From positions 62,001 to 126,000 of the forward strand of contig NZ_VOLT01000006.1 of assembly GCF_007954275.1 (NCBI RefSeq): a stretch of 64,000 nt of DNA, in the 5' to 3' direction. Every line of letters begins with the position of its first letter. The stretch's first letter is position 1. This document shows, one piece after another, positions 1-64,000 of the stretch. Source of the stretch: Colwellia demingiae. GTDB lineage: Bacteria > Pseudomonadota > Gammaproteobacteria > Enterobacterales > Alteromonadaceae. A model generated the notes under the pieces. The model had not been told where the DNA came from. It saw nothing but the letters and a program-made list of their open reading frames with translations, and did no database searches. The translations under genes and the position numbers were made by a program.

Positions 1-523
1 TTGGCGCGACTTTTTTTAATAAGTCAGCTAAAGAAAAACCAATCCAAGGGACCACCATAGACCAAGCTTCAACACAACGAAGTCGGTAAATGCGTTCTTC
101 TAGGGCAAATAGTGTCGTTAAATCATCATAATCTAACGTAATGGGGTTATCGCATTCACCTGAAATAGTTAGCTGCCAAGGATTCACTTTAAAATTTTGA
201 GATAATTCAGCGGGTTGATTTTTTTTAGCGCCAAATTCATAAAAATTATTGTGGCTAATAACTTTTTGTTCCGGAGTTTTAATTAAAGAAAGGTTATCTT
301 TATCCGAAGTAAACTTTAATGGCGTTGTTTTAAAACTGCCTGAATCAGCATCTTTACTATCAAAAAAACCAGCACTGGCTGTTTTAGATATTGCTGAGCC
401 TAATAAAGCACCAGCACCGAGAAACCCCATACTTTTAATAAGTTTACGGCGTTGTATATAGACTGATTCATCAGTAATGTCGGATGTTTTTAGAGCGGAT
501 TTAGATGGGGTTTTTATCAACAT
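1..523 (-). CDS. msrP: Protein-methionine-sulfoxide reductase catalytic subunit MsrP (YedY), N-terminal part; runs off the left edge
   Basis: Reads leftward and is cut by the window edge after about 174 codons. The protein opens with a twin-arginine signal (RRKLIKSMGFLGAGALLG, residues 25-42), then the MsrP features NNFYEFG and RLRCVEAWSMVVPWIGF; the Cys of the latter is the molybdenum ligand in E. coli YedY. The family is a periplasmic Mo-molybdopterin enzyme that reduces methionine sulfoxide in envelope proteins, with electrons from the membrane heme protein MsrQ. msrQ would be expected just outside the window on the left and cannot be seen. The chosen ATG is the only start upstream of the Tat signal. 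Identification is secure; completeness cannot be judged. Confidence 0.93.
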   Translation of the reverse strand, partial: MLIKTPSKSALKTSDITDESVYIQRRKLIKSMGFLGAGALLGSAISKTASAGFFDSKDADSGSFKTTPLKFTSDKDNLSLIKTPEQKVISHNNFYEFGAKKNQPAELSQNFKVNPWQLTISGECDNPITLDYDDLTTLFALEERIYRLRCVEAWSMVVPWIGFSLADLLKKVAP

Positions 524-625
524 AAAAGGTCCTACTAGTTTTCTAAACAGGTGATTAACCTAATAGACACATTTTTATGATAAATAATTTCAATAATAAC
601 TTTATAATTAGCCAGAGAGATCAAC

Positions 626-658
626 ACTCACTAACATTTTAATCAAATATTAGTGAGT
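626..658. terminator. Weak hairpin between glutaredoxin-like gene and msrP
   Basis: Perfect 9-bp arms (ACTCACTAA at 626-634, TTAGTGAGT at 650-658) with a 15-nt loop just downstream of the glutaredoxin-like gene. There is no clear T tract on the minus strand, so this is only a possible terminator. Confidence 0.3.
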
Positions 659-674
659 ATAAAAATAATTAGGG

Positions 675-1061
675 TTAGGCAGCCTTAGTTAACCCTTGCA
701 AGTGGCTAACTACATCACTTGACTCATATAACCATTGAACTTGGCCATCTTCTTTTTCAATACGTAAACAAGGTACTTTACGTTTACCGCCTTCACGAAT
801 AAGCTCTTCACTGTAGTCATTTTTACCATTAATATTACGCAGCTCAATTTGCAAACCTTCACGCTTCATAGTACGTCGAACCTTCACACAAAATGGGCAT
901 GATGGTAATTGATACAAACTTAGTGTGCGCGTTTTATCGTCAATTTTGGCTTGCTCGTCTGCGGCACGCTTTGGCGATCGTGGTGAAAAAGTAAGGTTTA
1001 GTAATAAAATTAATTGACCTATTGGCCAACGGATAGCTTTCATCAACATAATAAATAACAA
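675..1061 (-). CDS. Membrane-anchored glutaredoxin-like protein
   Basis: 128 residues. A hydrophobic N-terminal segment (residues about 1-26) suggests a membrane anchor or uncleaved signal; it is followed by a charged linker and a thioredoxin-fold glutaredoxin/GST-N domain (about 48-125). The active-site motif CPFC is visible in SCPFCVKVRR, and the cis-Pro region is KVPCLRIE. It probably reduces disulfides or glutathionylated thiols; the substrate is unknown. Three Met codons lie near the start (1061, 1049, 1043), so the exact N-terminus is uncertain. It is transcribed toward msrP but separated by 150 bp and a hairpin, so it is probably a separate unit. Confidence 0.8.
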   Translation of the reverse strand: MLFIMLMKAIRWPIGQLILLLNLTFSPRSPKRAADEQAKIDDKTRTLSLYQLPSCPFCVKVRRTMKREGLQIELRNINGKNDYSEELIREGGKRKVPCLRIEKEDGQVQWLYESSDVVSHLQGLTKAA

Positions 1062-1220
1062 CTCTTGTAAATCAAATAAATCTAAAAAAAGCTAACATAT
1101 TGTTTATGCTAGCCATTGTAATAGGGTTAGTTTTATTGGTGTGCTCGACACCTAATTTTGCAGCATTCTAACACATTCAACGAACATTTATCCGCCCGTT
1201 GTTAACCAAGGAAAACTCTT

Positions 1221-1534
1221 TATACCCGCTCCACTTGAAAATGCTCATTTCAGGAAATCTGAGGGAATCATAATCAAGGCACATTTTTTATGAAGGGTTA
1301 TTCAGGAGAATATGCTCCTGCATTCTCTAAAAAGCTACATCCATGTAGCGCCCTTAAAAACAAATGTAACGACGAATATGGTTTACTCAGGTTTCCCCGA
1401 AGGGCTGGTTTATAAACGCTTTATGCCACGTTATTGATTTCGACAATAGAATAACTATTCTCTTCAATCAATGCCTTGCCAAAAGGCGCTTCTAATTCCA
1501 GCTGAATCATGCATCTTCAAGTGGAACGGGTATA
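1221..1534. repeat. 314-bp inverted-repeat element R1 (TATACCCG family)
   Basis: The termini form a 24-bp inverted repeat with two mismatches: it begins TATACCCGCTCCACTTGAAA and ends with the complement ending CGGGTATA. Related elements with the same terminal octamer lie at 35496-35808, 48966-49229 and 40796-40878. R1 looks like two copies of the same half-element facing each other: both halves contain an AAGGCA block, a GTTATTC block and a TAACG block. The left half carries the 50-bp double-hairpin module (1301-1350); the right half lacks it. No open reading frame that looks coding is present. It fills the 1062-1559 intergenic gap. Confidence 0.85.
1301..1350. repeat. 50-bp double-hairpin module, copy 1
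   Basis: Two adjacent hairpins (AGGAG..CTCCT arms at 1304-1319, then CTACATCCATGTAG at 1335-1348). It is 48/50 identical to 35578-35627, far more than the surrounding element, which is strongly diverged. Confidence 0.85.
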
Positions 1535-1559
1535 GATAAAGTGCTGTCCTCAATTCCCT

Positions 1560-2111
1560 CTACCACATCAAATCATCTGGAATTTGATAATAAGCGTACG
1601 GATCATTTTCATCGGTTTCTTCAGCGTCAACTTTATCGTTCTGAACAAGTATGATATTTTTATCAAGCTCGGCTACTTTTTCTGCCGTTTCACTGGTGAC
1701 AAGATAGGTCGTTTCATTCAAACCACACAGTGCCAAACGACCATTTACTAACGCTTTATGCGTTTTGCTATCTAACGCTAATTTTTTAACTTTATTATCG
1801 AAAGTGTAATTATATTCACTTTCCCCTCTCACACCTGTTAGTTGGTGATGCTCAAGAATTTGCTTGATACGTAATTGTTGTTCTTTATTAGCAATCTCAA
1901 TATTTTTTGCATCATTAAGCGCTGTATCCTTAGCAAGCTTATCAGCTTTTGATAGCGCTAAATCTTGCTTTACTTGCTCTTGCAGGCTAGCACCATGCTC
2001 AACACCGCTGCGTTGCTGTTTATTTTTCTTACGTTTATCAGAATTAGCCTGACGCGTTTTTTGTTTAGTGGTTAATCCTGCTTTGAGCAATTGATCTTGA
2101 AGGGAGGCCAT
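1560..2111 (-). CDS. DUF2058 family protein (YaiL-like)
   Basis: 183 residues beginning MASLQDQLLKAGLTTKQK, the typical DUF2058 opening, followed by a very basic, Lys/Gln-rich stretch (about 17-35) and a coiled-coil-prone helical region to about residue 85. The C-terminal half (about 90-165) is the conserved globular part; the tail is acidic and ends DDLMW. E. coli YaiL belongs to the same family and has been described as nucleoprotein/polysaccharide-associated, but no firm molecular function is known. It is a single-gene unit, with R1 downstream and an empty 427-bp stretch upstream. Confidence 0.85.
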   Translation of the reverse strand: MASLQDQLLKAGLTTKQKTRQANSDKRKKNKQQRSGVEHGASLQEQVKQDLALSKADKLAKDTALNDAKNIEIANKEQQLRIKQILEHHQLTGVRGESEYNYTFDNKVKKLALDSKTHKALVNGRLALCGLNETTYLVTSETAEKVAELDKNIILVQNDKVDAEETDENDPYAYYQIPDDLMW

Positions 2112-2538
2112 CGGTAATCCTTACGGCTTTAGTACGATATGAACACAGTATCAGTACAATAGGTGAATCAAAAATTGCCACTATTCTACCTATATTTAAG
2201 TTGAAGTGCGAATCTACAATAGCAATAGTTAACGTAAGGACAATTCATCCTCATGATTAATACGGGTACGCTACTCTTACCGCTAAAGTTAATCTTTTAC
2301 TTACTTATAGCTGTCGTTCTTTTAAAGTACGAAAACCATGGCACAAGGACTTTACAATAGGTTAAGCCATTTCAAACATGCTTTCCTTAAAGCTAATAGT
2401 TCAATGAATTCAAGGGCTAATAAATTACTTATATTTACCTGACTTTCAATTATTAATTAAATGCGTTAATGTAGCTTTGCTCAATTATAAATATTTTAAA
2501 ATAGTTATAATTTCATAATACAGAAATAGGAAAGAAGT
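2112..2538. other. Intergenic region without recognised gene
   Basis: 427 bp between the divergent DUF2058 gene and ppiC. It must hold both promoters. A TATAAT hexamer at 2506-2511 lies 28 bp before the ppiC start, but no convincing -35 element sits at the right distance. A 35-codon ATG frame at 2254 was seen and not accepted. Confidence 0.5.
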
Positions 2539-2817
2539 ATGTCTCAAGCAAGTGCACGCCACCTTTTAGTGGATACAGAAGAAAAATGTTTAGCCTTAAA
2601 AGCAGAAATTGAAGCAGGTAAAGACTTTGCTGAAGTGGCTAAAGAACATTCGAACTGCCCATCAAATGCCCAAGGTGGTGATTTAGGTAGCTTTGGCCCA
2701 GGTCAAATGGTTCCTGAATTTGATAAAGTTGTTTTTTCAGCTCCTTTAAATACAGTACAAGGCCCTGTACAAACTCAGTTTGGTTACCACTTATTAGAAG
2801 TTACTGCACGTAGCTAA
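2539..2817 (+). CDS. ppiC: Peptidyl-prolyl cis-trans isomerase, parvulin type (PpiC)
   Basis: 92 residues, nearly identical in length to E. coli PpiC (93). A single cytoplasmic parvulin domain with no signal peptide: ASARHLLVDTEE at the start, the central GGDLGSFGPGQMVPEFDKVVF segment (about residues 53-74) and the closing TQFGYHLLEVT. The family catalyses prolyl bond isomerisation in folding proteins. A good ribosome binding site (GGAAAG) lies 6-11 bases before the ATG. It is a single-gene unit closed by a strong terminator. Confidence 0.95.
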   Translation: MSQASARHLLVDTEEKCLALKAEIEAGKDFAEVAKEHSNCPSNAQGGDLGSFGPGQMVPEFDKVVFSAPLNTVQGPVQTQFGYHLLEVTARS

Positions 2818-2893
2818 ATCTAGTTAGCTAAAGAGTTAAATAGGTAACTATTTAATCAAGGTATTTTAGGTGTCGTGATTAAATAAAGAAAAT

Positions 2894-2923
2894 AAAAAAG
2901 CCGCAACAAGTTGCGGCTTTTTT
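2894..2923. terminator. Bidirectional rho-independent terminator
   Basis: Perfect stem AAAAAAGCCGCAA / TTGCGGCTTTTTT around a CAAG loop, with A and T tracts on both sides. It serves ppiC (+) and the convergent pit gene (-). Confidence 0.93.
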
Positions 2924-2948
2924 GACTCTGTTTATCAGGAATAAGTGA

Positions 2949-4244
2949 TTAACTAAATGTTGCCTGCATAATCCAGAAGAAGACAATAGATAAACCAGCA
3001 CCAACAGGTAAGGTTATAACCCAAGAAACAACAATGTTACGTACAACACCTAAATTAATAGCTGCGATACCACGTGCCATACCTACACCTAACACAGCAC
3101 CAACAAGAGTCTGTGTGGTTGAGATAGGTAATCCAGCACCTGAAGCAATAACAACAGTACTGGCAGCGGCTAATTCAGCAGCGAAACCACGACTTGGCGT
3201 TAAATGTGTAATACCTTGGCCAATAGTTGCAATAACTTTATGACCAAACAAGGCAAGACCGGCAACAATACCAAAACCACATAGTGGTAATATCCACCAA
3301 GCAATTGCGGATTTAGCAGCAATCTCTCCATCTTGTTCAACAATACTAACCACGGCAGCTAATGGACCAATAGCATTGGCAACATCATTTGAACCATGAG
3401 CAAATGCCATTGCACACGCAGTAACAATCATCAATATTGCGAATACTTTTTCAACATTAACGTAGTGTGCTTCTTTAGCAAGGTTTTCATCAAACTTTAA
3501 GCGGCTAATAAAGAATTTACCAATAATAGCAACGATAACTGCAACAATAGTTGCCAAATAGAAACCGCCAGCGCCTTTGATTTCAAAGTTAACAAAGCCT
3601 AAATCGACGTTTTCTAGGCCGATGTGCTTAAGACCTTTTTTGATAGTAACCAGTGATAATACAAAACCAGCAAGGAACATATAAGCAGGAACCCAACGCT
3701 TAGCTTGTTGCAGTGGTTTATCCGTATCAAAAATAAGCTTTTGCGCACTGTTAAAGATAATAAAGGCGATAATCCCTGATATTAGTGGTGTGATAATCCA
3801 GCTACCAACGATGCCAACTACCTTGCCCCATTCAACTGCATCAGCACTAACACCTACCGCAGCAAAACCAACAATGGCACCAACAATTGAGTGTGTAGTC
3901 GATACCGGCCAACCTAATGCAGAAGCAATAAGTAACCAAGTAGCAGCAGCAAATAATGCTGAAATCATGCCGTAAACTAGTAGTTCTGGGCTATCGATAA
4001 AGTAACTAGCATCAATAATGCCTTTACGAATAGTTGACGTTACTTCACCACCGGCAAGATAAGCGCCGGCAAATTCAAACACCATAGCAATAATAATGGC
4101 TTGTTTAATCGTTAATGCTTTTGAGCCAACAGAGGTTCCCATTGCATTCGCTACATCATTGGCACCAATGCCCCATGCCATGAAGAAGCCAACAACAGCG
4201 GCAAGAATTACAAAAGTGCCGCCTGAGTTAAGTATAATTTCCAT
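2949..4244 (-). CDS. pit: Inorganic phosphate transporter, PiT family
   Basis: 431 residues, about ten hydrophobic segments. It shows both family signature repeats: GANDVANAMGTSVGSKALT near residue 27 and the inverted second copy GSNDVANAIGPLAAVV near residue 284. PiT proteins are cation (H+ or Na+) coupled symporters for phosphate or metal-phosphate in the inner membrane. The start lies 10 bp after the stop of the PhoU-like gene at 4255-4935, so the two form an operon, as is common for Pit and its DUF47 partner. It may give low-affinity uptake that complements the Pst system encoded upstream. Confidence 0.93.
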   Translation of the reverse strand: MEIILNSGGTFVILAAVVGFFMAWGIGANDVANAMGTSVGSKALTIKQAIIIAMVFEFAGAYLAGGEVTSTIRKGIIDASYFIDSPELLVYGMISALFAAATWLLIASALGWPVSTTHSIVGAIVGFAAVGVSADAVEWGKVVGIVGSWIITPLISGIIAFIIFNSAQKLIFDTDKPLQQAKRWVPAYMFLAGFVLSLVTIKKGLKHIGLENVDLGFVNFEIKGAGGFYLATIVAVIVAIIGKFFISRLKFDENLAKEAHYVNVEKVFAILMIVTACAMAFAHGSNDVANAIGPLAAVVSIVEQDGEIAAKSAIAWWILPLCGFGIVAGLALFGHKVIATIGQGITHLTPSRGFAAELAAASTVVIASGAGLPISTTQTLVGAVLGVGMARGIAAINLGVVRNIVVSWVITLPVGAGLSIVFFWIMQATFS

Positions 4245-4254
4245 CAGATAAACC

Positions 4255-4935
4255 CTATTTTCTAGCGAGAAGAATTTCTAAACGTGCACCTACACATTCA
4301 GCAAGGTCGGCTAAATCACCAACCCAATCAATAATTTGATATAAGAACATTACATCAACTGGATTCAAATCCTTTTCAATCGCTAATAAGTTTTTACGCA
4401 AAATAACTTGCAAGTCATCTGTATCATCTTCGATAGCATCTAACTGGCTGATCATTTTTTCTACCAATACCACTTCACGTCCACGAAAGCCTGTTTCTAA
4501 TAAGTCATCTAATTCATTAATCGCTTCAGCTGCTTTTTCGGTAGCATCAATGCAACGCGCTAGATAAATAGAGAATTCCGCTTGTAAGGTAACAGGTATT
4601 TCAAGTTTTCGTCCAAGAACACGACCAGCGATGTCTTTTGCTTTGTTCGCTATTTTGTCTTGTTGAGAAACTAGTTCAAGTAAGTCAGCTCTATCAACTG
4701 GCATAAATAAGCCACCCGGAAGTTCTAGACGTAATTGACGTTTTAAGGCGTCAGCATCTTGCTCTAATTTTGAGAGTTTACGACGAACTTTAGCCGCATC
4801 ACTCCAGTCTTGTGCAGTACATGCTTCAAAAAATGGGATTAGTTGTTTACTACATTTAACAACTATTTGAATATGTTTTACTAACGGTTTTATCGGTGAT
4901 TTTGCAAATACACCTAAGATTGAATTTTTAGCCAT
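4255..4935 (-). CDS. TIGR00153/DUF47 family PhoU-like Pit accessory protein
   Basis: 226 residues from the ATG at 4935; a longer in-frame start at 4995 exists, but the 4935 start has a GGAA ribosome binding site at proper spacing and matches the usual family length. All-helical and charged (ACTAQDWSDAAKVRRKLSKLEQDADALKRQLR), it resembles a PhoU three-helix bundle with acidic metal-site patches. The family partners with Pit transporters and probably modulates their activity; the mechanism is not established. It lies 10 bp upstream of pit and 217 bp from phoU. Confidence 0.88.
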   Translation of the reverse strand: MAKNSILGVFAKSPIKPLVKHIQIVVKCSKQLIPFFEACTAQDWSDAAKVRRKLSKLEQDADALKRQLRLELPGGLFMPVDRADLLELVSQQDKIANKAKDIAGRVLGRKLEIPVTLQAEFSIYLARCIDATEKAAEAINELDDLLETGFRGREVVLVEKMISQLDAIEDDTDDLQVILRKNLLAIEKDLNPVDVMFLYQIIDWVGDLADLAECVGARLEILLARK

Positions 4936-5152
4936 AATTGTGTTTCCAGTCAGTCTAACTCTCGTCATTGCTATTCGCCGCGGATAGTACCCCATTTAAC
5001 TTCTAATGTTAAATGCTAATATCAGCTTAAACGCATGCCTTTATTAAGTAAGCGCAATAGTGTAATTTATTTTTTGCTAAACACTAGTATAGTGCATAGT
5101 TAATTAATTGAATTTATTATAATTTTAATTACTCACATTACATGCAAGTGAG

Positions 5153-5854
5153 TTATAACTTTTTCATATCTTCTGCTGTGGTATGACGTACAACCTTACC
5201 TTTAACAAAGTAAATAATGTATTCACAGATGTTTTGACAACGGTCACCAATACGTTCGAGTGCACGTGCTGACCAAATAACCGTCATAACTTGCGGAATT
5301 GAACGTGGGTCTTCCATCATATAGGTCATCAATTGACGCATAAGCGCTTCATATTCACGGTTTATTTTGTCATCCATTTGGTGAATTTTAATCGCAGTTT
5401 CACAATCCATTCGAGTGAAAGCATCAAGACTAGCCTGTAAAAATTCGAGTACTCGTCGACCTAGATTATCGAGATTAACCAGTAAATCTTGCTGTGATGA
5501 AGAAAAGCTTTCTAAGGCTACTTTAGCAATTTTCTCTGCCTCATCACCTATTCTCTCCAAGTCAGCAATCGTTTTTACAACGGCCATGATCAAGCGTAAG
5601 TCGCCTGCTGCTGGTTGGCGCTTAGCAATAATACGCGTACATTCATCATCAATACTGACTTCATAAGCATTAACTTGATAGTCGTTAGTTAAGACTTGTT
5701 TTGCCAAAGCGACATCTGATTGCTCAACAGAAGCAAGTGCATCTGTTAATTGTTTCTCAACTAAACCGCCCATTTGCATAACATTATTGATGACGCGTTC
5801 TAAATCTTCATTGAACTGGCCAGAAATATGACGACCAATTTGTAAATTATCCAT
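5153..5854 (-). CDS. phoU: Phosphate signalling regulator PhoU
   Basis: 233 residues forming two repeated three-helix bundles, with the metal-binding signature versions VKTIADLERIGDEAEKIA (about residues 91-108) and WSARALERIGDRCQNICEY (about 196-214). PhoU links the Pst transporter to the PhoR sensor kinase and keeps the Pho regulon off when phosphate is plentiful. It follows pstB by 64 bp, giving the order pstC-pstA-pstB-phoU. phoB and phoR are not in this window. Confidence 0.95.
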   Translation of the reverse strand: MDNLQIGRHISGQFNEDLERVINNVMQMGGLVEKQLTDALASVEQSDVALAKQVLTNDYQVNAYEVSIDDECTRIIAKRQPAAGDLRLIMAVVKTIADLERIGDEAEKIAKVALESFSSSQQDLLVNLDNLGRRVLEFLQASLDAFTRMDCETAIKIHQMDDKINREYEALMRQLMTYMMEDPRSIPQVMTVIWSARALERIGDRCQNICEYIIYFVKGKVVRHTTAEDMKKL

Positions 5855-5918
5855 GGGATGTCCTTTAATAGGTATATGCTTTGATATTATTTAATTAATA
5901 GCTATTTACTCATTACGG

Positions 5919-6758
5919 TTAACCGTAACGGCCAGTAATATAATCTTCAGTTTTCTTTTTAAGCGGCGTGGTGAACAAAGTATTGGTATCACTGTACTCT
6001 ATTAAATCACCCATATACATAAATGCTGTTTGATCTGATACACGTGCCGCTTGTTGCATATTATGCGTAACAATTACCACGGTAAATTGCTTTTTAAGAT
6101 CATTGATTAACTCTTCAATGGTCAAGGTTGAAATAGGATCAAGTGCAGAAGTCGGTTCATCAAGCAATAAAACCTCAGGTTGAATAGCAATAGCACGAGC
6201 AATAACTAAACGTTGTTGCTGACCACCCGATAGACCTAAGGCACTCTCGTGCAGCCTGTCTTTTACTTCATTCCAAAGCGCCGCACTACGTAAGGATTGC
6301 TCAGCAGCCTCATCAAGCCTTCTTCGGTTGTTTTCGCCCATAATACGTAAACCATAAACAACATTTTCATAAATGGTTTTAGGAAAAGGATTTGGTCGTT
6401 GAAATACCATGCCGACTTTACGTCTTAGCTCTGCAACATCAACATGTTTATCATAGATGTTACTGCCATGAAGGTTTATCTCGCCACTTATATGGCAATT
6501 ATCAACTAAATCATTCATACGGTTAATAGAGCGTAATAACGTTGATTTACCACAACCACTTGGTCCAATGAATGCTGTTACCTGCCCCTTAGGAATAGAC
6601 ATAGTAATATTATTTAGCGCTTGTTTTTTACCATAAAATAAATTTAATTTATTAATATCCAAGGCAACTTGTTCTGGGGTTAAATTAGTTAAATCTAACT
6701 TTTTTTCAATTGTTGTATCTGAGCCAGTCGCTAACGCTTTTGGGCTAATAGAAATCAT
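5919..6758 (-). CDS. pstB: Phosphate ABC transporter ATP-binding protein PstB
   Basis: 279 residues. Walker [10 protein letters not shown] at 65-73, Q-loop near VFQRPNPFP (119-125), ABC signature LSGGQQQR (176-183) and Walker B VLLLDEP (196-202) are intact. An N-terminal extension of about 30 residues precedes the ABC domain, a little longer than E. coli PstB (257). It energises phosphate import through PstC/PstA. It lies 165 bp downstream of pstA, across a strongly structured spacer. Confidence 0.96.
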
Positions 6759-6923
6759 AATAGGTGTTTCTCTAATTACTTTTCATTAATCGTTATTTAC
6801 TAATTGATCGTTATGAATTTAAAATTATTAATCATTATTTATTAATGAATACTTACTAATTTTAAATTACTAAGTGTAATGAGTAACTTCAAGTTACTCA
6901 TTACTAATTGCTATATGAGCAAA
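6759..6923 (-). other. Structured pstA-pstB intergenic spacer
   Basis: Very AT-rich. It contains a perfect 13-bp-arm hairpin with a 3-nt loop at 6876-6904 (GTAATGAGTAACT/AGTTACTCATTAC), ending 20 bp from the pstA stop, and 11-bp arms AATTTAAAATT / AATTTTAAATT flanking a second AT-rich segment upstream of pstB. In a pstCAB transcript these could act as an mRNA-processing or stability element, or attenuate pstB. This is inference from base pairing only. Confidence 0.55.
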
Positions 6924-8561
6924 CTAATGCTCTAACATCTTATATCTTTCACGTAATTTATTACGGATTGAAACGGCGGTCATATTCAAAGCAACAATAA
7001 TGCTTACCAAGAGTAAAGCTGTTGCATAAACCAGAGGTCTTGCCGCTTCAACATTTGGACTTTGGAAACCGACATCATAAATATGAAAGCCTAAATGCAT
7101 GAACTTTCTATCTAAATGTAAGAAGGGGAAATTGCCATCCAAAGGTAAATTAGGCGCCATTTTAACCACACCTACCAACATTAATGGAGCTACTTCGCCT
7201 GCAGCTCTGGCAATTGCTAAAATAATACCCGTCATAATAGCTGGGCTAGCAATAGGTAAAATGATTCGCCACAACGTTTCGGCCTTGGTTGCACCTAACG
7301 CTAGTGAACCATGGCGCATCGCCGAAGGAATGCGTGATAAGCCTTCTTCTGTTGAAACAATAACTACCGGTAAAGTTAATATTGCCAGTGTTAACGCTGA
7401 CCATAAAACACCTGGTGTACCAAAGGTAGGACTGGGTAAATTTTCAGAATAAAACAATTGGTCGAGTGAACCACCAACCATATAGACAAAAAAGCCTAAA
7501 CCAAAGACCCCATAAACAATAGATGGCACGCCAGCTAAATTGATAACAGCAATACGTAACAACTTGGTAAAAGCATTTTTACCTGCATATTCATGTAAAT
7601 AAATAGCTGCGATGACACCAAAGGGTGACACGATGACCGTCATTAATAACACCATAAGCACGGTACCAAAAATAGCTGGAAATACACCACCCTCTGTATT
7701 AGCTTCACGAGGGTCTTCTATTAGAAAGGATGCTATGTGACTAAAGAATAAACCTGTTTTCTCGATAATATTCAGTTGATTATTAAAAGTAACTTTCAGG
7801 ATATATTCAAAGTTTATCGTTACTAACTGACCATCCATAGCACGCATAACAATATGATCACGCGATATCTCTTCTCGATATCCCATCAATTCCTGTTCCA
7901 ATAATGCGTACTCTTGATTTAGTGTCGCTATTTCGCTGTCAATTTGTGCTTGTAACTCAGGTGTTAGCTTATCTTGTAATTGATATTTACGCGTTTTTAA
8001 GCGCAAACGCTCTAACTGATAGTTGATAGCGCCGATGTCTGACTTTTGCAAATCATCAATCTGCTCTTGAAAATTATCAACACGCGTTAATAATTCAGAC
8101 AACTTATTTTTATCTACTTCTTTTCCATCAACAACAACGCTTTCAATAAAACCGTAAAAATTACCATTAGTACGACGTTCAACAACGACTAAGTCTTTTG
8201 GTGTTTGCGTCTTTTGAATGTTATGACTTAACAACCAACGAAAATCTAAACTAACCAGCTCTCGGTTACCTGTTTTAATTAACAGACGTTCTAATATTTC
8301 TTGCTCTGGATCAAGCGCCAAATTTAAATGTGCTAATTGGCTTACTGGGATTTGCTCTCTATCGTAGATTTCACCAATAACAACACTTTTAGCGCCATGT
8401 TGATCGGTAAGTTCAAATTGATATAGCTCACTTGGCCAGAAATATGACAAGCCGCGTGATGCGATAAGCCAAAGCAGACCTAACACTGAAATTAAACTGA
8501 TACTTACGCCACCCGCAGAAAGCCATATCCAAGGTGAACCTGATTTAAACCACTTATTCAT
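6924..8561 (-). CDS. pstA: Phosphate ABC transporter permease PstA, enlarged form
   Basis: 545 residues, against about 296 for E. coli PstA. One membrane segment at about 13-36 is followed by a roughly 250-residue periplasmic insert, with a coiled-coil-prone part at about 150-230 (repeated Gln/Glu/Leu heptads), then the canonical permease domain from about 290 with five or more membrane segments. The EAA-type loop is recognisable near GSLALGATKAETLWRIILP. It pairs with PstC to form the channel. The insert is not needed by classical PstA; it is seen in some marine gammaproteobacterial homologues. It starts 186 bp after pstC, across the hairpin element at 8599-8682. Confidence 0.93.
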   Translation of the reverse strand: MNKWFKSGSPWIWLSAGGVSISLISVLGLLWLIASRGLSYFWPSELYQFELTDQHGAKSVVIGEIYDREQIPVSQLAHLNLALDPEQEILERLLIKTGNRELVSLDFRWLLSHNIQKTQTPKDLVVVERRTNGNFYGFIESVVVDGKEVDKNKLSELLTRVDNFQEQIDDLQKSDIGAINYQLERLRLKTRKYQLQDKLTPELQAQIDSEIATLNQEYALLEQELMGYREEISRDHIVMRAMDGQLVTINFEYILKVTFNNQLNIIEKTGLFFSHIASFLIEDPREANTEGGVFPAIFGTVLMVLLMTVIVSPFGVIAAIYLHEYAGKNAFTKLLRIAVINLAGVPSIVYGVFGLGFFVYMVGGSLDQLFYSENLPSPTFGTPGVLWSALTLAILTLPVVIVSTEEGLSRIPSAMRHGSLALGATKAETLWRIILPIASPAIMTGIILAIARAAGEVAPLMLVGVVKMAPNLPLDGNFPFLHLDRKFMHLGFHIYDVGFQSPNVEAARPLVYATALLLVSIIVALNMTAVSIRNKLRERYKMLEH

Positions 8562-8598
8562 AAATAACTCTTAATTAGTAAGTAACTATTATCTTGTC

Positions 8599-8682
8599 GC
8601 TAGATAGCCCAATTTATGTATCAAAAGTACTCATTGATAGTCATCAACTCCGTGCTTTTTCTTTTAAATTGAGCAATCTAGC
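8599..8682. repeat. 84-bp covarying hairpin element, copy 1
   Basis: A long imperfect hairpin: outer arms GCTAGAT/ATCTAGC, then GCCCAATTT/AAATTGAGC, then AAAGTAC/GTGCTTT, then TTGAT/ATCAA at the tip. It aligns without gaps over 84 bases to 48020-48103 (about 55 of 84 identical by eye), with paired changes in the stems. It lies in the pstC-pstA spacer and would be transcribed with the pst operon. Confidence 0.7.
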
Positions 8683-8747
8683 TTAAAGCTGAATAGCTAC
8701 TTTTTCTTAAAATTGTTTGATGTATCTGAAACTTAAAATATTATCTA

Positions 8748-11066
8748 CTACATTGAGCTGTATTTTTCTCGTAATCGTTGACGGACAAACTCTGCTGCTG
8801 TATTGAAAATAAAGGTGAAGATAAAGAGCACAAAGGCAGCCAGGAATAAGATTCGATAATGGGAACTTCCCACTTCAGATTCTGGCATTTCTACGGCAAT
8901 ATTTGCTGCGAGCGTTCTCATACCCTGGAAGATACTCCAATCTAAAATAGGGGTATTACCCGTTGCCATCAATACAATCATAGTTTCACCTACCGCGCGA
9001 CCAAGCCCCATCATAACCGCAGAGAATATACCGGGACTTGCCGTAAGCAACACCACTTTAACAAGTGTTTGCCACTGCGTTGCCCCCAATGCTAATGAAC
9101 CGCTAGTTAGGTGGCCTGGAACACTGAATATTGCATCTTCAGCCATCGAAAATATGGTAGGAATAACAGCAAAACCCATCGCAATGCCAACAACTAAAGC
9201 ATTACGTTGATCAAAGTTGATACCAAGGTCGTTCGTTAGGTATTGACGCATATCCCCATTAAAAAAGGCTAATTCAAGTACACCTGATAAAGAGAATGCC
9301 GCATAAATTGCTAATATCATCACAGGTATCAGTAATAGTGGCGCTAACGTTTCTGGCAGTTTATCTTTCCAATTATTTGGTAGGTTATGCCATGCAAATG
9401 CAGTTATTAGTGTCGATAGAGGTAGGAAGATAAAAAGTAGAAATATTGCCGGTAAATATTCTTCCATTAACGGTGCTAACCATAAACCCGCTAAGAAACC
9501 TAAAATGACGGTAGGTAATGCTTCCATCATTTCAATGGTAGGTTTAACTTTTTTACGCATTCCCGGTGTCATAAAATAGGCAGTATATATTGCAGCAGTT
9601 AAGGCGACAGGTACTGCGAATAACATCGCATATAGAGCCGCTTTAATGGTACCAAAAGAAATAGGTACTAGAGAAAACTTACCTTCAAAATCATCAGAGC
9701 CTGATGTTGATTGCCAGATATAGTCTGGCTCAGGGTAGCCTTCATACCAAACTTCCTGCCATAGCGCTTGCCAAGTAACTTCTGGATGTTCATTATGAAC
9801 ACTAAATGCTTGTAAGCTTTTATTAGAAGCATCAAGAGGATCATTACCAATAATAATCAAGCCATTAGCCCGAGGCGCTATCGCAAACGCTTCTGGTTGA
9901 GCTGAGGAAAGCTTTCCTTGCCAAAGATGTGCCGAGCTGGTGGTATAAAAAACATTGACCATACCGTTATTGGTCATGGTGTAAAAACTCTTTCTATATT
10001 GCTCAGTATAAATAGCGGTTATCGCGTTTGATGCTTGGCTGTTTTTATCATTTGCATCAAAGGTTCTAATTTCTTTAAACTGACGACCTGATTCTGTTGA
10101 GACTTCAAACCACTGACTAACTCGACCACTACTATCACCAAGCAAAACAGAACTACTTCCTGAAAGCAGTGCCATAGAGGTGAGGTAAGTATCGCTATTA
10201 TCTAGGGTCGGTGTAATTGTTGCTTTAAGGCTGACTTCTTCGTCATCGTTTAGTGAATACACATATACCGTTGAAGCGCTTCGGATAAAGGCTAAACTTA
10301 AATCGGGTGTTACTTTTATTTCATCAATGACATCATCAGTCAGCTCAATTTGTTGAAAAATAGTTTCGTATTCAACATCATCTCCATCACTAGAAGAACT
10401 GAAATCATCTTCAGCAATAAAGCTCGTTTTTATTAAACGTTTATCTTCAGTAAAAGCAACAAAAACAATTCTTTCATCATCCATTGCAAAGGCTAATTGA
10501 GAAAGCGGTGTTTGTTGTTCATCAATTATTAATGAACTTTGACCGAGGGGATAATTTACTTGAGGGATTATTTCACGGGTATCATTAGCATATTTAGCAT
10601 AAAAACTTGGCTGAATTAGTAATGTTTTACCCTTGGTGGTATGAAGTAATTTATTCGCTGAAAAAGAGTTAACTACATTAACCACTTTTTCTTGATTGAA
10701 GTCTTCATTTGAAAGTAAAGACATAGAAAGCGCATTATCACCAACAGTAAACTGGTTGTCTGCTTCAGGTGCGCTGGCTTTTAAATGATAGAAATCAATG
10801 TTACCAGTTTCTGTAATTTCATAAGCCACTTCTTGTAACTCATCAACGCCAGTACTTAACACTTTTTCATTAGTTGTTAAGTCAAGACTAATACTAACCT
10901 TCGGCTCAATTTGTGCAGAGTCAAAAATAGGCTTTACGACGTAAAGTAAATACAAAAAAATCAGCACCAGGGTAAACAAAACGCTAATACCACCGAGGGT
11001 AATCAACCATTTTGCCAATGAATTTTTAACCCCACGGCTTCGATTCGAACTAATAAGACTTGCCAC
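8748..11066 (-). CDS. pstC: Phosphate ABC transporter permease PstC, enlarged form with periplasmic propeller-like domain
   Basis: 772 residues; E. coli PstC has 319. A membrane segment at about 18-43 is followed by a periplasmic region of about 430 residues with repeated short strand patterns (for example TVYVYSLNDDEE, SSVLLGDSSGRVSQWFEV, GMVNVFYTTSSAHLWQG) that look like WD40/beta-propeller blades. The typical six-helix permease domain follows from about 475, with the EAA loop GSLALGATQWQTLVKVVLL. It is the first gene of the pst operon, preceded by a possible Pho box. No pstS is present in the window, so the binding protein must be encoded elsewhere. The family assignment rests on the permease domain. 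Confidence 0.92.
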   Translation of the reverse strand: MASLISSNRSRGVKNSLAKWLITLGGISVLFTLVLIFLYLLYVVKPIFDSAQIEPKVSISLDLTTNEKVLSTGVDELQEVAYEITETGNIDFYHLKASAPEADNQFTVGDNALSMSLLSNEDFNQEKVVNVVNSFSANKLLHTTKGKTLLIQPSFYAKYANDTREIIPQVNYPLGQSSLIIDEQQTPLSQLAFAMDDERIVFVAFTEDKRLIKTSFIAEDDFSSSSDGDDVEYETIFQQIELTDDVIDEIKVTPDLSLAFIRSASTVYVYSLNDDEEVSLKATITPTLDNSDTYLTSMALLSGSSSVLLGDSSGRVSQWFEVSTESGRQFKEIRTFDANDKNSQASNAITAIYTEQYRKSFYTMTNNGMVNVFYTTSSAHLWQGKLSSAQPEAFAIAPRANGLIIIGNDPLDASNKSLQAFSVHNEHPEVTWQALWQEVWYEGYPEPDYIWQSTSGSDDFEGKFSLVPISFGTIKAALYAMLFAVPVALTAAIYTAYFMTPGMRKKVKPTIEMMEALPTVILGFLAGLWLAPLMEEYLPAIFLLFIFLPLSTLITAFAWHNLPNNWKDKLPETLAPLLLIPVMILAIYAAFSLSGVLELAFFNGDMRQYLTNDLGINFDQRNALVVGIAMGFAVIPTIFSMAEDAIFSVPGHLTSGSLALGATQWQTLVKVVLLTASPGIFSAVMMGLGRAVGETMIVLMATGNTPILDWSIFQGMRTLAANIAVEMPESEVGSSHYRILFLAAFVLFIFTFIFNTAAEFVRQRLREKYSSM

Positions 11067-11145
11067 TTAATTAACCTTATTATCAACAAGCTAAAAATAG
11101 CTCATTGAATATAGAGAATATGATAAAAATAACTGAGCGAAGTAT

Positions 11146-11163
11146 AAGTCAGTTATGTGACAA
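11146..11163 (-). promoter_or_regulatory. Possible Pho box upstream of pstC
   Basis: On the minus strand TTGTCACATAACTGACTT matches the E. coli Pho box CTGTCATAAATCTGTCAC at about 13 of 18 positions. It keeps two TGTCA/TGACT-type half-sites 11 bp apart and lies about 80 bp before the pstC start. PhoB control of pst is established in relatives; this site is inferred. Confidence 0.5.
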
Positions 11164-11209
11164 TTTTATTACAGCAGAAAATCGGTTAGAAAATAAATTT
11201 TAGGGGAAT

Positions 11210-11238
11210 AAAAAAGCAGCTCTAAATGAGAGCTGCTT
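11210..11238 (-). terminator. Rho-independent terminator of the polysaccharide operon
   Basis: Stem AAGCAGCTCT/AGAGCTGCTT with a short loop; on the minus strand it is followed by a run of T. It lies about 200 bp past the stop of the epimerase gene and 145 bp before pstC, separating the two minus-strand operons. The rest of the 11067-11441 gap holds the Pho box and no gene. Confidence 0.85.
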
Positions 11239-11441
11239 GTTGAATATTCTTATTACCTAGTCTTGCGACTAAGAATTAACGGGGAGTTATTTGTTTAGCT
11301 CATTAATCATTAAATTGATTAATGGTTAAACTCAATTTCAACATAAGTAATAAGAATAAATTTTACAGAACAAGACGTTTAATTGAGTAATAGCTGGCTA
11401 TTACTATCAAAAGCAACGATGTCGTGGAATGTTTAGAGCCT

Positions 11442-12476
11442 TTAATTCAAGAATTTAATATACCAAGGCATCGCTTTGTCTATACCCTGCTGAATCTTAA
11501 ACTCAGGCTCAAAGCCAATTAAAGATTTTGCTTTAGAAATATCAGCCTGTGAATGTCTAACATCCCCTGCTCTAAAATCTTGATACGTAGGCGACTTTTG
11601 ATAATCAACACCATTTGCTTGTAAGGCAACTTTCAAACTATTAAATAAGGTGTTTAAACTAGTTCTATCACCGAGGGCAACATTATACACTTGGTTTTTA
11701 CCGGCATCATTTGCTGTTGCGGCTAAAATATTAGCTTGTACGGCATTTTCAACAAAACAGAAATCACGGCTGGTTTCACCATCACCGTTAATAAGTAATT
11801 CCTCGTTAGCAATCATCGCAGCTGTCCACTTAGGGATTACTGCAGCATAAGCGCCATCTGGGTCTTGTCTTTTACCAAAAACATTAAAGTAGCGTAAACC
11901 GGTGCAATTCAAACCATAGGTTTTATGAAACACATCGGCATAAAGCTCATTTACATATTTAGTGACTGCATAAGGAGATAACGGCTTACCGATAGCATCT
12001 TCGACTTTAGGCAATGCTGGGTGGTCACCATAGGTAGAACTTGATGCAGCGTAAACAAAGCTTTTAACTTGTGTTTCTTTAGCTGCCGTTAGCATAGTCA
12101 AAAAACCGGTAATATTTGCTGAGTTTGTTAATAAGGGATCAGCAATTGATCTTGGCACTGAGCCTAGCGCTGCTTGGTGGAGGATGTAGTCGACACCATT
12201 TTCGTAATGGCTTAATGCGGTTTGACAATCTTCCAATTGGCGAATGTCACCTTTAACAAAATAAAAGTTTTGCCATTGCTCTGCCGAAACCTGTGTTTGA
12301 ACTTCATCAAAGTTGTGCTGATGACCCGTAGCGAAGTTATCTAAACCCACGACTTTCTGATTTAATAAAAGCAGTGTTTCTAAAAGATTTGAACCGATAA
12401 AGCCAGCACAACCTGTAATAAGCCAAGTCTTAGGTGAATTGAGTAGCTCTTGTTTAATCTTTTGAAATTGAGTCAT
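11442..12476 (-). CDS. UDP-N-acetylhexosamine 4-epimerase of the WbpP/TviC type (SDR family)
   Basis: 344 residues. The Rossmann motif [11 protein letters not shown] is at about 21-31; the catalytic SSSTYG and YAVTK (about 145-175) are intact, and [14 protein letters not shown] is typical of WbpP/TviC enzymes that interconvert UDP-GlcNAc(A) and UDP-GalNAc(A). It is cytoplasmic and supplies nucleotide sugar for capsule or O-antigen. It lies directly downstream of the dehydrogenase gene; the WbpO/TviB + WbpP/TviC pair together yields UDP-GalNAcA. Substrate specificity is inferred from family and pairing. Confidence 0.88.
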
Positions 12477-12498
12477 TTTATTAAATAGTCCTTTCTTT

Positions 12499-12533
12499 AA
12501 AAAGACACCCTTAGCTGAATATTCAGCTAAGGG
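12499..12533 (-). terminator. Perfect-palindrome hairpin between dehydrogenase and epimerase genes
   Basis: A 26-bp perfect palindrome (CCCTTAGCTGAAT and its complement, 12508-12533) followed on the minus strand by GTCTTTTT. It is a terminator-like structure inside the operon, about 25 bp before the epimerase start, so it may give partial termination or protect the upstream mRNA. Confidence 0.75.
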
Positions 12534-12571
12534 TATTTTGTGTATATCTAAGTGAGTTAAAGTCCAATAAT

Positions 12572-13852
12572 TTATAAGCGAATATCAGCTAACTCTTTAT
12601 CTAGCATATATTTCAAATCATAAATCACATGTTCTTCTTTCATCAATGCCTTAATTTCATCTGCAGATAATGCTTTAAACTCATCATGAGCCACTGCAAA
12701 AATAACCGCGTCATAGAAGCTAGGCTTAGGTGCTGAAATTAAATCAACATTATATTCATGTTTTGCGTCTTCAGGATTAACCCAAGGATCGTATACATCA
12801 ACATTAATATCAAATTCAGCTAACTCAGACAAAATATCAACAATTTTGGTATTTCGCACATCAGGGCAATTCTCTTTAAAGGTTAATCCCATCACTAATA
12901 CGTTAGCGCCATTAACCGGTAACTTTCTTTTAAGCATAGTTTTCACTAACTGTGAAACCACATATTCGCCCATAGAGTCATTAATACGACGACCCGCAAG
13001 AATAACTTCTGGGTTATAACCGATCGATTGTGCTTTATGAGTCAAATAATAAGGATCAACCCCAATGCAGTGACCGCCAACTAGACCAGGTCTAAACGGT
13101 AAAAAATTCCACTTAGTACCGGCGGCTTTTAATACTTCTTCGGTATCAATATTAAGTTTATTAAAAATGACAGCAAGCTCATTGATCAAGGCAATGTTTA
13201 GGTCTCGCTGAGTATTCTCAATAACTTTTGCCGCTTCAGCCACTTGTATACTTGATGCTTGATAAGTACCCGCAGTAATAATTGATTTGTATAAGCTATC
13301 AATGAATTCAGCAATTTGTGGCGTTGAGCCCGAGGTTACCTTTAAGATATTCGTTACTCGATGCTCTTTATCACCTGGATTAATACGTTCAGGGCTATAA
13401 CCTGCATAAAAATCTTGATTAAACACTAAGCCAGAATGACGCTCAACTTCGGGCAAACAAATTTCTTCCGTTGCTCCTGGATATACTGTTGATTCATAAA
13501 TGACAATATCACCTTTATTAATCACTTTGGCTAGCATAGCACTCGCTTTTACTAGTGGTGTTAAATCAGGTTGTTTGTGTTTATCAATAGGCGTCGGTAC
13601 TGTGACAATATAGATATTACAATTTTTTAAATCGTCAACGTCAGCAGAATATGAAATAAATTCAGAATCAGCTAATTCTTCACTTGATACTTCTAAAGTA
13701 AAATCATGACCTTGTTTTAATTCCCCAACACGCTTGGTGTTGATATCAAAACCCAAGGTTGGATATTTTTTACCAAACTCTACCGCTAGCGGTAAACCAA
13801 CATAACCTAAACCTATAATGCCTAGCTTCACATTTTCTAATGAGTGCAACAT
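12572..13852 (-). CDS. UDP-N-acetylhexosamine 6-dehydrogenase of the TviB/WbpO type
   Basis: 426 residues from the ATG at 13852 ([21 protein letters not shown]). The frame stays open 76 codons further upstream, but that stretch runs into the MITE-like element at 13877-14148, so the longer start is artefactual. The NAD-binding GLGYVGLP is at about 14-21, the lid helix ends near ELAV, the catalytic Cys lies in [17 protein letters not shown] (about residue 258), and the C-terminal UDP-binding domain has [15 protein letters not shown]. It oxidises UDP-GlcNAc or UDP-GalNAc to the uronic acid for surface polysaccharide. Confidence 0.92.
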
Positions 13853-13876
13853 ACTACGTCCATTTATTGTATTTAT

Positions 13877-14148
13877 ATTAGGGTCTGTTGAACTTTCGAG
13901 ATTGTTTTTGCAGCGGTTTGTTGGGTATTTATACAAGGCAGAACCTTTGTCATGTGGTTGTTCCACATAAAAAGGCGATAACGCCGTAAAAATGACCAAC
14001 AAACGCTGTCCGAAGGATTCGGCTAAAAGCGTCTTACTCATTGTTGAGTAGTATTTGCTTAGAATGACTAGGCTACACACTACTCGCCGCGATTAAAACG
14101 CTTTTATCTCGAACAAAATTTAACCGTGAAAGATCAACAGACCCTAAT
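13877..14148. repeat. 272-bp MITE-like inverted-repeat element
   Basis: The ends form a 21-bp inverted repeat with one mismatch (left ATTAGGGTCTGTTGAACTTT, right the complement of ATTAGGGTCTGTTGATCTTT). There is an internal second inverted pair (CAGCGGTTTGTTGG near 13911 and CCAACAAACGCTG near 13997) and a small ATGTGG/CCACAT hairpin. No transposase is encoded. It sits between the export-protein gene and the dehydrogenase gene and contributes a spurious upstream start to the latter. Confidence 0.85.
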
Positions 14149-14212
14149 TACTGTTTTAAATATTTAGTAATAGATAATGATATAAACTTACCATTACCTA
14201 TTGCCGTTTCAA

Positions 14213-16978
14213 TTAAATACCACTGATAGCAGCAATTGCAACTGCCGAATTGTAGATTATGCCTGTTACACTAGTCCACAATGCCAAGTTGTTCATATAC
14301 TCGGCATCAAGTGGTACAACGATGGTATCACCTGATTTTAAGCTATCACCGGCATCACTGCTAAACCAATTGCCACTCTCCATCATTTTAATACTACCAT
14401 TAGCAGAAATAATATAGATTCGGTCTTCATCGGCGCGCTTTTTACTTCCACCACTTTGGGCTAAATAGTCATCTGCCGATAAATTAACGTCGTATACATG
14501 TGATGAAGTAACTTGTACTTGGCCGACAACATTAATTGAGTTTTTCATAGTAGGAACGTACAACACATCGCCGCCTTCAAGTAAGACATCATAGTTTTTG
14601 TTATCAACTACCCTAGGTAAATCAATAACTAAACGACCAACTGGCTGTACATTAGCCATATCAGCTAACATTTGCTGTACTTCAGCGTAAGACTGAGAAT
14701 AGTTTTGATCAGTCATAGATTTAGAAGCCATTTCTATACGTAAATCCGCGGTCAACTTTAACAAGTTCTGTTGCTCAATTTCGCGTAGTTGCACACGCGT
14801 AAAAACAGAGCCATCTTGATGGGCAAATTTGGTAAAACCACCGGCCTTAGTTATTAAGTCGGCCAAACTCTCACCGCGACGTACCGTATACTTACCAGGG
14901 AAGACAAATTCACCTCGAAGTTCAACAACGTTATTTTCACTCCAAGCTGGAATTTGATGGATATTCAATCTATCTTTTGAGCTTAATAAAACATTATCTT
15001 TTTCATCGCCAGCAAGCGCAGCACTTAAACTGAACATTATGGACGTTTGTTGCGCCCTATGATTAATAATTTGATTGCGAGACACTTCCGCACGAACTAC
15101 ATAAGCCGACTCAGTCAAACCACCAGCAGCAGCAATTAAATCTGATATGCGGGCATTTTTAGCTAACGGGTATATCCCTGGAAACTTCACTTCGCCATCT
15201 GCTTCAACTAATTGGATGGGTTGACCGGACTTGCCTTGGCGTTTTAACTTTTCAATAATGGGCATCAATAGACGTTGACGAGAGAAAAGCGTTAACTCTT
15301 TAAGGTCAAGCTCTTCTTCTAACTCACCACCACTAAACTGAGCAATAGATTGTTCAACCAATTTCGCCGCTGCAGCTTCTTCACTATCAAGCTGATCGAT
15401 TTGCTCACTATCACCGTACTTTAGCCAGAATTGTTTTTTCTTATACTTTTCTTTAGCTAATTGCTGTTCTTTTTTGGCGAGATTATCTTGAGTAAAAGCC
15501 AAAGAATCCAAACTAATTTTACTGTCGATTAATTTAATAATATTGGCAAAAACCAAAATCTTATCATTGCCTTGTAAGACAATATTATCCTTTGATTTTG
15601 GCGCTGAAATAGCTTTGGCTAAATCAAACTGTAGAATCTCAATATTACGAGCGATGTCGATTTCACGCACAACAATAGAATAATTAAGGTCAGCCGACTG
15701 TAATAAATGAGAATCAATATTAGGGAATATATCGGTAATACGCTGGCCTGCTTGCCACTGGTATTTTCCTGGGCGAGTTACCGCACCAATAACGGTAATA
15801 GATTGCTCAAACATCTCCGCAGCCTTCATTACATAAACTGCATCACCTGCTTGTGCTTTTTTAGCTAAATCATTGATGTTAGTTAGATCGATATCAACCA
15901 CAGTACGTAAGGAGTCTTGATTATAACGTTCAACACGGGTTGTTTTAGCAAAGGCTGTTGGTAAAAGCCCACCAGACATAGCTAATACATCGTTAAAACT
16001 TTCATTTTGACTCAATTCATAAATAGCTGGGCGTCTAACTTCACCTTCAACACTGATAGCATTGCCTTTAGGTGCAATAAAAATAACATCGCCAGATTGC
16101 AATAATACGTCGCTACGTGAATCCCCTTTAATCAACAGGTCATATAGGTCAAGGGTAGTAACTAACTTACCAGCACGTTTAAGTTGGATATTACGTAAAC
16201 TACCGATATCACTGATGCCACCCGCCGCAAAAATAGCGTGAGTAATACTAGATAATGAACTTAAAGTATAAGGCCCTGGTTTATGAGCATCACCTAAAAC
16301 AAAAACACGCATAGAACGTAAAGAAGCGATACCGACAACAACATCTACACCAATAACTTTTTCTTTAATACGCGCGGTCAACAAACGCTTCATTTCATTA
16401 AATGATAAACCTGAGACTGTAAAAGGTCCATGAGAGGGGAAAATAATTTGCCCTTCACGGTTTACCGTTAATTCAAGTTCATCTTTTTCTTTACCAAATA
16501 CTTGAATAGAGATCTTATCACCTGGACCAATGATATAATCTGCTGGAATAGCAATATCCATCATAGGGGCAAAAGTTTGTGGTGAATTAGCAAAAACATC
16601 ATAACCAAAAGGTTTTAATTCTTCACTATCTTCTAGCTCCTCTGATTCTTCTTCAGATGTAGGATTACCTTCAGCATCGAATTGAGTTCCGCGTGGGAAA
16701 GTTTCGGTTTTGGCCGACTGACCTCCAGTTTTACCAGAAGCCTTCAATTGCTTCTCTAAAGTAGCGAAGTCAACACCCATGGTTTGAGCGAGAGCCTGTT
16801 GCTGTGACTTTGGCAGTTTTTTAAATTGCTCTATTTCCTGAGGCGATATTTCCTGAGCATACGCTTGCGTTGAATATCCCCCGAGAATAAAAGTAAGCAC
16901 TATCATTAAAGTAACAATCGGAAAACTTAAAGAATAAGCTTTATAGCCTCTAAAAAAAATTTTGATGGGTTTTATCAT
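14213..16978 (-). CDS. SLBB-domain polysaccharide export protein (Wza-like, long form)
   Basis: 921 residues. A signal peptide (about 1-41, ending QAYA-Q) is followed by a Gln/Glu-rich low-complexity segment (about 45-120). The poly_export domain follows (from about 144, PADYIIGPGDKISIQVFGKE), then a series of SLBB/soluble-ligand-binding repeats, each with a GxVxxPGxY-like strand (FVLGDAHKPGPYTL, VIGAVTRPGKYQW, LVEADGEVKFPGIYPL, VVELRGEFVFPGKYTV). The C-terminus has a hydrophobic helix. Wza-like proteins form the outer-membrane or periplasmic exit for capsule and exopolysaccharide; this family is more than twice the length of Wza. It is the first gene of a short block with the two UDP-sugar genes. 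Confidence 0.9.
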   Translation of the reverse strand: MIKPIKIFFRGYKAYSLSFPIVTLMIVLTFILGGYSTQAYAQEISPQEIEQFKKLPKSQQQALAQTMGVDFATLEKQLKASGKTGGQSAKTETFPRGTQFDAEGNPTSEEESEELEDSEELKPFGYDVFANSPQTFAPMMDIAIPADYIIGPGDKISIQVFGKEKDELELTVNREGQIIFPSHGPFTVSGLSFNEMKRLLTARIKEKVIGVDVVVGIASLRSMRVFVLGDAHKPGPYTLSSLSSITHAIFAAGGISDIGSLRNIQLKRAGKLVTTLDLYDLLIKGDSRSDVLLQSGDVIFIAPKGNAISVEGEVRRPAIYELSQNESFNDVLAMSGGLLPTAFAKTTRVERYNQDSLRTVVDIDLTNINDLAKKAQAGDAVYVMKAAEMFEQSITVIGAVTRPGKYQWQAGQRITDIFPNIDSHLLQSADLNYSIVVREIDIARNIEILQFDLAKAISAPKSKDNIVLQGNDKILVFANIIKLIDSKISLDSLAFTQDNLAKKEQQLAKEKYKKKQFWLKYGDSEQIDQLDSEEAAAAKLVEQSIAQFSGGELEEELDLKELTLFSRQRLLMPIIEKLKRQGKSGQPIQLVEADGEVKFPGIYPLAKNARISDLIAAAGGLTESAYVVRAEVSRNQIINHRAQQTSIMFSLSAALAGDEKDNVLLSSKDRLNIHQIPAWSENNVVELRGEFVFPGKYTVRRGESLADLITKAGGFTKFAHQDGSVFTRVQLREIEQQNLLKLTADLRIEMASKSMTDQNYSQSYAEVQQMLADMANVQPVGRLVIDLPRVVDNKNYDVLLEGGDVLYVPTMKNSINVVGQVQVTSSHVYDVNLSADDYLAQSGGSKKRADEDRIYIISANGSIKMMESGNWFSSDAGDSLKSGDTIVVPLDAEYMNNLALWTSVTGIIYNSAVAIAAISGI

Positions 16979-17070
16979 TTTGCACTAATTCCTATATAGC
17001 CCTTACGGTAATAAATTTAAACTTAAGGCCTGCCTATCCCTGAATAATTTCAAGAATCTAATTCCAAGAA

Positions 17071-17099
17071 CACTAAATTTAGTCACTGAATTTAGTGAC
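17071..17099. promoter_or_regulatory. Palindromic operator-like site in the divergent promoter region
   Basis: Nested inverted repeats CACTAAAT..ATTTAGTG and GTCACTGAATTTAGTGAC lie about 95 bp before the export-protein gene and 260 bp before the peptide transporter. The symmetry suggests a transcription-factor site; no known consensus was matched. Otherwise the 379-bp gap 16979-17357 shows no gene. Confidence 0.4.
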
Positions 17100-17357
17100 G
17101 ACAAAGTTTACCAGCATATCGTTATGCAAACAATATGTTAACCAAGCTAGACGCCTATAATATGGCGCGGTCTCTCAGTAAGCACTAGGAAACATTTCTC
17201 TACACCTCCCAAAGCAAGGTAATCATTGATTTATGCCAAAACTTGCCTTTATTTGTTCACACGGGTATAACACTCTCTTTACTAAAAAAGCTAAACTTAA
17301 AATTTTACGGTAAAAACTAACGATAATGATTATAAAAATAAAATCTAGGATAATGAT

Positions 17358-18797
17358 ATGACTCAACCTAATGCTGGTACGCTGTTTGGCCACCCAAAAG
17401 GACTTTTCCTTTTATTTGGTACTGAAATGTGGGAACGTTTCGGTTATTACGGCATGCGTGCCCTATTGGTACTTTATCTTATTGCCTCTGTTCAAGACGG
17501 TGGTTTTGGCTGGACCAATCAAGAAGCGTTAAGGCTCTATGGCTTTTTCACTATGGCTGTTTACTTAACACCAGTAATAGGTGGCTGGTTAGCTGATAAC
17601 TATATTGGTCAGCGTAAAGCTATTATCTGGGGCGGGATAATTTTTTCATTAGGTTATTTTACCTTAGGTATTCCAAAGTCAATGATTGTTGGCATGGAAG
17701 AAACGGTATTTTACCTTGGTTTAGCACTTATTATTACCGGTAATGGTTTATTTAAAGCCAATGTTTCTAGTTTAGTAGGCGAACTTTATGACGACGGCGA
17801 TCACAGACGTGATGCTGCTTTCACTATTTTTTATATGGGCATCAACTTAGGTGCTTTTTTAGCGCCAATAACTGTCGGTATATTAGGTGAGCAAGTTAAC
17901 TGGCACTACGGCTTCATCTTAGCAGGTTGTGGTATGTTGATTGGTTTGGCACTTCAACTTACTTTGGCTAACAAATATTTAGGTGATATTGGTGTAGTTC
18001 CATCAGCTAAGCGCACTAAAGGTGAGCAAAAATCTCATGCGCCATTAACGTCTCAAGATATGGACCGCATGAAAGTTATCTTGATTATGAGCATGTTCTC
18101 AGTTGTTTTCTGGGCGGGCTTTGAGCAAGCAGGTGGCTTATTCACTATCTATGCTTCTGACTTTACTGACCGTACTCTCTTTGGTTTTGAAATCGCTGCT
18201 TCTTCTTTTCAATCATTAAACGCAATGTTCATTATTTTATTAGCACCTTTTGTTGCCTCAGTTTGGGTTAAGATGGGTTCAAATGAACCGACTTCTCCGA
18301 AGAAATTTGCTTTGGCGATGTTGTTTTTAGCCTTAGGTTTCTTCGTTATGTTCTGGGCTACTATGGTTCAAGGTGGTGACGTTGCAGTTAAAGTGAGCAT
18401 GTTATTTCTAGTTTTTGCTTACCTATTCCATACCTTAGGTGAATTATGTTTATCACCAATTGGTTTATCATTGGTAACGAAATTAGCCCCACTTAAATTT
18501 ACGTCATTATTAATGGGTATTTGGTTCTTCTTTACTGCCTTATCTAACTTCTTAGCCGCATTTATTGGCTCATTCGTTGGTGAAGGTGAAGAGATGGTTA
18601 ATAATGCAGCAAACATCTTTATGGGTGTTGGTGTAGGTGCTTTAATTACCGGTCTTATCATCTACCTATCTGCTGGTAAGTTAGTTGAATGGATGCATGG
18701 TGCAGAAGGCGATATTCCTTCTAATTTAGAAGAGAAAATCGAACAAGAAATATCGGTTACTGGTACTCACGAAGGTGTTACTGAAACTCATAATTAA
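17358..18797 (+). CDS. POT/PTR family proton-coupled oligopeptide transporter
   Basis: 479 residues with about 14 hydrophobic segments. The POT signature E-x-x-E-R-F-x-Y-Y is seen as EMWERFGYYG (about 23-32), with FKANVSSLVGELY (about 137-149) and GELCLSPIGLSLVTKLAP near 357 as further family motifs. POT transporters import di- and tripeptides with protons across the inner membrane (DtpA/DtpB in E. coli). AGGA precedes the ATG by about 7 bases. It is a single-gene unit with its own terminator. Confidence 0.94.
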   Translation: MTQPNAGTLFGHPKGLFLLFGTEMWERFGYYGMRALLVLYLIASVQDGGFGWTNQEALRLYGFFTMAVYLTPVIGGWLADNYIGQRKAIIWGGIIFSLGYFTLGIPKSMIVGMEETVFYLGLALIITGNGLFKANVSSLVGELYDDGDHRRDAAFTIFYMGINLGAFLAPITVGILGEQVNWHYGFILAGCGMLIGLALQLTLANKYLGDIGVVPSAKRTKGEQKSHAPLTSQDMDRMKVILIMSMFSVVFWAGFEQAGGLFTIYASDFTDRTLFGFEIAASSFQSLNAMFIILLAPFVASVWVKMGSNEPTSPKKFALAMLFLALGFFVMFWATMVQGGDVAVKVSMLFLVFAYLFHTLGELCLSPIGLSLVTKLAPLKFTSLLMGIWFFFTALSNFLAAFIGSFVGEGEEMVNNAANIFMGVGVGALITGLIIYLSAGKLVEWMHGAEGDIPSNLEEKIEQEISVTGTHEGVTETHN

Positions 18798-18829
18798 TGA
18801 GTTGAGGTTACAATTTAGAGAATAATATT

Positions 18830-18866
18830 AAGCTGGGTGAGCAATCATCCAGCTTTTTTTATTTTT
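18830..18866 (+). terminator. Rho-independent terminator of the peptide transporter gene
   Basis: Stem AAGCTGGGTGA / TCATCCAGCTT with a GCAA loop followed by seven T. Confidence 0.92.
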
Positions 18867-18935
18867 TAAACAGATGTTAAAGCAGATATTAATGTCGGCA
18901 ATAATAGTCGATAATTAATAGCCGTTAACTATTTA

Positions 18936-19529
18936 ATGATGAACCCAACAATGAATACTCGTTCACAATTACGAAAAGAAATCAGACAACGCCGTAATGC
19001 ACTATCAGTAACTGAACAGTCTAATGCGGCTACGGCGTTAACAGAAAGATTGTCTAACCATAATCAAATCCAGCAAGCTAAGCGTATTGCAATCTACTTG
19101 AGTAATGATGGGGAATTATCAACTGCAAATTTTATAGATTGGTGTTGGCAGAATCACAAAGACGTTTACCTACCAGTAGTACATCCTTTCAGTAAGGGGA
19201 ACTTACTATTTTTGCATTACCAACAAGATACCAAGTTAGTTAGCAATATGTATGGCATTTTAGAGCCACAATTAGATGTCACTAAAGTTTGTCCGTTACA
19301 GCAGCTTGATATTATTTGCACGCCTTTAGTAGCTTTTGATAATTCTGGCGCGAGATTAGGCATGGGTGGTGGATTTTATGATAGAAGCCTCGCTCAGTGG
19401 CAACAGACAAAACTTTACCCTATTGGATTAGCGCACGACTGCCAGCTCGTTGAAAAGGTTCCTACCGAAAGTTGGGATATTCCTTTACCCGAAATAATTA
19501 CACCAAGTAAAAACTATCAATTTATTTAG
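18936..19529 (+). CDS. fau: 5-formyltetrahydrofolate cyclo-ligase (YgfA/Fau)
   Basis: 197 residues. The family opening SQLRKEIRQRRNALS (ATP site Lys/Arg) and the closing signature ARLGMGGGFYDRSLAQ are intact. The enzyme converts 5-formyl-THF to 5,10-methenyl-THF with ATP. In many gammaproteobacteria the 6S RNA gene lies immediately upstream, but here only 138 bp containing a terminator separate it from the transporter, so no 6S RNA fits. Several Met codons lie at the start (18936, 18939, 18951) and there is no clear ribosome binding site, so the start is approximate. Confidence 0.92.
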   Translation: MMNPTMNTRSQLRKEIRQRRNALSVTEQSNAATALTERLSNHNQIQQAKRIAIYLSNDGELSTANFIDWCWQNHKDVYLPVVHPFSKGNLLFLHYQQDTKLVSNMYGILEPQLDVTKVCPLQQLDIICTPLVAFDNSGARLGMGGGFYDRSLAQWQQTKLYPIGLAHDCQLVEKVPTESWDIPLPEIITPSKNYQFI

Positions 19530-19670
19530 CTGTTTCAGCTTAGAGTCGACGTATTATTAGTACAAGTTAATAGCTGCACACAAATTACGGCCCGACTAGT
19601 TCTAAGCTTTACATCGGCTAATGCTACATTTTGAGGTAGCTTGTATATAAGCAGTAGAAAAATGACTACT

Positions 19671-20654
19671 CTAGATGAGTGGCCATTCAAACGAGGAAAA
19701 AACTTGTTGCCATTGATCATCAAACGGCGCTGATATTTTGATTCTTTTATTGCTAATGGGATGATTAAATTCTAATGATTTAGCTATTAACATCAAACGT
19801 TTAAAACCAAAGTGCTCGATAAAAAATGGGTTTTGCTTGTTATCGCCGTAGTTTATGTCCCCTAAAATAGGATGACGTAAATGTGCTAAATGACGACGAA
19901 TTTGATGACGTCTGCCAGTAATAGGGCGTACTTCAATTAAAGAATACCGAACACTATCAAATTTACCGACTTTTATTGGTAAACTCGCTTGTTGCTTTAC
20001 TTGATAATAACTCTGCGCAGATTGTGCTGGTTTGTTATGACTAACATTTTTATCCCCCAACTTATCTAGCTTTTCTTTCAGTGGATGATCAATTAAGTCT
20101 GCAGGTACTGCTAAGTGGCCACGTGCTAAAGCATAATAGGTTTTCACCATAGCTAAATCACTACCATCGATATTTCTATCAGTAGTAAGTTCTTCGACTT
20201 GATCTTGCTGTACCACCTGAGTTTTATGCTGAGCATTGCCCTTAAGCTCATCGTCAGAATTTAAGTTAGCTTGACTACTTTTATTGGCAAAAGCTTCACT
20301 TAGCTTGGTAGCAACATCTTTAGTTAAAGCAAAAAGAAGTACACCCGAAGTCGGTCTGTCTAGTCGATGAACGGGATAAACATATTGCCCTACTTGATCA
20401 CGAACTAACTGCAAAGCAAAATAAATTTCATCTTTATCCATATAACTTCGATGAACAAATAATCCTGCAGGTTTATCAACCGCTACCATAAATTCATCTT
20501 GATAGAGGATATTAAGTATCGGCTTTTCTTCTGGCCCTATAGCCTGATTTAAGTCCTGAGTTAAGTCCTGAGTTAACAACCGATCTGAGTTTAAGTCCAT
20601 TTTAACATCCATAGTTTGTTTCATTCCTATAATAGCGTTATCGATATCAATCAT
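19671..20654 (-). CDS. truC: tRNA pseudouridine(65) synthase TruC (RluA family), with an unusual insert
   Basis: 327 residues. The catalytic HRLDR motif is at 96-100 (PVHRLDRPTSGVLLF) and RRHQIRRHLAHLRHPILGD confirms the RluA fold; similarity to E. coli TruC begins at ILYQDEFMVAVDKPAG (about 49). Two departures: an N-terminal extension of about 45 residues containing a duplicated LTQD unit (12-bp DNA repeat TTAAGTCCTGAG), and a low-complexity polar insert of about 44 residues (about 126-169) not in E. coli TruC. The start ATG overlaps the stop of yqcC (ATGATTGA), which suggests translational coupling. truC-yqcC adjacency is conserved in gammaproteobacteria. Confidence 0.9.
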   Translation of the reverse strand: MIDIDNAIIGMKQTMDVKMDLNSDRLLTQDLTQDLNQAIGPEEKPILNILYQDEFMVAVDKPAGLFVHRSYMDKDEIYFALQLVRDQVGQYVYPVHRLDRPTSGVLLFALTKDVATKLSEAFANKSSQANLNSDDELKGNAQHKTQVVQQDQVEELTTDRNIDGSDLAMVKTYYALARGHLAVPADLIDHPLKEKLDKLGDKNVSHNKPAQSAQSYYQVKQQASLPIKVGKFDSVRYSLIEVRPITGRRHQIRRHLAHLRHPILGDINYGDNKQNPFFIEHFGFKRLMLIAKSLEFNHPISNKRIKISAPFDDQWQQVFSSFEWPLI

Positions 20655-20994
20655 TGTGTTTACCTTGTTCAGTCAATGTATTATCTATTTTTTGGATAAC
20701 ATCAAGTAAAGGTTGGGCATTAGTTGATAAGCACTTAAAAGTCTCTTCAGCCATTGGCGTTAAAGAAATTCTTGCAGGCAATGATTGTTGTTGATTTATC
20801 ATCATAGCTATCTTAGGAATAAATAAAAATTGTAACCATTGCTCAAATGCTAAAGTATCACAGCAAAAAGGTGCGCTACTTGAAAGCTCTGCTGCACTTG
20901 GCGGCTGTATTTGCCAAAGCTTAAGTAATTTAAGCTCAATAGTTAACTCTTCAAGCAAAGCACTGATACGTTCTGGGTCTTTTTTTATCATCAT
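20647..20994 (-). CDS. yqcC: YqcC family protein
   Basis: 115 residues, helical and cytoplasmic. Typical YqcC segments are LLEELTIELKLLKLWQIQPPSAAEL and the PF-CCDTLAFEQWLQFLFIPKI motif in the middle. Function is unknown; the family almost always sits next to truC, as here, where the two genes overlap. It is divergent from the DUF3549 gene, with a 148-bp shared promoter region. Confidence 0.88.
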   Translation of the reverse strand: MMIKKDPERISALLEELTIELKLLKLWQIQPPSAAELSSSAPFCCDTLAFEQWLQFLFIPKIAMMINQQQSLPARISLTPMAEETFKCLSTNAQPLLDVIQKIDNTLTEQGKHND

Positions 20995-21142
20995 TTGTGA
21001 TTGTTTACGGTCGGTTCTTCAAGGTGATTGGTTAAGATCGATAATTACAGGTAAATTATTTCAGATAAATAATTTTACTATGTTAATGGCGCCATTATCC
21101 TTATAATAAGACGCTATAACAAGCGGCAATATTTTTGACTTT

Positions 21143-22195
21143 ATGACTGACACAGCACCAGCAGCGAACATAGCTACCCTATCAGAATTACTTAAACTTT
21201 CAGGTTCACAATACCGCCTTTATGATATTGGTCGACTAGTTAGTAAATTACCTAAAGAGCAATTTGAAAAAGTTGAATTAAATCAATTGCCCTATCCTAC
21301 ACCTACTCAAGGGTGTGCTTGTATTGCTATAGCATTTTGGCAGAAACAATCTTCACAGCCTTATTTATGGTTATTGAAATTACCGCTTGATGAGCATGGC
21401 TTATTAAACCAAGGGGCAAGAAACCACTTTATTGCTATTATTGTTGAAGCTTTAGGTGCTGACTTAACTCAAGAAACCTCTAAAAAACAGGAAGAGTTAC
21501 TCAGTAGTAACCCTTACCTTTTCACTCCAGCACAATATAAATTAGCTAGCTTAAACAGCAAAATAAAAGTTGATTTAAAGCAACAACCTAGTGCGTATTT
21601 CTCCCCTTTTAAACAATACCTCAGTCATGGTTCTGATTGGAATAACTGGCAAGCTGTGGGCGTACAAGGTATTACCGATTTTATTGCGAGAATTAAGCAT
21701 GATAATCATAGTGAGTTGTTACTCAACGCGCTGCCTCACTTGCCTGACGAAGTGCTGTCTCCCGTTTGTAGCGCCTTAGAAAATGAGCAATATCCTGTTG
21801 ATTTAATTGACGCACTGGTAGTTGCATTAGAAAGCGCACTAACAAGCCCACAAACATCTACAAAAGCAATGCAGTTGCTACGCGCACTGGCAGCCAATAG
21901 TCACCATATTCATGTGAAAAAAATCATAGAGCAGCTTTTGAGTAAACAACAAGTAAGTAGCGAGTTACTCATCACTTTATCTGGAAGATGCTGGCAGGCA
22001 TTAGCTGATGAAAAAATGCTTATGTGTTATTTTGAACATTTACTCCGTAATAATGACTTACCATTATTTTCTAGCATTTTTAAAGACTTAGCGACTATCC
22101 CACTAATTAGACCTGTTGCTTTCCAATGCATTCGCAGTGAAAATCGTTCACCGGCACTAGCACAAGCTATTGGACAGTTATTTAGCCAAACTTAG
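21143..22195 (+). CDS. DUF3549 family protein
   Basis: 350 residues, soluble, no signal peptide. It opens with TLSELLKLSGSQYRLYDIGRLVSKLPKEQF, the conserved DUF3549 N-terminus. The C-terminal half is helical with repeated Leu-rich segments resembling HEAT-like units (for example LPHLPDEVLSPVCSALEN, LLRALAANSHHIHVKKIIEQLL). The family is restricted to gammaproteobacteria and has no known function. It is followed 28 bp later by the DUF3301 gene and then a DUF805 protein, probably one operon. Confidence 0.85.
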   Translation: MTDTAPAANIATLSELLKLSGSQYRLYDIGRLVSKLPKEQFEKVELNQLPYPTPTQGCACIAIAFWQKQSSQPYLWLLKLPLDEHGLLNQGARNHFIAIIVEALGADLTQETSKKQEELLSSNPYLFTPAQYKLASLNSKIKVDLKQQPSAYFSPFKQYLSHGSDWNNWQAVGVQGITDFIARIKHDNHSELLLNALPHLPDEVLSPVCSALENEQYPVDLIDALVVALESALTSPQTSTKAMQLLRALAANSHHIHVKKIIEQLLSKQQVSSELLITLSGRCWQALADEKMLMCYFEHLLRNNDLPLFSSIFKDLATIPLIRPVAFQCIRSENRSPALAQAIGQLFSQT

Positions 22196-22223
22196 TTATT
22201 CTTAATTGTGGAAAGTATCATTT

Positions 22224-22526
22224 ATGGAAAATATTTATTATTTATTACTTTTTTGTTTATTTTGTTGGTACTTTGTTTATTTAAGACAAGTATCTGAAGC
22301 AGCTAAACGTCATGTTCATCGTTACTGTAAAGACGGTGGTTTGCAGTTCATCTCACTGGCAAGACGCTCTAGTAGATTCAAATTTACCAAGAAACACGGC
22401 CCTTGCATTTATAGTGTTTTTGACTTTGATTTTAGTGGTGATGGAGAATCAAACAATCAAGGCTGCTTAACACTTTATGGCTTAAAGCTAGAGAAAATCG
22501 ATTTACCCGCTTACCGAGTGAATTAA
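22224..22526 (+). CDS. DUF3301 family small membrane-anchored protein
   Basis: 100 residues from the ATG at 22224; a TTG six codons earlier is open, but GGAA at 22211-22213 suits the ATG. An N-terminal membrane helix (about 2-21) is followed by a basic stretch (AAKRHVHRYCKDGGLQFISLARR) and a small conserved domain ending in YGLKLEKIDLPAYRVN. The function is unknown. It is co-directional with the DUF3549 gene. Confidence 0.82.
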   Translation: MENIYYLLLFCLFCWYFVYLRQVSEAAKRHVHRYCKDGGLQFISLARRSSRFKFTKKHGPCIYSVFDFDFSGDGESNNQGCLTLYGLKLEKIDLPAYRVN

Positions 22527-22638
22527 TACTGATTTAGCATAACCATTATTATGGTTATGCTAAATCATGAATACCAATAATTAAGTGTTATGCTAATAAG
22601 CAACAAACACCTAATTTAACTATCTTTTTGGAGTTTTC

Positions 22639-23784
22639 GTGCCATTTTTACAAGCAGCTTTTTGTCTAAAAGGGTTTGATGATCGTAGTCGATTTTTTAC
22701 AACATCAATAATTGCTATTTTGGGCTTTATCTTTTGCTCTGCAATTTTCTCTAGTTATATAGTAGTTAGTTTTACCATATTATTAATATTAACCGCTGTA
22801 CTTACTTGCAGTGCAAAGCGCCGCTTACATGATGCTAAACTTAATAAAAATTGGCAATTGGTACCAGGCGGTCTGCTTCTACTTACTGGTGTTTTGAGCT
22901 TACTTCTTGAGAACAGCAGCAGTTATTATTTATTGATTTTACCGGTATTAAGTGCAGCCCTTCTCCTTACCTACCCTAGTAAAGGTACAAAAGAAAAAAA
23001 TAATTATATTTTGGGTTATTACGGTCCTGTTGACCTTAGTCGCTATAAACAAAAAACCGTCGTCATGAAAACTCATAATCAACGCATTGAGCCAACGTTA
23101 GCTGCTAATGGCGCTAGTGAACAGCTTTATGCATATGACACTATCGCTGAACAAAATATTACACCTAATGAGCAATCTGATTATGACCCTGAGAGTAAAC
23201 ATACTGATATTGGCGAACTTATTCGCATAACGTTTCTTGGTAATCGTAAATTACAGCTAGGGATTATCGCCATTGTATCGCTAATTTTTATCGCAGTATT
23301 GGTTAATAGCGCAATTAACGCTATCAATCCACCACAGGAAAATACTAATAGTGTTGAATTGGGTGAAACGAAAGTGTCGCCTAACAATGTACCTGTTAAT
23401 ATCCTTGCCAATAAAAATCATTTACTCGCGATGCCTGATAATTTCAATTTATACTTATCAGAGTATCAAGGCGTAATTATTCATTGGCAAGCCGATCAAG
23501 TTGCTAATGGCGAGCTCTGGTCACAATTATCAATAAACGGTGATAAAAGTTGTCAAAGTATTAAGTTTAATAAGGGCTCTTCAATCCGTCCTTTAACTGT
23601 ATTGGTTGAAAATGGTAGTGAATATTTTGCTAGTTTTTCACCCCTTGATAGTGGCGAGTTAATACAAGCGCTAGCTTTTCGCGGTAAATTTTCACTCTGT
23701 GGTTATAGCTTTTCTCTTAAAGGAAGCCAAGCGGTATTGGGTAAGCACAATCAATACGCACCTTTCTTAGAGCAAGACGCATAA
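22639..23784 (+). CDS. DUF805-like membrane protein with C-terminal extracytoplasmic domain
   Basis: 381 residues with a GTG start preceded by GGAG at good spacing. Four hydrophobic segments in the first 115 residues and the motif AKRRLHDAKLNKNW (about 54-67) match the DUF805 family. A polar linker (about 120-195) and a further membrane helix (about 205-226) precede a C-terminal domain of about 150 residues with two Cys (CQSIKFN, CGYSF) that could form a disulfide outside the membrane. The function is unknown. It lies last in the DUF3549-DUF3301 group. Confidence 0.7.
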   Translation: MPFLQAAFCLKGFDDRSRFFTTSIIAILGFIFCSAIFSSYIVVSFTILLILTAVLTCSAKRRLHDAKLNKNWQLVPGGLLLLTGVLSLLLENSSSYYLLILPVLSAALLLTYPSKGTKEKNNYILGYYGPVDLSRYKQKTVVMKTHNQRIEPTLAANGASEQLYAYDTIAEQNITPNEQSDYDPESKHTDIGELIRITFLGNRKLQLGIIAIVSLIFIAVLVNSAINAINPPQENTNSVELGETKVSPNNVPVNILANKNHLLAMPDNFNLYLSEYQGVIIHWQADQVANGELWSQLSINGDKSCQSIKFNKGSSIRPLTVLVENGSEYFASFSPLDSGELIQALAFRGKFSLCGYSFSLKGSQAVLGKHNQYAPFLEQDA

Positions 23785-23814
23785 ATAAGTAATTTATTTT
23801 CAAAAAATAGATAC

Positions 23815-23850
23815 AAAAAAAGCTGCTCAATATTATTGGCAGCTTTTTTA
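23815..23850. terminator. Bidirectional terminator
   Basis: Stem AAAAAAGCTGC / GCAGCTTTTTT with a 12-nt loop; A and T tracts on both sides serve the convergent DUF805-like (+) and DGC (-) genes. Confidence 0.9.
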
Positions 23851-23887
23851 ATGTTCTTTGGGCTATCAAAAGCTTTTAATAAAAGAC

Positions 23888-24304
23888 TTATTGAGCAAAG
23901 CCAATACCCGCTTCTATTAAACTCGCATAAACACTTTTCATCGCAACGGTATTCTCAGTAAGAGAATCATCCCACTTATCACGCTTTTCGAACCCTAAGT
24001 CACTAATTTTAAAATAATGATCTGTTTTTATAGCACTTTTATCTAAACAAGCTTTTGTACAACCTAACGCACAGCCATCAATGGCTATAATAGGTCGACC
24101 TGATTTAGCCATTGCCAGAATAGGCTCTATTTTACCCACTACGCCAGCAATACAAGACATCTCAGCAATCCCATCACCATCAAGGGTTAATGAAATATTA
24201 TGCGCCATTTGCGCAAGGTTTGAGCAACCAGAACAAGAGTAAACTATTGGTTTACAATTATTTTTGTCACTGATTATTTTCGATAATTTATGTACATTCG
24301 ACAT
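23888..24304 (-). CDS. Putative metal-binding protein, DGC domain
   Basis: 138 residues from the ATG at 24304, which has an ideal AGGAGT ribosome binding site; a GTG three codons upstream lies inside that site. Cys-rich: YSCSGCSN near residue 25, MSCIAG near 52 and the family-defining DGCALGCTKACLD near 78. The DGC family is predicted to bind zinc or another soft metal; the biochemical role is unknown. It lies 138 bp downstream of cobQ on the same strand, so it could be the last gene of the cobalamin operon, but the gap is large. Confidence 0.78.
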   Translation of the reverse strand: MSNVHKLSKIISDKNNCKPIVYSCSGCSNLAQMAHNISLTLDGDGIAEMSCIAGVVGKIEPILAMAKSGRPIIAIDGCALGCTKACLDKSAIKTDHYFKISDLGFEKRDKWDDSLTENTVAMKSVYASLIEAGIGFAQ

Positions 24305-24441
24305 TAAAGTCACTCCTTAGCTACCTATTAGTTACCTTACTAGCGCTGGCAACATTACCAATAGGAGCATTTTAACAAGTAAACATAACGACGAATTGAT
24401 TTAGATCATTACAGTAAATAATACCCATGATAGATCTGTGG

Positions 24442-26037
24442 TTATTTGTACCATTCTGTAACTATTTGTTTTATTTTCACCATATCTAAGTGTGCTTGAC
24501 AGGCTTTACTTACTCGCTCAATGGCCTGTTCTTCAAGTATTTCAATACTGGGCGCTTTACTTACATCATAACCAAGCCAATTCATAAAGAGCTGTAAAGC
24601 CTCGGGTTGATCAAACAGTCCATGCAGATAACAACCTGCTATCTGACCATCATCACTTAATAATCCCTGTCCCTCACCTTCAATAGTCAGTAAGTGAGAT
24701 AATTTATCCCCGTCATTAATAAGAGTGCTCACACCGGCATGAATTTCATAACCACTAATATTGGCGTTTTGCAGCGTCAATTCCAAAACACCTGAAACAT
24801 TAATTAACGTTTTTTTAGATTCTAATACTGTATTCATCGCAAAATAGCTTAAGCCTTCGCTTACGCCAGGTTGCCCTTCTAACCCTTCGGGGTCTGCAAT
24901 CAACTCTCCTAACATTTGATAACCACCGCAAACCCCAATCACCTTGCCTTGATAACGTAAATGTTTCGCAATATCGTCATCCCAGCCTCGTTGACGTAAA
25001 AAATCAAGGTCACTACGGACATTTTTGCTACCAGGTAAAATAATAAGATCACAAGCTGGAATAGCTATTTTTTCAGGATTAATCTCATCTTTCGATCCCT
25101 TAGCAAAAAGGAACTGACAATCAATATCTTCATGATGGCGCAGAGCATCAAAGTCCGTATGATTACTCATATGTGGATAAACTAAGACCACAACACGAAC
25201 TTTTGATGAAGTCGATGTCCCTTCTACGAGTGCCTGTTTTGTTACTAATGCATCTTCAGAAGAAATATCTAAGCCGTGTAAATAGGGTAAAACCCCCAGC
25301 ACAGGTTTATTGGTCTTTTCTTCTAACCATGTCAACCCAGATTCGAGTAATTTAATGTCACCGCGAAAGCGATTAATCACAAAACCAACGACTCTGTCTT
25401 GCTCTGATTGTGACAACAACATCAAGGTACCAACTAGCTGTGCAAAAACGCCACCTTTATCAATATCAGCAATAATTAAAACCGGACAATCGACGGCTTC
25501 GGCAAAGCCCATATTAGCAATATCCCCCTTGCGTAAATTTATTTCTGCTGGACTTCCTGCTCCCTCAACAACAACCAAATCATACTGTTGTGTTAACCGC
25601 TGATGTGAACTCAGCACAGCCTTCATAGCCACTTTTTTATAATCTTGGTACTCACTAGCCTCCATATTTGACGATGATCTATGCATAAGCGCTTTACCGT
25701 GAACAATAACTTGCGCGCCAGTGTCGCTATTAGGTTTGAGTAAGATAGGATTGAAATCTACATCTAACGCTAAGCGCGCCGCTTTAGCTTGCAACGCTTG
25801 TGCTCGCCCAATTTCACCACCACAAGGAGTAACCGCACTATTAAGCGCCATATTTTGGGGTTTAAAGGGTGCTACGTTAATGTGTAAATCTGAAAACACA
25901 CGACACAGGCCCGCCACTAGCGTCGTTTTCCCAGCATCAGAAGTTGTTCCCTGTATCATCAAGGTTTTACATTGACTTGATTGCGCTATCTCAAAAGAGC
26001 TGGATGTAGAATGGCTGTTACTTTGCTTAGCTTTCAT
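24442..26037 (-). CDS. cobQ: Cobyric acid synthase (CobQ/CbiP)
   Basis: 531 residues from the ATG at 26037, which has GAGGAA upstream and lies just after the cobC stop; a start ten codons earlier would overlap cobC. The synthetase domain opens with [18 protein letters not shown] (P-loop). The type-1 glutamine amidotransferase domain has the nucleophile Cys in [10 protein letters not shown] and the His in YLHGLFD. The enzyme amidates four side chains of adenosylcobyrinic a,c-diamide using glutamine and ATP. No other corrin-ring genes are in the window. Confidence 0.94.
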
Positions 26038-26038
26038 T

Positions 26039-26839
26039 TTATTTTTCCTCAAGAAACGGCATAGCAATGGTCGTTACTTGTTGGTTTAATTGCTGGTACT
26101 GTGTTTGCTTTACTGCTTGATCAAATTGTTTATCTTGATAAGGCTGACTAATCAAAATGCGGGAAATGCTACCATGACCAATCTGTAATTTTTGATGCCA
26201 GCTAGCTTGTTGCCAATCTAGCGCTAATATATTTGCTAATATCATGCGAATCACGCCACCATGAGCAACAACTAAAATTCGTCTAGGTTTTTTTCTAAAG
26301 GTGTCCGATTCTTTTTTGACCTGCCCCTGCTCTAGTTGAAAACTTTCTTCTTGTTTAGTAACAATGCCTATTTGCTGTTGTATCAAGTTTTGCCAAGCTT
26401 TCATTACTCTGTGATGAAAGTCTGACAGAGTTTCACCTTCTGGTAATATAATGTCAGCAGGTGCCTGAAAAAAGGCTTCGAGTTGTGACCAAAGCAATTG
26501 AGTTTTCTCATCAACTTGATGTTCAGCTTCAAAATCACTACCTTCGAAGAGAAGATCATCAAAAGGTACACCATCAAAGCACCCGAAGTTCATCTCTTGT
26601 AACTCTGGTGATATCTCTAAAGGTAATTGGCATAACAATGAAAACTCTGTCGCTAGATTCTGGCAACGTATCAACGAAGAGGAGACAACACTTTGATAAG
26701 CATTAGACGTTTTTTGTTGTGCCATTAAACGTTCAAGTAAACGCGCATTTTCTGTAGCGATAGCAGCAACATCAGTAGAGCCATATAAAGCAGGCTTACC
26801 CAAGACTTTAACATGTCTTATTAAGTCAATTTCAATCAT
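26039..26839 (-). CDS. cobC: Histidine phosphatase, probable alpha-ribazole phosphatase (CobC-like)
   Basis: 266 residues. The phosphoglycerate-mutase-like LIRHVKV (residues 6-12, catalytic His) is in place of the usual RHGE, with [10 protein letters not shown], the acidic EMNFGCFDG and the second His in [12 protein letters not shown]. The place in the operon, between cobU and cobQ, supports alpha-ribazole-5'-phosphate (or cobalamin-5'-phosphate) dephosphorylation. It is longer than E. coli CobC (202), with a linker around residues 165-190 and a C-terminal tail rich in Gln. Confidence 0.82.
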
Positions 26840-26853
26840 ATTAAGCTCACGAC

Positions 26854-27405
26854 TTACACATCATTATTTTTTATACAAAGCGGTATACCAGCGGTGACCA
26901 AAGTCACTTTATCGGAAACTTCTGCAACCTTCTGGTTTAACCAACCACAATAATCAACATATAAACGCGTAGATTCACCCATTGGTATCACACCTAAACC
27001 TATCTCATTACTGACAATAACTATATCCGCATCGATAGCGGCTAAGCGCGTGGCTAATCTGTCTATTTCAGTTTGTAAATGTTGGGCTTGCTGATCACGA
27101 CTCTGTTCATCAACAGCATAAAGTTGATTGTTTAGCCATAGTGTTAAACAATCCAGTAAGTAGACATTATTGTTATCAAGATTACTTAATCTTTCAGCAA
27201 GTGCTAATGGACACTCAATTAATTGCCAACTATCACCTCTATCTTTTTGATGTTGAACTATTCTATTGTCCATCTCAGGATCAATGGCCGTTGCTGTAGC
27301 AATATAAACCGTTTTCTTACCGTGTTTTACTGACAATTCCAGTGTTTGTTGCTCGGCAAATCGTGACTTACCCGATCTAGCGCCACCTAAAATAAAATGA
27401 ATCAT
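26854..27405 (-). CDS. cobU: Bifunctional adenosylcobinamide kinase / adenosylcobinamide-phosphate guanylyltransferase
   Basis: 183 residues. P-loop GGARSGKSRFAE at 7-18, the guanylylation His in the IVQHQKDRGDSW region (about 49-60), and VSNEIGLGVIPMGESTRLYVDYCGWLNQKVA typical of CobU/CobP. It makes AdoCbi-GDP for CobS. It overlaps cobS by 4 bp (ATGA), so the two are translationally coupled. Confidence 0.94.
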   Translation of the reverse strand: MIHFILGGARSGKSRFAEQQTLELSVKHGKKTVYIATATAIDPEMDNRIVQHQKDRGDSWQLIECPLALAERLSNLDNNNVYLLDCLTLWLNNQLYAVDEQSRDQQAQHLQTEIDRLATRLAAIDADIVIVSNEIGLGVIPMGESTRLYVDYCGWLNQKVAEVSDKVTLVTAGIPLCIKNNDV

Positions 27406-28244
27406 CCTATAACTCCGGTAGAATAAAGTCCTGTGAAAATATCTTTATCAATATAAGAAACAAGTGTTAAATAAATAAGTAGCTCAGAGAGTTGCTGTCC
27501 TGCACCCAAACAGTCACCGGTAAAACCACCTATTCTCGCCATGAGCCACTGCTTAAATAGCCAGCGAAACAACACTAAAACGATCAACAATGAGAAAATT
27601 ACTTCGCTAGAATAAAAAATGAGCGGAGCTAAACCTATCAAGAGTAAAAGAGTTAATTCTGATGAGGATTGTGCTTGGGCTAATGGTTTACTCTTACTTT
27701 GTTCAATATCACTCACATAAGGCATAGAAGAGATTAAGCTTCCAGCAACTGCTCGGGATAAAGCTTCTGCTAATATAATAGCTAAAAGTAAGTGATTACT
27801 ATCTTGCTCAGCTAGGTTTACCAGCAATGTAAATTTTAATAATAAAGCCATCACTAAGGTAACGGCACCATAAGTACCGATTCGACTATCTTTCATAATA
27901 GTCAGTCGTTTTTCTATTGTGAAAGCACCGCCTATGCCGTCAGCCATATCAGCTAGACCATCTTCATGAAAAGCGCCTGTTAATAACAAGCTTATCGTCA
28001 TAGTTAACAATATAGATATATTGGCGGGTAAAAAGGTACTAAAGCAGACATAACTTAACGCGAGAAATAAACCAATGACTAAGCCCACTAAGGAGAAGTA
28101 TCGATTAGCTTTATTTAATAAGGCTTCTGAATAATCCATGGTTTTAGGAACAGGTAAACGAGTAAAAAAGCTTAACGCCAAATAAAATAAATTAAGCTGC
28201 GCAGTTATTTTACCTTTTAGGCGCTCATTTACCCGTACAATCAT
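27402..28244 (-). CDS. cobS: Adenosylcobinamide-GDP ribazoletransferase (cobalamin synthase)
   Basis: 280 residues, hydrophobic with about six to eight membrane segments. The catalytic signature GAFHEDGLADMADGIGG is near residues 91-107, and IGGFTGDCLGA near 237. It joins the lower ligand alpha-ribazole(-P) to AdoCbi-GDP at the inner membrane. It overlaps both cobT and cobU by 4 bp. Confidence 0.94.
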   Translation of the reverse strand: MIVRVNERLKGKITAQLNLFYLALSFFTRLPVPKTMDYSEALLNKANRYFSLVGLVIGLFLALSYVCFSTFLPANISILLTMTISLLLTGAFHEDGLADMADGIGGAFTIEKRLTIMKDSRIGTYGAVTLVMALLLKFTLLVNLAEQDSNHLLLAIILAEALSRAVAGSLISSMPYVSDIEQSKSKPLAQAQSSSELTLLLLIGLAPLIFYSSEVIFSLLIVLVLFRWLFKQWLMARIGGFTGDCLGAGQQLSELLIYLTLVSYIDKDIFTGLYSTGVIG

Positions 28245-29419
28245 ACTGTGACTCCCGCACTTTCAAAGCTAGCCATATTATTATAAAAACTTGCAGAGGC
28301 TTTTATTAAAGGCAAAGCAAGTGCTGCACCTGTGCCTTCACCTAAGCGAAGACCTAGATTCAATAAAGGTTGGCTGCTTGACTCATTAAATGTTTGCGCC
28401 GAGATCAGTTCTTCAAGCAATATTTGATGGGCATGTTCTTGAGAAACGTGAGAGAAAATTAAGTAGTTGGCTACATTTTTATCTAAGCGCTGTGCTACTA
28501 AAGCAGCGACACTGACAATAAATCCATCAATGACAACCGGTATGCTAGCAGTCGCCGCTGATAATATAGCAGAGACCATTTGAACTATCTCAAAACCGCC
28601 TAACTCAGATAACAGTGATATAATCTCATCTTGAGTTAAATTTTCAAAATTATTCTCTGATATCTTAACTCGTTGAAGTGCGCTTTCAATTAAGGCTATT
28701 TTTTTCTCTAATTGCTCATCAGTAATGCCGGTACCGCGTCCAACACATTCTTGAACACTAAATAAAGTTAAAGCCGACATTAATGCAGCAGCAGAACTAG
28801 TATTAGCAATGCCCATTTCACCTAATAACAATATCTCAGCGCCTTGGTCAACTTGTGCATCAACTAGTTGTCTTGCATAGTCGAATCCTTGCTCTACTTG
28901 TATGATTGACATAGCGCTTTGAACTGAAAAATCACTTGTTCCTGCGCCAAGTCGTTGCTCAATAAAGTTGACACTATTCATTGCATCCCCTGCGCTTTGA
29001 GGGGCTTCATCAGGGGAGATAGGCTGTAATATACCGCAATCGATCACAGTTAAAGCGATATCATTACTTTGACAAAAACAATTTATCGCGGCACCACCTC
29101 GTAAAAAATTAATTACCATCTGTTTAGTCACTGCACTGGGCGCAATACTGACATTATGATCATTTATACCGTGGTCTCCAGCAAAAACTAGCATAATAGG
29201 ATTATTTATACTGATTTGGCCAGAACGCTTAAGGTCAGAATTACTAAAATCTGCGCGATTAAAGTCCAAGCTTTTTTGATGCCTTTGCTCAGTGATCAAA
29301 GCAAGTTGCAGAGCCAAAGGCTCTAGTGCCCCTAATGCACCTAATGGTTTAGTTTTGTTATCAATTTTGGTTTGTATAAATTCTAAGGCTTTTACATTTA
29401 AAGACGAGATGGGGATCAT
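28241..29419 (-). CDS. cobT: Nicotinate-nucleotide-dimethylbenzimidazole phosphoribosyltransferase
   Basis: 392 residues, slightly longer than E. coli CobT (359). GDHGINDHNVS near 83, GEMGIANTSSAAAL near 204, GRGTGITDEQL near 234 and the catalytic Glu in LRLGEGTGAALALPL near the C-terminus are intact. It activates the lower-ligand base to alpha-ribazole-5'-phosphate. It is the first gene of the operon cobT-cobS-cobU-cobC-cobQ. No cobalamin riboswitch signature was found in the 284 bp upstream. Confidence 0.94.
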   Translation of the reverse strand: MIPISSLNVKALEFIQTKIDNKTKPLGALGALEPLALQLALITEQRHQKSLDFNRADFSNSDLKRSGQISINNPIMLVFAGDHGINDHNVSIAPSAVTKQMVINFLRGGAAINCFCQSNDIALTVIDCGILQPISPDEAPQSAGDAMNSVNFIEQRLGAGTSDFSVQSAMSIIQVEQGFDYARQLVDAQVDQGAEILLLGEMGIANTSSAAALMSALTLFSVQECVGRGTGITDEQLEKKIALIESALQRVKISENNFENLTQDEIISLLSELGGFEIVQMVSAILSAATASIPVVIDGFIVSVAALVAQRLDKNVANYLIFSHVSQEHAHQILLEELISAQTFNESSSQPLLNLGLRLGEGTGAALALPLIKASASFYNNMASFESAGVTV

Positions 29420-29641
29420 TGGGATAGTCTAAATAGTTGTTGAATATAGAAAAATAATGACATTATTTTAAGCTATTTAAATCACTAAAAACATAACTCT
29501 TTTTCACTATGATATGTCGTTAAATACATCATAATTTTATGTTCTGACATAAGATGTTAATATTTTACCTAATAACATTTACTCCGATGTTAACTAGGAA
29601 AAACTGTTAAAACTCTGTACCATCAGTACTAGAAAGTATTT

Positions 29642-29668
29642 ATACCAATCAAACTAACTTATTGGTAT
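29642..29668. repeat. Small hairpin upstream of the lipoprotein gene
   Basis: Arms ATACCAAT / ATTGGTAT around an 11-nt loop. It resembles the terminal TATACC of the larger repeat family but lacks the G-rich remainder, so it is kept separate. Confidence 0.45.
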
Positions 29669-29703
29669 TACCTTAAAATTTTACGTCAGGCTGATATAGT
29701 TTT

Positions 29704-30252
29704 ATGAAAACATATGCAAAATATACCCTTATCCTTTCTAGTGTTTTATTAACAAGTTGCGTTAATCAAAATACAAAAATTGCCACAAACATCATGCCCA
29801 CCACTAATGCTTGCACTAAACTCGATTTACTTAAAAGTGCTTATTATGATGATTTTTCTTCATTAAAAGAGATCAATGTTGCAGGGCGAGTGAGTAATAT
29901 ATGGAAAGCTAAATATCAGCTTTTTGGTGAAAACTGCCAGGTTTTTTCATGGGGTGGCAAACAGCATACCTATTCTTGCAACCTAGTAGCGCCGAATGAA
30001 GAAACTGCTAAAAGCTATTACCAAAGTGCTAAAAGAGTCACGCAGGAGTGCTTAGGTGAACAGTGGCAGTTGGAAGAAAGTAAAAGAAAACATGACGATG
30101 GTATGAAAACAACCTTTACCAATCATGATGCCGAATCGAATGAGAAAGTGACTTTTTCAACGCACTTAGTACCAACGTCAGGTTTATTTTCCACGACATG
30201 GACAATTTACTATTATGTTGGCAATAGCTCAAAGCCAAGTAATAATAAGTAA
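29704..30252 (+). CDS. Hypothetical lipoprotein
   Basis: 182 residues. A type II signal with lipobox LLTSC puts the lipidated Cys at residue 19; the residue after it is Val, not Asp, so outer-membrane sorting is expected by the E. coli rule. The mature part has five further Cys (in NACTKLD, ENCQVFSW, YSCNLV and QECLGEQW) that could form disulfides, and a strand-rich C-terminus (TTWTIYYYVGN). No family was recognised. It is a single gene between the divergent cobT promoter and a convergent terminator pair. Confidence 0.72.
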   Translation: MKTYAKYTLILSSVLLTSCVNQNTKIATNIMPTTNACTKLDLLKSAYYDDFSSLKEINVAGRVSNIWKAKYQLFGENCQVFSWGGKQHTYSCNLVAPNEETAKSYYQSAKRVTQECLGEQWQLEESKRKHDDGMKTTFTNHDAESNEKVTFSTHLVPTSGLFSTTWTIYYYVGNSSKPSNNK

Positions 30253-30290
30253 TAACATTCATGAGTCTGATTTAATAGTCAGGCTAAAGA

Positions 30291-30328
30291 TTACTAGATA
30301 AAATAAGTATACTTATTTTATCTAGTAA
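30291..30328. terminator. 38-bp perfect palindrome
   Basis: Every base of the 38 pairs with its mirror: TTACTAGATAAAATAAGTA and its exact complement, with no loop bases. It lies just after the lipoprotein gene and before a normal terminator. It may be a bidirectional terminator, a cruciform-forming site or a protein site. Confidence 0.6.
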
Positions 30329-30332
30329 AAAG

Positions 30333-30373
30333 CTGATATTTACCCAGTTTAACCTAGGTAAATATCAGTTTTT
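30333..30373 (+). terminator. Rho-independent terminator after the lipoprotein gene
   Basis: Stem CTGATATTTACC / GGTAAATATCAG (12 bp perfect) with a 12-nt loop followed by TTTTT; it may also serve pilU, which ends 30 bp further on the other strand. Confidence 0.85.
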
Positions 30374-30403
30374 GTCATTCACAATCTGAAAACTTAATCG
30401 TTT

Positions 30404-31531
30404 CTAGTTATCTGTAGAGTCAAAACCATCTAACGTTACACCTGATAATCCGCCTGTACCGCCCTGCTCATTATTGCGCAATTTAATCATTAAACGTAAA
30501 TCATTCGGCGAGTCAGCATGATGTAATGCATCCGCATAAGTAATCATGCCGTGTTGATAATGGTTGAATAATGCTTGATCGAACGTTTGCATACCTAACT
30601 CATTTGATTTTTCCATTACCTCTTTAATACCACCAATATCTCCTTTTTTGATGAGTTCACTAATATAAGGAGAATTAAGTAATACTTCGATGGCAGCTAT
30701 TCGGCTATGACCATCTTTTGTCGGTACAAGTTGTTGAGCAATAATGCCGCGAAGATTTAACGCTAAATCAAATAACAACTTCCCATGCTGATCCGCTGGC
30801 ACAAGGTGCATAATACGGTCAATAGCTTGGTTTGCATTATTAGCATGTAAAGTAGCTATACATAAATGCCCAGTTTCTGCAAAACTAAGCGCATGCTCCA
30901 TTATCTCTTGGTTTCGAATTTCCCCAATTAAAATAACATCAGGCGCCTGACGTAATGAGCTTTGCAGTGCCGCATCAAAGGATACAGTATCTAAACCAAC
31001 TTCACGTTGAGTAATCATACTTTTTCCGTGCTCATGAACAAATTCTACCGGGTCTTCAATGGTAAGAATATGGCCATAAGAGTTGCGGTTACGATAACCT
31101 ATCAATGATGCCATTGATGTCGATTTACCCGTACCTGTACCACCAACAAATAGCACCAAACCTCGTTTAGACATAACAACATCTTTTAGAATCGGTGGTA
31201 AACCTAGATCATCAACATCGGGAATATCTGTAACGATACGACGAACAACCATACCCGCCATATCTCGTTGCCAAAAAGCAGAAATACGAAAGCGTCCTAT
31301 ATCATCAATTTCAATCGCGAAGTTACATTCTTTGTCGGTATTAAATTGATTTTTTTGCTTATCATTCATAGCATCAAATACTAATCCTAAAGATTGTTCC
31401 GCAGTTAAAACCACATCATCTATAGGCTGTAATTCACCATTTATTTTAGCGCTTACCGGTAATTTAGCCGTAACGAACATATCAGAGGCATCTTTTTTTA
31501 CCATTCTTTCTAATAATTCATGAAGATTCAT
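30404..31531 (-). CDS. pilU: Type IV pilus retraction ATPase-like protein PilU
   Basis: 375 residues of the GspE/PilT AAA family. Walker A GGTGTGKST at 130-138, the Asp box around ILTIEDPVEFVHEH, Walker B region VILIGEIRNQE and the His box CIATLHANNANQAIDRI are visible. PilU acts with PilT as an accessory retraction motor at the inner-membrane base of type IV pili. It lies 47 bp downstream of pilT in the usual pilTU pair. Confidence 0.94.
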   Translation of the reverse strand: MNLHELLERMVKKDASDMFVTAKLPVSAKINGELQPIDDVVLTAEQSLGLVFDAMNDKQKNQFNTDKECNFAIEIDDIGRFRISAFWQRDMAGMVVRRIVTDIPDVDDLGLPPILKDVVMSKRGLVLFVGGTGTGKSTSMASLIGYRNRNSYGHILTIEDPVEFVHEHGKSMITQREVGLDTVSFDAALQSSLRQAPDVILIGEIRNQEIMEHALSFAETGHLCIATLHANNANQAIDRIMHLVPADQHGKLLFDLALNLRGIIAQQLVPTKDGHSRIAAIEVLLNSPYISELIKKGDIGGIKEVMEKSNELGMQTFDQALFNHYQHGMITYADALHHADSPNDLRLMIKLRNNEQGGTGGLSGVTLDGFDSTDN

Positions 31532-31578
31532 TTACTGTCCTCTTTTCCATTCATTTATACATTCACAAAACATCATTT

Positions 31579-32622
31579 TTAAAAACCTGAAAATTGATTT
31601 TTATCGACCGCTTTTTCCATCGCATCTTGTTTAGTGATCATGCCTCGGTTAACAAGATTTTGTAGACATTGATCCATAGTTTGCATGCCATGTTGCATAC
31701 CGGTTTGAATCGCAGAGTACATTTGGGCAATTTTATCTTCACGGATAAGGTTTCGAATAGCAGGAACACCAATCATAATTTCATGAGCAGCAACACGTCC
31801 ACCACCGACTCTTTTAATTAGCGTTTGTGAGATTACCGCGCGAAGTGACTCTGACAACATTGAGCGGACCATCGATTTCTCTTCGCCTGGAAATACATCG
31901 ATAATACGGTCAATAGTTTTTGGTGCTGAAGTTGTATGTAAGGTACCAAAAACTAAATGACCCGTTTCTGCTGCGGTCATTGCTAATCGAATGGTTTCTA
32001 AATCACGCATTTCACCTACTAAAATAACATCGGGATCTTCACGCAATGCTGAGCGTAATGCCGCTTCAAAACTTAACGTATCTCGATGAACTTCACGTTG
32101 ATTGATTAAGCATTTCTTATTTTCATGTACAAATTCTATTGGATCTTCAATGGTTAAAATATGATCGTGCTTATGATCATTAATATAATCGACCATCGCA
32201 GCTAACGTAGTTGACTTACCCGAGCCGGTAGGGCCTGTAACTAACACTAAGCCACGTGGTGTATCTGATATTTCACGGAATATTTCAGGACATCCTAAAT
32301 CATCAAGTGAAAGAATTTTACTTGGGATTGTACGAAATACTGCTGCGGGGCCTCTATTTTGATTAAAAGCATTAACCCTGAAACGTGCTAAGTTTGGTAC
32401 TTCAAATGAGAAATCGACTTCTAAGTTTTCTTCATATTCTTTACGCTGACGATCATTCATAATGTCATAAACTAACGCATTAACATCTTTGCCATCAAAG
32501 GCTGGAATATTAAGTTTACGTACGTCACCATCAACACGAATAGCCGGCGGTGTGCCGGTTGATAAATGTAAATCTGATGCGTTATGTTCCACACTAAATG
32601 CAAGTAGTTCGGTAATATCCAT
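31579..32622 (-). CDS. pilT: Type IV pilus twitching-motility ATPase PilT
   Basis: 347 residues. Walker A GPTGSGKST at 130-138, Asp box ILTIEDPIEFVHENKKC, Walker B VILVGEMRDLET, His box LVFGTLHTTSAPKTIDRIID, and the AIRNLIRE motif required for retraction in PilT (here IRNLIREDKI). It is a hexameric motor that depolymerises the pilus for twitching, DNA uptake or adhesion. It is divergent from yggS, the common arrangement in this group. Confidence 0.96.
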   Translation of the reverse strand: MDITELLAFSVEHNASDLHLSTGTPPAIRVDGDVRKLNIPAFDGKDVNALVYDIMNDRQRKEYEENLEVDFSFEVPNLARFRVNAFNQNRGPAAVFRTIPSKILSLDDLGCPEIFREISDTPRGLVLVTGPTGSGKSTTLAAMVDYINDHKHDHILTIEDPIEFVHENKKCLINQREVHRDTLSFEAALRSALREDPDVILVGEMRDLETIRLAMTAAETGHLVFGTLHTTSAPKTIDRIIDVFPGEEKSMVRSMLSESLRAVISQTLIKRVGGGRVAAHEIMIGVPAIRNLIREDKIAQMYSAIQTGMQHGMQTMDQCLQNLVNRGMITKQDAMEKAVDKNQFSGF

Positions 32623-32680
32623 AAAAGCCTCTTTTTATAGGGTGATAAAAAATAATGATATTATCTTTTATCGGTGATTA

Positions 32681-32720
32681 TTTAATAGGTAATAATTTAA
32701 TAGGTAATAATTTAATAGGT
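32681..32720. repeat. 15-bp tandem repeat in the pilT-yggS promoter region
   Basis: About 2.7 exact copies of TTTAATAGGTAATAA. Just before it, 32644-32672 is a nearly perfect hairpin (GATAAAA..TTTTATC). Both lie in the 145-bp divergent promoter. Confidence 0.8.
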
Positions 32721-32767
32721 TATACTAACCAGAAAATAAGATAAGTTAACATAGCTCAATATTTAAC

Positions 32768-33487
32768 ATGATAAATATAAAAGATAATCTTAATAAAATT
32801 AAAGCGCAAATTCAGCAAGCTTGTCAACAAAGTGGTCGATTAACTCCCCTTGCCGAATTATCAAAACAATCATCTCCTGTATCGCTATTAGCCGTTAGTA
32901 AAACTAAGCCAACTTCACTCGTTGAACAAGCGTATCTAGCAGGTCAACACGATTTTGGTGAAAATTACCTGCAAGAAGCGGTAGAGAAAATAGCAGAGTT
33001 AACACATCTACCAGAGATAGTTTGGCACTTTATTGGTCCTATCCAATCGAATAAAACGAAACAAATTGCTAGTAATTTCTCTTGGGTTCATAGTGTTGAC
33101 AGAGAAAAGATAGCCTTGCGTCTTAATCAACATCTCAAGGATGATAATTGTCACAATACTCCGCTAAACATTTGTTTACAAGTGAATATTAGCAATGAAG
33201 AGTCAAAGTCAGGTATAACTATTGAGCAGGTTTTTTCTCTTGCTAAAATTGTTGATAGTTGTGATAAACTCACCCTGCGAGGCTTAATGGCTGTTCCTGA
33301 AAAAAATGCCCCTAAAGCCTGTTATGAACAAATGCAGCAACTGTTTATCCAACTTAAAAAGCAATATCCCAGCGTTGATACTCTCTCTCTTGGCATGTCT
33401 AATGATTTAGACAACGCTGTAGCCCACGGTTCAACCATGGTAAGAATTGGCACCGCCATTTTTGGTGCCAGAGAAAATAAAATTTAA
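32768..33487 (+). CDS. yggS: PLP homeostasis protein YggS (PLPBP/PROSC family)
   Basis: 239 residues. The PLP-binding Lys lies in LLAVSKTKP (K45); DFGENYLQEAVEK, WHFIGPIQSNKTKQIA and the C-terminal phosphate site LSLGMSNDLDNAVAHGSTMVRIGTAIFG are intact. It binds pyridoxal phosphate without a known enzymatic reaction and buffers PLP and amino-acid pools. It is the first gene of yggS-proC-yggT, transcribed away from pilTU. Confidence 0.95.
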   Translation: MINIKDNLNKIKAQIQQACQQSGRLTPLAELSKQSSPVSLLAVSKTKPTSLVEQAYLAGQHDFGENYLQEAVEKIAELTHLPEIVWHFIGPIQSNKTKQIASNFSWVHSVDREKIALRLNQHLKDDNCHNTPLNICLQVNISNEESKSGITIEQVFSLAKIVDSCDKLTLRGLMAVPEKNAPKACYEQMQQLFIQLKKQYPSVDTLSLGMSNDLDNAVAHGSTMVRIGTAIFGARENKI

Positions 33488-33513
33488 CCATTAATCGTTT
33501 AGGAACCCCTTTT

Positions 33514-34335
33514 ATGAATAAAATAGCCTTTATAGGTGCCGGCAATATGGCACGCGCCATAATTATTGGTTTAGTTAATTCTGGTATCACTCCCCAAGAC
33601 ATTATAGTAGCCAACCCTTCTGAAGCTAAGAGACTAAATTTAGCGACAGAATTTGGTGTGTTACAAACGGACGATAATATCAAAGCCAGTGAGTTCGCCG
33701 ACGTAATTGTGCTTTGTGTTAAACCACATTTTATCACTGATGTTTGTTTTCAAATAAGCCAAGCAATCGATATAACAGGAAAGCTATTCATTTCTGTTGC
33801 TGCTGGGACTACCGTTGAACAAATTCAATCAGCGTTATCAAAAGGCGAGACGACAAACCTTGCTCCTGTAGTTCGTGTAATGCCAAACACTCCTTCTCAA
33901 CTTGGTCTAGGTATGAGTGGTCTATTTGCTTCCAAAGAAGTTACTGTAGAACAAAAGGCCAGCGCAGAAAAAATTACTAACGCTGTTGGCAAAAGTATTT
34001 GGCTCGACACAGAAGATAAGATTAATAATATTATCGCTGTTGCTGGCTCTGCTCCAGCCTACTATTTCTTGTTTATGGAAGCGATGGAACAACAAGCAAA
34101 ACAGTATGGTTTTTCTGAAGAAGAAAGCCGTATGTTAGTGCAACAGACCGCGCTTGGTGCTGCCCAAATGGTGGCTCACAACAGCGCCCCTATCAGCGAA
34201 TTGCGCGCTAATGTCACCTCAAAAGGTGGTACAACACATGCCGCAATAGAACGTTTTAAGGCTGATGGTATAGAAGAAATAGTTAAAAATGCCATGAATG
34301 CCGCTATTGCTCGTGCTGAAGAAATGGCTAAATAA
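33514..34335 (+). CDS. proC: Pyrroline-5-carboxylate reductase
   Basis: 273 residues. The N-terminal Rossmann motif IGAGNMARAII (5-15), VKPHFITDV, VVRVMPNTPSQLGLG and the C-terminal dimerisation domain with the signature VTSKGGTTHAAIERF are intact. It catalyses the last step of proline synthesis, P5C to L-proline with NAD(P)H. It follows yggS by 26 bp. Confidence 0.96.
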   Translation: MNKIAFIGAGNMARAIIIGLVNSGITPQDIIVANPSEAKRLNLATEFGVLQTDDNIKASEFADVIVLCVKPHFITDVCFQISQAIDITGKLFISVAAGTTVEQIQSALSKGETTNLAPVVRVMPNTPSQLGLGMSGLFASKEVTVEQKASAEKITNAVGKSIWLDTEDKINNIIAVAGSAPAYYFLFMEAMEQQAKQYGFSEEESRMLVQQTALGAAQMVAHNSAPISELRANVTSKGGTTHAAIERFKADGIEEIVKNAMNAAIARAEEMAK

Positions 34336-34395
34336 AAACGTATTAAATTAATTCTAACAAATTCAAAGTAACTCAAATTAAGTAGAGGAAAAAAA

Positions 34396-34941
34396 ATGGA
34401 AGCAATTATTTATTTGCTTAGATTCGTCTTCGACGCCTTGTTAATGATTTTAATCATGCGTGTATGGCTACAATGGGTTAAAGCTGATTTTTATAATCCA
34501 TTAAGTCAGTTTATTGTCAAAGTAAGTAACCCGTTAGTAATACCACTTCGCCGAGTTATTCCTGGGCTAGGTGGCTTAGACTTAGCAACAATACTCATTG
34601 CTTATGTAGTAGCAACATTGAAATTTGTTACCCTCGCTGCTTTGTCCGGTGAGAGTTTAGGCGTGTTAGCTTTTTACATCGGTTTATTAGTATTATTAAA
34701 ACAAGCTGGATTTCTACTCTTTGTTATCATGATTATTATGGCGATCATGAGTTGGGTTGTTCAAGGTTATAATGCAACGTTAATGGTTCTTAGCCAATTG
34801 ACTGAACCTTTTTTAAACCCTATTCGTAAAATAATACCCAATATGGGTGGTTTAGATTTATCGATGTTATTGGCCTTTTTGGTGATGAATGTCATTAATA
34901 TCTTACTTTCGAACTCATTACCTTACTGGGGTGCGTTGTAA
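34396..34941 (+). CDS. yggT: YggT family integral membrane protein
   Basis: 181 residues with two tandem YGGT domains, each a membrane helix, the motif WxQWV/NP...PLRRVIPGLGGLD (copy one, about 24-60) or FLNPIRKIIPNMGGLD (copy two, about 137-152), and a second helix. The family is linked to osmotic/ion homeostasis and cell division; a precise role is not settled. It has an AGAGGAA ribosome binding site and lies 60 bp after proC. Confidence 0.92.
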   Translation: MEAIIYLLRFVFDALLMILIMRVWLQWVKADFYNPLSQFIVKVSNPLVIPLRRVIPGLGGLDLATILIAYVVATLKFVTLAALSGESLGVLAFYIGLLVLLKQAGFLLFVIMIIMAIMSWVVQGYNATLMVLSQLTEPFLNPIRKIIPNMGGLDLSMLLAFLVMNVINILLSNSLPYWGAL

Positions 34942-35027
34942 AACAATAGTATTTTTTTTGGTCTGTTCTATACTAAAGATATGTAATAGAACAGACTTAA
35001 ATCCTCTATATTTTTTTGGAGCTCCAC

Positions 35028-35468
35028 ATGAAAACTTCAATCATAAAATTATTTATTGCCTTTAGTCTTAGCTTGTTTTTGATGAGCAATGTTAGTGCTG
35101 AGAACATGAAAAAACTAGGCAATATGAATGTGCATTATATGGCTATTGGTTCAACATTTTTTACGCCTGAAATTGCTAAAGTCTATGGCATTACGCGTAG
35201 TCGATATAATGGTTTAATCAATATTTCAGTATTAGATAATAGCCAGAAAAATACTCCATCAAAAACGGTTAGTATTACGGGAAAAGCCAAAAATAATCTA
35301 GGTCAATTTAAAGATTTAGAGTTTAAAGAAGTCAAAGAAGGTGGCGCTATTTATTACCTTGCGCAGGTTAACTATAGCAATGAAGAGACGATTCACTTTG
35401 ATATCATGATTAATGATGGCAAAGAAAAGCAGCAATTGAAATTCTCGCAAACCTTCTATGTGGATTAA
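35028..35468 (+). CDS. DUF4426 family periplasmic protein
   Basis: 146 residues from the ATG at 35028; an upstream TTG is part of the GGAG ribosome binding site region. A Sec signal peptide (about 1-24, ending SNVSA-E) is followed by a small strand-rich domain with MNVHYMAIGSTFFTPEIAKVYGITRSRYNGLINISVL, diagnostic of DUF4426. It is found in the yggT-rdgB neighbourhood of many gammaproteobacteria; function unknown. Confidence 0.85.
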   Translation: MKTSIIKLFIAFSLSLFLMSNVSAENMKKLGNMNVHYMAIGSTFFTPEIAKVYGITRSRYNGLINISVLDNSQKNTPSKTVSITGKAKNNLGQFKDLEFKEVKEGGAIYYLAQVNYSNEETIHFDIMINDGKEKQQLKFSQTFYVD

Positions 35469-35495
35469 TAGGCTGACATAGTTTAATTATTAACA

Positions 35496-35808
35496 TATAC
35501 CCGTGACCATTCAAAATACATGTTTCAGTGGGAGAAAAAAACGATTTAGGCAAGGCATTAATTGTAGAGAATGGTTGTTCAGGAGAATATGCTCCTGCAT
35601 TCTCTAATAAACTACATCCATGTAGCGTCTTTCTCTACAATCAATAACGACGTATAAATCATTTTTAGCCCCATCGTAGAAGCGCTTGAGCAATATCATT
35701 TTATTGTTGCGCCAAAGAAATAGGGAATAACCCTAAATTAATTGACGCGCCTCAAACTGAAATTGCTCAAGCACTCTGAATCGAGCATCTTGAATGATTA
35801 CGGGTATA
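35496..35808. repeat. 313-bp inverted-repeat element R2 (TATACCCG family)
   Basis: It begins TATACCCGTGACCATTCAAA and ends with the inverted counterpart closing CGGGTATA. It is closely similar over its length to R3 (48966-49229), except for about 50 extra bases at the stem tip, where the double-hairpin module lies between perfect 10-bp arms ATTGTAGAGA (35561-35570) and TCTCTACAAT (35632-35641). It is non-coding and, with the terminator below, fills the 470-bp DUF4426-rdgB gap. Confidence 0.88.
35578..35627. repeat. 50-bp double-hairpin module, copy 2
   Basis: 48/50 identical to 1301-1350; hairpins AGGAG..CTCCT and CTACATCCATGTAG. Absent from the equivalent place in R3. Confidence 0.85.
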
Positions 35809-35820
35809 TATTCAGATATA

Positions 35821-35848
35821 AAGAGCTTTTAAAAGCTCTTTTTTTTGC
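35821..35848 (+). terminator. Rho-independent terminator upstream of rdgB
   Basis: Perfect palindrome AAGAGCTTTTAAAAGCTCTT followed by six more T. It ends the yggS-DUF4426 operon. Confidence 0.88.
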
Positions 35849-35938
35849 TGTTAACTTTAGCGAAACATCCATTTCTAGGATAGAATAGCGCGATTATAGT
35901 CCCATCAATAAAGCTCCAAATAGCCACAGGTAACCATC

Positions 35939-36550
35939 ATGTCAAAAGTTGTATTAGCCACTGGAAATCAAGGTAAAGTTAAAGAATTAGCCCATTTACT
36001 GGCTGAGCAATCGATCGAAATAGTACCGCAAAGTGAGTTTGGTGTTCCTGAAGTTGCCGAAACAGGTACCACCTTTGTAGAAAATGCCATTATTAAAGCG
36101 CGCCATGCGGCAAAGATCACTGGCTTACCCGCTATTGCTGATGACTCTGGTTTGGAAGTGGATGCGCTAAATGGTGCACCGGGCGTTTATTCGGCTAGAT
36201 ACGCGGCAGATATCACTGAAGGTGAAGTCACTGATGATGACAATACCAACAAACTCTTAACTGCGTTAGCCAATACTCCCGACGAATTACGAACTGCTCG
36301 TTTCCACTGTGTTTTGGTTTATATGAAACATGAAAATGACCCGACACCAGTTATTTGTCATGGTATATGGGAAGGTACGATCTCTAGAACTAAGCAAGGT
36401 GAACAAGGCTTTGGCTATGATCCTGTTTTTTGGCAACATGATTTACAAATGTCTTCAGCACAGCTATCACGTGAAGTGAAGAATAAACTAAGTCACCGTG
36501 GTCAAGCATTAGCTAAGTTAGTTGAAAAACTAGCGCTAGCTACCTCATAA
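35939..36550 (+). CDS. rdgB: XTP/dITP pyrophosphatase (RdgB/HAM1)
   Basis: 203 residues. ATGNQGKVKEL at 7-17 (nucleotide pocket), TFVENAIIKARHAAKITGLPAIADDSGLEVDALNGAPGVYSARYA with the catalytic DDSG, GYDPVFW, and LSHRGQAL near the end. It removes non-canonical purine nucleotides (ITP, XTP) from the pool. It is the first gene of rdgB-hemW-tadA. Confidence 0.96.
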   Translation: MSKVVLATGNQGKVKELAHLLAEQSIEIVPQSEFGVPEVAETGTTFVENAIIKARHAAKITGLPAIADDSGLEVDALNGAPGVYSARYAADITEGEVTDDDNTNKLLTALANTPDELRTARFHCVLVYMKHENDPTPVICHGIWEGTISRTKQGEQGFGYDPVFWQHDLQMSSAQLSREVKNKLSHRGQALAKLVEKLALATS

Positions 36551-36573
36551 AAGTAAGTTAGAGCCCTTTACTT

Positions 36574-37740
36574 ATGTTAGAACTGTTGGAAAATCAGCCC
36601 CTATCACTTTATATTCATATTCCATGGTGTGTGGAAAAATGCCCTTATTGTGACTTTAATTCACACGCAGTCAAAAATGCGATTCCCGAGCAAGAATATG
36701 TAGCTGCGCTGATTACGGACTTAGATGCCGATATTGAGCGCTTTGGGTTAACCACCCGTCCCTTACATTCAATATTCATTGGTGGTGGCACCCCAAGTTT
36801 ATTTTCTGCTGCCTATATTGAAAGCTTGCTAAAACAAGTACTCGGTCGTTTTGACCATGCAGCAGATATAGAAATCACTTTAGAGGCAAATCCTGGCACG
36901 GTTGAAGCAGATAAATTTATTGGTTTTTTCAAGGCAGGTGTTAATAGACTCTCTATCGGAGTTCAAAGTTTTGCCTCTGATAAATTAATTAAGCTTGGCC
37001 GAATTCATGATAGTGACCAAGCTAAAGTAGCGGCAAAATTGGCAACAGAAAGTGGTGTCAGCAGTTTTAATTTAGATCTAATGCATGGCTTACCTAACCA
37101 ATCGTTAGATAATGCCCTTGATGATCTAAAAACGGCTATCAGCCTAAATCCTAATCATATTTCTTGGTATCAATTAACGATTGAACCCAATACCATTTTT
37201 CACTCTAAACCGCCTAAGTTACCTATTGATGATATTTTGTGGGAGATTCAGGATCAGGGCGTTAAGTTACTCAATGAAGCAGGTTATCAGCAGTATGAGA
37301 TTTCTGCATACGCTAAGCCAGGCTATCAATGTCAGCATAATTTAAATTACTGGCAATATGGAGATTACCTTGGCATTGGCTGTGGTGCCCATGGAAAAAT
37401 TACTGATAGTCGAACTCAGAAAATAATGCGTACCATTAAAGTAAAACACCCTAAGGGTTATTTAGATGATAATCGTGATTTCTTAGACAAATTATCACAA
37501 GTTGATGAAAGTGAACGCCCTTTTGAGTTCATGATGAACCAGCTAAGACTGCACAGCGCTTTTAGCATTGAACAGTTCCAAACAAGTACAGGCCTTAATA
37601 TAAGCGTGGTATTACCTTTACTTAAAGAAGCTCAACAAAAGAACCTCATGACATGTGAAGTGAGAGACAATGAAGAATATTGGTTGGTAACTCAACTAGG
37701 ACAACGATATTTAAATGACTTACTGGAGATATTCTTGTGA
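36574..37740 (+). CDS. hemW: Radical SAM heme chaperone HemW
   Basis: 388 residues. The 4Fe-4S radical SAM motif C-x3-C-x2-C is at Cys19, Cys23 and Cys26 (WCVEKCPYCDFNSH). IFIGGGTPSLFS (SAM binding), the HemW-type GLPNQS and the C-terminal HemW domain complete the family profile. HemW resembles HemN but lacks coproporphyrinogen oxidase activity in characterised cases and transfers heme to targets. It is 23 bp after rdgB and overlaps tadA by 4 bp (GTGA). Confidence 0.94.
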   Translation: MLELLENQPLSLYIHIPWCVEKCPYCDFNSHAVKNAIPEQEYVAALITDLDADIERFGLTTRPLHSIFIGGGTPSLFSAAYIESLLKQVLGRFDHAADIEITLEANPGTVEADKFIGFFKAGVNRLSIGVQSFASDKLIKLGRIHDSDQAKVAAKLATESGVSSFNLDLMHGLPNQSLDNALDDLKTAISLNPNHISWYQLTIEPNTIFHSKPPKLPIDDILWEIQDQGVKLLNEAGYQQYEISAYAKPGYQCQHNLNYWQYGDYLGIGCGAHGKITDSRTQKIMRTIKVKHPKGYLDDNRDFLDKLSQVDESERPFEFMMNQLRLHSAFSIEQFQTSTGLNISVVLPLLKEAQQKNLMTCEVRDNEEYWLVTQLGQRYLNDLLEIFL

Positions 37741-38285
37741 CGGAGCAATCCTCAGTAAACTCAACACTGACAGTAAGCACAGAAGAACAAGAACGACTTG
37801 ATTTAACTTTTATGCGAAGGGCCTTTGAACTAGCGCAACAAGCTGAGCAACATGATGAAATTCCTGTTGGCGCCGTGGTAGTGCATCAAGGAAAGATCAT
37901 TGGTGAGGGTTTTAACCAATCAATTATGCTTAACGACCCATCAAGTCATGCTGAAATGAATGCCATCAGACAGGCAGGAAAGTTTCTTAATAATTATCGC
38001 TTGCTTGACTGCACTTTGTACGTAACTCTCGAGCCCTGCCCTATGTGTGCTGGTCTGTTAGTACATAGTCGAATCAATCGCTTGGTTTATGCTTGCAGCG
38101 ATCTAAAAACAGGTGCTGCAGGCAGTGCTTTTAATTTAGTAAATAGCCCACAGTTAAATCACCAATTAGAAGTATGTTCAAGTATCCTGGAAGAAGATTG
38201 CAGCCAGTTGTTATCTTCATTTTTTAAGCGACGTAGAAAAGAAAAAAAACTAGCCAAAAAAGCCGCTAAAGACACCTTGGTTTAA
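37737..38285 (+). CDS. tadA: tRNA(Arg) adenosine-34 deaminase TadA
   Basis: 182 residues from a GTG that overlaps the hemW stop. Zinc ligands and the catalytic Glu are seen as HAE (His71, Glu73) and PCPMC (Cys101, Cys104). The N-terminus is about 12 residues longer than E. coli TadA and the C-terminus is Lys/Arg-rich. It makes inosine at the wobble position of tRNA-Arg(ACG) and is essential in E. coli. In E. coli tadA is next to mltF and purL; here a kinase/phosphatase pair lies between them. Confidence 0.95.
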   Translation: MTEQSSVNSTLTVSTEEQERLDLTFMRRAFELAQQAEQHDEIPVGAVVVHQGKIIGEGFNQSIMLNDPSSHAEMNAIRQAGKFLNNYRLLDCTLYVTLEPCPMCAGLLVHSRINRLVYACSDLKTGAAGSAFNLVNSPQLNHQLEVCSSILEEDCSQLLSSFFKRRRKEKKLAKKAAKDTLV

Positions 38286-38433
38286 CACTCAATAAATTAG
38301 ATTGTCTTGTTAACGAGAGGTTTTGGCTAACTTGTTAGCTTAAATTTGATATGCCACACACTTTCAGGTATTAATAGAGGCATAGCAACAGCAAAATAAT
38401 AATACTAAAAATAGCTAAAGGTTCTCACTACAC

Positions 38434-40779
38434 ATGGTCAAACGTTTTCTGCCCATCTATCATACGGGTTGGTTTTATCTACTTTTATTATTCTGGGGAT
38501 TTTCCTTTTGGTATGCTTCTATCGGCGGCCTAAACCAGATAAATCAATTAAATATTCAATGGCTAAGCCAACTTAAGTCGTCTCCTGTTTTATCGGATAA
38601 TAAACCGAGCTTAGATGTTAGCGATATTTTAACATTACAGTCCGAGTTCAATGGACAAAATATAAAATCAATAACGACTCTTTTGTCGTATTACCCCAAT
38701 AGTCAGATAACCTTCCTAGGTCAACAATCAAACAATTTTATCGATAAACTTGAGGATTACCTATCCTCAAAACCGCGTAAGAATAAAATTGTTATTGGCT
38801 CAAATCAAGTTACCTCAGCATCACCATTAAAGTCTCAAGCGACAATGCCTTTTTCACCATTACTTAATTGGTTCCGTTTTTCGTCAACAACAGACGCTGA
38901 GATGTTAAGTTCCAGGTACTTTATTTTTTCACCTTTATTGCAAAGTGAACGACAAGCCTTTCCTTTGATATGGCAAAAAAAAGGAATGTTATACCTCACT
39001 TTACCAGGCGAAATAGTAAAGCAGCTCAGTTCAAATACCGAACTACTCATCGAACAAAATTGGCAATTAAGCTTACTAACGAAGGCAAATACTTTAGCTC
39101 CTAAAAAATACCCTTTAGGCTTTTTTGGAGAAGTATTTATTTCAGGAAACTTACCCACGGTTAATCAAATAAATCGAAAAAAATCAGAGACTGCTTTACC
39201 TAGGTTAAGCTCTGTTAATCAGTTCATTCAACAATATTCTTCAAGCGCTAACATTAATTCTAGACCTAATTACAAAGTCATCTTCATTACCGATAATAAC
39301 TACTCTCAGGATAAAATACTCAAGCCATTACTTAGTAAATTGGTTCAAGAAGATTATGTGTATCAGAGTCTAGTTATTATTTTATTTGCTTGGTTGCTCT
39401 TGTTATTAGGTATTTCCCTAACCTGGTTCATAGGTCGATTATCCTTAAAGCAGCAATCGATTGGTGTACTTAGTTACGTCGTGTTGCTTTTCATTTTACA
39501 ATATTTCTTTTTCAATCAACGACAATGGCTTGAAGTTACCCCGATAATAATCTCGATAATGGGAACATGGCTTTTACTACTTGCTTATCAAAAAGAATAT
39601 AGGTTATTTTTAGCTGCACTTAATTACCAAGCTTCTTCGAACACAATTGAAGAAGTTACGGCGCCATCTAATGCCAAAGTAAAGCCCCAAATGAGGCAAA
39701 AAATTAAGTTAGGAATTAAATCTAAGATAAAAAATATACTAACTAACAAACGGGTGAAACCTCCCCAAGTAAAACACAGCAACTCTTTATCAGAAGAAAA
39801 CAACAATGCAGCGAGTCATAATCAATTTCCACCGATAAATAGGCCTTCACCCGTATCTAAAAATGATATTGAACAAACATTAGTTATAGTTGATAACCCT
39901 GTAAATATTAAAACCTCAATGAATCATCAGATGTCAGTTGAAAATTTTGGCCGCTACCAAGTAGAAGGGGTTTTAGGAAAAGGCGCGATGGGCATCGTTT
40001 ATCAAGGCGTTGATCCTAAAATAAACCGTCATGTGGCTATAAAAACATTACAATTAAGTGATGACATTGATTCGCCAGAATTTGGTGAAGCCAAAGCGCG
40101 TTTCTTTAGAGAAGCACAGACAGCGGGTGGTTTAAGTCATGCCAATATCGTCACTATTTATGATGTAGGCGAAGATAATCACCTAGGTTACATCGCCATG
40201 GATTTACTCACAGGCGCGCCATTATCATTATTTACTCAAGCTGATAAAATACTTCCTACGCCATTAGTTTATCAATTATTGATTCAGATAACTGATGCGC
40301 TAGAATATGCCCATAACCAAAATGTTGTTCACCGTGATATCAAACCAGCTAATATTATTTATGATGATGACTTGCTCAAAGTTACAGTAACGGACTTTGG
40401 TATAGCTTATGTCAGTGATAACAGTAACACCCGAACTGGCATCATTATGGGCAGCCCCTATTATATGTCTCCAGAACAAATATTAGGCTTAAAAGTTGAT
40501 GGTCGCAGCGACATTTTCAGCTTAGGCGTAACTTTTTATCAATTGCTTTGTGGCCACTTACCTTTTGAAGGAGAGTCCATAGCAACGGTGGCTTATCAAA
40601 TAACTAAAGCGAAGGCTATTGCCGTTAATCAACACAATACTAATTTACCAACAAGTGCGATGCGTATTTGTAGTAAAGCCATGCATAAAGATATTGATAA
40701 GCGCTTCCAATCAATGTCAGAATTTAAATTGGCATTAACGAATGCACTTAAACGAGATTTTAAAATCACGGCTAATTAA
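38434..40779 (+). CDS. Membrane Ser/Thr protein kinase with CHASE2-like sensor architecture
   Basis: 781 residues. One membrane helix (about 13-29), an extracytoplasmic domain (about 30-308), three closely spaced helices (about 309-390), a basic/polar linker (about 400-500) and a Hanks-type kinase domain (about 506-775). Kinase features: GKGAMGIVYQG glycine loop, VAIKTL catalytic Lys, VVHRDIKPANI (about 629-639), VTDFGIAY (DFG near 653), GSPYYMSPEQ. The helix-domain-three-helix layout is that of CHASE2 sensors, but the domain sequence is too diverged for me to confirm it. It probably works with the PP2C phosphatase encoded 170 bp downstream. Confidence 0.88.
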   Translation: MVKRFLPIYHTGWFYLLLLFWGFSFWYASIGGLNQINQLNIQWLSQLKSSPVLSDNKPSLDVSDILTLQSEFNGQNIKSITTLLSYYPNSQITFLGQQSNNFIDKLEDYLSSKPRKNKIVIGSNQVTSASPLKSQATMPFSPLLNWFRFSSTTDAEMLSSRYFIFSPLLQSERQAFPLIWQKKGMLYLTLPGEIVKQLSSNTELLIEQNWQLSLLTKANTLAPKKYPLGFFGEVFISGNLPTVNQINRKKSETALPRLSSVNQFIQQYSSSANINSRPNYKVIFITDNNYSQDKILKPLLSKLVQEDYVYQSLVIILFAWLLLLLGISLTWFIGRLSLKQQSIGVLSYVVLLFILQYFFFNQRQWLEVTPIIISIMGTWLLLLAYQKEYRLFLAALNYQASSNTIEEVTAPSNAKVKPQMRQKIKLGIKSKIKNILTNKRVKPPQVKHSNSLSEENNNAASHNQFPPINRPSPVSKNDIEQTLVIVDNPVNIKTSMNHQMSVENFGRYQVEGVLGKGAMGIVYQGVDPKINRHVAIKTLQLSDDIDSPEFGEAKARFFREAQTAGGLSHANIVTIYDVGEDNHLGYIAMDLLTGAPLSLFTQADKILPTPLVYQLLIQITDALEYAHNQNVVHRDIKPANIIYDDDLLKVTVTDFGIAYVSDNSNTRTGIIMGSPYYMSPEQILGLKVDGRSDIFSLGVTFYQLLCGHLPFEGESIATVAYQITKAKAIAVNQHNTNLPTSAMRICSKAMHKDIDKRFQSMSEFKLALTNALKRDFKITAN

Positions 40780-40795
40780 CAAGTAGTACAAACTA

Positions 40796-40878
40796 TATAC
40801 TCGTAACCAATCAAGATGTAAGTTTCAGAGTGCTTGAGCTATTTCAATTCAAGGCACTGTGATGAGATAATGGGTATA
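40796..40878. repeat. 83-bp miniature element R4 (TATACCCG family)
   Basis: It begins TATACTCGTAACCAATCAAG and ends GGGTATA. Its first 50 bases match the inverted right end of R2 (shared CAATCAAGATG/CATTCAAGATG and TTTCAGAGTGCTTGAGC-like blocks). It seems to be an internal-deletion derivative, lying between the kinase and phosphatase genes. Confidence 0.7.
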
Positions 40879-40949
40879 AATTAATCGGTTAAATAGCGAT
40901 GCGGCATAGATGCTGCGTAATAAGATAAAGGTAGAAACAGTTAACCCCT

Positions 40950-41693
40950 ATGAATTATCACATTAAATCCCTTTGTCATCAGGGCTCGATTCGAGACAAT
41001 AACGAAGATGCTATTAGTTATGGCATTCATAAAGAGCTAGATGTTGTTTGGATGCTAATTGCTGACGGTATGGGCGGGCACAATGCCGGTGAAATTGCTA
41101 GCGCCATGTTAGTTGACCATATCAAATATGCCTGGGGTAAAGTATCCATAACTAACCAAGCTAATTGGCTGACATGGATTACAGAGCAACTTAATGCCGC
41201 AAATTTAAGCATTCTTAAGCAAGCAAAAAACACAATGGGCCAACAAGGAATGGGTACTACAGGCGTATTAATGGTAATCGAAAATAATAAATGCCACCTT
41301 GGTTGGGTTGGTGACTCTCGAGCATACACGTTAAAAGATAAAAACTTAGTACAAGAAACAATTGATCACACCATGCTCCAAGAATTAGTCAATAAAGGTG
41401 CAATCAGCGCTGCAACAGCAAAGAGTGCTAAGACTAAAAACTTACTTTCACAAGCAATTGGTGTCCGAGAAAAAATAGTTGTTGATACCGTAACTATTGC
41501 GATAGATAGTGGTGATACTATTATGCTTTCAACCGATGGCTTACACGATTATTTAACTAACCGAGAAATCAATCATTACTTATCTGAATTCTCTATTGAA
41601 AAAAATGTATGTGATGATATGGTTGAGCAAGCTATAGCTAAAAATAGTAGAGATAATCTCACCGTAGGTTTAATCCATTTGAACGATAAATAG
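40950..41693 (+). CDS. PP2C-family Ser/Thr protein phosphatase
   Basis: 247 residues. Metal-binding motifs of PPM/PP2C phosphatases are present: RDNNEDAISYG (about 18-28), IADGMGGHNAGEIAS (about 37-51), GDSRAY, ML-STDGLHDYL (about 190-200) and the final Asp in SRDNLTVGLI. It is soluble with no signal peptide. It probably reverses phosphorylation by the kinase encoded just upstream; the pair resembles the PpkA/PppA and Stk/Stp arrangements, though no type VI secretion genes are near. Confidence 0.92.
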   Translation: MNYHIKSLCHQGSIRDNNEDAISYGIHKELDVVWMLIADGMGGHNAGEIASAMLVDHIKYAWGKVSITNQANWLTWITEQLNAANLSILKQAKNTMGQQGMGTTGVLMVIENNKCHLGWVGDSRAYTLKDKNLVQETIDHTMLQELVNKGAISAATAKSAKTKNLLSQAIGVREKIVVDTVTIAIDSGDTIMLSTDGLHDYLTNREINHYLSEFSIEKNVCDDMVEQAIAKNSRDNLTVGLIHLNDK

Positions 41694-41933
41694 AGTAAAT
41701 ATAGATTAATTCGGCATTTATTTGGATTATTTAGCCTAAGTGATGACGATGTAATCACTTATAAAGGCAGTTGCTCGAAGATGTTTTACTTATAGGACGT
41801 GTAAATAGCGATGATATTCAAGCTGGTGTAAAAATCAATAATAATGATTACCCACCATAGGCTTTAGCTAATTCCATTTGATGGAATAGCTATCAACCAA
41901 GGTTGATGATGTGCTCTTTGGCTTTAGTTTTAT

Positions 41934-42074
41934 CTAATTAAGTTGGCTAACGGCTGGCGATTCATGTAATTCAGTTATTGTTTGGTTAAAATGAGATTGT
42001 CTACGTGCGGTCATTTTATGATGCTGACGGTTTAACTGTTTTCTGCGTTGATTATTTTTCAATGGTCTTTTCAT
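41934..42074 (-). CDS. Candidate small basic protein (46 residues)
   Basis: An ATG frame of 46 codons in a 598-bp gap (41694-42291) otherwise without recognised genes. It begins MKRPLKNNQRRKQLNRQHHK and ends AVSQLN, and is strongly basic in the first 26 residues. GGAA lies about 8 bases before the ATG. No family was recognised, so its being coding is inferred from composition and start signals. An overlapping frame on the other strand (42005-42214) looks less protein-like. The remaining part of the gap has one hairpin (41867-41892, TTCCAT/ATGGAA core). Confidence 0.4.
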   Translation of the reverse strand: MKRPLKNNQRRKQLNRQHHKMTARRQSHFNQTITELHESPAVSQLN

Positions 42075-42291
42075 GTTGTTTTTCCAATTGGTTGTTAAAT
42101 AGTCAGATCACTATAGCCTGCTATCATGACAGTTTTATGACATTGAAAAGTATAGCAAGAAAACTATCATTTATTTTCTGTTATAAAAGCCAGCATAAAC
42201 TCTGCTTTAAGTAACAATATTTATATTAGAAAGTGCCTTAGCTAGAAAATAATTGACTATATTAATTCTAGCAATAAAGAGCTTCCCCCCT

Positions 42292-43836
42292 TTATTGAGC
42301 CGTTTCAGTTGCTAGCTCTTCCTCTTTTAAAGTACTTTCAGTAGCCTTTTCATCTGAAGTCGATTCATTTACTGATTTATTTACTAATAAAGCTTGTGAC
42401 TTCTCTTGCGCCAGCTCTAGTGCTATCGCCTGCTTTTTGGCTTGTTCATCTAGCCAACTTAAGGTGTCGTAATATCGACGAATATTATCGACGTATCGAA
42501 CGGGCTCCTCGCCACGTGCATAGCCGTGTTTAGTGTTTTTGTAATACTTTTTCTGTTGTAACAATGGCAAACGACTTTTAACTTCCACCCAACGGTCGGG
42601 ATCACCGCCTTGGCGTTGGGTAATAATTCTCGCATCATTTAAGTGACCAAAACCTATATTATAGGAAGCTAACGCAAACCAAATACGATCAGGTGTCGGA
42701 ATTCTATCAGGCATCATGGCAATCATACGCTTAAAGTACTTTGCGCCCCCCTGAATGCTTTGCTCTGTATCTAAACGGCTTTTTATACCCATTTGTTTCG
42801 CTGTTGCTAATGTCAGCATCATCATACCGCGAACACCTGTGTATGAGCGCGCTGTTGGATTCCAGTGTGATTCTTGGTAGCTAATAGCGGCTAGTAAACG
42901 CCAATCTAGTTCTTGCGCATATTTCTCAAAGAACGATCGATACTTAGGTAAAGTCCCTGCCACAGCTTTAATAAATGTTCTCGTTTCAACATAATTAAAC
43001 TGTTCAATATGACCATAGTATTTATCATCCAGCGCCAGCAAAGTACCATCGTGATGAACTGTGCCAAAAAACTCCACTAAGCTTGCTAAAATATCATCAT
43101 GACTATTTTTACTTACCATCCAAGCTAACGGCTCAGGTTCATTAATACTAAAACCAATACTAATCTCAGGGTAATAACGACGGTTAATCGCTAAGTTATT
43201 ACTATCAATAATAGTATAATCTATCTCGCCGCTTAAGACCTTTCTCAGTAGCTCTTCACTATCAAACTCTGTTGATTCTTGCCAAGCCAATTCGCTATTT
43301 GTTTGTTTTAGCTTTTCAAGATTTTCTACGTAACTTGACCCTGAGGTCACCATCAACGTTCCTGTTAAATCAGCAACTTTTCTCGGTCTAACATTACCTT
43401 GTTTAAACACTAACTTTTGACTAATAGTTTCATAGCTAGGAGCAAATCTAAAACGTTGTAAGCGTTTATCCGTCATTGATAATCCCGCAGCAAGTAAGTC
43501 AACCTCTCCGGTATTTAATTTAATAAAAAGTTCATCTAGGCTATACGTTGGGACAATACGTAATTCAACATTAAGTGAATCTGCATATTCTTTTGCTAAC
43601 TCATATTCAAAACCAGCAAAGCCATTTGCTGTGGTGTAATAATTTGTTGGGCCAAAAATCGTGCCTACATTGATATAACCTCTAGCCAAAATTCGAGACA
43701 AACTTGAAGAATCATTTTCTTTATCACAAGCACTTAATAGTACCGTGGTGAAAATAACCAAGAGCAACGAGGTAAACTTAACCACTAACTTACTAGTGAG
43801 CTTAGGTTTTATTGAAAAAGATAAATATTTAGTCAT
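42292..43836 (-). CDS. mltF: Membrane-bound lytic murein transglycosylase F
   Basis: 514 residues from the ATG at 43836; an ATG 18 codons upstream would put a polar tail before the signal peptide. Lipobox LLSAC puts the lipidated Cys at residue 37. Domains: a periplasmic solute-binding-like regulatory domain (about 55-285) and a C-terminal SLT goose-lysozyme-like domain (from about 300) with catalytic Glu in [15 protein letters not shown] (about 321) and GVRGMMMLT. It cleaves glycan strands to 1,6-anhydromuropeptides at the outer membrane. The Glu/Thr-rich tail is low complexity. It is divergent from purL, as in E. coli. Confidence 0.93.
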
Positions 43837-43920
43837 GGTCTCAATTGTGTCGTGTATTGTTCTAATAGCCAAGTACTTTTTACCTGACACTAGTGTTAAG
43901 TTTTTACTTGACTTTTTCCG

Positions 43921-43949
43921 TTAACAAAAGCCTTATTTTCAACTATAAT
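43921..43949 (+). promoter_or_regulatory. Sigma70-type promoter of purL
   Basis: -35 TTAACA (one mismatch to TTGACA) at 43921-43926, a 17-bp spacer and a perfect -10 TATAAT at 43944-43949. The purL ATG is 88 bp downstream of the -10. Confidence 0.75.
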
Positions 43950-43967
43950 ACGCGCGAAATTTTCGGT
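43950..43967 (+). promoter_or_regulatory. Possible PurR-like operator at the purL start site
   Basis: ACGCGCGAAATTTTCGGT directly follows the -10 hexamer and has CGAAA/TTTCG symmetry. It matches part of the PurR consensus (GC-AAA..TTT-G), but the central CG is missing. purL is a PurR target in E. coli; here it is inference. Confidence 0.3.
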
Positions 43968-44037
43968 TAGCGTTTACTATGCAAATTTAGCATATAAAGG
44001 CCAATCAAAACCTTACATAAAACTTGGTGATTACCCT

Positions 44038-47000
44038 ATGACGATGTTGATTAAAAACCTTCGTGGCGCTCCAGCACTTTCTGACTTCAGAGTTAAAAAA
44101 CTATTAGCTCAATGTGAACAGTTACAACTGCCAGTAAATGACATTTATGCTGAATTCGCCCATTTCGCTAAACTTAATCAAGAATTAAGCGCAAGTGAAG
44201 AGAAAGTTTTACAGCAATTACTTACTTACGGCCCAACAATTGAAGAACATCAACCTGCTGGTTTGTTTTTATTAGTGACTCCTCGTCCAGGCACTATTTC
44301 TCCTTGGTCATCAAAATCTACTGATATAGCCCACAACTGTGGTTTAGCTAAAGTGGAGCGTCTAGAGCGTGGTATTGCTTATTACGTAACATTAGAAAGT
44401 GATGCACAATTAAGCGCCAATCAAGAAACACAGTTAAACGCGCTATTGCACGACCGTATGATGGAAAGTATTTTTAATGATTTCGCCCAAGCAAGTACCT
44501 TATTCGCGAGTAGTGAACCAGGCGAGTTAACCGTAATTGATATTGAAAATGGCGGAAAAAATGCCTTAGTTCAAGCCAATATTGAATTAGGTCTTGCATT
44601 AGCAGAAGACGAAGTTAATTATTTATTCGAAAACTTCAGTAAATTAGGTCGCAACCCTCACGACATTGAGCTTTACATGTTTGCACAAGCAAACTCTGAG
44701 CATTGTCGCCATAAAATATTCAACGCAGACTGGACTATTGACGGCGTTAAACAAGAAAAATCTTTGTTTAAAATGATCCGTAATACCCATGAGATTAACA
44801 GTGATTACGTACTCAGCGCTTATAGTGATAATGCCGCGGTAATGGTTGGTAATAAGGGCGGTCGCTTCTTCCCTAACCCTGAAACGAATGTTTATGGTTA
44901 TAACCATGAAGACATTAAAATATTAATGAAAGTTGAAACCCATAACCACCCTACGGCAATTTCTCCTTACCCTGGTGCTGCAACAGGCTCAGGTGGTGAA
45001 ATTCGTGACGAAGGCGCAACAGGTATCGGCTCAAAACCTAAAGCTGGTTTAGTGGGTTTCTCTGTATCTAACCTACGTATTCCTGATTTTGTACAACCTT
45101 GGGAAACTGATTTTGGTAAACCAAGCCGCATTGTTACTGCTTTCGATATTATGATGGAAGGCCCATTAGGTGGCGCTGCATTTAACAATGAATTTGGTCG
45201 TCCGGCTATTTTAGGTTACTTCCGTACGTATGAAGAAGAAGTTAACTCGTTTAACGGTAAAGAAGTACGCGGTTATCACAAGCCGATTATGCTTGCTGGT
45301 GGTTTAGGTAACATTCGTGATGAACACGTACAAAAACGCGAAATTATCGTTGGCGCTAACTTAATAGCTCTTGGTGGCCCGGCCATGAACATTGGTTTAG
45401 GTGGCGGTGCGGCTTCATCAATGGCATCAGGTCAATCAGCTGAAAGTTTAGACTTTGCTTCTGTTCAACGTGAGAACCCTGAAATGGAACGTCGTTGCCA
45501 AGAAGTTATCGATAAGTGTTGGCAACTAGGTGAAGAGAATCCAATCGCCTTCATTCATGATGTTGGTGCAGGTGGTTTATCTAATGCTTTCCCTGAATTA
45601 GTTTCTGATGGCGGCCGTGGTGGTGTTTTTGAACTGCGTAATGTACCAAATGACGAGCGTAGTATGGCGCCTCATGAAATCTGGTGTAATGAATCTCAAG
45701 AGCGTTATGTTATTGCGGTATCTGACAAAAATTTAGCTGCTTTTGAACAAATATGTGCCCGCGAACGTGCACCCTATGCTGTTGTAGGTCGCGCAACTGA
45801 AGAATTACACTTAACCGTTACTGATGAACATTTCGCTAATGATGAGAAATTAAATACGCCAATTGATTTACCACTTGACGTATTACTAGGTAAAACTCCT
45901 AAAATATTTAAAGACGTTAAAACGGCAACCGCTGCTGGCGACTCATTAGATTTAAGCAATGTCACATTAACTGACGCTGCAGATAGAATTTTGAGCTTAC
46001 CAACCGTTGCTGAGAAAACGTTCCTTATCACTATTGGTGATCGTTCAGTAACCGGTATGGTTAATCGTGACCAAATGGTTGGTCCTTGGCAGGTTCCTGT
46101 TGCAGACTGTGGTGTAACTGCCTCAGCGCTTGATTCATACCACGGCGAAGCAATGTCTTTAGGTGAGCGTACTCCTGTTGCTTTACTAAACTTTGGGGCT
46201 TCAGCTCGTTTAGCTGTAGCTGAGTCACTGACGAACATCGCTGGTACTGATATTGCTGGTTCTGACGGTGAGAGGTTAAACCGTATTAAGCTTTCAGCTA
46301 ACTGGATGTCTCCAGCAGGTCACCCAGGCGAAGATGCCGGTCTTTACGAAGCAGTTAAAGCTATTGGTGAAGAGCTTTGTCCAGCGCTTGGTTTAACCAT
46401 TCCAGTGGGTAAAGACTCTATGTCGATGAAAACCCAGTGGGAAGAAGATGGCAAGAAAAAATCGGTTACTTCACCACTTTCTCTTGTTATTACCGCTTTT
46501 GGTGTTGTTGAAGATATCCGTAAAACAGTTACTCCTGAGCTAAGAACAGATAAAGGTGACACTCGCCTTGTTGCTATCGACTTGTCAAAAGGTAAAAAGC
46601 GTTTAGGTGGTTCATGTTTAGCACAAGTTTATAAACAGCTTGGTAGTGAAACCCCTGATGTTGACGATGCAGAAGTATTAAAAGGTTTCTTCAATGCGAT
46701 GCAAGCACTTGTTCGCGCTGAAAAGGTTATTGCTTATCATGATATTTCAGACGGTGGTTTATTCACTACCGTTACTGAAATGGCCTTTGCTGGCCATACT
46801 GGTGTTGATATTGATATCAGTAAAATATCAACCGGTGCTAGCGATGATTTAGCCACTTTATTTAATGAAGAATTAGGTGCAGTTATTCAAATTCGTGAAA
46901 GCGATGTTGACACCATTCACGCTATTTTAGCTGAGCACGGTGTTCTAGATTTATGTACTGATATCGGTCGACTCAATAACGAAGATACTATTCGCTTTAG

Positions 47001-48012
47001 CCGCGATGGTGAAGTGGTCTTAGAAAACTCTCGTACTTATTACCGTACCGTGTGGGCACAAACGACTTACAGAATGCAGTCACTTCGTGATAACCCAGAA
47101 TGTGCGCAACAAGAACATGATGTTAAATTTGATACTGAAGATCCAGGCTTAAACACCGAATTAACGTTTGATATTAACGAAGACATAGTTAGCGATTTAA
47201 TCGTAAAAGATGCACAAAATAGTGCTGACGGAATTGTTAACCCACGTGTTGCTATTTTACGTGAGCAAGGTGTTAACTCGCATGTTGAAATGGCTGCAGC
47301 TTTTGATAGAGCGGGTTTTGTTGCTATTGACGTGCATATGTCTGACATTTTATCAGGTCGTACTGACTTAGTTGACTTCAATGGTTTAGTTGCTTGTGGT
47401 GGTTTCTCATACGGTGATGTTTTAGGTGCTGGTGAAGGTTGGGCAAAATCAATCTTATTTAATGCCGATGCTAGAGCAATGTTTAAAGCATTCTTCGAAC
47501 GTGAAGATACCTTCACGTTAGGTGTGTGTAATGGTTGTCAAATGTTGTCTAACTTAAAAGACATCATTCCTGGCTCAGAGCATTGGCCTCACTTTGTACA
47601 AAACAAATCAGAGCGTTTTGAAGCACGCTTCTCATTAGTTGAAATTCAAGAGAGTCCTTCAGTGTTATTTAAAGGCATGGAAGGTTCACGTATGCCTATT
47701 GCTGTTTCGCACGGTGAAGGTCATGCCGAGTTTAGTTCTGATGCTGCTATTGATGCTGCTAACAACTCAGGTACGGTATCAATGCGTTACGTAAATAACT
47801 ACGGTGACGTTACTGAAACTTACCCAGCCAACCCTAATGGCTCTGTTGATGGTATTACATCATTAACCACCACTGATGGCCGTGTAACTATTATGATGCC
47901 ACATCCTGAACGTGTATTTAGAACGGTTGCTAACTCTTGGCATCCTGATAGCTGGGGTGAAGATTCACCTTGGGTTCGCATGTTCCGTAACGCTCGTGCT
48001 TTTATTGGCTAA
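44038..48012 (+). CDS. purL: Phosphoribosylformylglycinamidine synthase (FGAM synthetase)
   Basis: 1324 residues, the large single-chain form of gammaproteobacteria. PurS-like N-terminal domain (from about 8, [16 protein letters not shown]), two AIRS/PurM-like halves with [31 protein letters not shown] near 300 and [13 protein letters not shown] near 800, and a C-terminal class I glutaminase with nucleophile Cys in [11 protein letters not shown] (about 1164) and the His/Glu of [10 protein letters not shown]. It converts FGAR to FGAM using glutamine and ATP in purine synthesis. It is a monocistronic unit closed by a strong terminator. Confidence 0.97.
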
Positions 48013-48019
48013 TCTTTTT

Positions 48020-48103
48020 GCTGTTAAAGCCAAGTTCTTTGTCGAAAGTACTAACTGACATTCGTCAGCTCCGTGCTTTCTTCGTGAACTTGACTCAATC
48101 AGC
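48020..48103. repeat. 84-bp covarying hairpin element, copy 2
   Basis: It aligns without gaps to 8599-8682. The stems are kept although the bases differ: AAGTTC/GAACTT here for AATTT/AAATT there, CTGAC/GTCAG for TTGAT/ATCAA. CTCCGTGCTTT is identical in both. It begins 8 bp after the purL stop, so it lies in the purL 3' untranslated region. Confidence 0.7.
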
Positions 48104-48133
48104 TTCAAGATACTCTGATTAATTCGACAAACT

Positions 48134-48161
48134 AAAAACCGACACTTGCTGTCGGTTTTTT
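48134..48161. terminator. Rho-independent terminator of purL
   Basis: Stem AAAAACCGACA / TGTCGGTTTTT with loop CTTGC and a following T tract. Confidence 0.93.
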
Positions 48162-48253
48162 ATTGCCTTTTTTCCAATGTTAAAATATTGTTACAATAAG
48201 GCGATTCTCTCTATAGAAGCGACTAACTAAAAATAATAAAGGACATATTGCTT

Positions 48254-48940
48254 ATGCAACAACATGACTGCTCTCCACTTTCTGACTTCGTTGAATATCC
48301 TGCAGCTGAAATGTTAACCCGATCGCAAGCTTTCTATGATGTAGTGAAACGCCGTCACTCTATTCGTAGCTTCAGTGATAGAGCAGTCGATAAGCAAGTC
48401 ATTGAGAACTGCTTAAAAGCAGCGGGTACAGCGCCAAGTGGCGCTAATCATCAACCTTGGCACTTTGTAGCGATTAGTTCATCAGAGATTAAAAAGCAGA
48501 TAAGAGAACAAGCTGAATTTCACGAACGTGGGTTTTATGAAGGTCGAGCAGGTGGCGAATGGCTTGATGCTTTAAAAGATTTAGGTACCGATGCTAATAA
48601 ACCTTATTTAGAACATGCACCTTGGTTAATTGCTATTTTTAGTCAGAAAAAAGGCGGTATCACTAAAGTGGAAAACGAGGAAGATAAAAAGACTAATTAT
48701 TACGTCCATGAATCGGTTGGTATCGCTACTGGAATATTGATTACCGCACTGCATAATGCTGGCTTAGCTACTTTAACGCATACACCAAAACCGATGTCTT
48801 TTTTAAATAAGGTTTGCCAACGTGGCGATAATGAGCGTGCTTATATGTTACTCATTGCTGGCTATCCTGCACATGATGCTACCGTACCTGCTCATGCACA
48901 AGTGAAAAAGAGCCTAGAAGATATAACTACTTTTCTATAA
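48254..48940 (+). CDS. Nitroreductase-family flavoprotein, iodotyrosine-deiodinase-like
   Basis: 228 residues from the ATG at 48254; the in-frame TTG two codons earlier is less likely. FMN-binding RRHSIRSFSDRAV (about 33-45), TAPSGANHQPWHFVAI (about 59-74) and the C-terminal VGIATGILITALHNAGLATLTHTP are the IYD branch of the nitroreductase family. The three residues that hold the zwitterion of (halo)tyrosine in human IYD (Glu157, Tyr161, Lys182) align without gaps, from recalled sequence, with Glu91, Tyr95 and Lys116. It may be a reductive dehalogenase of halotyrosines or a related flavin reductase. The physiological substrate in bacteria is unclear. Confidence 0.85.
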   Translation: MQQHDCSPLSDFVEYPAAEMLTRSQAFYDVVKRRHSIRSFSDRAVDKQVIENCLKAAGTAPSGANHQPWHFVAISSSEIKKQIREQAEFHERGFYEGRAGGEWLDALKDLGTDANKPYLEHAPWLIAIFSQKKGGITKVENEEDKKTNYYVHESVGIATGILITALHNAGLATLTHTPKPMSFLNKVCQRGDNERAYMLLIAGYPAHDATVPAHAQVKKSLEDITTFL

Positions 48941-48965
48941 GGGCGAATAAGCACTTATTAAGTAA

Positions 48966-49229
48966 TATACCCATTGCCATTCAATATGCTTGTTTCAGTG
49001 GGAGAAAAAAACGATTTAGGCAAGGCATTGATTGCAAGAAATGGTTGTTCCATTCTCAAAACCAATAACGAAGTATAAATCGTTTTTAGCCCCATCATAG
49101 AAACGCTTGAGCAATATCATTTTATTGTTACGACAAGGAAATAGGGAGTAACCTTGATTTAATTGACGCGCCTCAAACTGACATTGCTCAAGCACTCTGA
49201 ATCGAGCACTATGAAAGGTAACGGGTATA
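48966..49229. repeat. 264-bp inverted-repeat element R3 (TATACCCG family)
   Basis: It begins TATACCCATTGCCATTCAAT and ends CGGGTATA. Over most of its length it matches R2 (shared blocks GTGGGAGAAAAAAACGATTT, GACGCGCCTCAAACTGA, TTGCTCAAGCACTCTGAATC), but it lacks the 50-bp double-hairpin module at the stem tip. It lies between the deiodinase-like gene and the convergent zinc-ribbon gene. Confidence 0.88.
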
Positions 49230-49247
49230 GATAACCTTAGCTCCTAA

Positions 49248-49463
49248 TTAGGCAAAATCTAACGCTATATCGGTGCAACCTTTTGCGCAACGAATACCAG
49301 TAAGTACACCTTCTTCTGGCGTATAAAGCTTTAATGGTTGCTTGCAAATACTACACGGAACTGTTCTTCCTGACATGACTTGCTTAAGCAATTTTTTTTG
49401 CTCAAAGAATGACTCTTTACTCGCCTTTTGTAGTGCTGCGAATTGTTTAATATCTATATTCAT
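49248..49463 (-). CDS. Small zinc-ribbon-like hypothetical protein
   Basis: 71 residues. A helical N-terminus (IKQFAALQKASKESFFEQKKLLKQVM) is followed by C-x2-C (PCSICKQPL) and C-x3-C (GIRCAKGCTDIALDF), a four-Cys arrangement likely to bind zinc. No recognised family. It has no strong ribosome binding site. It lies 93 bp downstream of the RraB-like gene on the same strand; the spacer contains a long hairpin (TGAAGTCA/TGACTTCA arms at about 49499-49549). Confidence 0.65.
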   Translation of the reverse strand: MNIDIKQFAALQKASKESFFEQKKLLKQVMSGRTVPCSICKQPLKLYTPEEGVLTGIRCAKGCTDIALDFA

Positions 49464-49556
49464 AATCTTTATTACTTACTAATGGGAGGTCACTAAAGTG
49501 AAGTCATTAATTATGAAGCCAACGCTAATGGAGAGTGACTTCATTAATTATTGACA

Positions 49557-49895
49557 TTAGCCAACAAAATAAACACCATCAAATTGGCCTTTTAAAGGTG
49601 CCGCGCTTGACTCTAACAGCTCTTGATAACTGCTAATATTCTCATAGGTCACCGGCATTTGTGGGTAAGCGGTAATTTCCCAAGGTAAATCGGCATGTGC
49701 TTCTGATGGAGTAAAAGACAGTTTTTGATTGTTTTCTAATAATAACTGGCCGAACTTAAGCGCGAGTTCCTGTTCAGGAAATAATACTGAGAATTCAATT
49801 TCACGCTCAGTTATTAAATCTTCACCACTTTCTTGCATCTGCCAAAGAGTATTGCCAATTTCATCTTCCGGGTAAAGCGTTAAATCACGTGTCAT
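49557..49895 (-). CDS. RraB-family (ribonuclease E inhibitor-like) protein
   Basis: 112 residues from the ATG at 49895, which has GAGAG five bases upstream; a second ATG four codons earlier is possible. YPEDEIGNTLWQMQESGEDL, REIEFSVLFPEQELALKFGQLLL and LPWEITAYPQMPVTYENIS are features I associate with the RraB family of small acidic proteins, and the C-terminal FDGVYFV corresponds to the DGW motif. E. coli RraB inhibits RNase E; paralogues like this one have no tested function. Confidence 0.68.
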   Translation of the reverse strand: MTRDLTLYPEDEIGNTLWQMQESGEDLITEREIEFSVLFPEQELALKFGQLLLENNQKLSFTPSEAHADLPWEITAYPQMPVTYENISSYQELLESSAAPLKGQFDGVYFVG

Positions 49896-50019
49896 AGTTA
49901 CTCTCATTTATTTATATTTAATATTATCTAAGGTTATTACCCTGATTTCGATATTTTAGCTTTGCTAAGTGAATAAACCTAGTAAAATAACTACAAAGTC
50001 CTCGTTACTCATTTGAAAT

Positions 50020-51003
50020 ATGCCCGTAAATAAAACCTGTTCAGACACACAAGGTGAAAGCCCAACTCAAAGCCAGCAAAAGTTTGAATGGCATATTCTG
50101 ATCACTAAGAATTGTGTCACTGAACAGAAAAATTGTACTGCCATTTCAGTATTAGAAAATTATGGTCATGGGCACAGTATTTCGCTGTCAAAAGCTGAGT
50201 TAAAACAGGCGATAAGCAAAGGCGCATTATGGTTAACGCCGGCAAAAAATAAAAAACAAACACAACGACTGCGTCGGGTAAAAAAACAATTGTTAGTTGG
50301 TGATGAACTGCACTTTTATTTCAATAAAGAAGTGCTCTCAGCGCCTGTTCCACAAGCATTATTAATTGCCGATTTAATTGATTACAGTGTTTGGTATAAG
50401 CCTTACGGTATGTTATCTCAAGGCTCTAAATGGAGTGACCATTGCACCATCGCACGTTTCGCTCAGCAAAACTTACCTAACGAACGCCCAGCTTTTATTG
50501 TACATCGATTAGATAGAGCAGCGACTGGATTAATACTTGTTGCCCATAGTAAAACCGCTGCACGTGCGTTGTCTCATATGTTTGAACATCATCTACTCGA
50601 AAAACATTATCACATCATTGTCCATGGCGATCATAATACAAGACCTCAGCCAGAAGTAATTGAAGGTGCCATTGATGGAAAAAGTGCTCGTAGTACTTTT
50701 ACTTGCTTAGCCTATGATGACGTTACAGATCGTTCGCTAATAAAAGTGAAAATAGACAGTGGCAGAAAGCATCAGATAAGACTACACGCGGCAAGCATTG
50801 GAATGCCAGTAGTCGGTGATAGGTTGCATGGGGTAGCGGATGCAAATGAACAGTGTAATTTACAATTGTGTGCGGTTAGTTTACGTTTTGTTTGTCCGCT
50901 AACAGCTGAGATTACGCCAGCAGGTGGTAAGCCCCTCATTGAACAAGAGCATTTTTTTGAGTTACCAGAAATATTAAAGCCCCAGTTATCACTGAGGCTT
51001 TAA
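50020..51003 (+). CDS. RluA-family RNA pseudouridine synthase of unknown target
   Basis: 327 residues. An S4-like N-terminal region (LSKAELKQAISKGALWLTPAKNKKQTQRLRRVKKQLLVGDELHFYF, about 62-107) precedes a catalytic domain with the nucleophile Asp in FIVHRLDRAATGLILVAHS and the RluA motif SGRKHQIRLHAASIGMPVVGD. It isomerises uridine in rRNA or tRNA; the site is not predictable by eye. It is a second paralogue in the window besides truC. Divergent from the RraB-like gene, with a 124-bp shared promoter region. Confidence 0.88.
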   Translation: MPVNKTCSDTQGESPTQSQQKFEWHILITKNCVTEQKNCTAISVLENYGHGHSISLSKAELKQAISKGALWLTPAKNKKQTQRLRRVKKQLLVGDELHFYFNKEVLSAPVPQALLIADLIDYSVWYKPYGMLSQGSKWSDHCTIARFAQQNLPNERPAFIVHRLDRAATGLILVAHSKTAARALSHMFEHHLLEKHYHIIVHGDHNTRPQPEVIEGAIDGKSARSTFTCLAYDDVTDRSLIKVKIDSGRKHQIRLHAASIGMPVVGDRLHGVADANEQCNLQLCAVSLRFVCPLTAEITPAGGKPLIEQEHFFELPEILKPQLSLRL

Positions 51004-51039
51004 GTTTATACGTACGCTTAAATTACAAGAATATAGCGA

Positions 51040-51960
51040 CTAAATACAGTAGTTAAAATCACTGTCTTCAAGTAAAGATAAGCTGTCACCAACTAAGTCT
51101 TTTGTCTCTATCGCTTTTAATAATTCAAAACCAACTTTACGTTGTTCCTTAGTAAGTGCTATGTAAGGTAAACGGAAGTTATTAGGAACAGCATCAGTCA
51201 TGATCATGGCGGTGTTAATGGCAATAGGATTAGGCTCACAAAATAGCCACTTCATCAATCCTTGCAAATTATCATTAAGTTTAGCTGATTCCTCAACATT
51301 ATCTTTATCCATTAATTGGCGCATAAAGCCAGGAATGATATTAGAAGCAACAGAAATAACACCATGAGAACCATGCACATGACGTCCTACATAACATTCA
51401 TCATCGTTACCTGACCAACAAGCAATACCTCGTTTTTCATAATAGGCAATGCGATCGTTACCAGAACATTCTTTCACACCGATAAAGTTTTTATGCGTTG
51501 ATAAAGGTTCGATAATTTCTGGTGTTAAATCTTGTCCTGTTCTTCCTGGCACGTTATAGATAAAAGCAGGACCGATTTCAAGAACACGTTTAAAGTGCTC
51601 GCTAACACCTTTAATTGAAGTACGACCATAGTAAGGATTAATTTGTAGCGCTGCATCCATACCAATAGCAAAACCATTTTCAGTGGCTTTTATTGCTTCG
51701 CGAGTATTATTACTGCCAGTATTACCAACAATAATTAATTTATCGCCAAAGTTGTTAACACAATGAGCTATTAGCATTAAATGCTCTTCCCAGCTCAGTA
51801 AATGCCCTTCACCAGTAGTGCCGCCAACTATTATGCCGTCAACGCCAGCAGAAATCTGTTGTTCTATTAAGAAATCATAAGTCTTTAAACAAACCTCTCC
51901 TTTATCAGTATAAGGAGTTTTTATTGCGGTCATTAAGCTTGCTGCTTTTAATCGTTTCAT
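51040..51960 (-). CDS. dapA: 4-hydroxy-tetrahydrodipicolinate synthase-like protein, plant-type branch
   Basis: 306 residues. TIM-barrel DapA family: GGTTGEG (Thr48, Thr49), IYNVPGRTG (Tyr135, Arg140) and Schiff-base Lys163 in GVKECSG are all intact, so it should be active. The sequence is much closer to plant chloroplast DHDPS than to E. coli DapA as I recall them: TTGEGHLLSWEEHLMLI, VGNTGSNNTREAIKATENGFAIGMDAALQINPYYGRTS, WSGNDDECY and the C-terminal VGDSLSLLEDSDF all have close plant counterparts. It makes the lysine/diaminopimelate precursor from pyruvate and aspartate semialdehyde; it may be a second copy. It is a single gene 65 bp downstream of a small unknown gene. Confidence 0.85.
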   Translation of the reverse strand: MKRLKAASLMTAIKTPYTDKGEVCLKTYDFLIEQQISAGVDGIIVGGTTGEGHLLSWEEHLMLIAHCVNNFGDKLIIVGNTGSNNTREAIKATENGFAIGMDAALQINPYYGRTSIKGVSEHFKRVLEIGPAFIYNVPGRTGQDLTPEIIEPLSTHKNFIGVKECSGNDRIAYYEKRGIACWSGNDDECYVGRHVHGSHGVISVASNIIPGFMRQLMDKDNVEESAKLNDNLQGLMKWLFCEPNPIAINTAMIMTDAVPNNFRLPYIALTKEQRKVGFELLKAIETKDLVGDSLSLLEDSDFNYCI

Positions 51961-52024
51961 TAACTATCTCTAATTCTTTTATTTAACTTCAATAAGGGAA
52001 ATCGGTAAATTCTTGTCGAACATT

Positions 52025-52414
52025 CTAGCAATGACCGGGGTTATCAACAACCCGTCTCATGATATATTCATCATTCGTTAATCTATGCTGGTAGTGAAAT
52101 ATCTGATGGTCTAATGATAATACCTTATATGCTTGATAATTATCATCATTATTTAAGTCAGCAGCATAGAGTTCTTCATTAATAAGTTCATTTTTAGTCA
52201 TTGTAAAGTGAATGTCTGCTACTAGACCCCAATCACCCAGTTCAGTGATTTCTTCAATAATATTTCCCTTTATATCAAGTGTTATAAAGGTAAACTCAAA
52301 ACTGCCATCGCTACTAAGTTGAGCATATTCAACGGTTTCATTGCCATGCTCATCAATATCATTTCGATACCAGCGTCCAAAAAGCAACGCTCGGGGGTAA
52401 CTAGTTTTACTCAC
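52025..52414 (-). CDS. Hypothetical protein
   Basis: 129 residues, acidic, soluble, no signal peptide. Strand-rich pattern with GRWYRNDIDEHGNETVEYAQLSSDGSFEFTFITLD and GDWGLVADIHFTMTKNE reminiscent of small lipocalin/calycin-like barrels (the G-x-W start), but I cannot assign a family. It lies 65 bp upstream of the plant-type dapA on the same strand and could share its transcript. Confidence 0.7.
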   Translation of the reverse strand: MSKTSYPRALLFGRWYRNDIDEHGNETVEYAQLSSDGSFEFTFITLDIKGNIIEEITELGDWGLVADIHFTMTKNELINEELYAADLNNDDNYQAYKVLSLDHQIFHYQHRLTNDEYIMRRVVDNPGHC

Positions 52415-52835
52415 TATGTGTTTTCCTAATGTTTTGCAATGTGGAACTAAAAGTTTAAGTTATTACTTAACCATCTAAAAACCACAAGTCTTATCAACAA
52501 GTTTGTGTCTATTTTAAGGTAAAAAGTGATGCTGTGAAAAGTTATTCAATTGTCAAATTAGATAACGCTGTATTTTCTTATGTAAACAGGTGCTATTTAG
52601 GGCTAGTCTATAGCAACTTAAAAACATCCTGAAATTAATTAAATGTTACCTATCTATGTTTAACTTATTATCTCTCAATTATTTTGCTTGTTCAAAACTA
52701 GCTGCTGCAGCTGTGCGTTATACAATAACTTAATCCATTTGCTACTTTCGTGATCTCTACATAAAAATTAGATGTTAGTTTAGCTAAAAAAGGTTTAAAT
52801 TTGTCAGCAATTAAAACCATTAAGGGAAATTAACT
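52415..52835. other. Intergenic region without recognised gene
   Basis: 421 bp of AT-rich sequence between divergent genes. No repeat element, RNA signature or convincing small frame was seen; it must contain the promoters of cinA and of the small unknown gene. Confidence 0.5.
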
Positions 52836-54134
52836 ATGTCGGCCCCAAAAGTACAGTTATTATTAACAGGGAATGAGCTGATGACAGGCGATATTGTTGA
52901 CAGTAACTCAGCTATGATGGCACAAGTACTGAAAGACATTGGACTTGGTATCAACCGTAAGGTTACGGTAGCTGATGATTTAGCGCTCCTTGTTAGTGAA
53001 ATAACTTACATGGCTAGTACCAGTGATATATTAATTATCAATGGTGGCTTAGGACCAACGGTGGATGATTTAACCGCACAAGCTTTAGCACTAGCCATTG
53101 AAGAAGAATTAAGCCAACACCCGCAGGCGCTGACTCATTTAACCAACTGGTGTCAGCAACGGGGCGCGGAGTTAAACGGTCCTAACTTAAAACAAGCCAT
53201 ATTACCTAAAAATTGCCAAATAATAGCAAATAAAAATGGTAGTGCTGTTGGTTTTTCCGTACGTTATAACCAGTGTGATATTTACTGCACACCGGGCGTT
53301 CCTCATGAGCTAGAAACAATGCTTATAGAGCAAATAATACCGGCTATCTCTGCAGACTTACCAAGTGAATTGATCACTGACGTTACTCGCTTACAGATAT
53401 TTGGTCTTGGCGAATCAAGTTTGCAAAAAATAATTAATGAACAACTCCCCCAATGGCCAACAACAATTGATTTGGGCTTTCGCGCAGGAATGCCGTTACT
53501 TGAAGTTAAACTCACCACAAATACTAAAAAAGGTTTAGCGTTGAAGTCGATATGGCAAAAAAAACTAGCCAACGTTCTTGGAGATCATTTAATCGCTGAA
53601 ATTCAAGAAAAACCCAAATCGCTTGCAGAACACCTTCTTATTCAATTACAACAACATAACTTAAAAGTAACCACAGCAGAGTCATGTACTGGCGGCCTTA
53701 TTGCGAGTAAATTAACAAAGGTTAGCGGTTCATCTACGAACTTTGAAGCAGGTTTTGTGACCTACAGTAATGAAATGAAAACAGCCATGCTTGATGTCCC
53801 CTCTGACCTCTTAGAGCAATATGGTGCTGTAAGTGAACAGGTAGTTGTTGCTATGGCAAGAGGTTCATTAGTAAAGTCTGCTGCAGATATTACTATTGCG
53901 GTATCAGGTATAGCAGGTCCAAACGGCGGAACTGAAGAAAAACCGGTAGGCACAGTATGGCTTGCTTGGGGTAGTATTAACAACATCAAAACTCAATGTT
54001 TGCTACTACCTTACAAAAGAGTTAAATTTCAAGAATTTGTAGCAGCCATTGGCTTAGATTTACTCCGCCGATATCAGCAAAACATAACGTCAATTCCTAA
54101 CTATATAATAGAACGCTCCTTTACCGAACAGTGA
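52836..54134 (+). CDS. cinA: CinA-family protein (MoCF domain + PncC nicotinamide-nucleotide amidase domain)
   Basis: 432 residues. The N-terminal MoaB/MoeA-like domain (about 1-170) has LLLTGNELMTGDIVDSNSAMMA and INGGLGPTVDDLTAQAL; the C-terminal CinA/PncC domain (about 263-420) has TTAESCTGGLIASKL with the catalytic Ser, GFVTYSNEMK and AVSGIAGPNGGTEEKPVGTVWLAW. PncC domains deamidate nicotinamide mononucleotide in the pyridine-nucleotide cycle; the N-terminal domain is linked to ADP-ribose hydrolysis in characterised bacterial CinA. The two-domain form resembles E. coli YfaY/CinA. Confidence 0.93.
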   Translation: MSAPKVQLLLTGNELMTGDIVDSNSAMMAQVLKDIGLGINRKVTVADDLALLVSEITYMASTSDILIINGGLGPTVDDLTAQALALAIEEELSQHPQALTHLTNWCQQRGAELNGPNLKQAILPKNCQIIANKNGSAVGFSVRYNQCDIYCTPGVPHELETMLIEQIIPAISADLPSELITDVTRLQIFGLGESSLQKIINEQLPQWPTTIDLGFRAGMPLLEVKLTTNTKKGLALKSIWQKKLANVLGDHLIAEIQEKPKSLAEHLLIQLQQHNLKVTTAESCTGGLIASKLTKVSGSSTNFEAGFVTYSNEMKTAMLDVPSDLLEQYGAVSEQVVVAMARGSLVKSAADITIAVSGIAGPNGGTEEKPVGTVWLAWGSINNIKTQCLLLPYKRVKFQEFVAAIGLDLLRRYQQNITSIPNYIIERSFTEQ

Positions 54135-54290
54135 AGTGTCAACAAGGATAGACAAAAAGTTAACAAACTTATGAACTAGAATAATGTATAGGTAGATAGA
54201 AGCCTGCTTAGTCATTGCTTAGTTTAGTAAAAATTTATATATTAAGACTAATAACAAATAGAAATGATAGATTAATTTCAGGAGCCTATT

Positions 54291-54617
54291 TTGATAGAGA
54301 GAAATTTTATAACCAGTGGTCGAAATACCGTTATTCACAAAGTAAAAAAGTTCGATTTACTTATAATCAATGGTGAGAAGCCCGTTGTTATTATTAGCCA
54401 TCGTGGTATAGGCATATATAAGGGTGAAATTCCTGCGAAACGCTCTATTGCTAAGAAAGCTTATCAAGATATTGTTGATATTTCGTCTGCAGAATTATTT
54501 GGTGAAGAAAAGACACTCCTGTTTGTTCAGGCACTTGATGGCATAGAATATAAAATAGATTATTCTAAGGAAGGGACAAGCAGCTTTATTAAAATTCATC
54601 AAAATCATTATATGTAA
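54291..54617 (+). CDS. Hypothetical protein with TTG start
   Basis: 108 residues. There is no usable ATG near the beginning, but TTG at 54291 has AGGAG six bases upstream, a strong ribosome binding site. The protein is strand-rich and basic (NTVIHKVKKFDLLIINGEKPVVIISHRGIGIYKGEIPAKRSIAKKAYQ) with a YKIDYSKEGTSSFIKI ending; no membrane segment or family was recognised. It lies 156 bp after cinA and 103 bp before the FapA-like gene, on the same strand. Confidence 0.65.
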   Translation: MIERNFITSGRNTVIHKVKKFDLLIINGEKPVVIISHRGIGIYKGEIPAKRSIAKKAYQDIVDISSAELFGEEKTLLFVQALDGIEYKIDYSKEGTSSFIKIHQNHYM

Positions 54618-54671
54618 CAAAGTCCATAAACTACATACTCATAATAATTATATAATAAAAGAACAGCACCT

Positions 54672-54715
54672 AACCGTTACTTGGCTCAGCAGTACTTAAC
54701 GGTTTGGGGGAGCCC
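54672..54715 (+). promoter_or_regulatory. Candidate H-type pseudoknot overlapping the ribosome binding site of the FapA-like gene
   Basis: Stem 1 is 8 bp perfect (AACCGTTA 54672-54679 with TAACGGTT 54697-54704). Its loop holds GGCTC (54683-54687), which can pair with GAGCC (54710-54714), immediately before the ATG at 54721. GAGCC forms part of the G-rich ribosome binding site, so the fold would block initiation. No known riboswitch class was recognised. Confidence 0.45.
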
Positions 54716-54720
54716 GCGTA

Positions 54721-56409
54721 ATGACCAAAGCCAGTTTAATCTGTAATAAAAAAAATAATATAGATTTAGTCTTAGAGCCAATTAAAGGTGGTGACACCAT
54801 ATCTACCTTGAGTATCAAAGAACTAATTGATGCATCAGAATTTACAAAACTTCGCATTAACAACGGTAATATTAAAAATGCCGTTGCTGAGTTAAATGAT
54901 GTTTTAAAACCTCTACAGGATAAGAAAATAGGCAGAACAATTCGCTATCAAGTACTAGAACGCGTAGATGCGAAAGTTAGTATTACTATAGAATCAGATG
55001 AAATGGGTGCTACCGCTGAAATTACCAGCGCTCAGGGTGGTAAACATCTATCTGCAAAAGCTATCTTAAACGCAGCCCAAGAAGCGGGTGTAAAAAAAGG
55101 CTTTAGTAAAGAGCATTTAATTCAACTTGCGCAACTTGCTGCAAAACAAATCCCTAATAGTCAGATTGATATGCAAATTGCTACAGGGAAAATCGCGGTT
55201 AATGGAAAAGATGCCCTAATAAAACCTTTAGTTGAAAGTGCACAAGCAAGGATTTTAAAACCTAAAAAACGAGAAGATGGTAGTGTCGATATGCGAGATT
55301 TAGGCGATATCATCTGTGTAAACATAGGCGATCCTATTGCAAAAAAAGTGCCTTTAACTCAAGGACAACAAGGCTATACTGTTACTGCTACCCCGCTATC
55401 GCCAGAGCCTGGCAATGATGTTGAACTCGTCGCTGGCGAAGGGACTAATATAAGTCCGAAAAATACAAACATTCTGGTTTCTGAAAAAGTTGGCTTACCT
55501 AAACTCATTAATAACGGTATGGAAGTTGATGAGATTTATAAGATTAAAAATGTCACTGTTGCTACTGGTAATATCAACTTTACCGGTAGTGTTATTATTG
55601 ATGGTGATGTTACTGAAGGTATGAAAGTAACTGCTTCTGGTGATATCACTGTAGGTGGTTTTGTTGAGTCAGCAACCCTTGAAGCGGGTGGTGATATCAC
55701 TATTTCTGGTGGTATTATTGGCCGAAAACATGATATTGAAAAAAAACATATTACTAACATTACAATGAGTGTGAATATCAGCGCAAAAGGAAGCATCTAT
55801 GCAAAGTATGGCCAATATGCCCAAATTACTTGTTACCAAGATGTTCGTATTGAAAATCAATTGTTGCACAGTACATTAGATATAAGTGGCCGGTTATGGA
55901 TTGGAAAAGATGAGCAAGCCAACGGAAAATTGATTGGTGGATACACCAAAGTAGGTACTTCGGTTCATGCAGGTATAATTGGCGCAACGGCGGGTAGTAA
56001 TACCATTATTAATTTTGAACATAAAATACTCAAGTTCAAAGATGAAATTCACCAATTAGAAGAACGACTTAAAATAGAGTCTGATAAAACAAACGAACTG
56101 AAAGCAGCAATCAATAAATTAAAGAAATTACCAAAAGAAAAAGCAAGGCCAGAATTAGTAGCTAAAATTGTACCAACCTATCAGTATCATGCTAATCAAA
56201 TGGGTGAAATACTTAACGAAAAGCTAATCATCGAAGATAGTCTTCAAGAGTATATAGCCAGTGTTTACGTTGAAGCAACAGAGAAGCTTTATCACGGCGT
56301 AGAACTAATTGTTGGAGACTTTAATGAGAGGTCTCGTCGTGAATATGGTCCAAGTAAGATGATATACCGAGAGCGAAAAATCTTAATTGACCCAATAGTG
56401 AATACTTAA
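54721..56409 (+). CDS. FapA/DUF342 family protein
   Basis: 562 residues, soluble. An N-terminal alpha/beta region (about 1-180, with SIKELIDASEFTKLRINNGNIKNAVAELN) precedes the DUF342 core (about 190-430): a right-handed beta-helix-like part with repeated short strands (GNINFTGSVIIDGDVTEGMKVTASGDITVGGFVESATLEAGGDITISGGIIG). A coiled-coil follows (about 440-500). FapA-like proteins are polymer-forming; in Vibrio one localises the glucose-PTS-linked flagellar protein, but the general role is unclear. Five bp upstream of the DUF2884 gene, so probably co-transcribed. Confidence 0.87.
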   Translation: MTKASLICNKKNNIDLVLEPIKGGDTISTLSIKELIDASEFTKLRINNGNIKNAVAELNDVLKPLQDKKIGRTIRYQVLERVDAKVSITIESDEMGATAEITSAQGGKHLSAKAILNAAQEAGVKKGFSKEHLIQLAQLAAKQIPNSQIDMQIATGKIAVNGKDALIKPLVESAQARILKPKKREDGSVDMRDLGDIICVNIGDPIAKKVPLTQGQQGYTVTATPLSPEPGNDVELVAGEGTNISPKNTNILVSEKVGLPKLINNGMEVDEIYKIKNVTVATGNINFTGSVIIDGDVTEGMKVTASGDITVGGFVESATLEAGGDITISGGIIGRKHDIEKKHITNITMSVNISAKGSIYAKYGQYAQITCYQDVRIENQLLHSTLDISGRLWIGKDEQANGKLIGGYTKVGTSVHAGIIGATAGSNTIINFEHKILKFKDEIHQLEERLKIESDKTNELKAAINKLKKLPKEKARPELVAKIVPTYQYHANQMGEILNEKLIIEDSLQEYIASVYVEATEKLYHGVELIVGDFNERSRREYGPSKMIYRERKILIDPIVNT

Positions 56410-56414
56410 CAGCC

Positions 56415-57215
56415 ATGGCTATCAAATCTGTACTTAAATCCAGCTTCTTTGTTCTAACGCTTATGCCTTTTTACCAGCAAGCATATGCTCAACAATGCTC
56501 TATTAACCTTAATTATGGGGTCATTATTGACCCTAAACACATTAGGATTGTCGATAAAGCTAAAACCCAAGTACAAATAAATAATGCCACACAACTTTTC
56601 ATTAAAGGTAGAGAAATACCTCTATCTAACGAGCAACAACAATTGCTGACTAGCTTTAGTGTTGGTATTCGTGAGCAAGTACCTGAAATTGTCTCTATTG
56701 CTATTGAAGGCGTTGATATCGGGTTAAAAGCAGTTAACGAAGTAGTTGCCGGTCTAACCGGTGAAAATAGCGCTTCACAGCAAAAAGTACAGGCTAAGTT
56801 TGAAGAACTAAAGTGGCGAATTCGCGCGCGCTTTAATCAAAGTGCTAATAATTATTATATCGCCCCACAAGACTTAAATAACTTGGATGAAATGTTTACC
56901 GGAGAATTCGAACAAGAAATTGAAGCGATGATTTCAACCTCTATCGGTACGATATTAGAAGCTGTTGGCCAATCAATTTTAGCCAATGATAATAGCAGTG
57001 AAGACGATGGTGAAACACGTATAACCACTTTTGATAAACGATTAACAACACTCAGTAAAGGTTTGGAGCTAGAAGTGGCGGAAAGAGCTAAAGCATTAGA
57101 TGAAAAAGCAGCAAATTTTTGTCAACAACTGACTTACCTAGATCAACTAGAAACAAAGCTTCACCAAGCCATACCAGCATTAAAAGATTATAACCTAATC
57201 GAATCATCGAACTAG
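56415..57215 (+). CDS. yggN: DUF2884 (YggN) family periplasmic protein
   Basis: 266 residues. A Sec signal peptide (about 1-25, ending AYA-QQ) is followed by CSINLNYGVIIDPKHIRIV (about 27-45), diagnostic for DUF2884, and helical sequence with two conserved Cys in all (residue 27 and CQQL near the C-terminus). E. coli YggN belongs to the family; function unknown. It starts 5 bp after the FapA-like gene, an odd pairing because yggN is usually near mutY-yggX-mltC in E. coli. Confidence 0.88.
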   Translation: MAIKSVLKSSFFVLTLMPFYQQAYAQQCSINLNYGVIIDPKHIRIVDKAKTQVQINNATQLFIKGREIPLSNEQQQLLTSFSVGIREQVPEIVSIAIEGVDIGLKAVNEVVAGLTGENSASQQKVQAKFEELKWRIRARFNQSANNYYIAPQDLNNLDEMFTGEFEQEIEAMISTSIGTILEAVGQSILANDNSSEDDGETRITTFDKRLTTLSKGLELEVAERAKALDEKAANFCQQLTYLDQLETKLHQAIPALKDYNLIESSN

Positions 57216-57259
57216 CACGATATATTTATCCCCTCACATCGACACATTAGAACTCATAA

Positions 57260-57302
57260 CAACCTGTATAAGTAAGTACTCCCTTGCGCAGGTTGCTTTA
57301 TT
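57260..57302 (+). terminator. Probable terminator after the DUF2884 gene
   Basis: Arms CAACCTG / CAGGTTG with a 22-nt loop followed by CTTTATTTTAT; a moderate-strength hairpin. Confidence 0.55.
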
Positions 57303-57375
57303 TTATAGCGATTATAGCTTCTGAGTTATAACTTCTGAATTATAGCAACTCAGATTTATCAAATCCTAAACAGCA

Positions 57376-57413
57376 AAAAGCCCAAGATACTTAGTCGCGT
57401 ATATTGGGCTTTA
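57376..57413 (-). terminator. Terminator of the ETF:quinone oxidoreductase gene
   Basis: Stem AAAGCCCAA / TTGGGCTTT with a 19-nt loop; on the minus strand the stem is followed by a T tract. Confidence 0.82.
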
Positions 57414-57441
57414 AAGATGAGAATCAGTTGATTAGCGCATA

Positions 57442-59103
57442 TTACATATTAGGGTAGTTTGGCCCACCAGTGCCTTCAGGCGTAACCCAAGTAATATTCT
57501 GACTAGGATCTTTAATATCACACGTTTTACAGTGAATACAGTTTTGAGCATTGATGACAAACTTGTCGCCTTGCTCAGTTTTTTCAACCTCATACACACC
57601 AGCAGGACAGTAAAGCTGTGCAGGCTCATTATACTTAGTTAAATTCACTCTAATTGGAATATCTGCATCTTTAAGTTTTAAATGACAAGGCTGCTCTTCT
57701 TCATGGTTAGTATTTGATAAAAATACTGAAGAGAGTTTATCAAAGCTTAATTTATTGTCTGGTTTATCGTAATTAATAACTGGCATATCAGCTGCCGGCT
57801 TTAATTGAGCATAATCTACGCTATCATCTTTAAAGTTAAACGGTAATTTACCAGCAAAAAAGTTTTGATCTAAAGTATTGTAAGCGCCGCCCAACATGGT
57901 ACCAAACTTATGCATAGCTGGACCGAAGTTACGGGTATTGTATAACTCTTCATATAACCAAGAGTCTTTATAAAGTTGCGTAAACTGGGTTAAGTCTTGC
58001 TTACCTTCCTCTGCGATAGCGTCTCCAACAATCAATGCTTGAGCAATCGCTTCAGCGGCAATCATGCCAGACTTCATCGCGGTGTGATTACCTTTAATTT
58101 TCGCAAAGTTAATGGTACCAGCATCACAACCTACTAATAATGCACCTGGCATCGTCATTTTAGGTAAAGAATTAAAACCGCCTTTTGCCATAGCTCGAGC
58201 GCCATAGGAAACACGTTTACCACCTTCAAGGTACTGGCTAATCTTAGGATGATGTTTATAACGTTGAAATTCATCAAAAGGACTTAAGTGTGGGTTGCTA
58301 TAATTTAAATCGATAATTAAACCAACAAACACTTGGTTGTTTTCTGCATGATAAAGGTAACCACCACCATTAGTATCTTTATTTAATGGCCAGCCTGCAG
58401 TATGTACCACTAGACCTTCTTGATGTTTTGCTGGGTCAATATCCCAAATTTCTTTAAAACCTAAACCATAATGTTGTGGAGAACTTTGCTCATCAAGATT
58501 AAATTTTTCGATTAACTCTTTACCTAAATGACCTCGACAGCCTTCAGCAAAAACAGTGTATTTAGCGCGTAATTCCATACCCGGCATAAATGAATCTTTT
58601 TCTTTACCTTCAGCATCTAAGCCCATGTCGCCAGTGATAACACCGCCTACGCTACCATCGTCATTATAAATAACACTTTGCGCAGGGAATCCAGGGAAAA
58701 TTTCAACACCCAACTGTTCAGCTTGTTCAGCTAACCAACGGCAAACATTGCCCATACTAACAATGTAATTACCGTCATTGTGCATAGTTTTAGGCACAGC
58801 AAAGTTAGGTAATTTTATACCTGAATTTTCATTATTCAATAGATAAATATCATCACCGGTAACTTTGGTCGTTAATGGTGCATTTCGCTCTTGCCAATCA
58901 GGAAATAATTCATTTAAAGATCTTGGTTCAAACACAGCACCAGAAAGAATGTGGGCTCCAACTTCAGATCCCTTTTCAACAACACAAACCATTAATTCTT
59001 GCTGTTTTTCTTGTGCTAATTGCATTAACCTACAAGCAGTCGATAAACCTGCAGGGCCAGCGCCGACAATAACTACGTCGAATTCCATCGATTCGCGTTC
59101 CAT
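57442..59103 (-). CDS. Electron transfer flavoprotein:ubiquinone oxidoreductase
   Basis: 553 residues from the ATG at 59103, which has GGAG five bases upstream; a start 23 codons earlier lacks this. FAD motif VVIVGAGPAGLSTACRL (about 10-26), the ubiquinone-binding GAHILSGAVFEPRSLNELFPDW region, and a C-terminal 4Fe-4S ferredoxin domain with CPAGVYEV and CIHCKTCDIKDP (about 500-545) ending in the usual GGPNYPNM. It accepts electrons from reduced EtfAB and reduces ubiquinone at the membrane, serving fatty-acid and branched-chain amino-acid oxidation. It is divergent from etfBA. Confidence 0.95.
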   Translation of the reverse strand: MERESMEFDVVIVGAGPAGLSTACRLMQLAQEKQQELMVCVVEKGSEVGAHILSGAVFEPRSLNELFPDWQERNAPLTTKVTGDDIYLLNNENSGIKLPNFAVPKTMHNDGNYIVSMGNVCRWLAEQAEQLGVEIFPGFPAQSVIYNDDGSVGGVITGDMGLDAEGKEKDSFMPGMELRAKYTVFAEGCRGHLGKELIEKFNLDEQSSPQHYGLGFKEIWDIDPAKHQEGLVVHTAGWPLNKDTNGGGYLYHAENNQVFVGLIIDLNYSNPHLSPFDEFQRYKHHPKISQYLEGGKRVSYGARAMAKGGFNSLPKMTMPGALLVGCDAGTINFAKIKGNHTAMKSGMIAAEAIAQALIVGDAIAEEGKQDLTQFTQLYKDSWLYEELYNTRNFGPAMHKFGTMLGGAYNTLDQNFFAGKLPFNFKDDSVDYAQLKPAADMPVINYDKPDNKLSFDKLSSVFLSNTNHEEEQPCHLKLKDADIPIRVNLTKYNEPAQLYCPAGVYEVEKTEQGDKFVINAQNCIHCKTCDIKDPSQNITWVTPEGTGGPNYPNM

Positions 59104-59146
59104 AAGATCTCCAAGTATTATTATATTTATATTTTTCGCTAAAATT

Positions 59147-59180
59147 AAAACATGCGTTTGATATTCAAACAAGTGTTTGA
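59147..59180. promoter_or_regulatory. Two PsrA-like operators in the etf divergent promoter
   Basis: AAAC-ATGC-GTTTG at 59148-59160 and the perfect palindrome TCAAACAAGTGTTTGA at 59165-59180. Both fit the PsrA consensus (G/C)AAAC N2-4 GTTT(G/C), the fatty-acid-degradation repressor in Shewanella and relatives. They lie 44-77 bp upstream of the oxidoreductase ATG. Confidence 0.6.
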
Positions 59181-59264
59181 TAGTATCTTATAACAGATGT
59201 CCAAGCAAGACACTGTTACAAGCATTTCGTTAGATTGTATCTTAGTTTAAAAGTTTTAACCAAG

Positions 59265-59286
59265 TTTACGTTGACGTTGACGTAAA
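59265..59286. promoter_or_regulatory. LiuR-like ACGT repeat upstream of etfB
   Basis: Three ACGT half-sites spaced 6 bp (TTTACGTTGACGTTGACGTA at 59265-59284). MerR-family LiuR sites of Alteromonadales, as I recall, are built of spaced ACGT half-sites, and etf genes are reported targets. It lies about 60 bp before etfB. Inferred. Confidence 0.45.
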
Positions 59287-59347
59287 GCAAGAGTATCTTT
59301 TAACTATTATTTATTTTTTAAATTAACAAAACTTTTCAGAGGCTACG

Positions 59348-60100
59348 ATGAAAGTATTAGTTCCGATAAAACGTGTTATTGACTATAACGTCAAAGTTCG
59401 GGTAAAACCCGATCAATCAAATGTAGATCTTGCCAATACAAAAATGGCTATAAACCCCTTTTGTGAAATTGCCGTTGAAGAAGCTGTTCGTTTAAAAGAA
59501 GCGGGTATAGCAACAGAGGTAATTGCAATTTCTGTCGGTGATAAATCTTGCCAAGAGCAATTGCGTACTGCATTAGCTTTAGGTGAAGATCGCGCCATAC
59601 AAATTGAAACTGATGAAAGCTTAGACGCACTAAATATTGCTAAATTACTACAAAAAGTTGTTGAAGAAGAGCAACCGCAACTTGTAATTTTAGGTAAGCA
59701 ATCTATTGATAGTGATAATAACCAAACAGGTCAAATGCTTGCTGCTTTAACAGGTATGCCACAAGGCACATTTGCTTCAGTTGTAAAAGTTGAAGGCGAA
59801 AAAGTTAATGTTACCCGTGAAGTAGATGGCGGTTTACAAACTGTTGCGCTTAATTTACCCGCTATTGTGACCACAGATTTACGTTTAAATGAACCTCGTT
59901 ACGCTTCATTACCTAATATTATGAAAGCTAAACGTAAACCATTAGCAGTGAAACCTGCAGCAGATTTTGGCATTGATTTAACAGCTCGTACTAAATTATT
60001 AAAAGTTACTCCACCTGCACAGCGTCAAGCTGGTATTGTGGTAGAAAGCATTGATGAATTAGTTGAAAAATTAAAAAATGAAGCCAAGGTGATCTCATGA
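59348..60100 (+). CDS. etfB: Electron transfer flavoprotein subunit beta
   Basis: 250 residues. [20 protein letters not shown] at the start and the family signature [45 protein letters not shown] (about 157-201) are intact; AMP-binding residues lie in the N-terminal half. It forms the EtfAB dimer that collects electrons from acyl-CoA and other dehydrogenases. It overlaps etfA by 4 bp (ATGA). Confidence 0.96.
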
Positions 60101-61023
60101 GTATTTTAGTAATTGCTGAACACGATAACAGCTCGTTAAAAACTGAGACGTTAAAAACAGTTGGCGCCGCGCAAAAAATTGGTGGTGATATAACATTACT
60201 CGTTGCTGGTTTTAATTGTCAAAATGCTGTTGAAGCTGCCTCAAAAGTAAATGGCGTAAGCAAAGTATTAGTTTGTGACAATGCCGTTTATGAACATCAG
60301 CTTGCTGAAAATATTAGTTTATTAGTCACTGAATTAGCAGCTGACTATGAACATATCTTAGCAACTGCGCTAACTACCGGTAAAAACTTTATGCCTAGAG
60401 TTGCTGCCTTATTAGATGTGTCTCAAATTTCTGACATTATTGACGTTGAAAGTAGTGATACTTTTGTTCGACCTATCTATGCCGGTAACGCTATTGCGAC
60501 AGTACAAAGCTTAGATAACAAGAAGGTTATCACTGTTCGTACTACTGGCTTTGATGCCGTTGCGACAGATGGTACTGCTGAAGTAATTAACCTTGATACT
60601 GTAACTGATGCTGGTATATCAAGCCATGTAAGCGACGAGTTAACTGTATCTGCGCGACCTGACTTAGGCGCAGCAGGCGTTATTATTTCTGGTGGTCGTG
60701 GCATGCAAAATGGCGATAACTTTAAATTACTTGACGGTATTGCTGACAAATTAGGCGCAGCAATTGGTGCATCACGTGCTGCGGTTGATGCAGGCTTTGT
60801 TCCTAATGATATGCAAGTTGGTCAAACAGGTAAAATTGTTGCACCAGACTTATATATTGCGGTAGGTATTAGTGGTGCTATTCAGCATTTAGCTGGTATG
60901 AAAGACTCAAAAGTTATTGTTGCTATCAACAAAGATCCTGAAGCGCCAATCTTTCAAGTCGCTGATTATGGTATTGTTGCTGACTTATTTGATGCGTTAC
61001 CAGAGTTAGAAAGCAAGTTATAA
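60097..61023 (+). CDS. etfA: Electron transfer flavoprotein subunit alpha
   Basis: 308 residues. The N-terminal alpha/beta domain opens with [13 protein letters not shown]. The C-terminal FAD domain has [63 protein letters not shown] and [23 protein letters not shown], diagnostic for EtfA. It is translationally coupled to etfB and divergent from the quinone oxidoreductase gene, so the complete electron path to ubiquinone is encoded here. Confidence 0.96.
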
Positions 61024-61090
61024 CTCAAACATTAGTCATTACTTTCAAGCAGTCCTTTAAACAGTACTAAGCACAAAGTAATATTGATAT

Positions 61091-61129
61091 AATAAAACCA
61101 CGCTTATGGAAATAAGACGTGGTTTTATT
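61091..61129 (+). terminator. Rho-independent terminator of etfBA
   Basis: Stem AATAAAACCACG / CGTGGTTTTATT, 12 bp perfect, with an inner TTAT/ATAA pairing in the loop. Confidence 0.88.
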
Positions 61130-61190
61130 TTGTCTAAAATTTGTGAAGCAGGTTTAGTTAATAGTGATATTTAAGAATATTGAGTGATTT

Positions 61191-61589
61191 ATGAAAAATA
61201 ATTTATCGAGTTTAAGTGATTTAGCTGCTGCATTTGGTAAAGCACCAATAGAGCAAGATAAGCCTACACCCGCGAGTGATGACTCATTAGTCTACTCAAC
61301 AGAATCAGGCCGTATCAACCAACAAAAAGAAAAAAATATTACGCCAAGTGATGGTTTTGCCAGAGTAAGGCGCGAAACTAAGGGCCGAAAAGGCAAAGGC
61401 GTTATTGTTATCAGTGGCTTAGGGCTAGATAATAAAGCATTAAAAGAGTTAGCAAAAAAACTTAAAAAAACTTGCGGCAGCGGTGGCTCCGTCGTTGATG
61501 AAACCATCGAGGTTCAAGGCGACAAACGCGACGTTATACAGCAAGTACTCGAAAAGGCCGGTTTTAAAGTTAAGTTTACCGGCGGTTAA
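61191..61589 (+). CDS. yciH: SUI1/YciH family stress-response translation factor
   Basis: 132 residues. A variable N-terminal half (LSSLSDLAAAFGK...) is followed by the eIF1/SUI1 domain (about 52-130): VRRETKGRKGKGVIVISGLGL, LKKTCGSGGSVVDETIEVQGDKRDVIQQVLEKAGFKVKFTGG. YciH influences initiation fidelity in E. coli and is non-essential. It is a single gene between the etf terminator and the convergent recR. Confidence 0.93.
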   Translation: MKNNLSSLSDLAAAFGKAPIEQDKPTPASDDSLVYSTESGRINQQKEKNITPSDGFARVRRETKGRKGKGVIVISGLGLDNKALKELAKKLKKTCGSGGSVVDETIEVQGDKRDVIQQVLEKAGFKVKFTGG

Positions 61590-61669
61590 CGCTTTCCTCA
61601 ACTTAAACCACTTTAATACATAGATAGCTATATATGAGTTATATAGTGCCGGTATGAGTTAGACCTGCA

Positions 61670-62275
61670 CTAAATCTGGTAGCTTTTTCTGCCAGATAAG
61701 GCATGCGATAGTGTATTGCCATCTACATATTCTAATTCCCCACCGACAGGGACACCGTGGGCTATTCTAGAGATATTAACTTGATGCTGCTGAGCCAATT
61801 CAGCAATAAAATGTGCTGTCGCCTCACCTTCCACTGTCGGATTAGTTGCTAAAATAACCTCACTAAATTGACCTGTAGAAAATTGCTTAGCTAAAATATC
61901 TAGGCCTAAATCATCTGGCCCTATGCCATCAATAGGAGATAAATGCCCCATCAAGACAAAGTACTTGCCAAAAAACTCGCCCGTTTGTTCAATGGCAATA
62001 ACATCACCTGGCGTTTCCACAATACACAAGGTAGTTGAAAGTTGACGTTTTGGGCTTTGGCAGATTTCACATAATGCTTCTTCGGTAAAATTTCGGCACT
62101 GCTGACAATGACCAATATCAGTCATGGCTTTCGCTAAGGTATTAGCAAGTTTACTACCGCCACGACGATTACGTTCAAGTAACTGAAATGCCATGCGTTG
62201 CGCTGATTTTGCGCCAACGCCAGGTAAACACTTTAATGAATCAATTAACTCTTGAACCAGTGGACTAAATTTCAT
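61670..62275 (-). CDS. recR: Recombination mediator protein RecR
   Basis: 201 residues from the ATG at 62275; a start 20 codons earlier adds a sequence absent from the family. HhH motif region [20 protein letters not shown] (about 14-33), the C4 zinc finger CQQC..CEIC (about 57-72), and a Toprim domain with [17 protein letters not shown]. It acts with RecF/RecO to load RecA on gapped DNA. Usually found in dnaX-ybaB-recR; neither partner is present next to it here. Confidence 0.95.
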
Positions 62276-62432
62276 AACTAACCATTTAATTTTATATTTT
62301 AATACGTGAACCTGAAAAGTTATTCGCAAACACAAACAATAATTAATGATTCACCACTATTTAATAGCTAATTTTAATCAACTTAACCGGTAAATAGTAG
62401 TGACTTCTTGAAATATATATACGTCGTTCAAT

Positions 62433-62454
62433 GACTAGCTATAACTTAGCTAGT
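62433..62454. repeat. Small perfect hairpin upstream of recR
   Basis: Arms GACTAGCT / AGCTAGTC with a 6-nt loop, 45 bp past the GH3 gene stop. No T tract, so a weak terminator at best. The rest of 62276-62498 shows no gene. Confidence 0.4.
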
Positions 62455-62498
62455 CCAGTCTTTAGCAACCATGAATCCATTTGGTATAACACCAGTAA

Positions 62499-64000
62499 CT
62501 ATTGCTCGTATTTATTTTGGTAAGTGAAACTAGCTTTTTGGCGAATATTATCAAGTGAAGTTCCCAGCAGTACTTCAAATTCCCCTGCCTCAGCCAACCA
62601 GTCATTGATGTTAACGTCCCAAAAAGATAAGTCACGTTTATTCAAGAAAATACTAACTTGCTTACTTTCTCCTGGCGCTAAATAAACTTTGGCAAACCCT
62701 TTTAGCTCTTTCATCGGCCTTGAAACACTGGCCTTTTTATCATGTAGGTATAACTGCACAACCTCAGCACCAGCGACAACACCCGTATTTTTAACCTCCA
62801 CGGTCACAGTAATACCTTCATCAGCAGTTATCGTTGATGCGGATAGGTTAATGTCAGTTAACGAAAACTGGGTATATGAAAGACCATGACCAAAGGTAAA
62901 GGTTGGTTTGATATGTTGTTGTTCAAACCAGCGATAGCCAATAAAGACTCCTTCACTATATAAACTTTCTTTGGCGTTATAATCATTAAGAGCAATGGGG
63001 GCGGTGTCTTCCAGATGAGCCGGTAAGGTAATCGGCATTTTTCCACTCGGGTTAACATCACCTGTTAAGATATCTGCAAACGCATGGCCCGCTTCCATCC
63101 CTCCGTACCAACCCCAAACAATCGCCTTGGCTTGCTTTACCCAAGGCATTTCAACAGCTGAGCCAGCGACAAGAAACACTACTGTTTTTTCATTGGCTGC
63201 AATCAACTTACTAATAATTTCATCTTGCGAGTTAGGCAATTTCATATCCACTCGATCGATTGACTCTCTGTCGTCACCGTGACTCAAACCACCAAAATAG
63301 ATCACAACATCTGCGGCTTTAGCTGCGGCGATATACTCGGCCTCACTACTGAACAATTCACCTGGCGCATTCCAACCTAAAGTGAAATGTTCGCTGCCAT
63401 CATATTCAATTTCAAACGAGTAGCTTTCACCCGCCGTTAATTCAATTTCATAACTTAATGCTGTAACTTTACTCACATCACTTGAATTAGTTGAATTAGT
63501 TGAATTAGCAGTTTCGACATCATCAACTTGATGAGTAATGACAATTTGGTCATTTATTTTTAATTGAAAATCACCTAATGTTTCAACATTCAATTGATGT
63601 GAGCCTGTCGTTAAAGGTTTGATTGTTGCCGTCATCGTAATGAACTGAGTGTTGGCTGAGTCTTTGGCTGTAAACTTAGAATCAACTATCCAAGATTGTT
63701 CCTGTAAATTCACCCTTGCTGATTCATTAAAGTAAGCTATATTCCATGCTGGTGTACCCGTCCAATGACGACTATTAACATAATCACTGGCAATTGCAGA
63801 CAATTCACTACTACGTGCTCTCATCACGGTAATATTTACATTCTCACCAAACTTTGCTTTTAAACCTTGTAGTGGTGTGATTTCATACAAAGATTTAACT
63901 TCTGATGAACCGCCACCTGTACCATGTTTTTTATCTGCATTAGGGCCAAGAACTAAAATATTTTTGACTCGTTTTTTATCTAACGGTAATACCGGTTTAG
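62499..64000 (-). CDS. Glycoside hydrolase family 3 beta-glucosidase, C-terminal part with PA14 insert; runs off the right edge
   Basis: At least 500 residues; the frame is open to the window edge, so the N-terminal TIM barrel with the nucleophile Asp is outside. Visible: GH3 C-terminal domain entry ILVLGPNADKKHGTGGGSSEV, an inserted PA14-like domain (SARVNLQEQSW..., FTAKDSANTQFITMTATIKPLTTGSHQLNVETLGDFQLKIND), resumption with IYFGGLSHGDDRESIDRVDM containing the probable acid/base Glu, WGWYGGMEAGHAFADILTGDVNPSGKMPITLP, and a C-terminal Fn3-like domain. It hydrolyses beta-linked glucosides or related glycans; specificity unknown. A TTG near 63890 is an internal codon, not the start. Confidence 0.92.
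   Translation of the reverse strand, partial: KPVLPLDKKRVKNILVLGPNADKKHGTGGGSSEVKSLYEITPLQGLKAKFGENVNITVMRARSSELSAIASDYVNSRHWTGTPAWNIAYFNESARVNLQEQSWIVDSKFTAKDSANTQFITMTATIKPLTTGSHQLNVETLGDFQLKINDQIVITHQVDDVETANSTNSTNSSDVSKVTALSYEIELTAGESYSFEIEYDGSEHFTLGWNAPGELFSSEAEYIAAAKAADVVIYFGGLSHGDDRESIDRVDMKLPNSQDEIISKLIAANEKTVVFLVAGSAVEMPWVKQAKAIVWGWYGGMEAGHAFADILTGDVNPSGKMPITLPAHLEDTAPIALNDYNAKESLYSEGVFIGYRWFEQQHIKPTFTFGHGLSYTQFSLTDINLSASTITADEGITVTVEVKNTGVVAGAEVVQLYLHDKKASVSRPMKELKGFAKVYLAPGESKQVSIFLNKRDLSFWDVNINDWLAEAGEFEVLLGTSLDNIRQKASFTYQNKYEQ
63482..63508. repeat. 9-bp tandem repeat inside the GH3 gene
   Basis: Three perfect copies of TTGAATTAG, coding Asn-Ser-Thr repeats in a linker of the GH3 protein next to the PA14 insert. 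In-frame slippage would change the linker length only. Confidence 0.9.

Follow-up and report, generated by a model that had tools for sequence, protein, structure and literature searches.

The window analysed here, a stretch of 64,000 nt from the genome of Colwellia demingiae, carries the same imperfect palindrome in a spacer of the pst operon and at the 3′ end of purL. What kind of element is shared by two such unrelated places, and does its conserved pairing speak of a functional RNA?

Two copies of one long palindrome

The ungapped alignment of 8599–8682 with 48020–48103 put forward in a preliminary description of this DNA was recovered, with 55 of 84 bases equal (65.5 %), and the paired differences that it named are present in the pst and purL copies. 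Comparison of 84 nt without gaps over all window positions gave a mean of 22.6 matches (sd 4.1), and the runner-up place had 42, the element’s own reverse strand (48) being set aside. The 84-bp hairpin is real but too short, being the inner part of an imperfect palindrome of about 120 nt. The relevant features of the window are as follows.

8580..8702, + strand: full hairpin of the pst-spacer copy (ERIC-like element), 123 nt, antisense to the pst operon
8599..8682, + strand: inner 84 nt of the pst copy, 55/84 identity with 48020–48103
8623..8658, + strand: conserved apical core of the pst copy, from alignment A1
48006..48119, + strand: purL copy (ERIC-like element), sense, with the purL stop codon inside its base
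48020..48103, + strand: inner 84 nt of the purL copy, from the earlier alignment
48044..48079, + strand: conserved apical core of the purL copy, from the alignment
44038..48012, + strand: purL (phosphoribosylformylglycinamidine synthase; NF003672, 2140 bits), upstream of the sense copy
48134..48160, + strand: terminator-like hairpin (intrinsic type) 3′ of the purL copy, from a consensus scan only
8748..11066, − strand: pstC-like permease gene (TIGR02138, 196.8 bits against a cut-off of 196.45)
6924..8561, − strand: pstA (TIGR00974, 251.5 bits)

A covariance model of 114 positions (R1) matched the pst copy at 8585–8698 (112.7 bits, E 1.7e-25) and the purL copy at 48006–48119 (106.7 bits, E 5.7e-24), the E-values of such models being rough; its only other matches in the window at E<=1 were the reverse strands of these two copies. 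A second covariance model (R2), built from 104 copies with no ERIC-core locus included, returned the two known copies over the 64-kb window at E<=10 and nothing else. The minimum-energy fold of the pst copy is a single long hairpin over 8580–8702, the ends of which read gTAACTATT...AATAGCTAC, and the apical core has the form AAAGTAC-TCA-TTGAY-loop-RTCAA-CTCC-GTGCTTT. The segment CTCCGTGCTTT, first described as invariant, is well conserved but only partly invariant among 15 copies from the same genome.

The pst copy does lie in the pstC–pstA spacer, in antisense orientation to the operon, with the pstC-like gene upstream of it in the presumed transcript and the pstA start 23 nt from its model end. 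The purL copy has the opposite, sense orientation, and its earlier placement just after purL is not wholly right, as the model match begins 4 nt before the stop codon (48010–48012). One intrinsic-terminator-like hairpin was found 3′ of this copy, with 0.3 expected by chance; given this candidate at 48134–48160, the element would sit within the purL 3′ UTR. The window also contains short tandem repeats at 6785–6873 (a 42-bp unit, 2.1 times) and 32666–32724 (a 15-bp unit, three times).

A dispersed family in the order

The preliminary description knew of two copies only. Instead, the genome (5.2 Mb) contains a dispersed family, with 20 places found by blastn and 39 rows of model R1 at E<=0.1; these rows represent at least 38 copies, one row being the reverse-strand reading of another and one being partial, with 150 of the 3626 candidates scored. 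Relatives of the R1 type occur in at least 47 of 118 genomes (24 of 52 genera) of a sample of Alteromonadaceae, and a sample at the level of the order gave a match in at least 50 of 197 genomes (13 of 79 genera); the two samples share some genomes, and both searches were filtered more strictly and scored a capped number of candidates. The exact core pattern was present in at least 115 stretches among bacterial contigs, and the 80 matches listed were nearly all from Colwellia, with a few from Litorilituus, Alteromonadaceae and Gammaproteobacteria. The copies are intergenic: an overlap of over 20 nt with a called ORF was seen in only three of 119 rows and, in the family and order set, in one of 67.

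A structured cis-regulatory RNA of the riboswitch kind, or an independent small RNA, that controls pst and purL would account for the strong covariation reported below, but the element follows many unrelated genes, its orientations at pst and purL are opposite and no Rfam family matches it, all of which makes this explanation very improbable. Rfam gave no match in the 64-kb window at gathering scores and nothing on the element in 11 loci at E<=1, where its only hits, both off the element, were a lysine riboswitch and a mir-183 that was weak and fell short of the gathering score. In the regions of the two copies, promoter-like sites were not above chance (one against 1.4 expected, none against 0.8 expected). 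With no Rfam match and promoter-like sites at chance level, a riboswitch or small RNA specific to pst and purL was rejected.

Ends and mobility

By inspection, the ends of the Colwellia copies read gTAACTATTCA...TGAATAGTTAc, with a terminal inverted repeat (TIR) of the form (TA)ACTATTCA. One relative (G270) has eight identical 170-bp units (L311–L318, L319–L326) in differing flanks, each an ERIC-like core with an extra hairpin in the 3′ arm and the ends TAACTACTCAG...CTGAGTAGTTA. TA stands at both ends in all eight units and gTAc surrounds the insertion in seven. Because identical units stand in different flanks, this kind of element is, or was recently, mobile in that genome. The TA ends seen on inspection suggest that TA is the target of the element and may be duplicated on insertion, but no clean empty site was found, and four purL loci that lack the element (L185, L188, L198 and L202) showed no recognizable target duplication. 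A search of one relative with the TIR pattern gave 17 places, nine of them exact and including the eight units, against four for the reversed-pattern control, and this light search identified no insertion sequence with such ends that could be the parent transposase.

The TIRs, the TA ends and the mobile units of the one relative are what would be expected of a selfish, ERIC-like miniature element (MITE) that targets TA and has no host function, its placement reflecting target preference together with loss from coding and promoter DNA. We regard this reading as unlikely, for reasons that come from the placement, the recurrence and the pairing of the copies.

Placement at stop codons

A simple ORF finder served to call the genes on either side of each copy in the loci examined. 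From 40, 99, 58 and 70 model rows, the first 34, 85, 43 and 67 were kept, which gave 229 rows from the own genome, pattern-selected Colwellia, orthologue loci and the family and order set, respectively; the 60 stretches of the last set were hand-picked among high-scoring rows and are not random. The rows left out were mostly reverse-strand readings of kept copies, plus four weak places (L166 1714–1818, L183 2180–2284, L186 2167–2270 and L221 2071–2128), the last of which is a weak partial match at a pst site and was counted as absent. L162, a repeat of two L158 copies, was excluded from the own-genome count, and at least two records are common to the pattern and family sets (L063/L228 and L098/L230).

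Both neighbours were known for 210 rows, of which 147 were sense-tandem, 40 antisense-tandem, 20 sense-convergent and three divergent. When each combination of orientation class and upstream gene cluster was counted once, 77 sites remained (52, 12, 11 and two in the same order), and the own genome alone (n=29) gave 21, four, four and none. The sense bias is strong both among distinct tandem sites (52 against 12, binomial p 5e-7) and in the own genome (21 against four, p 9e-4). The position is also narrow: 54 of 63 distinct sense copies, and 23 of 25 in the own genome, begin at −8 to +10 nt from the stop codon of the gene upstream, and the Kolmogorov–Smirnov test rejected uniform placement in the spacer both for 48 sites (p 2e-30) and for 20 own-genome sites (p 2e-15). 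At the 12 distinct antisense sites, the start codon that follows is 6–35 nt away. In two order-level genomes, a single spacer contains two elements in inverted arrangement (L276, 1501–1614 on the + and 1693–1806 on the − strand; L277, 1501–1614 on the + and 1686–1799 on the − strand), with the sense element at the stop of a gene ending in RHFRH (the purH cluster) and the antisense element 14 nt before the next start codon.

This stop-codon rule is sharper than any that we found described in the openly licensed literature on ERIC and related repeats. Judged by titles and the opening of abstracts, that literature held nothing in point on intergenic repeats or small RNAs of Colwellia or Alteromonas, and a search for Colwellia with repetitive extragenic palindromes gave only Pseudidiomarina taxonomy. 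The small number of copies between divergent genes (two of 77 distinct sites) is in keeping with a selfish MITE that is lost from promoter DNA, but a strand bias of 52 to 12 is not readily given by target preference when the two ends are nearly symmetrical.

Upstream genes and recurrence of sites

The genes upstream of the copies are mostly housekeeping genes, such as purL, purH, guaB, guaA, dnaK, groES, eno, infB, mreB and lapB. Among the upstream representatives, NCBIfam named purH, dapD, yajC, mreB, guaA, lapB, guaB, dnaK, gspG, rplT, leuC, infB, eno, flgI, groES, glyA, secA, dnaB, cysN, nqrF, ilvE, iscA, acnB, carB, tuf, kbl, murA, prpB, moaB, prs, a guanine deaminase, a peroxiredoxin, a partial gyrB and a partial acnD-like aconitase, while a metA-like gene fell just under its cut-off; 50 upstream proteins were named in this way, three of them without a family at E<=1e-20 and some others below any cut-off. 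At dapD, nine of ten loci searched combine a lysine riboswitch (RF00168) upstream of the gene with the element at its stop codon (for example, L144 331–577).

Thirty of 75 orientation–gene sites recur under at least two genus labels, several such labels both being Colwellia, and the sites common to different genera include lapB, purH, infB, mreB, guaB, guaA, dnaK, eno, rplT, groES and yajC. Within the genus, purL was present in 37 of 39 genomes, and the purL site is filled in 26 of 30 loci searched, the own locus included. The antisense copies are conserved too, with the pst site filled in 17 of 24 loci searched. Across genera, copies at the same site have a mean identity of 0.62 (78 pairs, one of which is the same record twice) against 0.53 for copies at different sites. 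The figure is uneven between gene borders, so that some sites seem to be inherited whereas re-use is possible at others. If the element were a selfish MITE, slow decay and insertion hot spots would have to explain the recurring sites; the same-site copies at purH (0.54), eno (0.55) and secA (0.49), which are no closer than others, agree with this, but those at guaB (0.72) and mreB (0.80) stand above the background. By eye, the purL copy L189, compared with L184 and L176, looks like a mosaic with outer arms of one type and an inner stem of another, which suggests recombination or conversion between copies.

Covariation and the scarcity of G–U pairs

The two outcomes that the preliminary description had said would count against it, no further hits and no covariation in more copies, were both looked for: more hits were found and the covariation survives. 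The 15 own-genome copies have 85.8 % of their cells paired, with changes on both sides in 29 of 39 pairs (shuffled mean 18.2), whereas sliding the structure by one to three columns left 30–41 % paired and none of 500 shuffles reached the covariation score. For 103 distinct copies from several families, in an alignment that was fitted to the model and so leans towards it, 86.9 % of cells pair, both sides have changed in 1084 cells (349 in shuffles), and the covariation score of 0.664 compares with 0.212 for the shuffles. Double changes occur in 38 of the 39 pairs, a less telling figure as shuffles average 34.8. At one locus, the pst spacer, the stem is preserved among orthologues although its letters differ, which argues against a selfish MITE without function.

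The covariation had been taken to point to selection on structure. It does exceed both controls, shuffled and slid columns, but is not in itself a sign of selection on RNA, because G–U steps are nearly absent and orientation makes no significant difference. RNA selection on one strand should make G–U pairs common and A–C mismatches rare on that strand. With one nearly invariant U–G pair left out, G–U made up 72 of 3897 cells in the 103 copies (observed/expected 0.18) and A–C, the commoner of the two, 147 (0.32); the two inner helices had 14 G–U and 11 A–C cells, and other copy sets agree with the overall scarcity of G–U. The prediction that G–U would exceed A–C in sense copies and drop in antisense copies failed, the G–U share being 0.32 in sense and 0.26 in antisense copies with overlapping intervals. 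Of the pairs in minimum-energy folds, 6.6 % were G–U on the model strand, a figure that counts the nearly invariant U–G pair, and 7.9 % on the opposite strand; a small control, one riboswitch stem from nine Colwellia-set loci, had 16 %. Scarce G–U pairs with similar values on both strands make the constraint look nearly strand-symmetric. The nearly invariant U–G pair has become U–A in nine of 17 pst-site orthologues, which are of the antisense class, and in three of 26 at the purL site.

These observations bear on a third explanation, namely that the palindrome is kept at the DNA level, through quasipalindrome correction during replication or through a transposition protein that reads folded single-stranded DNA, in which case covariation is not evidence of RNA function. 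Watson–Crick double changes almost without G–U steps, A–C cells at least as common as G–U, the lack of a significant orientation effect and folds that are alike on both strands all point this way, and a DNA-level palindrome or a both-strand constraint fits the pairing at least as well as RNA selection. Yet correction to perfection should erase the internal loops, which stay conserved, and the sense bias at stop codons is left unexplained. Counted by pair type, moreover, G–U and A–C lie closer together in the purL set (15 against 13, from 23 and 30 cells) and the pst set (nine against 13, from 11 and 39 cells). Upkeep at the DNA level is a possibility that we think somewhat unlikely. In a dispersed palindrome, even textbook covariation is no proof of a functional RNA, and a near lack of G–U steps offers a simple discriminator.

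Kinship to ERIC

ERIC sequences have been a typing tool for decades, while their function and history long stayed unclear. In reverse complement, the ERIC primer core reads TCACTTAC-loop-GTAAGCTCC, which has the same shape as the core of the Colwellia element. When both strands of 22 ERIC-core loci (65 kb) were scanned, R1 gave nine matches at E<=10, all nine on ERIC copies (best E 0.0016), and R2 gave 18, all 18 on ERICs, in 17 of the 22 loci, one of them a second ERIC in L291. The R2 matches ranged from E 4.7e-5 to 4.4, with 11 at E<=0.02 and seven between 0.07 and 4.4, and five of the 22 loci were missed. All matches of both models fell on the strand opposite to the usual consensus and none on the other, so that reading an equally long hairpin with identical stems from the wrong strand gives no match. 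In four R2 alignments inspected, the lower stem together with the GCGT/CCTT loop made up the score, and the apical stem-loop was skipped; an apex of similar form, with a TCA/CTC(C) internal loop, was seen by inspection of ERIC copies and in the R1 alignment of L292 only.

By BLAST, the 44-nt ERIC core (padded with N) had no match in the own genome at E<=0.001 and matched in 10 of 197 genomes of the order, one of which (G245) has, besides its ERIC-core copy (L299), a copy of the R1 type (L280) with CGTTGG...CCGCCTT. The hairpin appears to be a divergent, order-wide branch of ERIC/IRU, a claim of kinship and not of identity for which we do not hold the absent BLAST-level match to be defining. 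ERIC copies with inserts in the apical part are known, and two own-genome copies (L016 271–455 and L022 283–466) have a related insert of about 70 nt in that part. The element appears to be of a known kind, and what seems new, against the literature covered, is its sense placement at stop codons.

A proposed stop-codon-linked element in the mRNA

We consider it probable that the hairpin is a divergent ERIC/IRU branch of which many surviving copies are kept as an mRNA element linked to the stop codon. The comparisons made here show that the copies form a family, that they pair and are kin to ERIC in sequence–structure profile, that they stand mostly one way at stop codons and that they recur at gene borders common to several genera; a role in mRNA decay we infer from Yersinia ERIC. 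In the proposed model, an imperfect palindrome of about 120 nt with TA ends would insert and then persist for long times, many copies being kept since the hairpin, transcribed in the mRNA at the stop codon, would set the fate of the upstream message. At its base, the hairpin could be opened or closed by a terminating ribosome, and this change would expose or hide an endonuclease site, or else stall 3′ decay, with the outcome that the upstream gene is uncoupled from the next. Antisense copies, that of pst included, would be a minority with a different effect or none. The placement suggests a tuning of the message lifetime of housekeeping genes.

Several observations speak against this mRNA-element reading. 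The ERIC core has no BLAST match in the own genome at E<=0.001, and R2 misses five of 22 ERIC loci, has weak E-values in seven of 18 matches and skips the apex in the four alignments inspected. The near absence of G–U is unlike a hairpin selected only as sense RNA, the antisense copies are conserved as well (17 of 24 loci at the pst site), and the stop-codon placement could stem from insertion near TA-rich gene ends with loss elsewhere.

More speculatively, ERIC as a whole may be an ancient, order-wide 3′-end element, mostly in one orientation, at which termination switches mRNA decay and in which a process acting on DNA, not selection on RNA, preserves the complementarity of the arms; we think this somewhat unlikely. 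If it were true, ERIC would not be an enteric curiosity but a TA-inserting palindrome repeatedly fixed with its base on housekeeping stop codons. A deep relative of ERIC at the stops of purine, chaperone and translation genes, with gene borders common to several genera, makes the question of function testable.

Comparison with known repeat classes

Integron attC sites were dropped on inspection, as the Colwellia element has a conserved centre and variable ends. REP palindromes (RAYT transposases) sit close after stop codons. The Colwellia element is like REP/BIME in having a palindrome near stop codons, but REPs are given as 20–40 bp in PMC3733652, and a length of about 120 nt, with TIRs and TA ends, ruled this class out. 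The NEMIS/Correia element of Neisseria, as outlined in PMC2229807, is a MITE of approximately 107–155 bp with TIRs, TA ends and a hairpin processed by RNase III, a variant of which carries a 50-bp internal piece; compared by description only, it is alike in MITE size, TIRs and TA ends, and differs in its hosts.

ERIC itself (IRU, RU-1) is, according to PMC2229807, 127 bp long and has TIRs and TA ends, and the Yersinia copies are described as lowering upstream transcripts through an RNase E site in an orientation-dependent manner (PMC2229807, PMC10969869). The Colwellia element shares with ERIC the length class, the single long imperfect palindrome, the intergenic position, the many copies and the TIRs with TA ends. 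It differs in length, with 114 model positions against the 137–139 nt spanned in full-length R2 matches to most ERICs, although the ERIC of Vibrio cholerae, likened here by description only, is also shorter, with a model length of 103 (PMC2267715). Its hosts are Colwellia and other families of the order, whereas those named for ERIC in PMC10969869 are Enterobacteriaceae and Vibrionaceae. Lastly, unlike ERIC, the Colwellia-type element is found strongly in the sense orientation at the stop codons of housekeeping genes.
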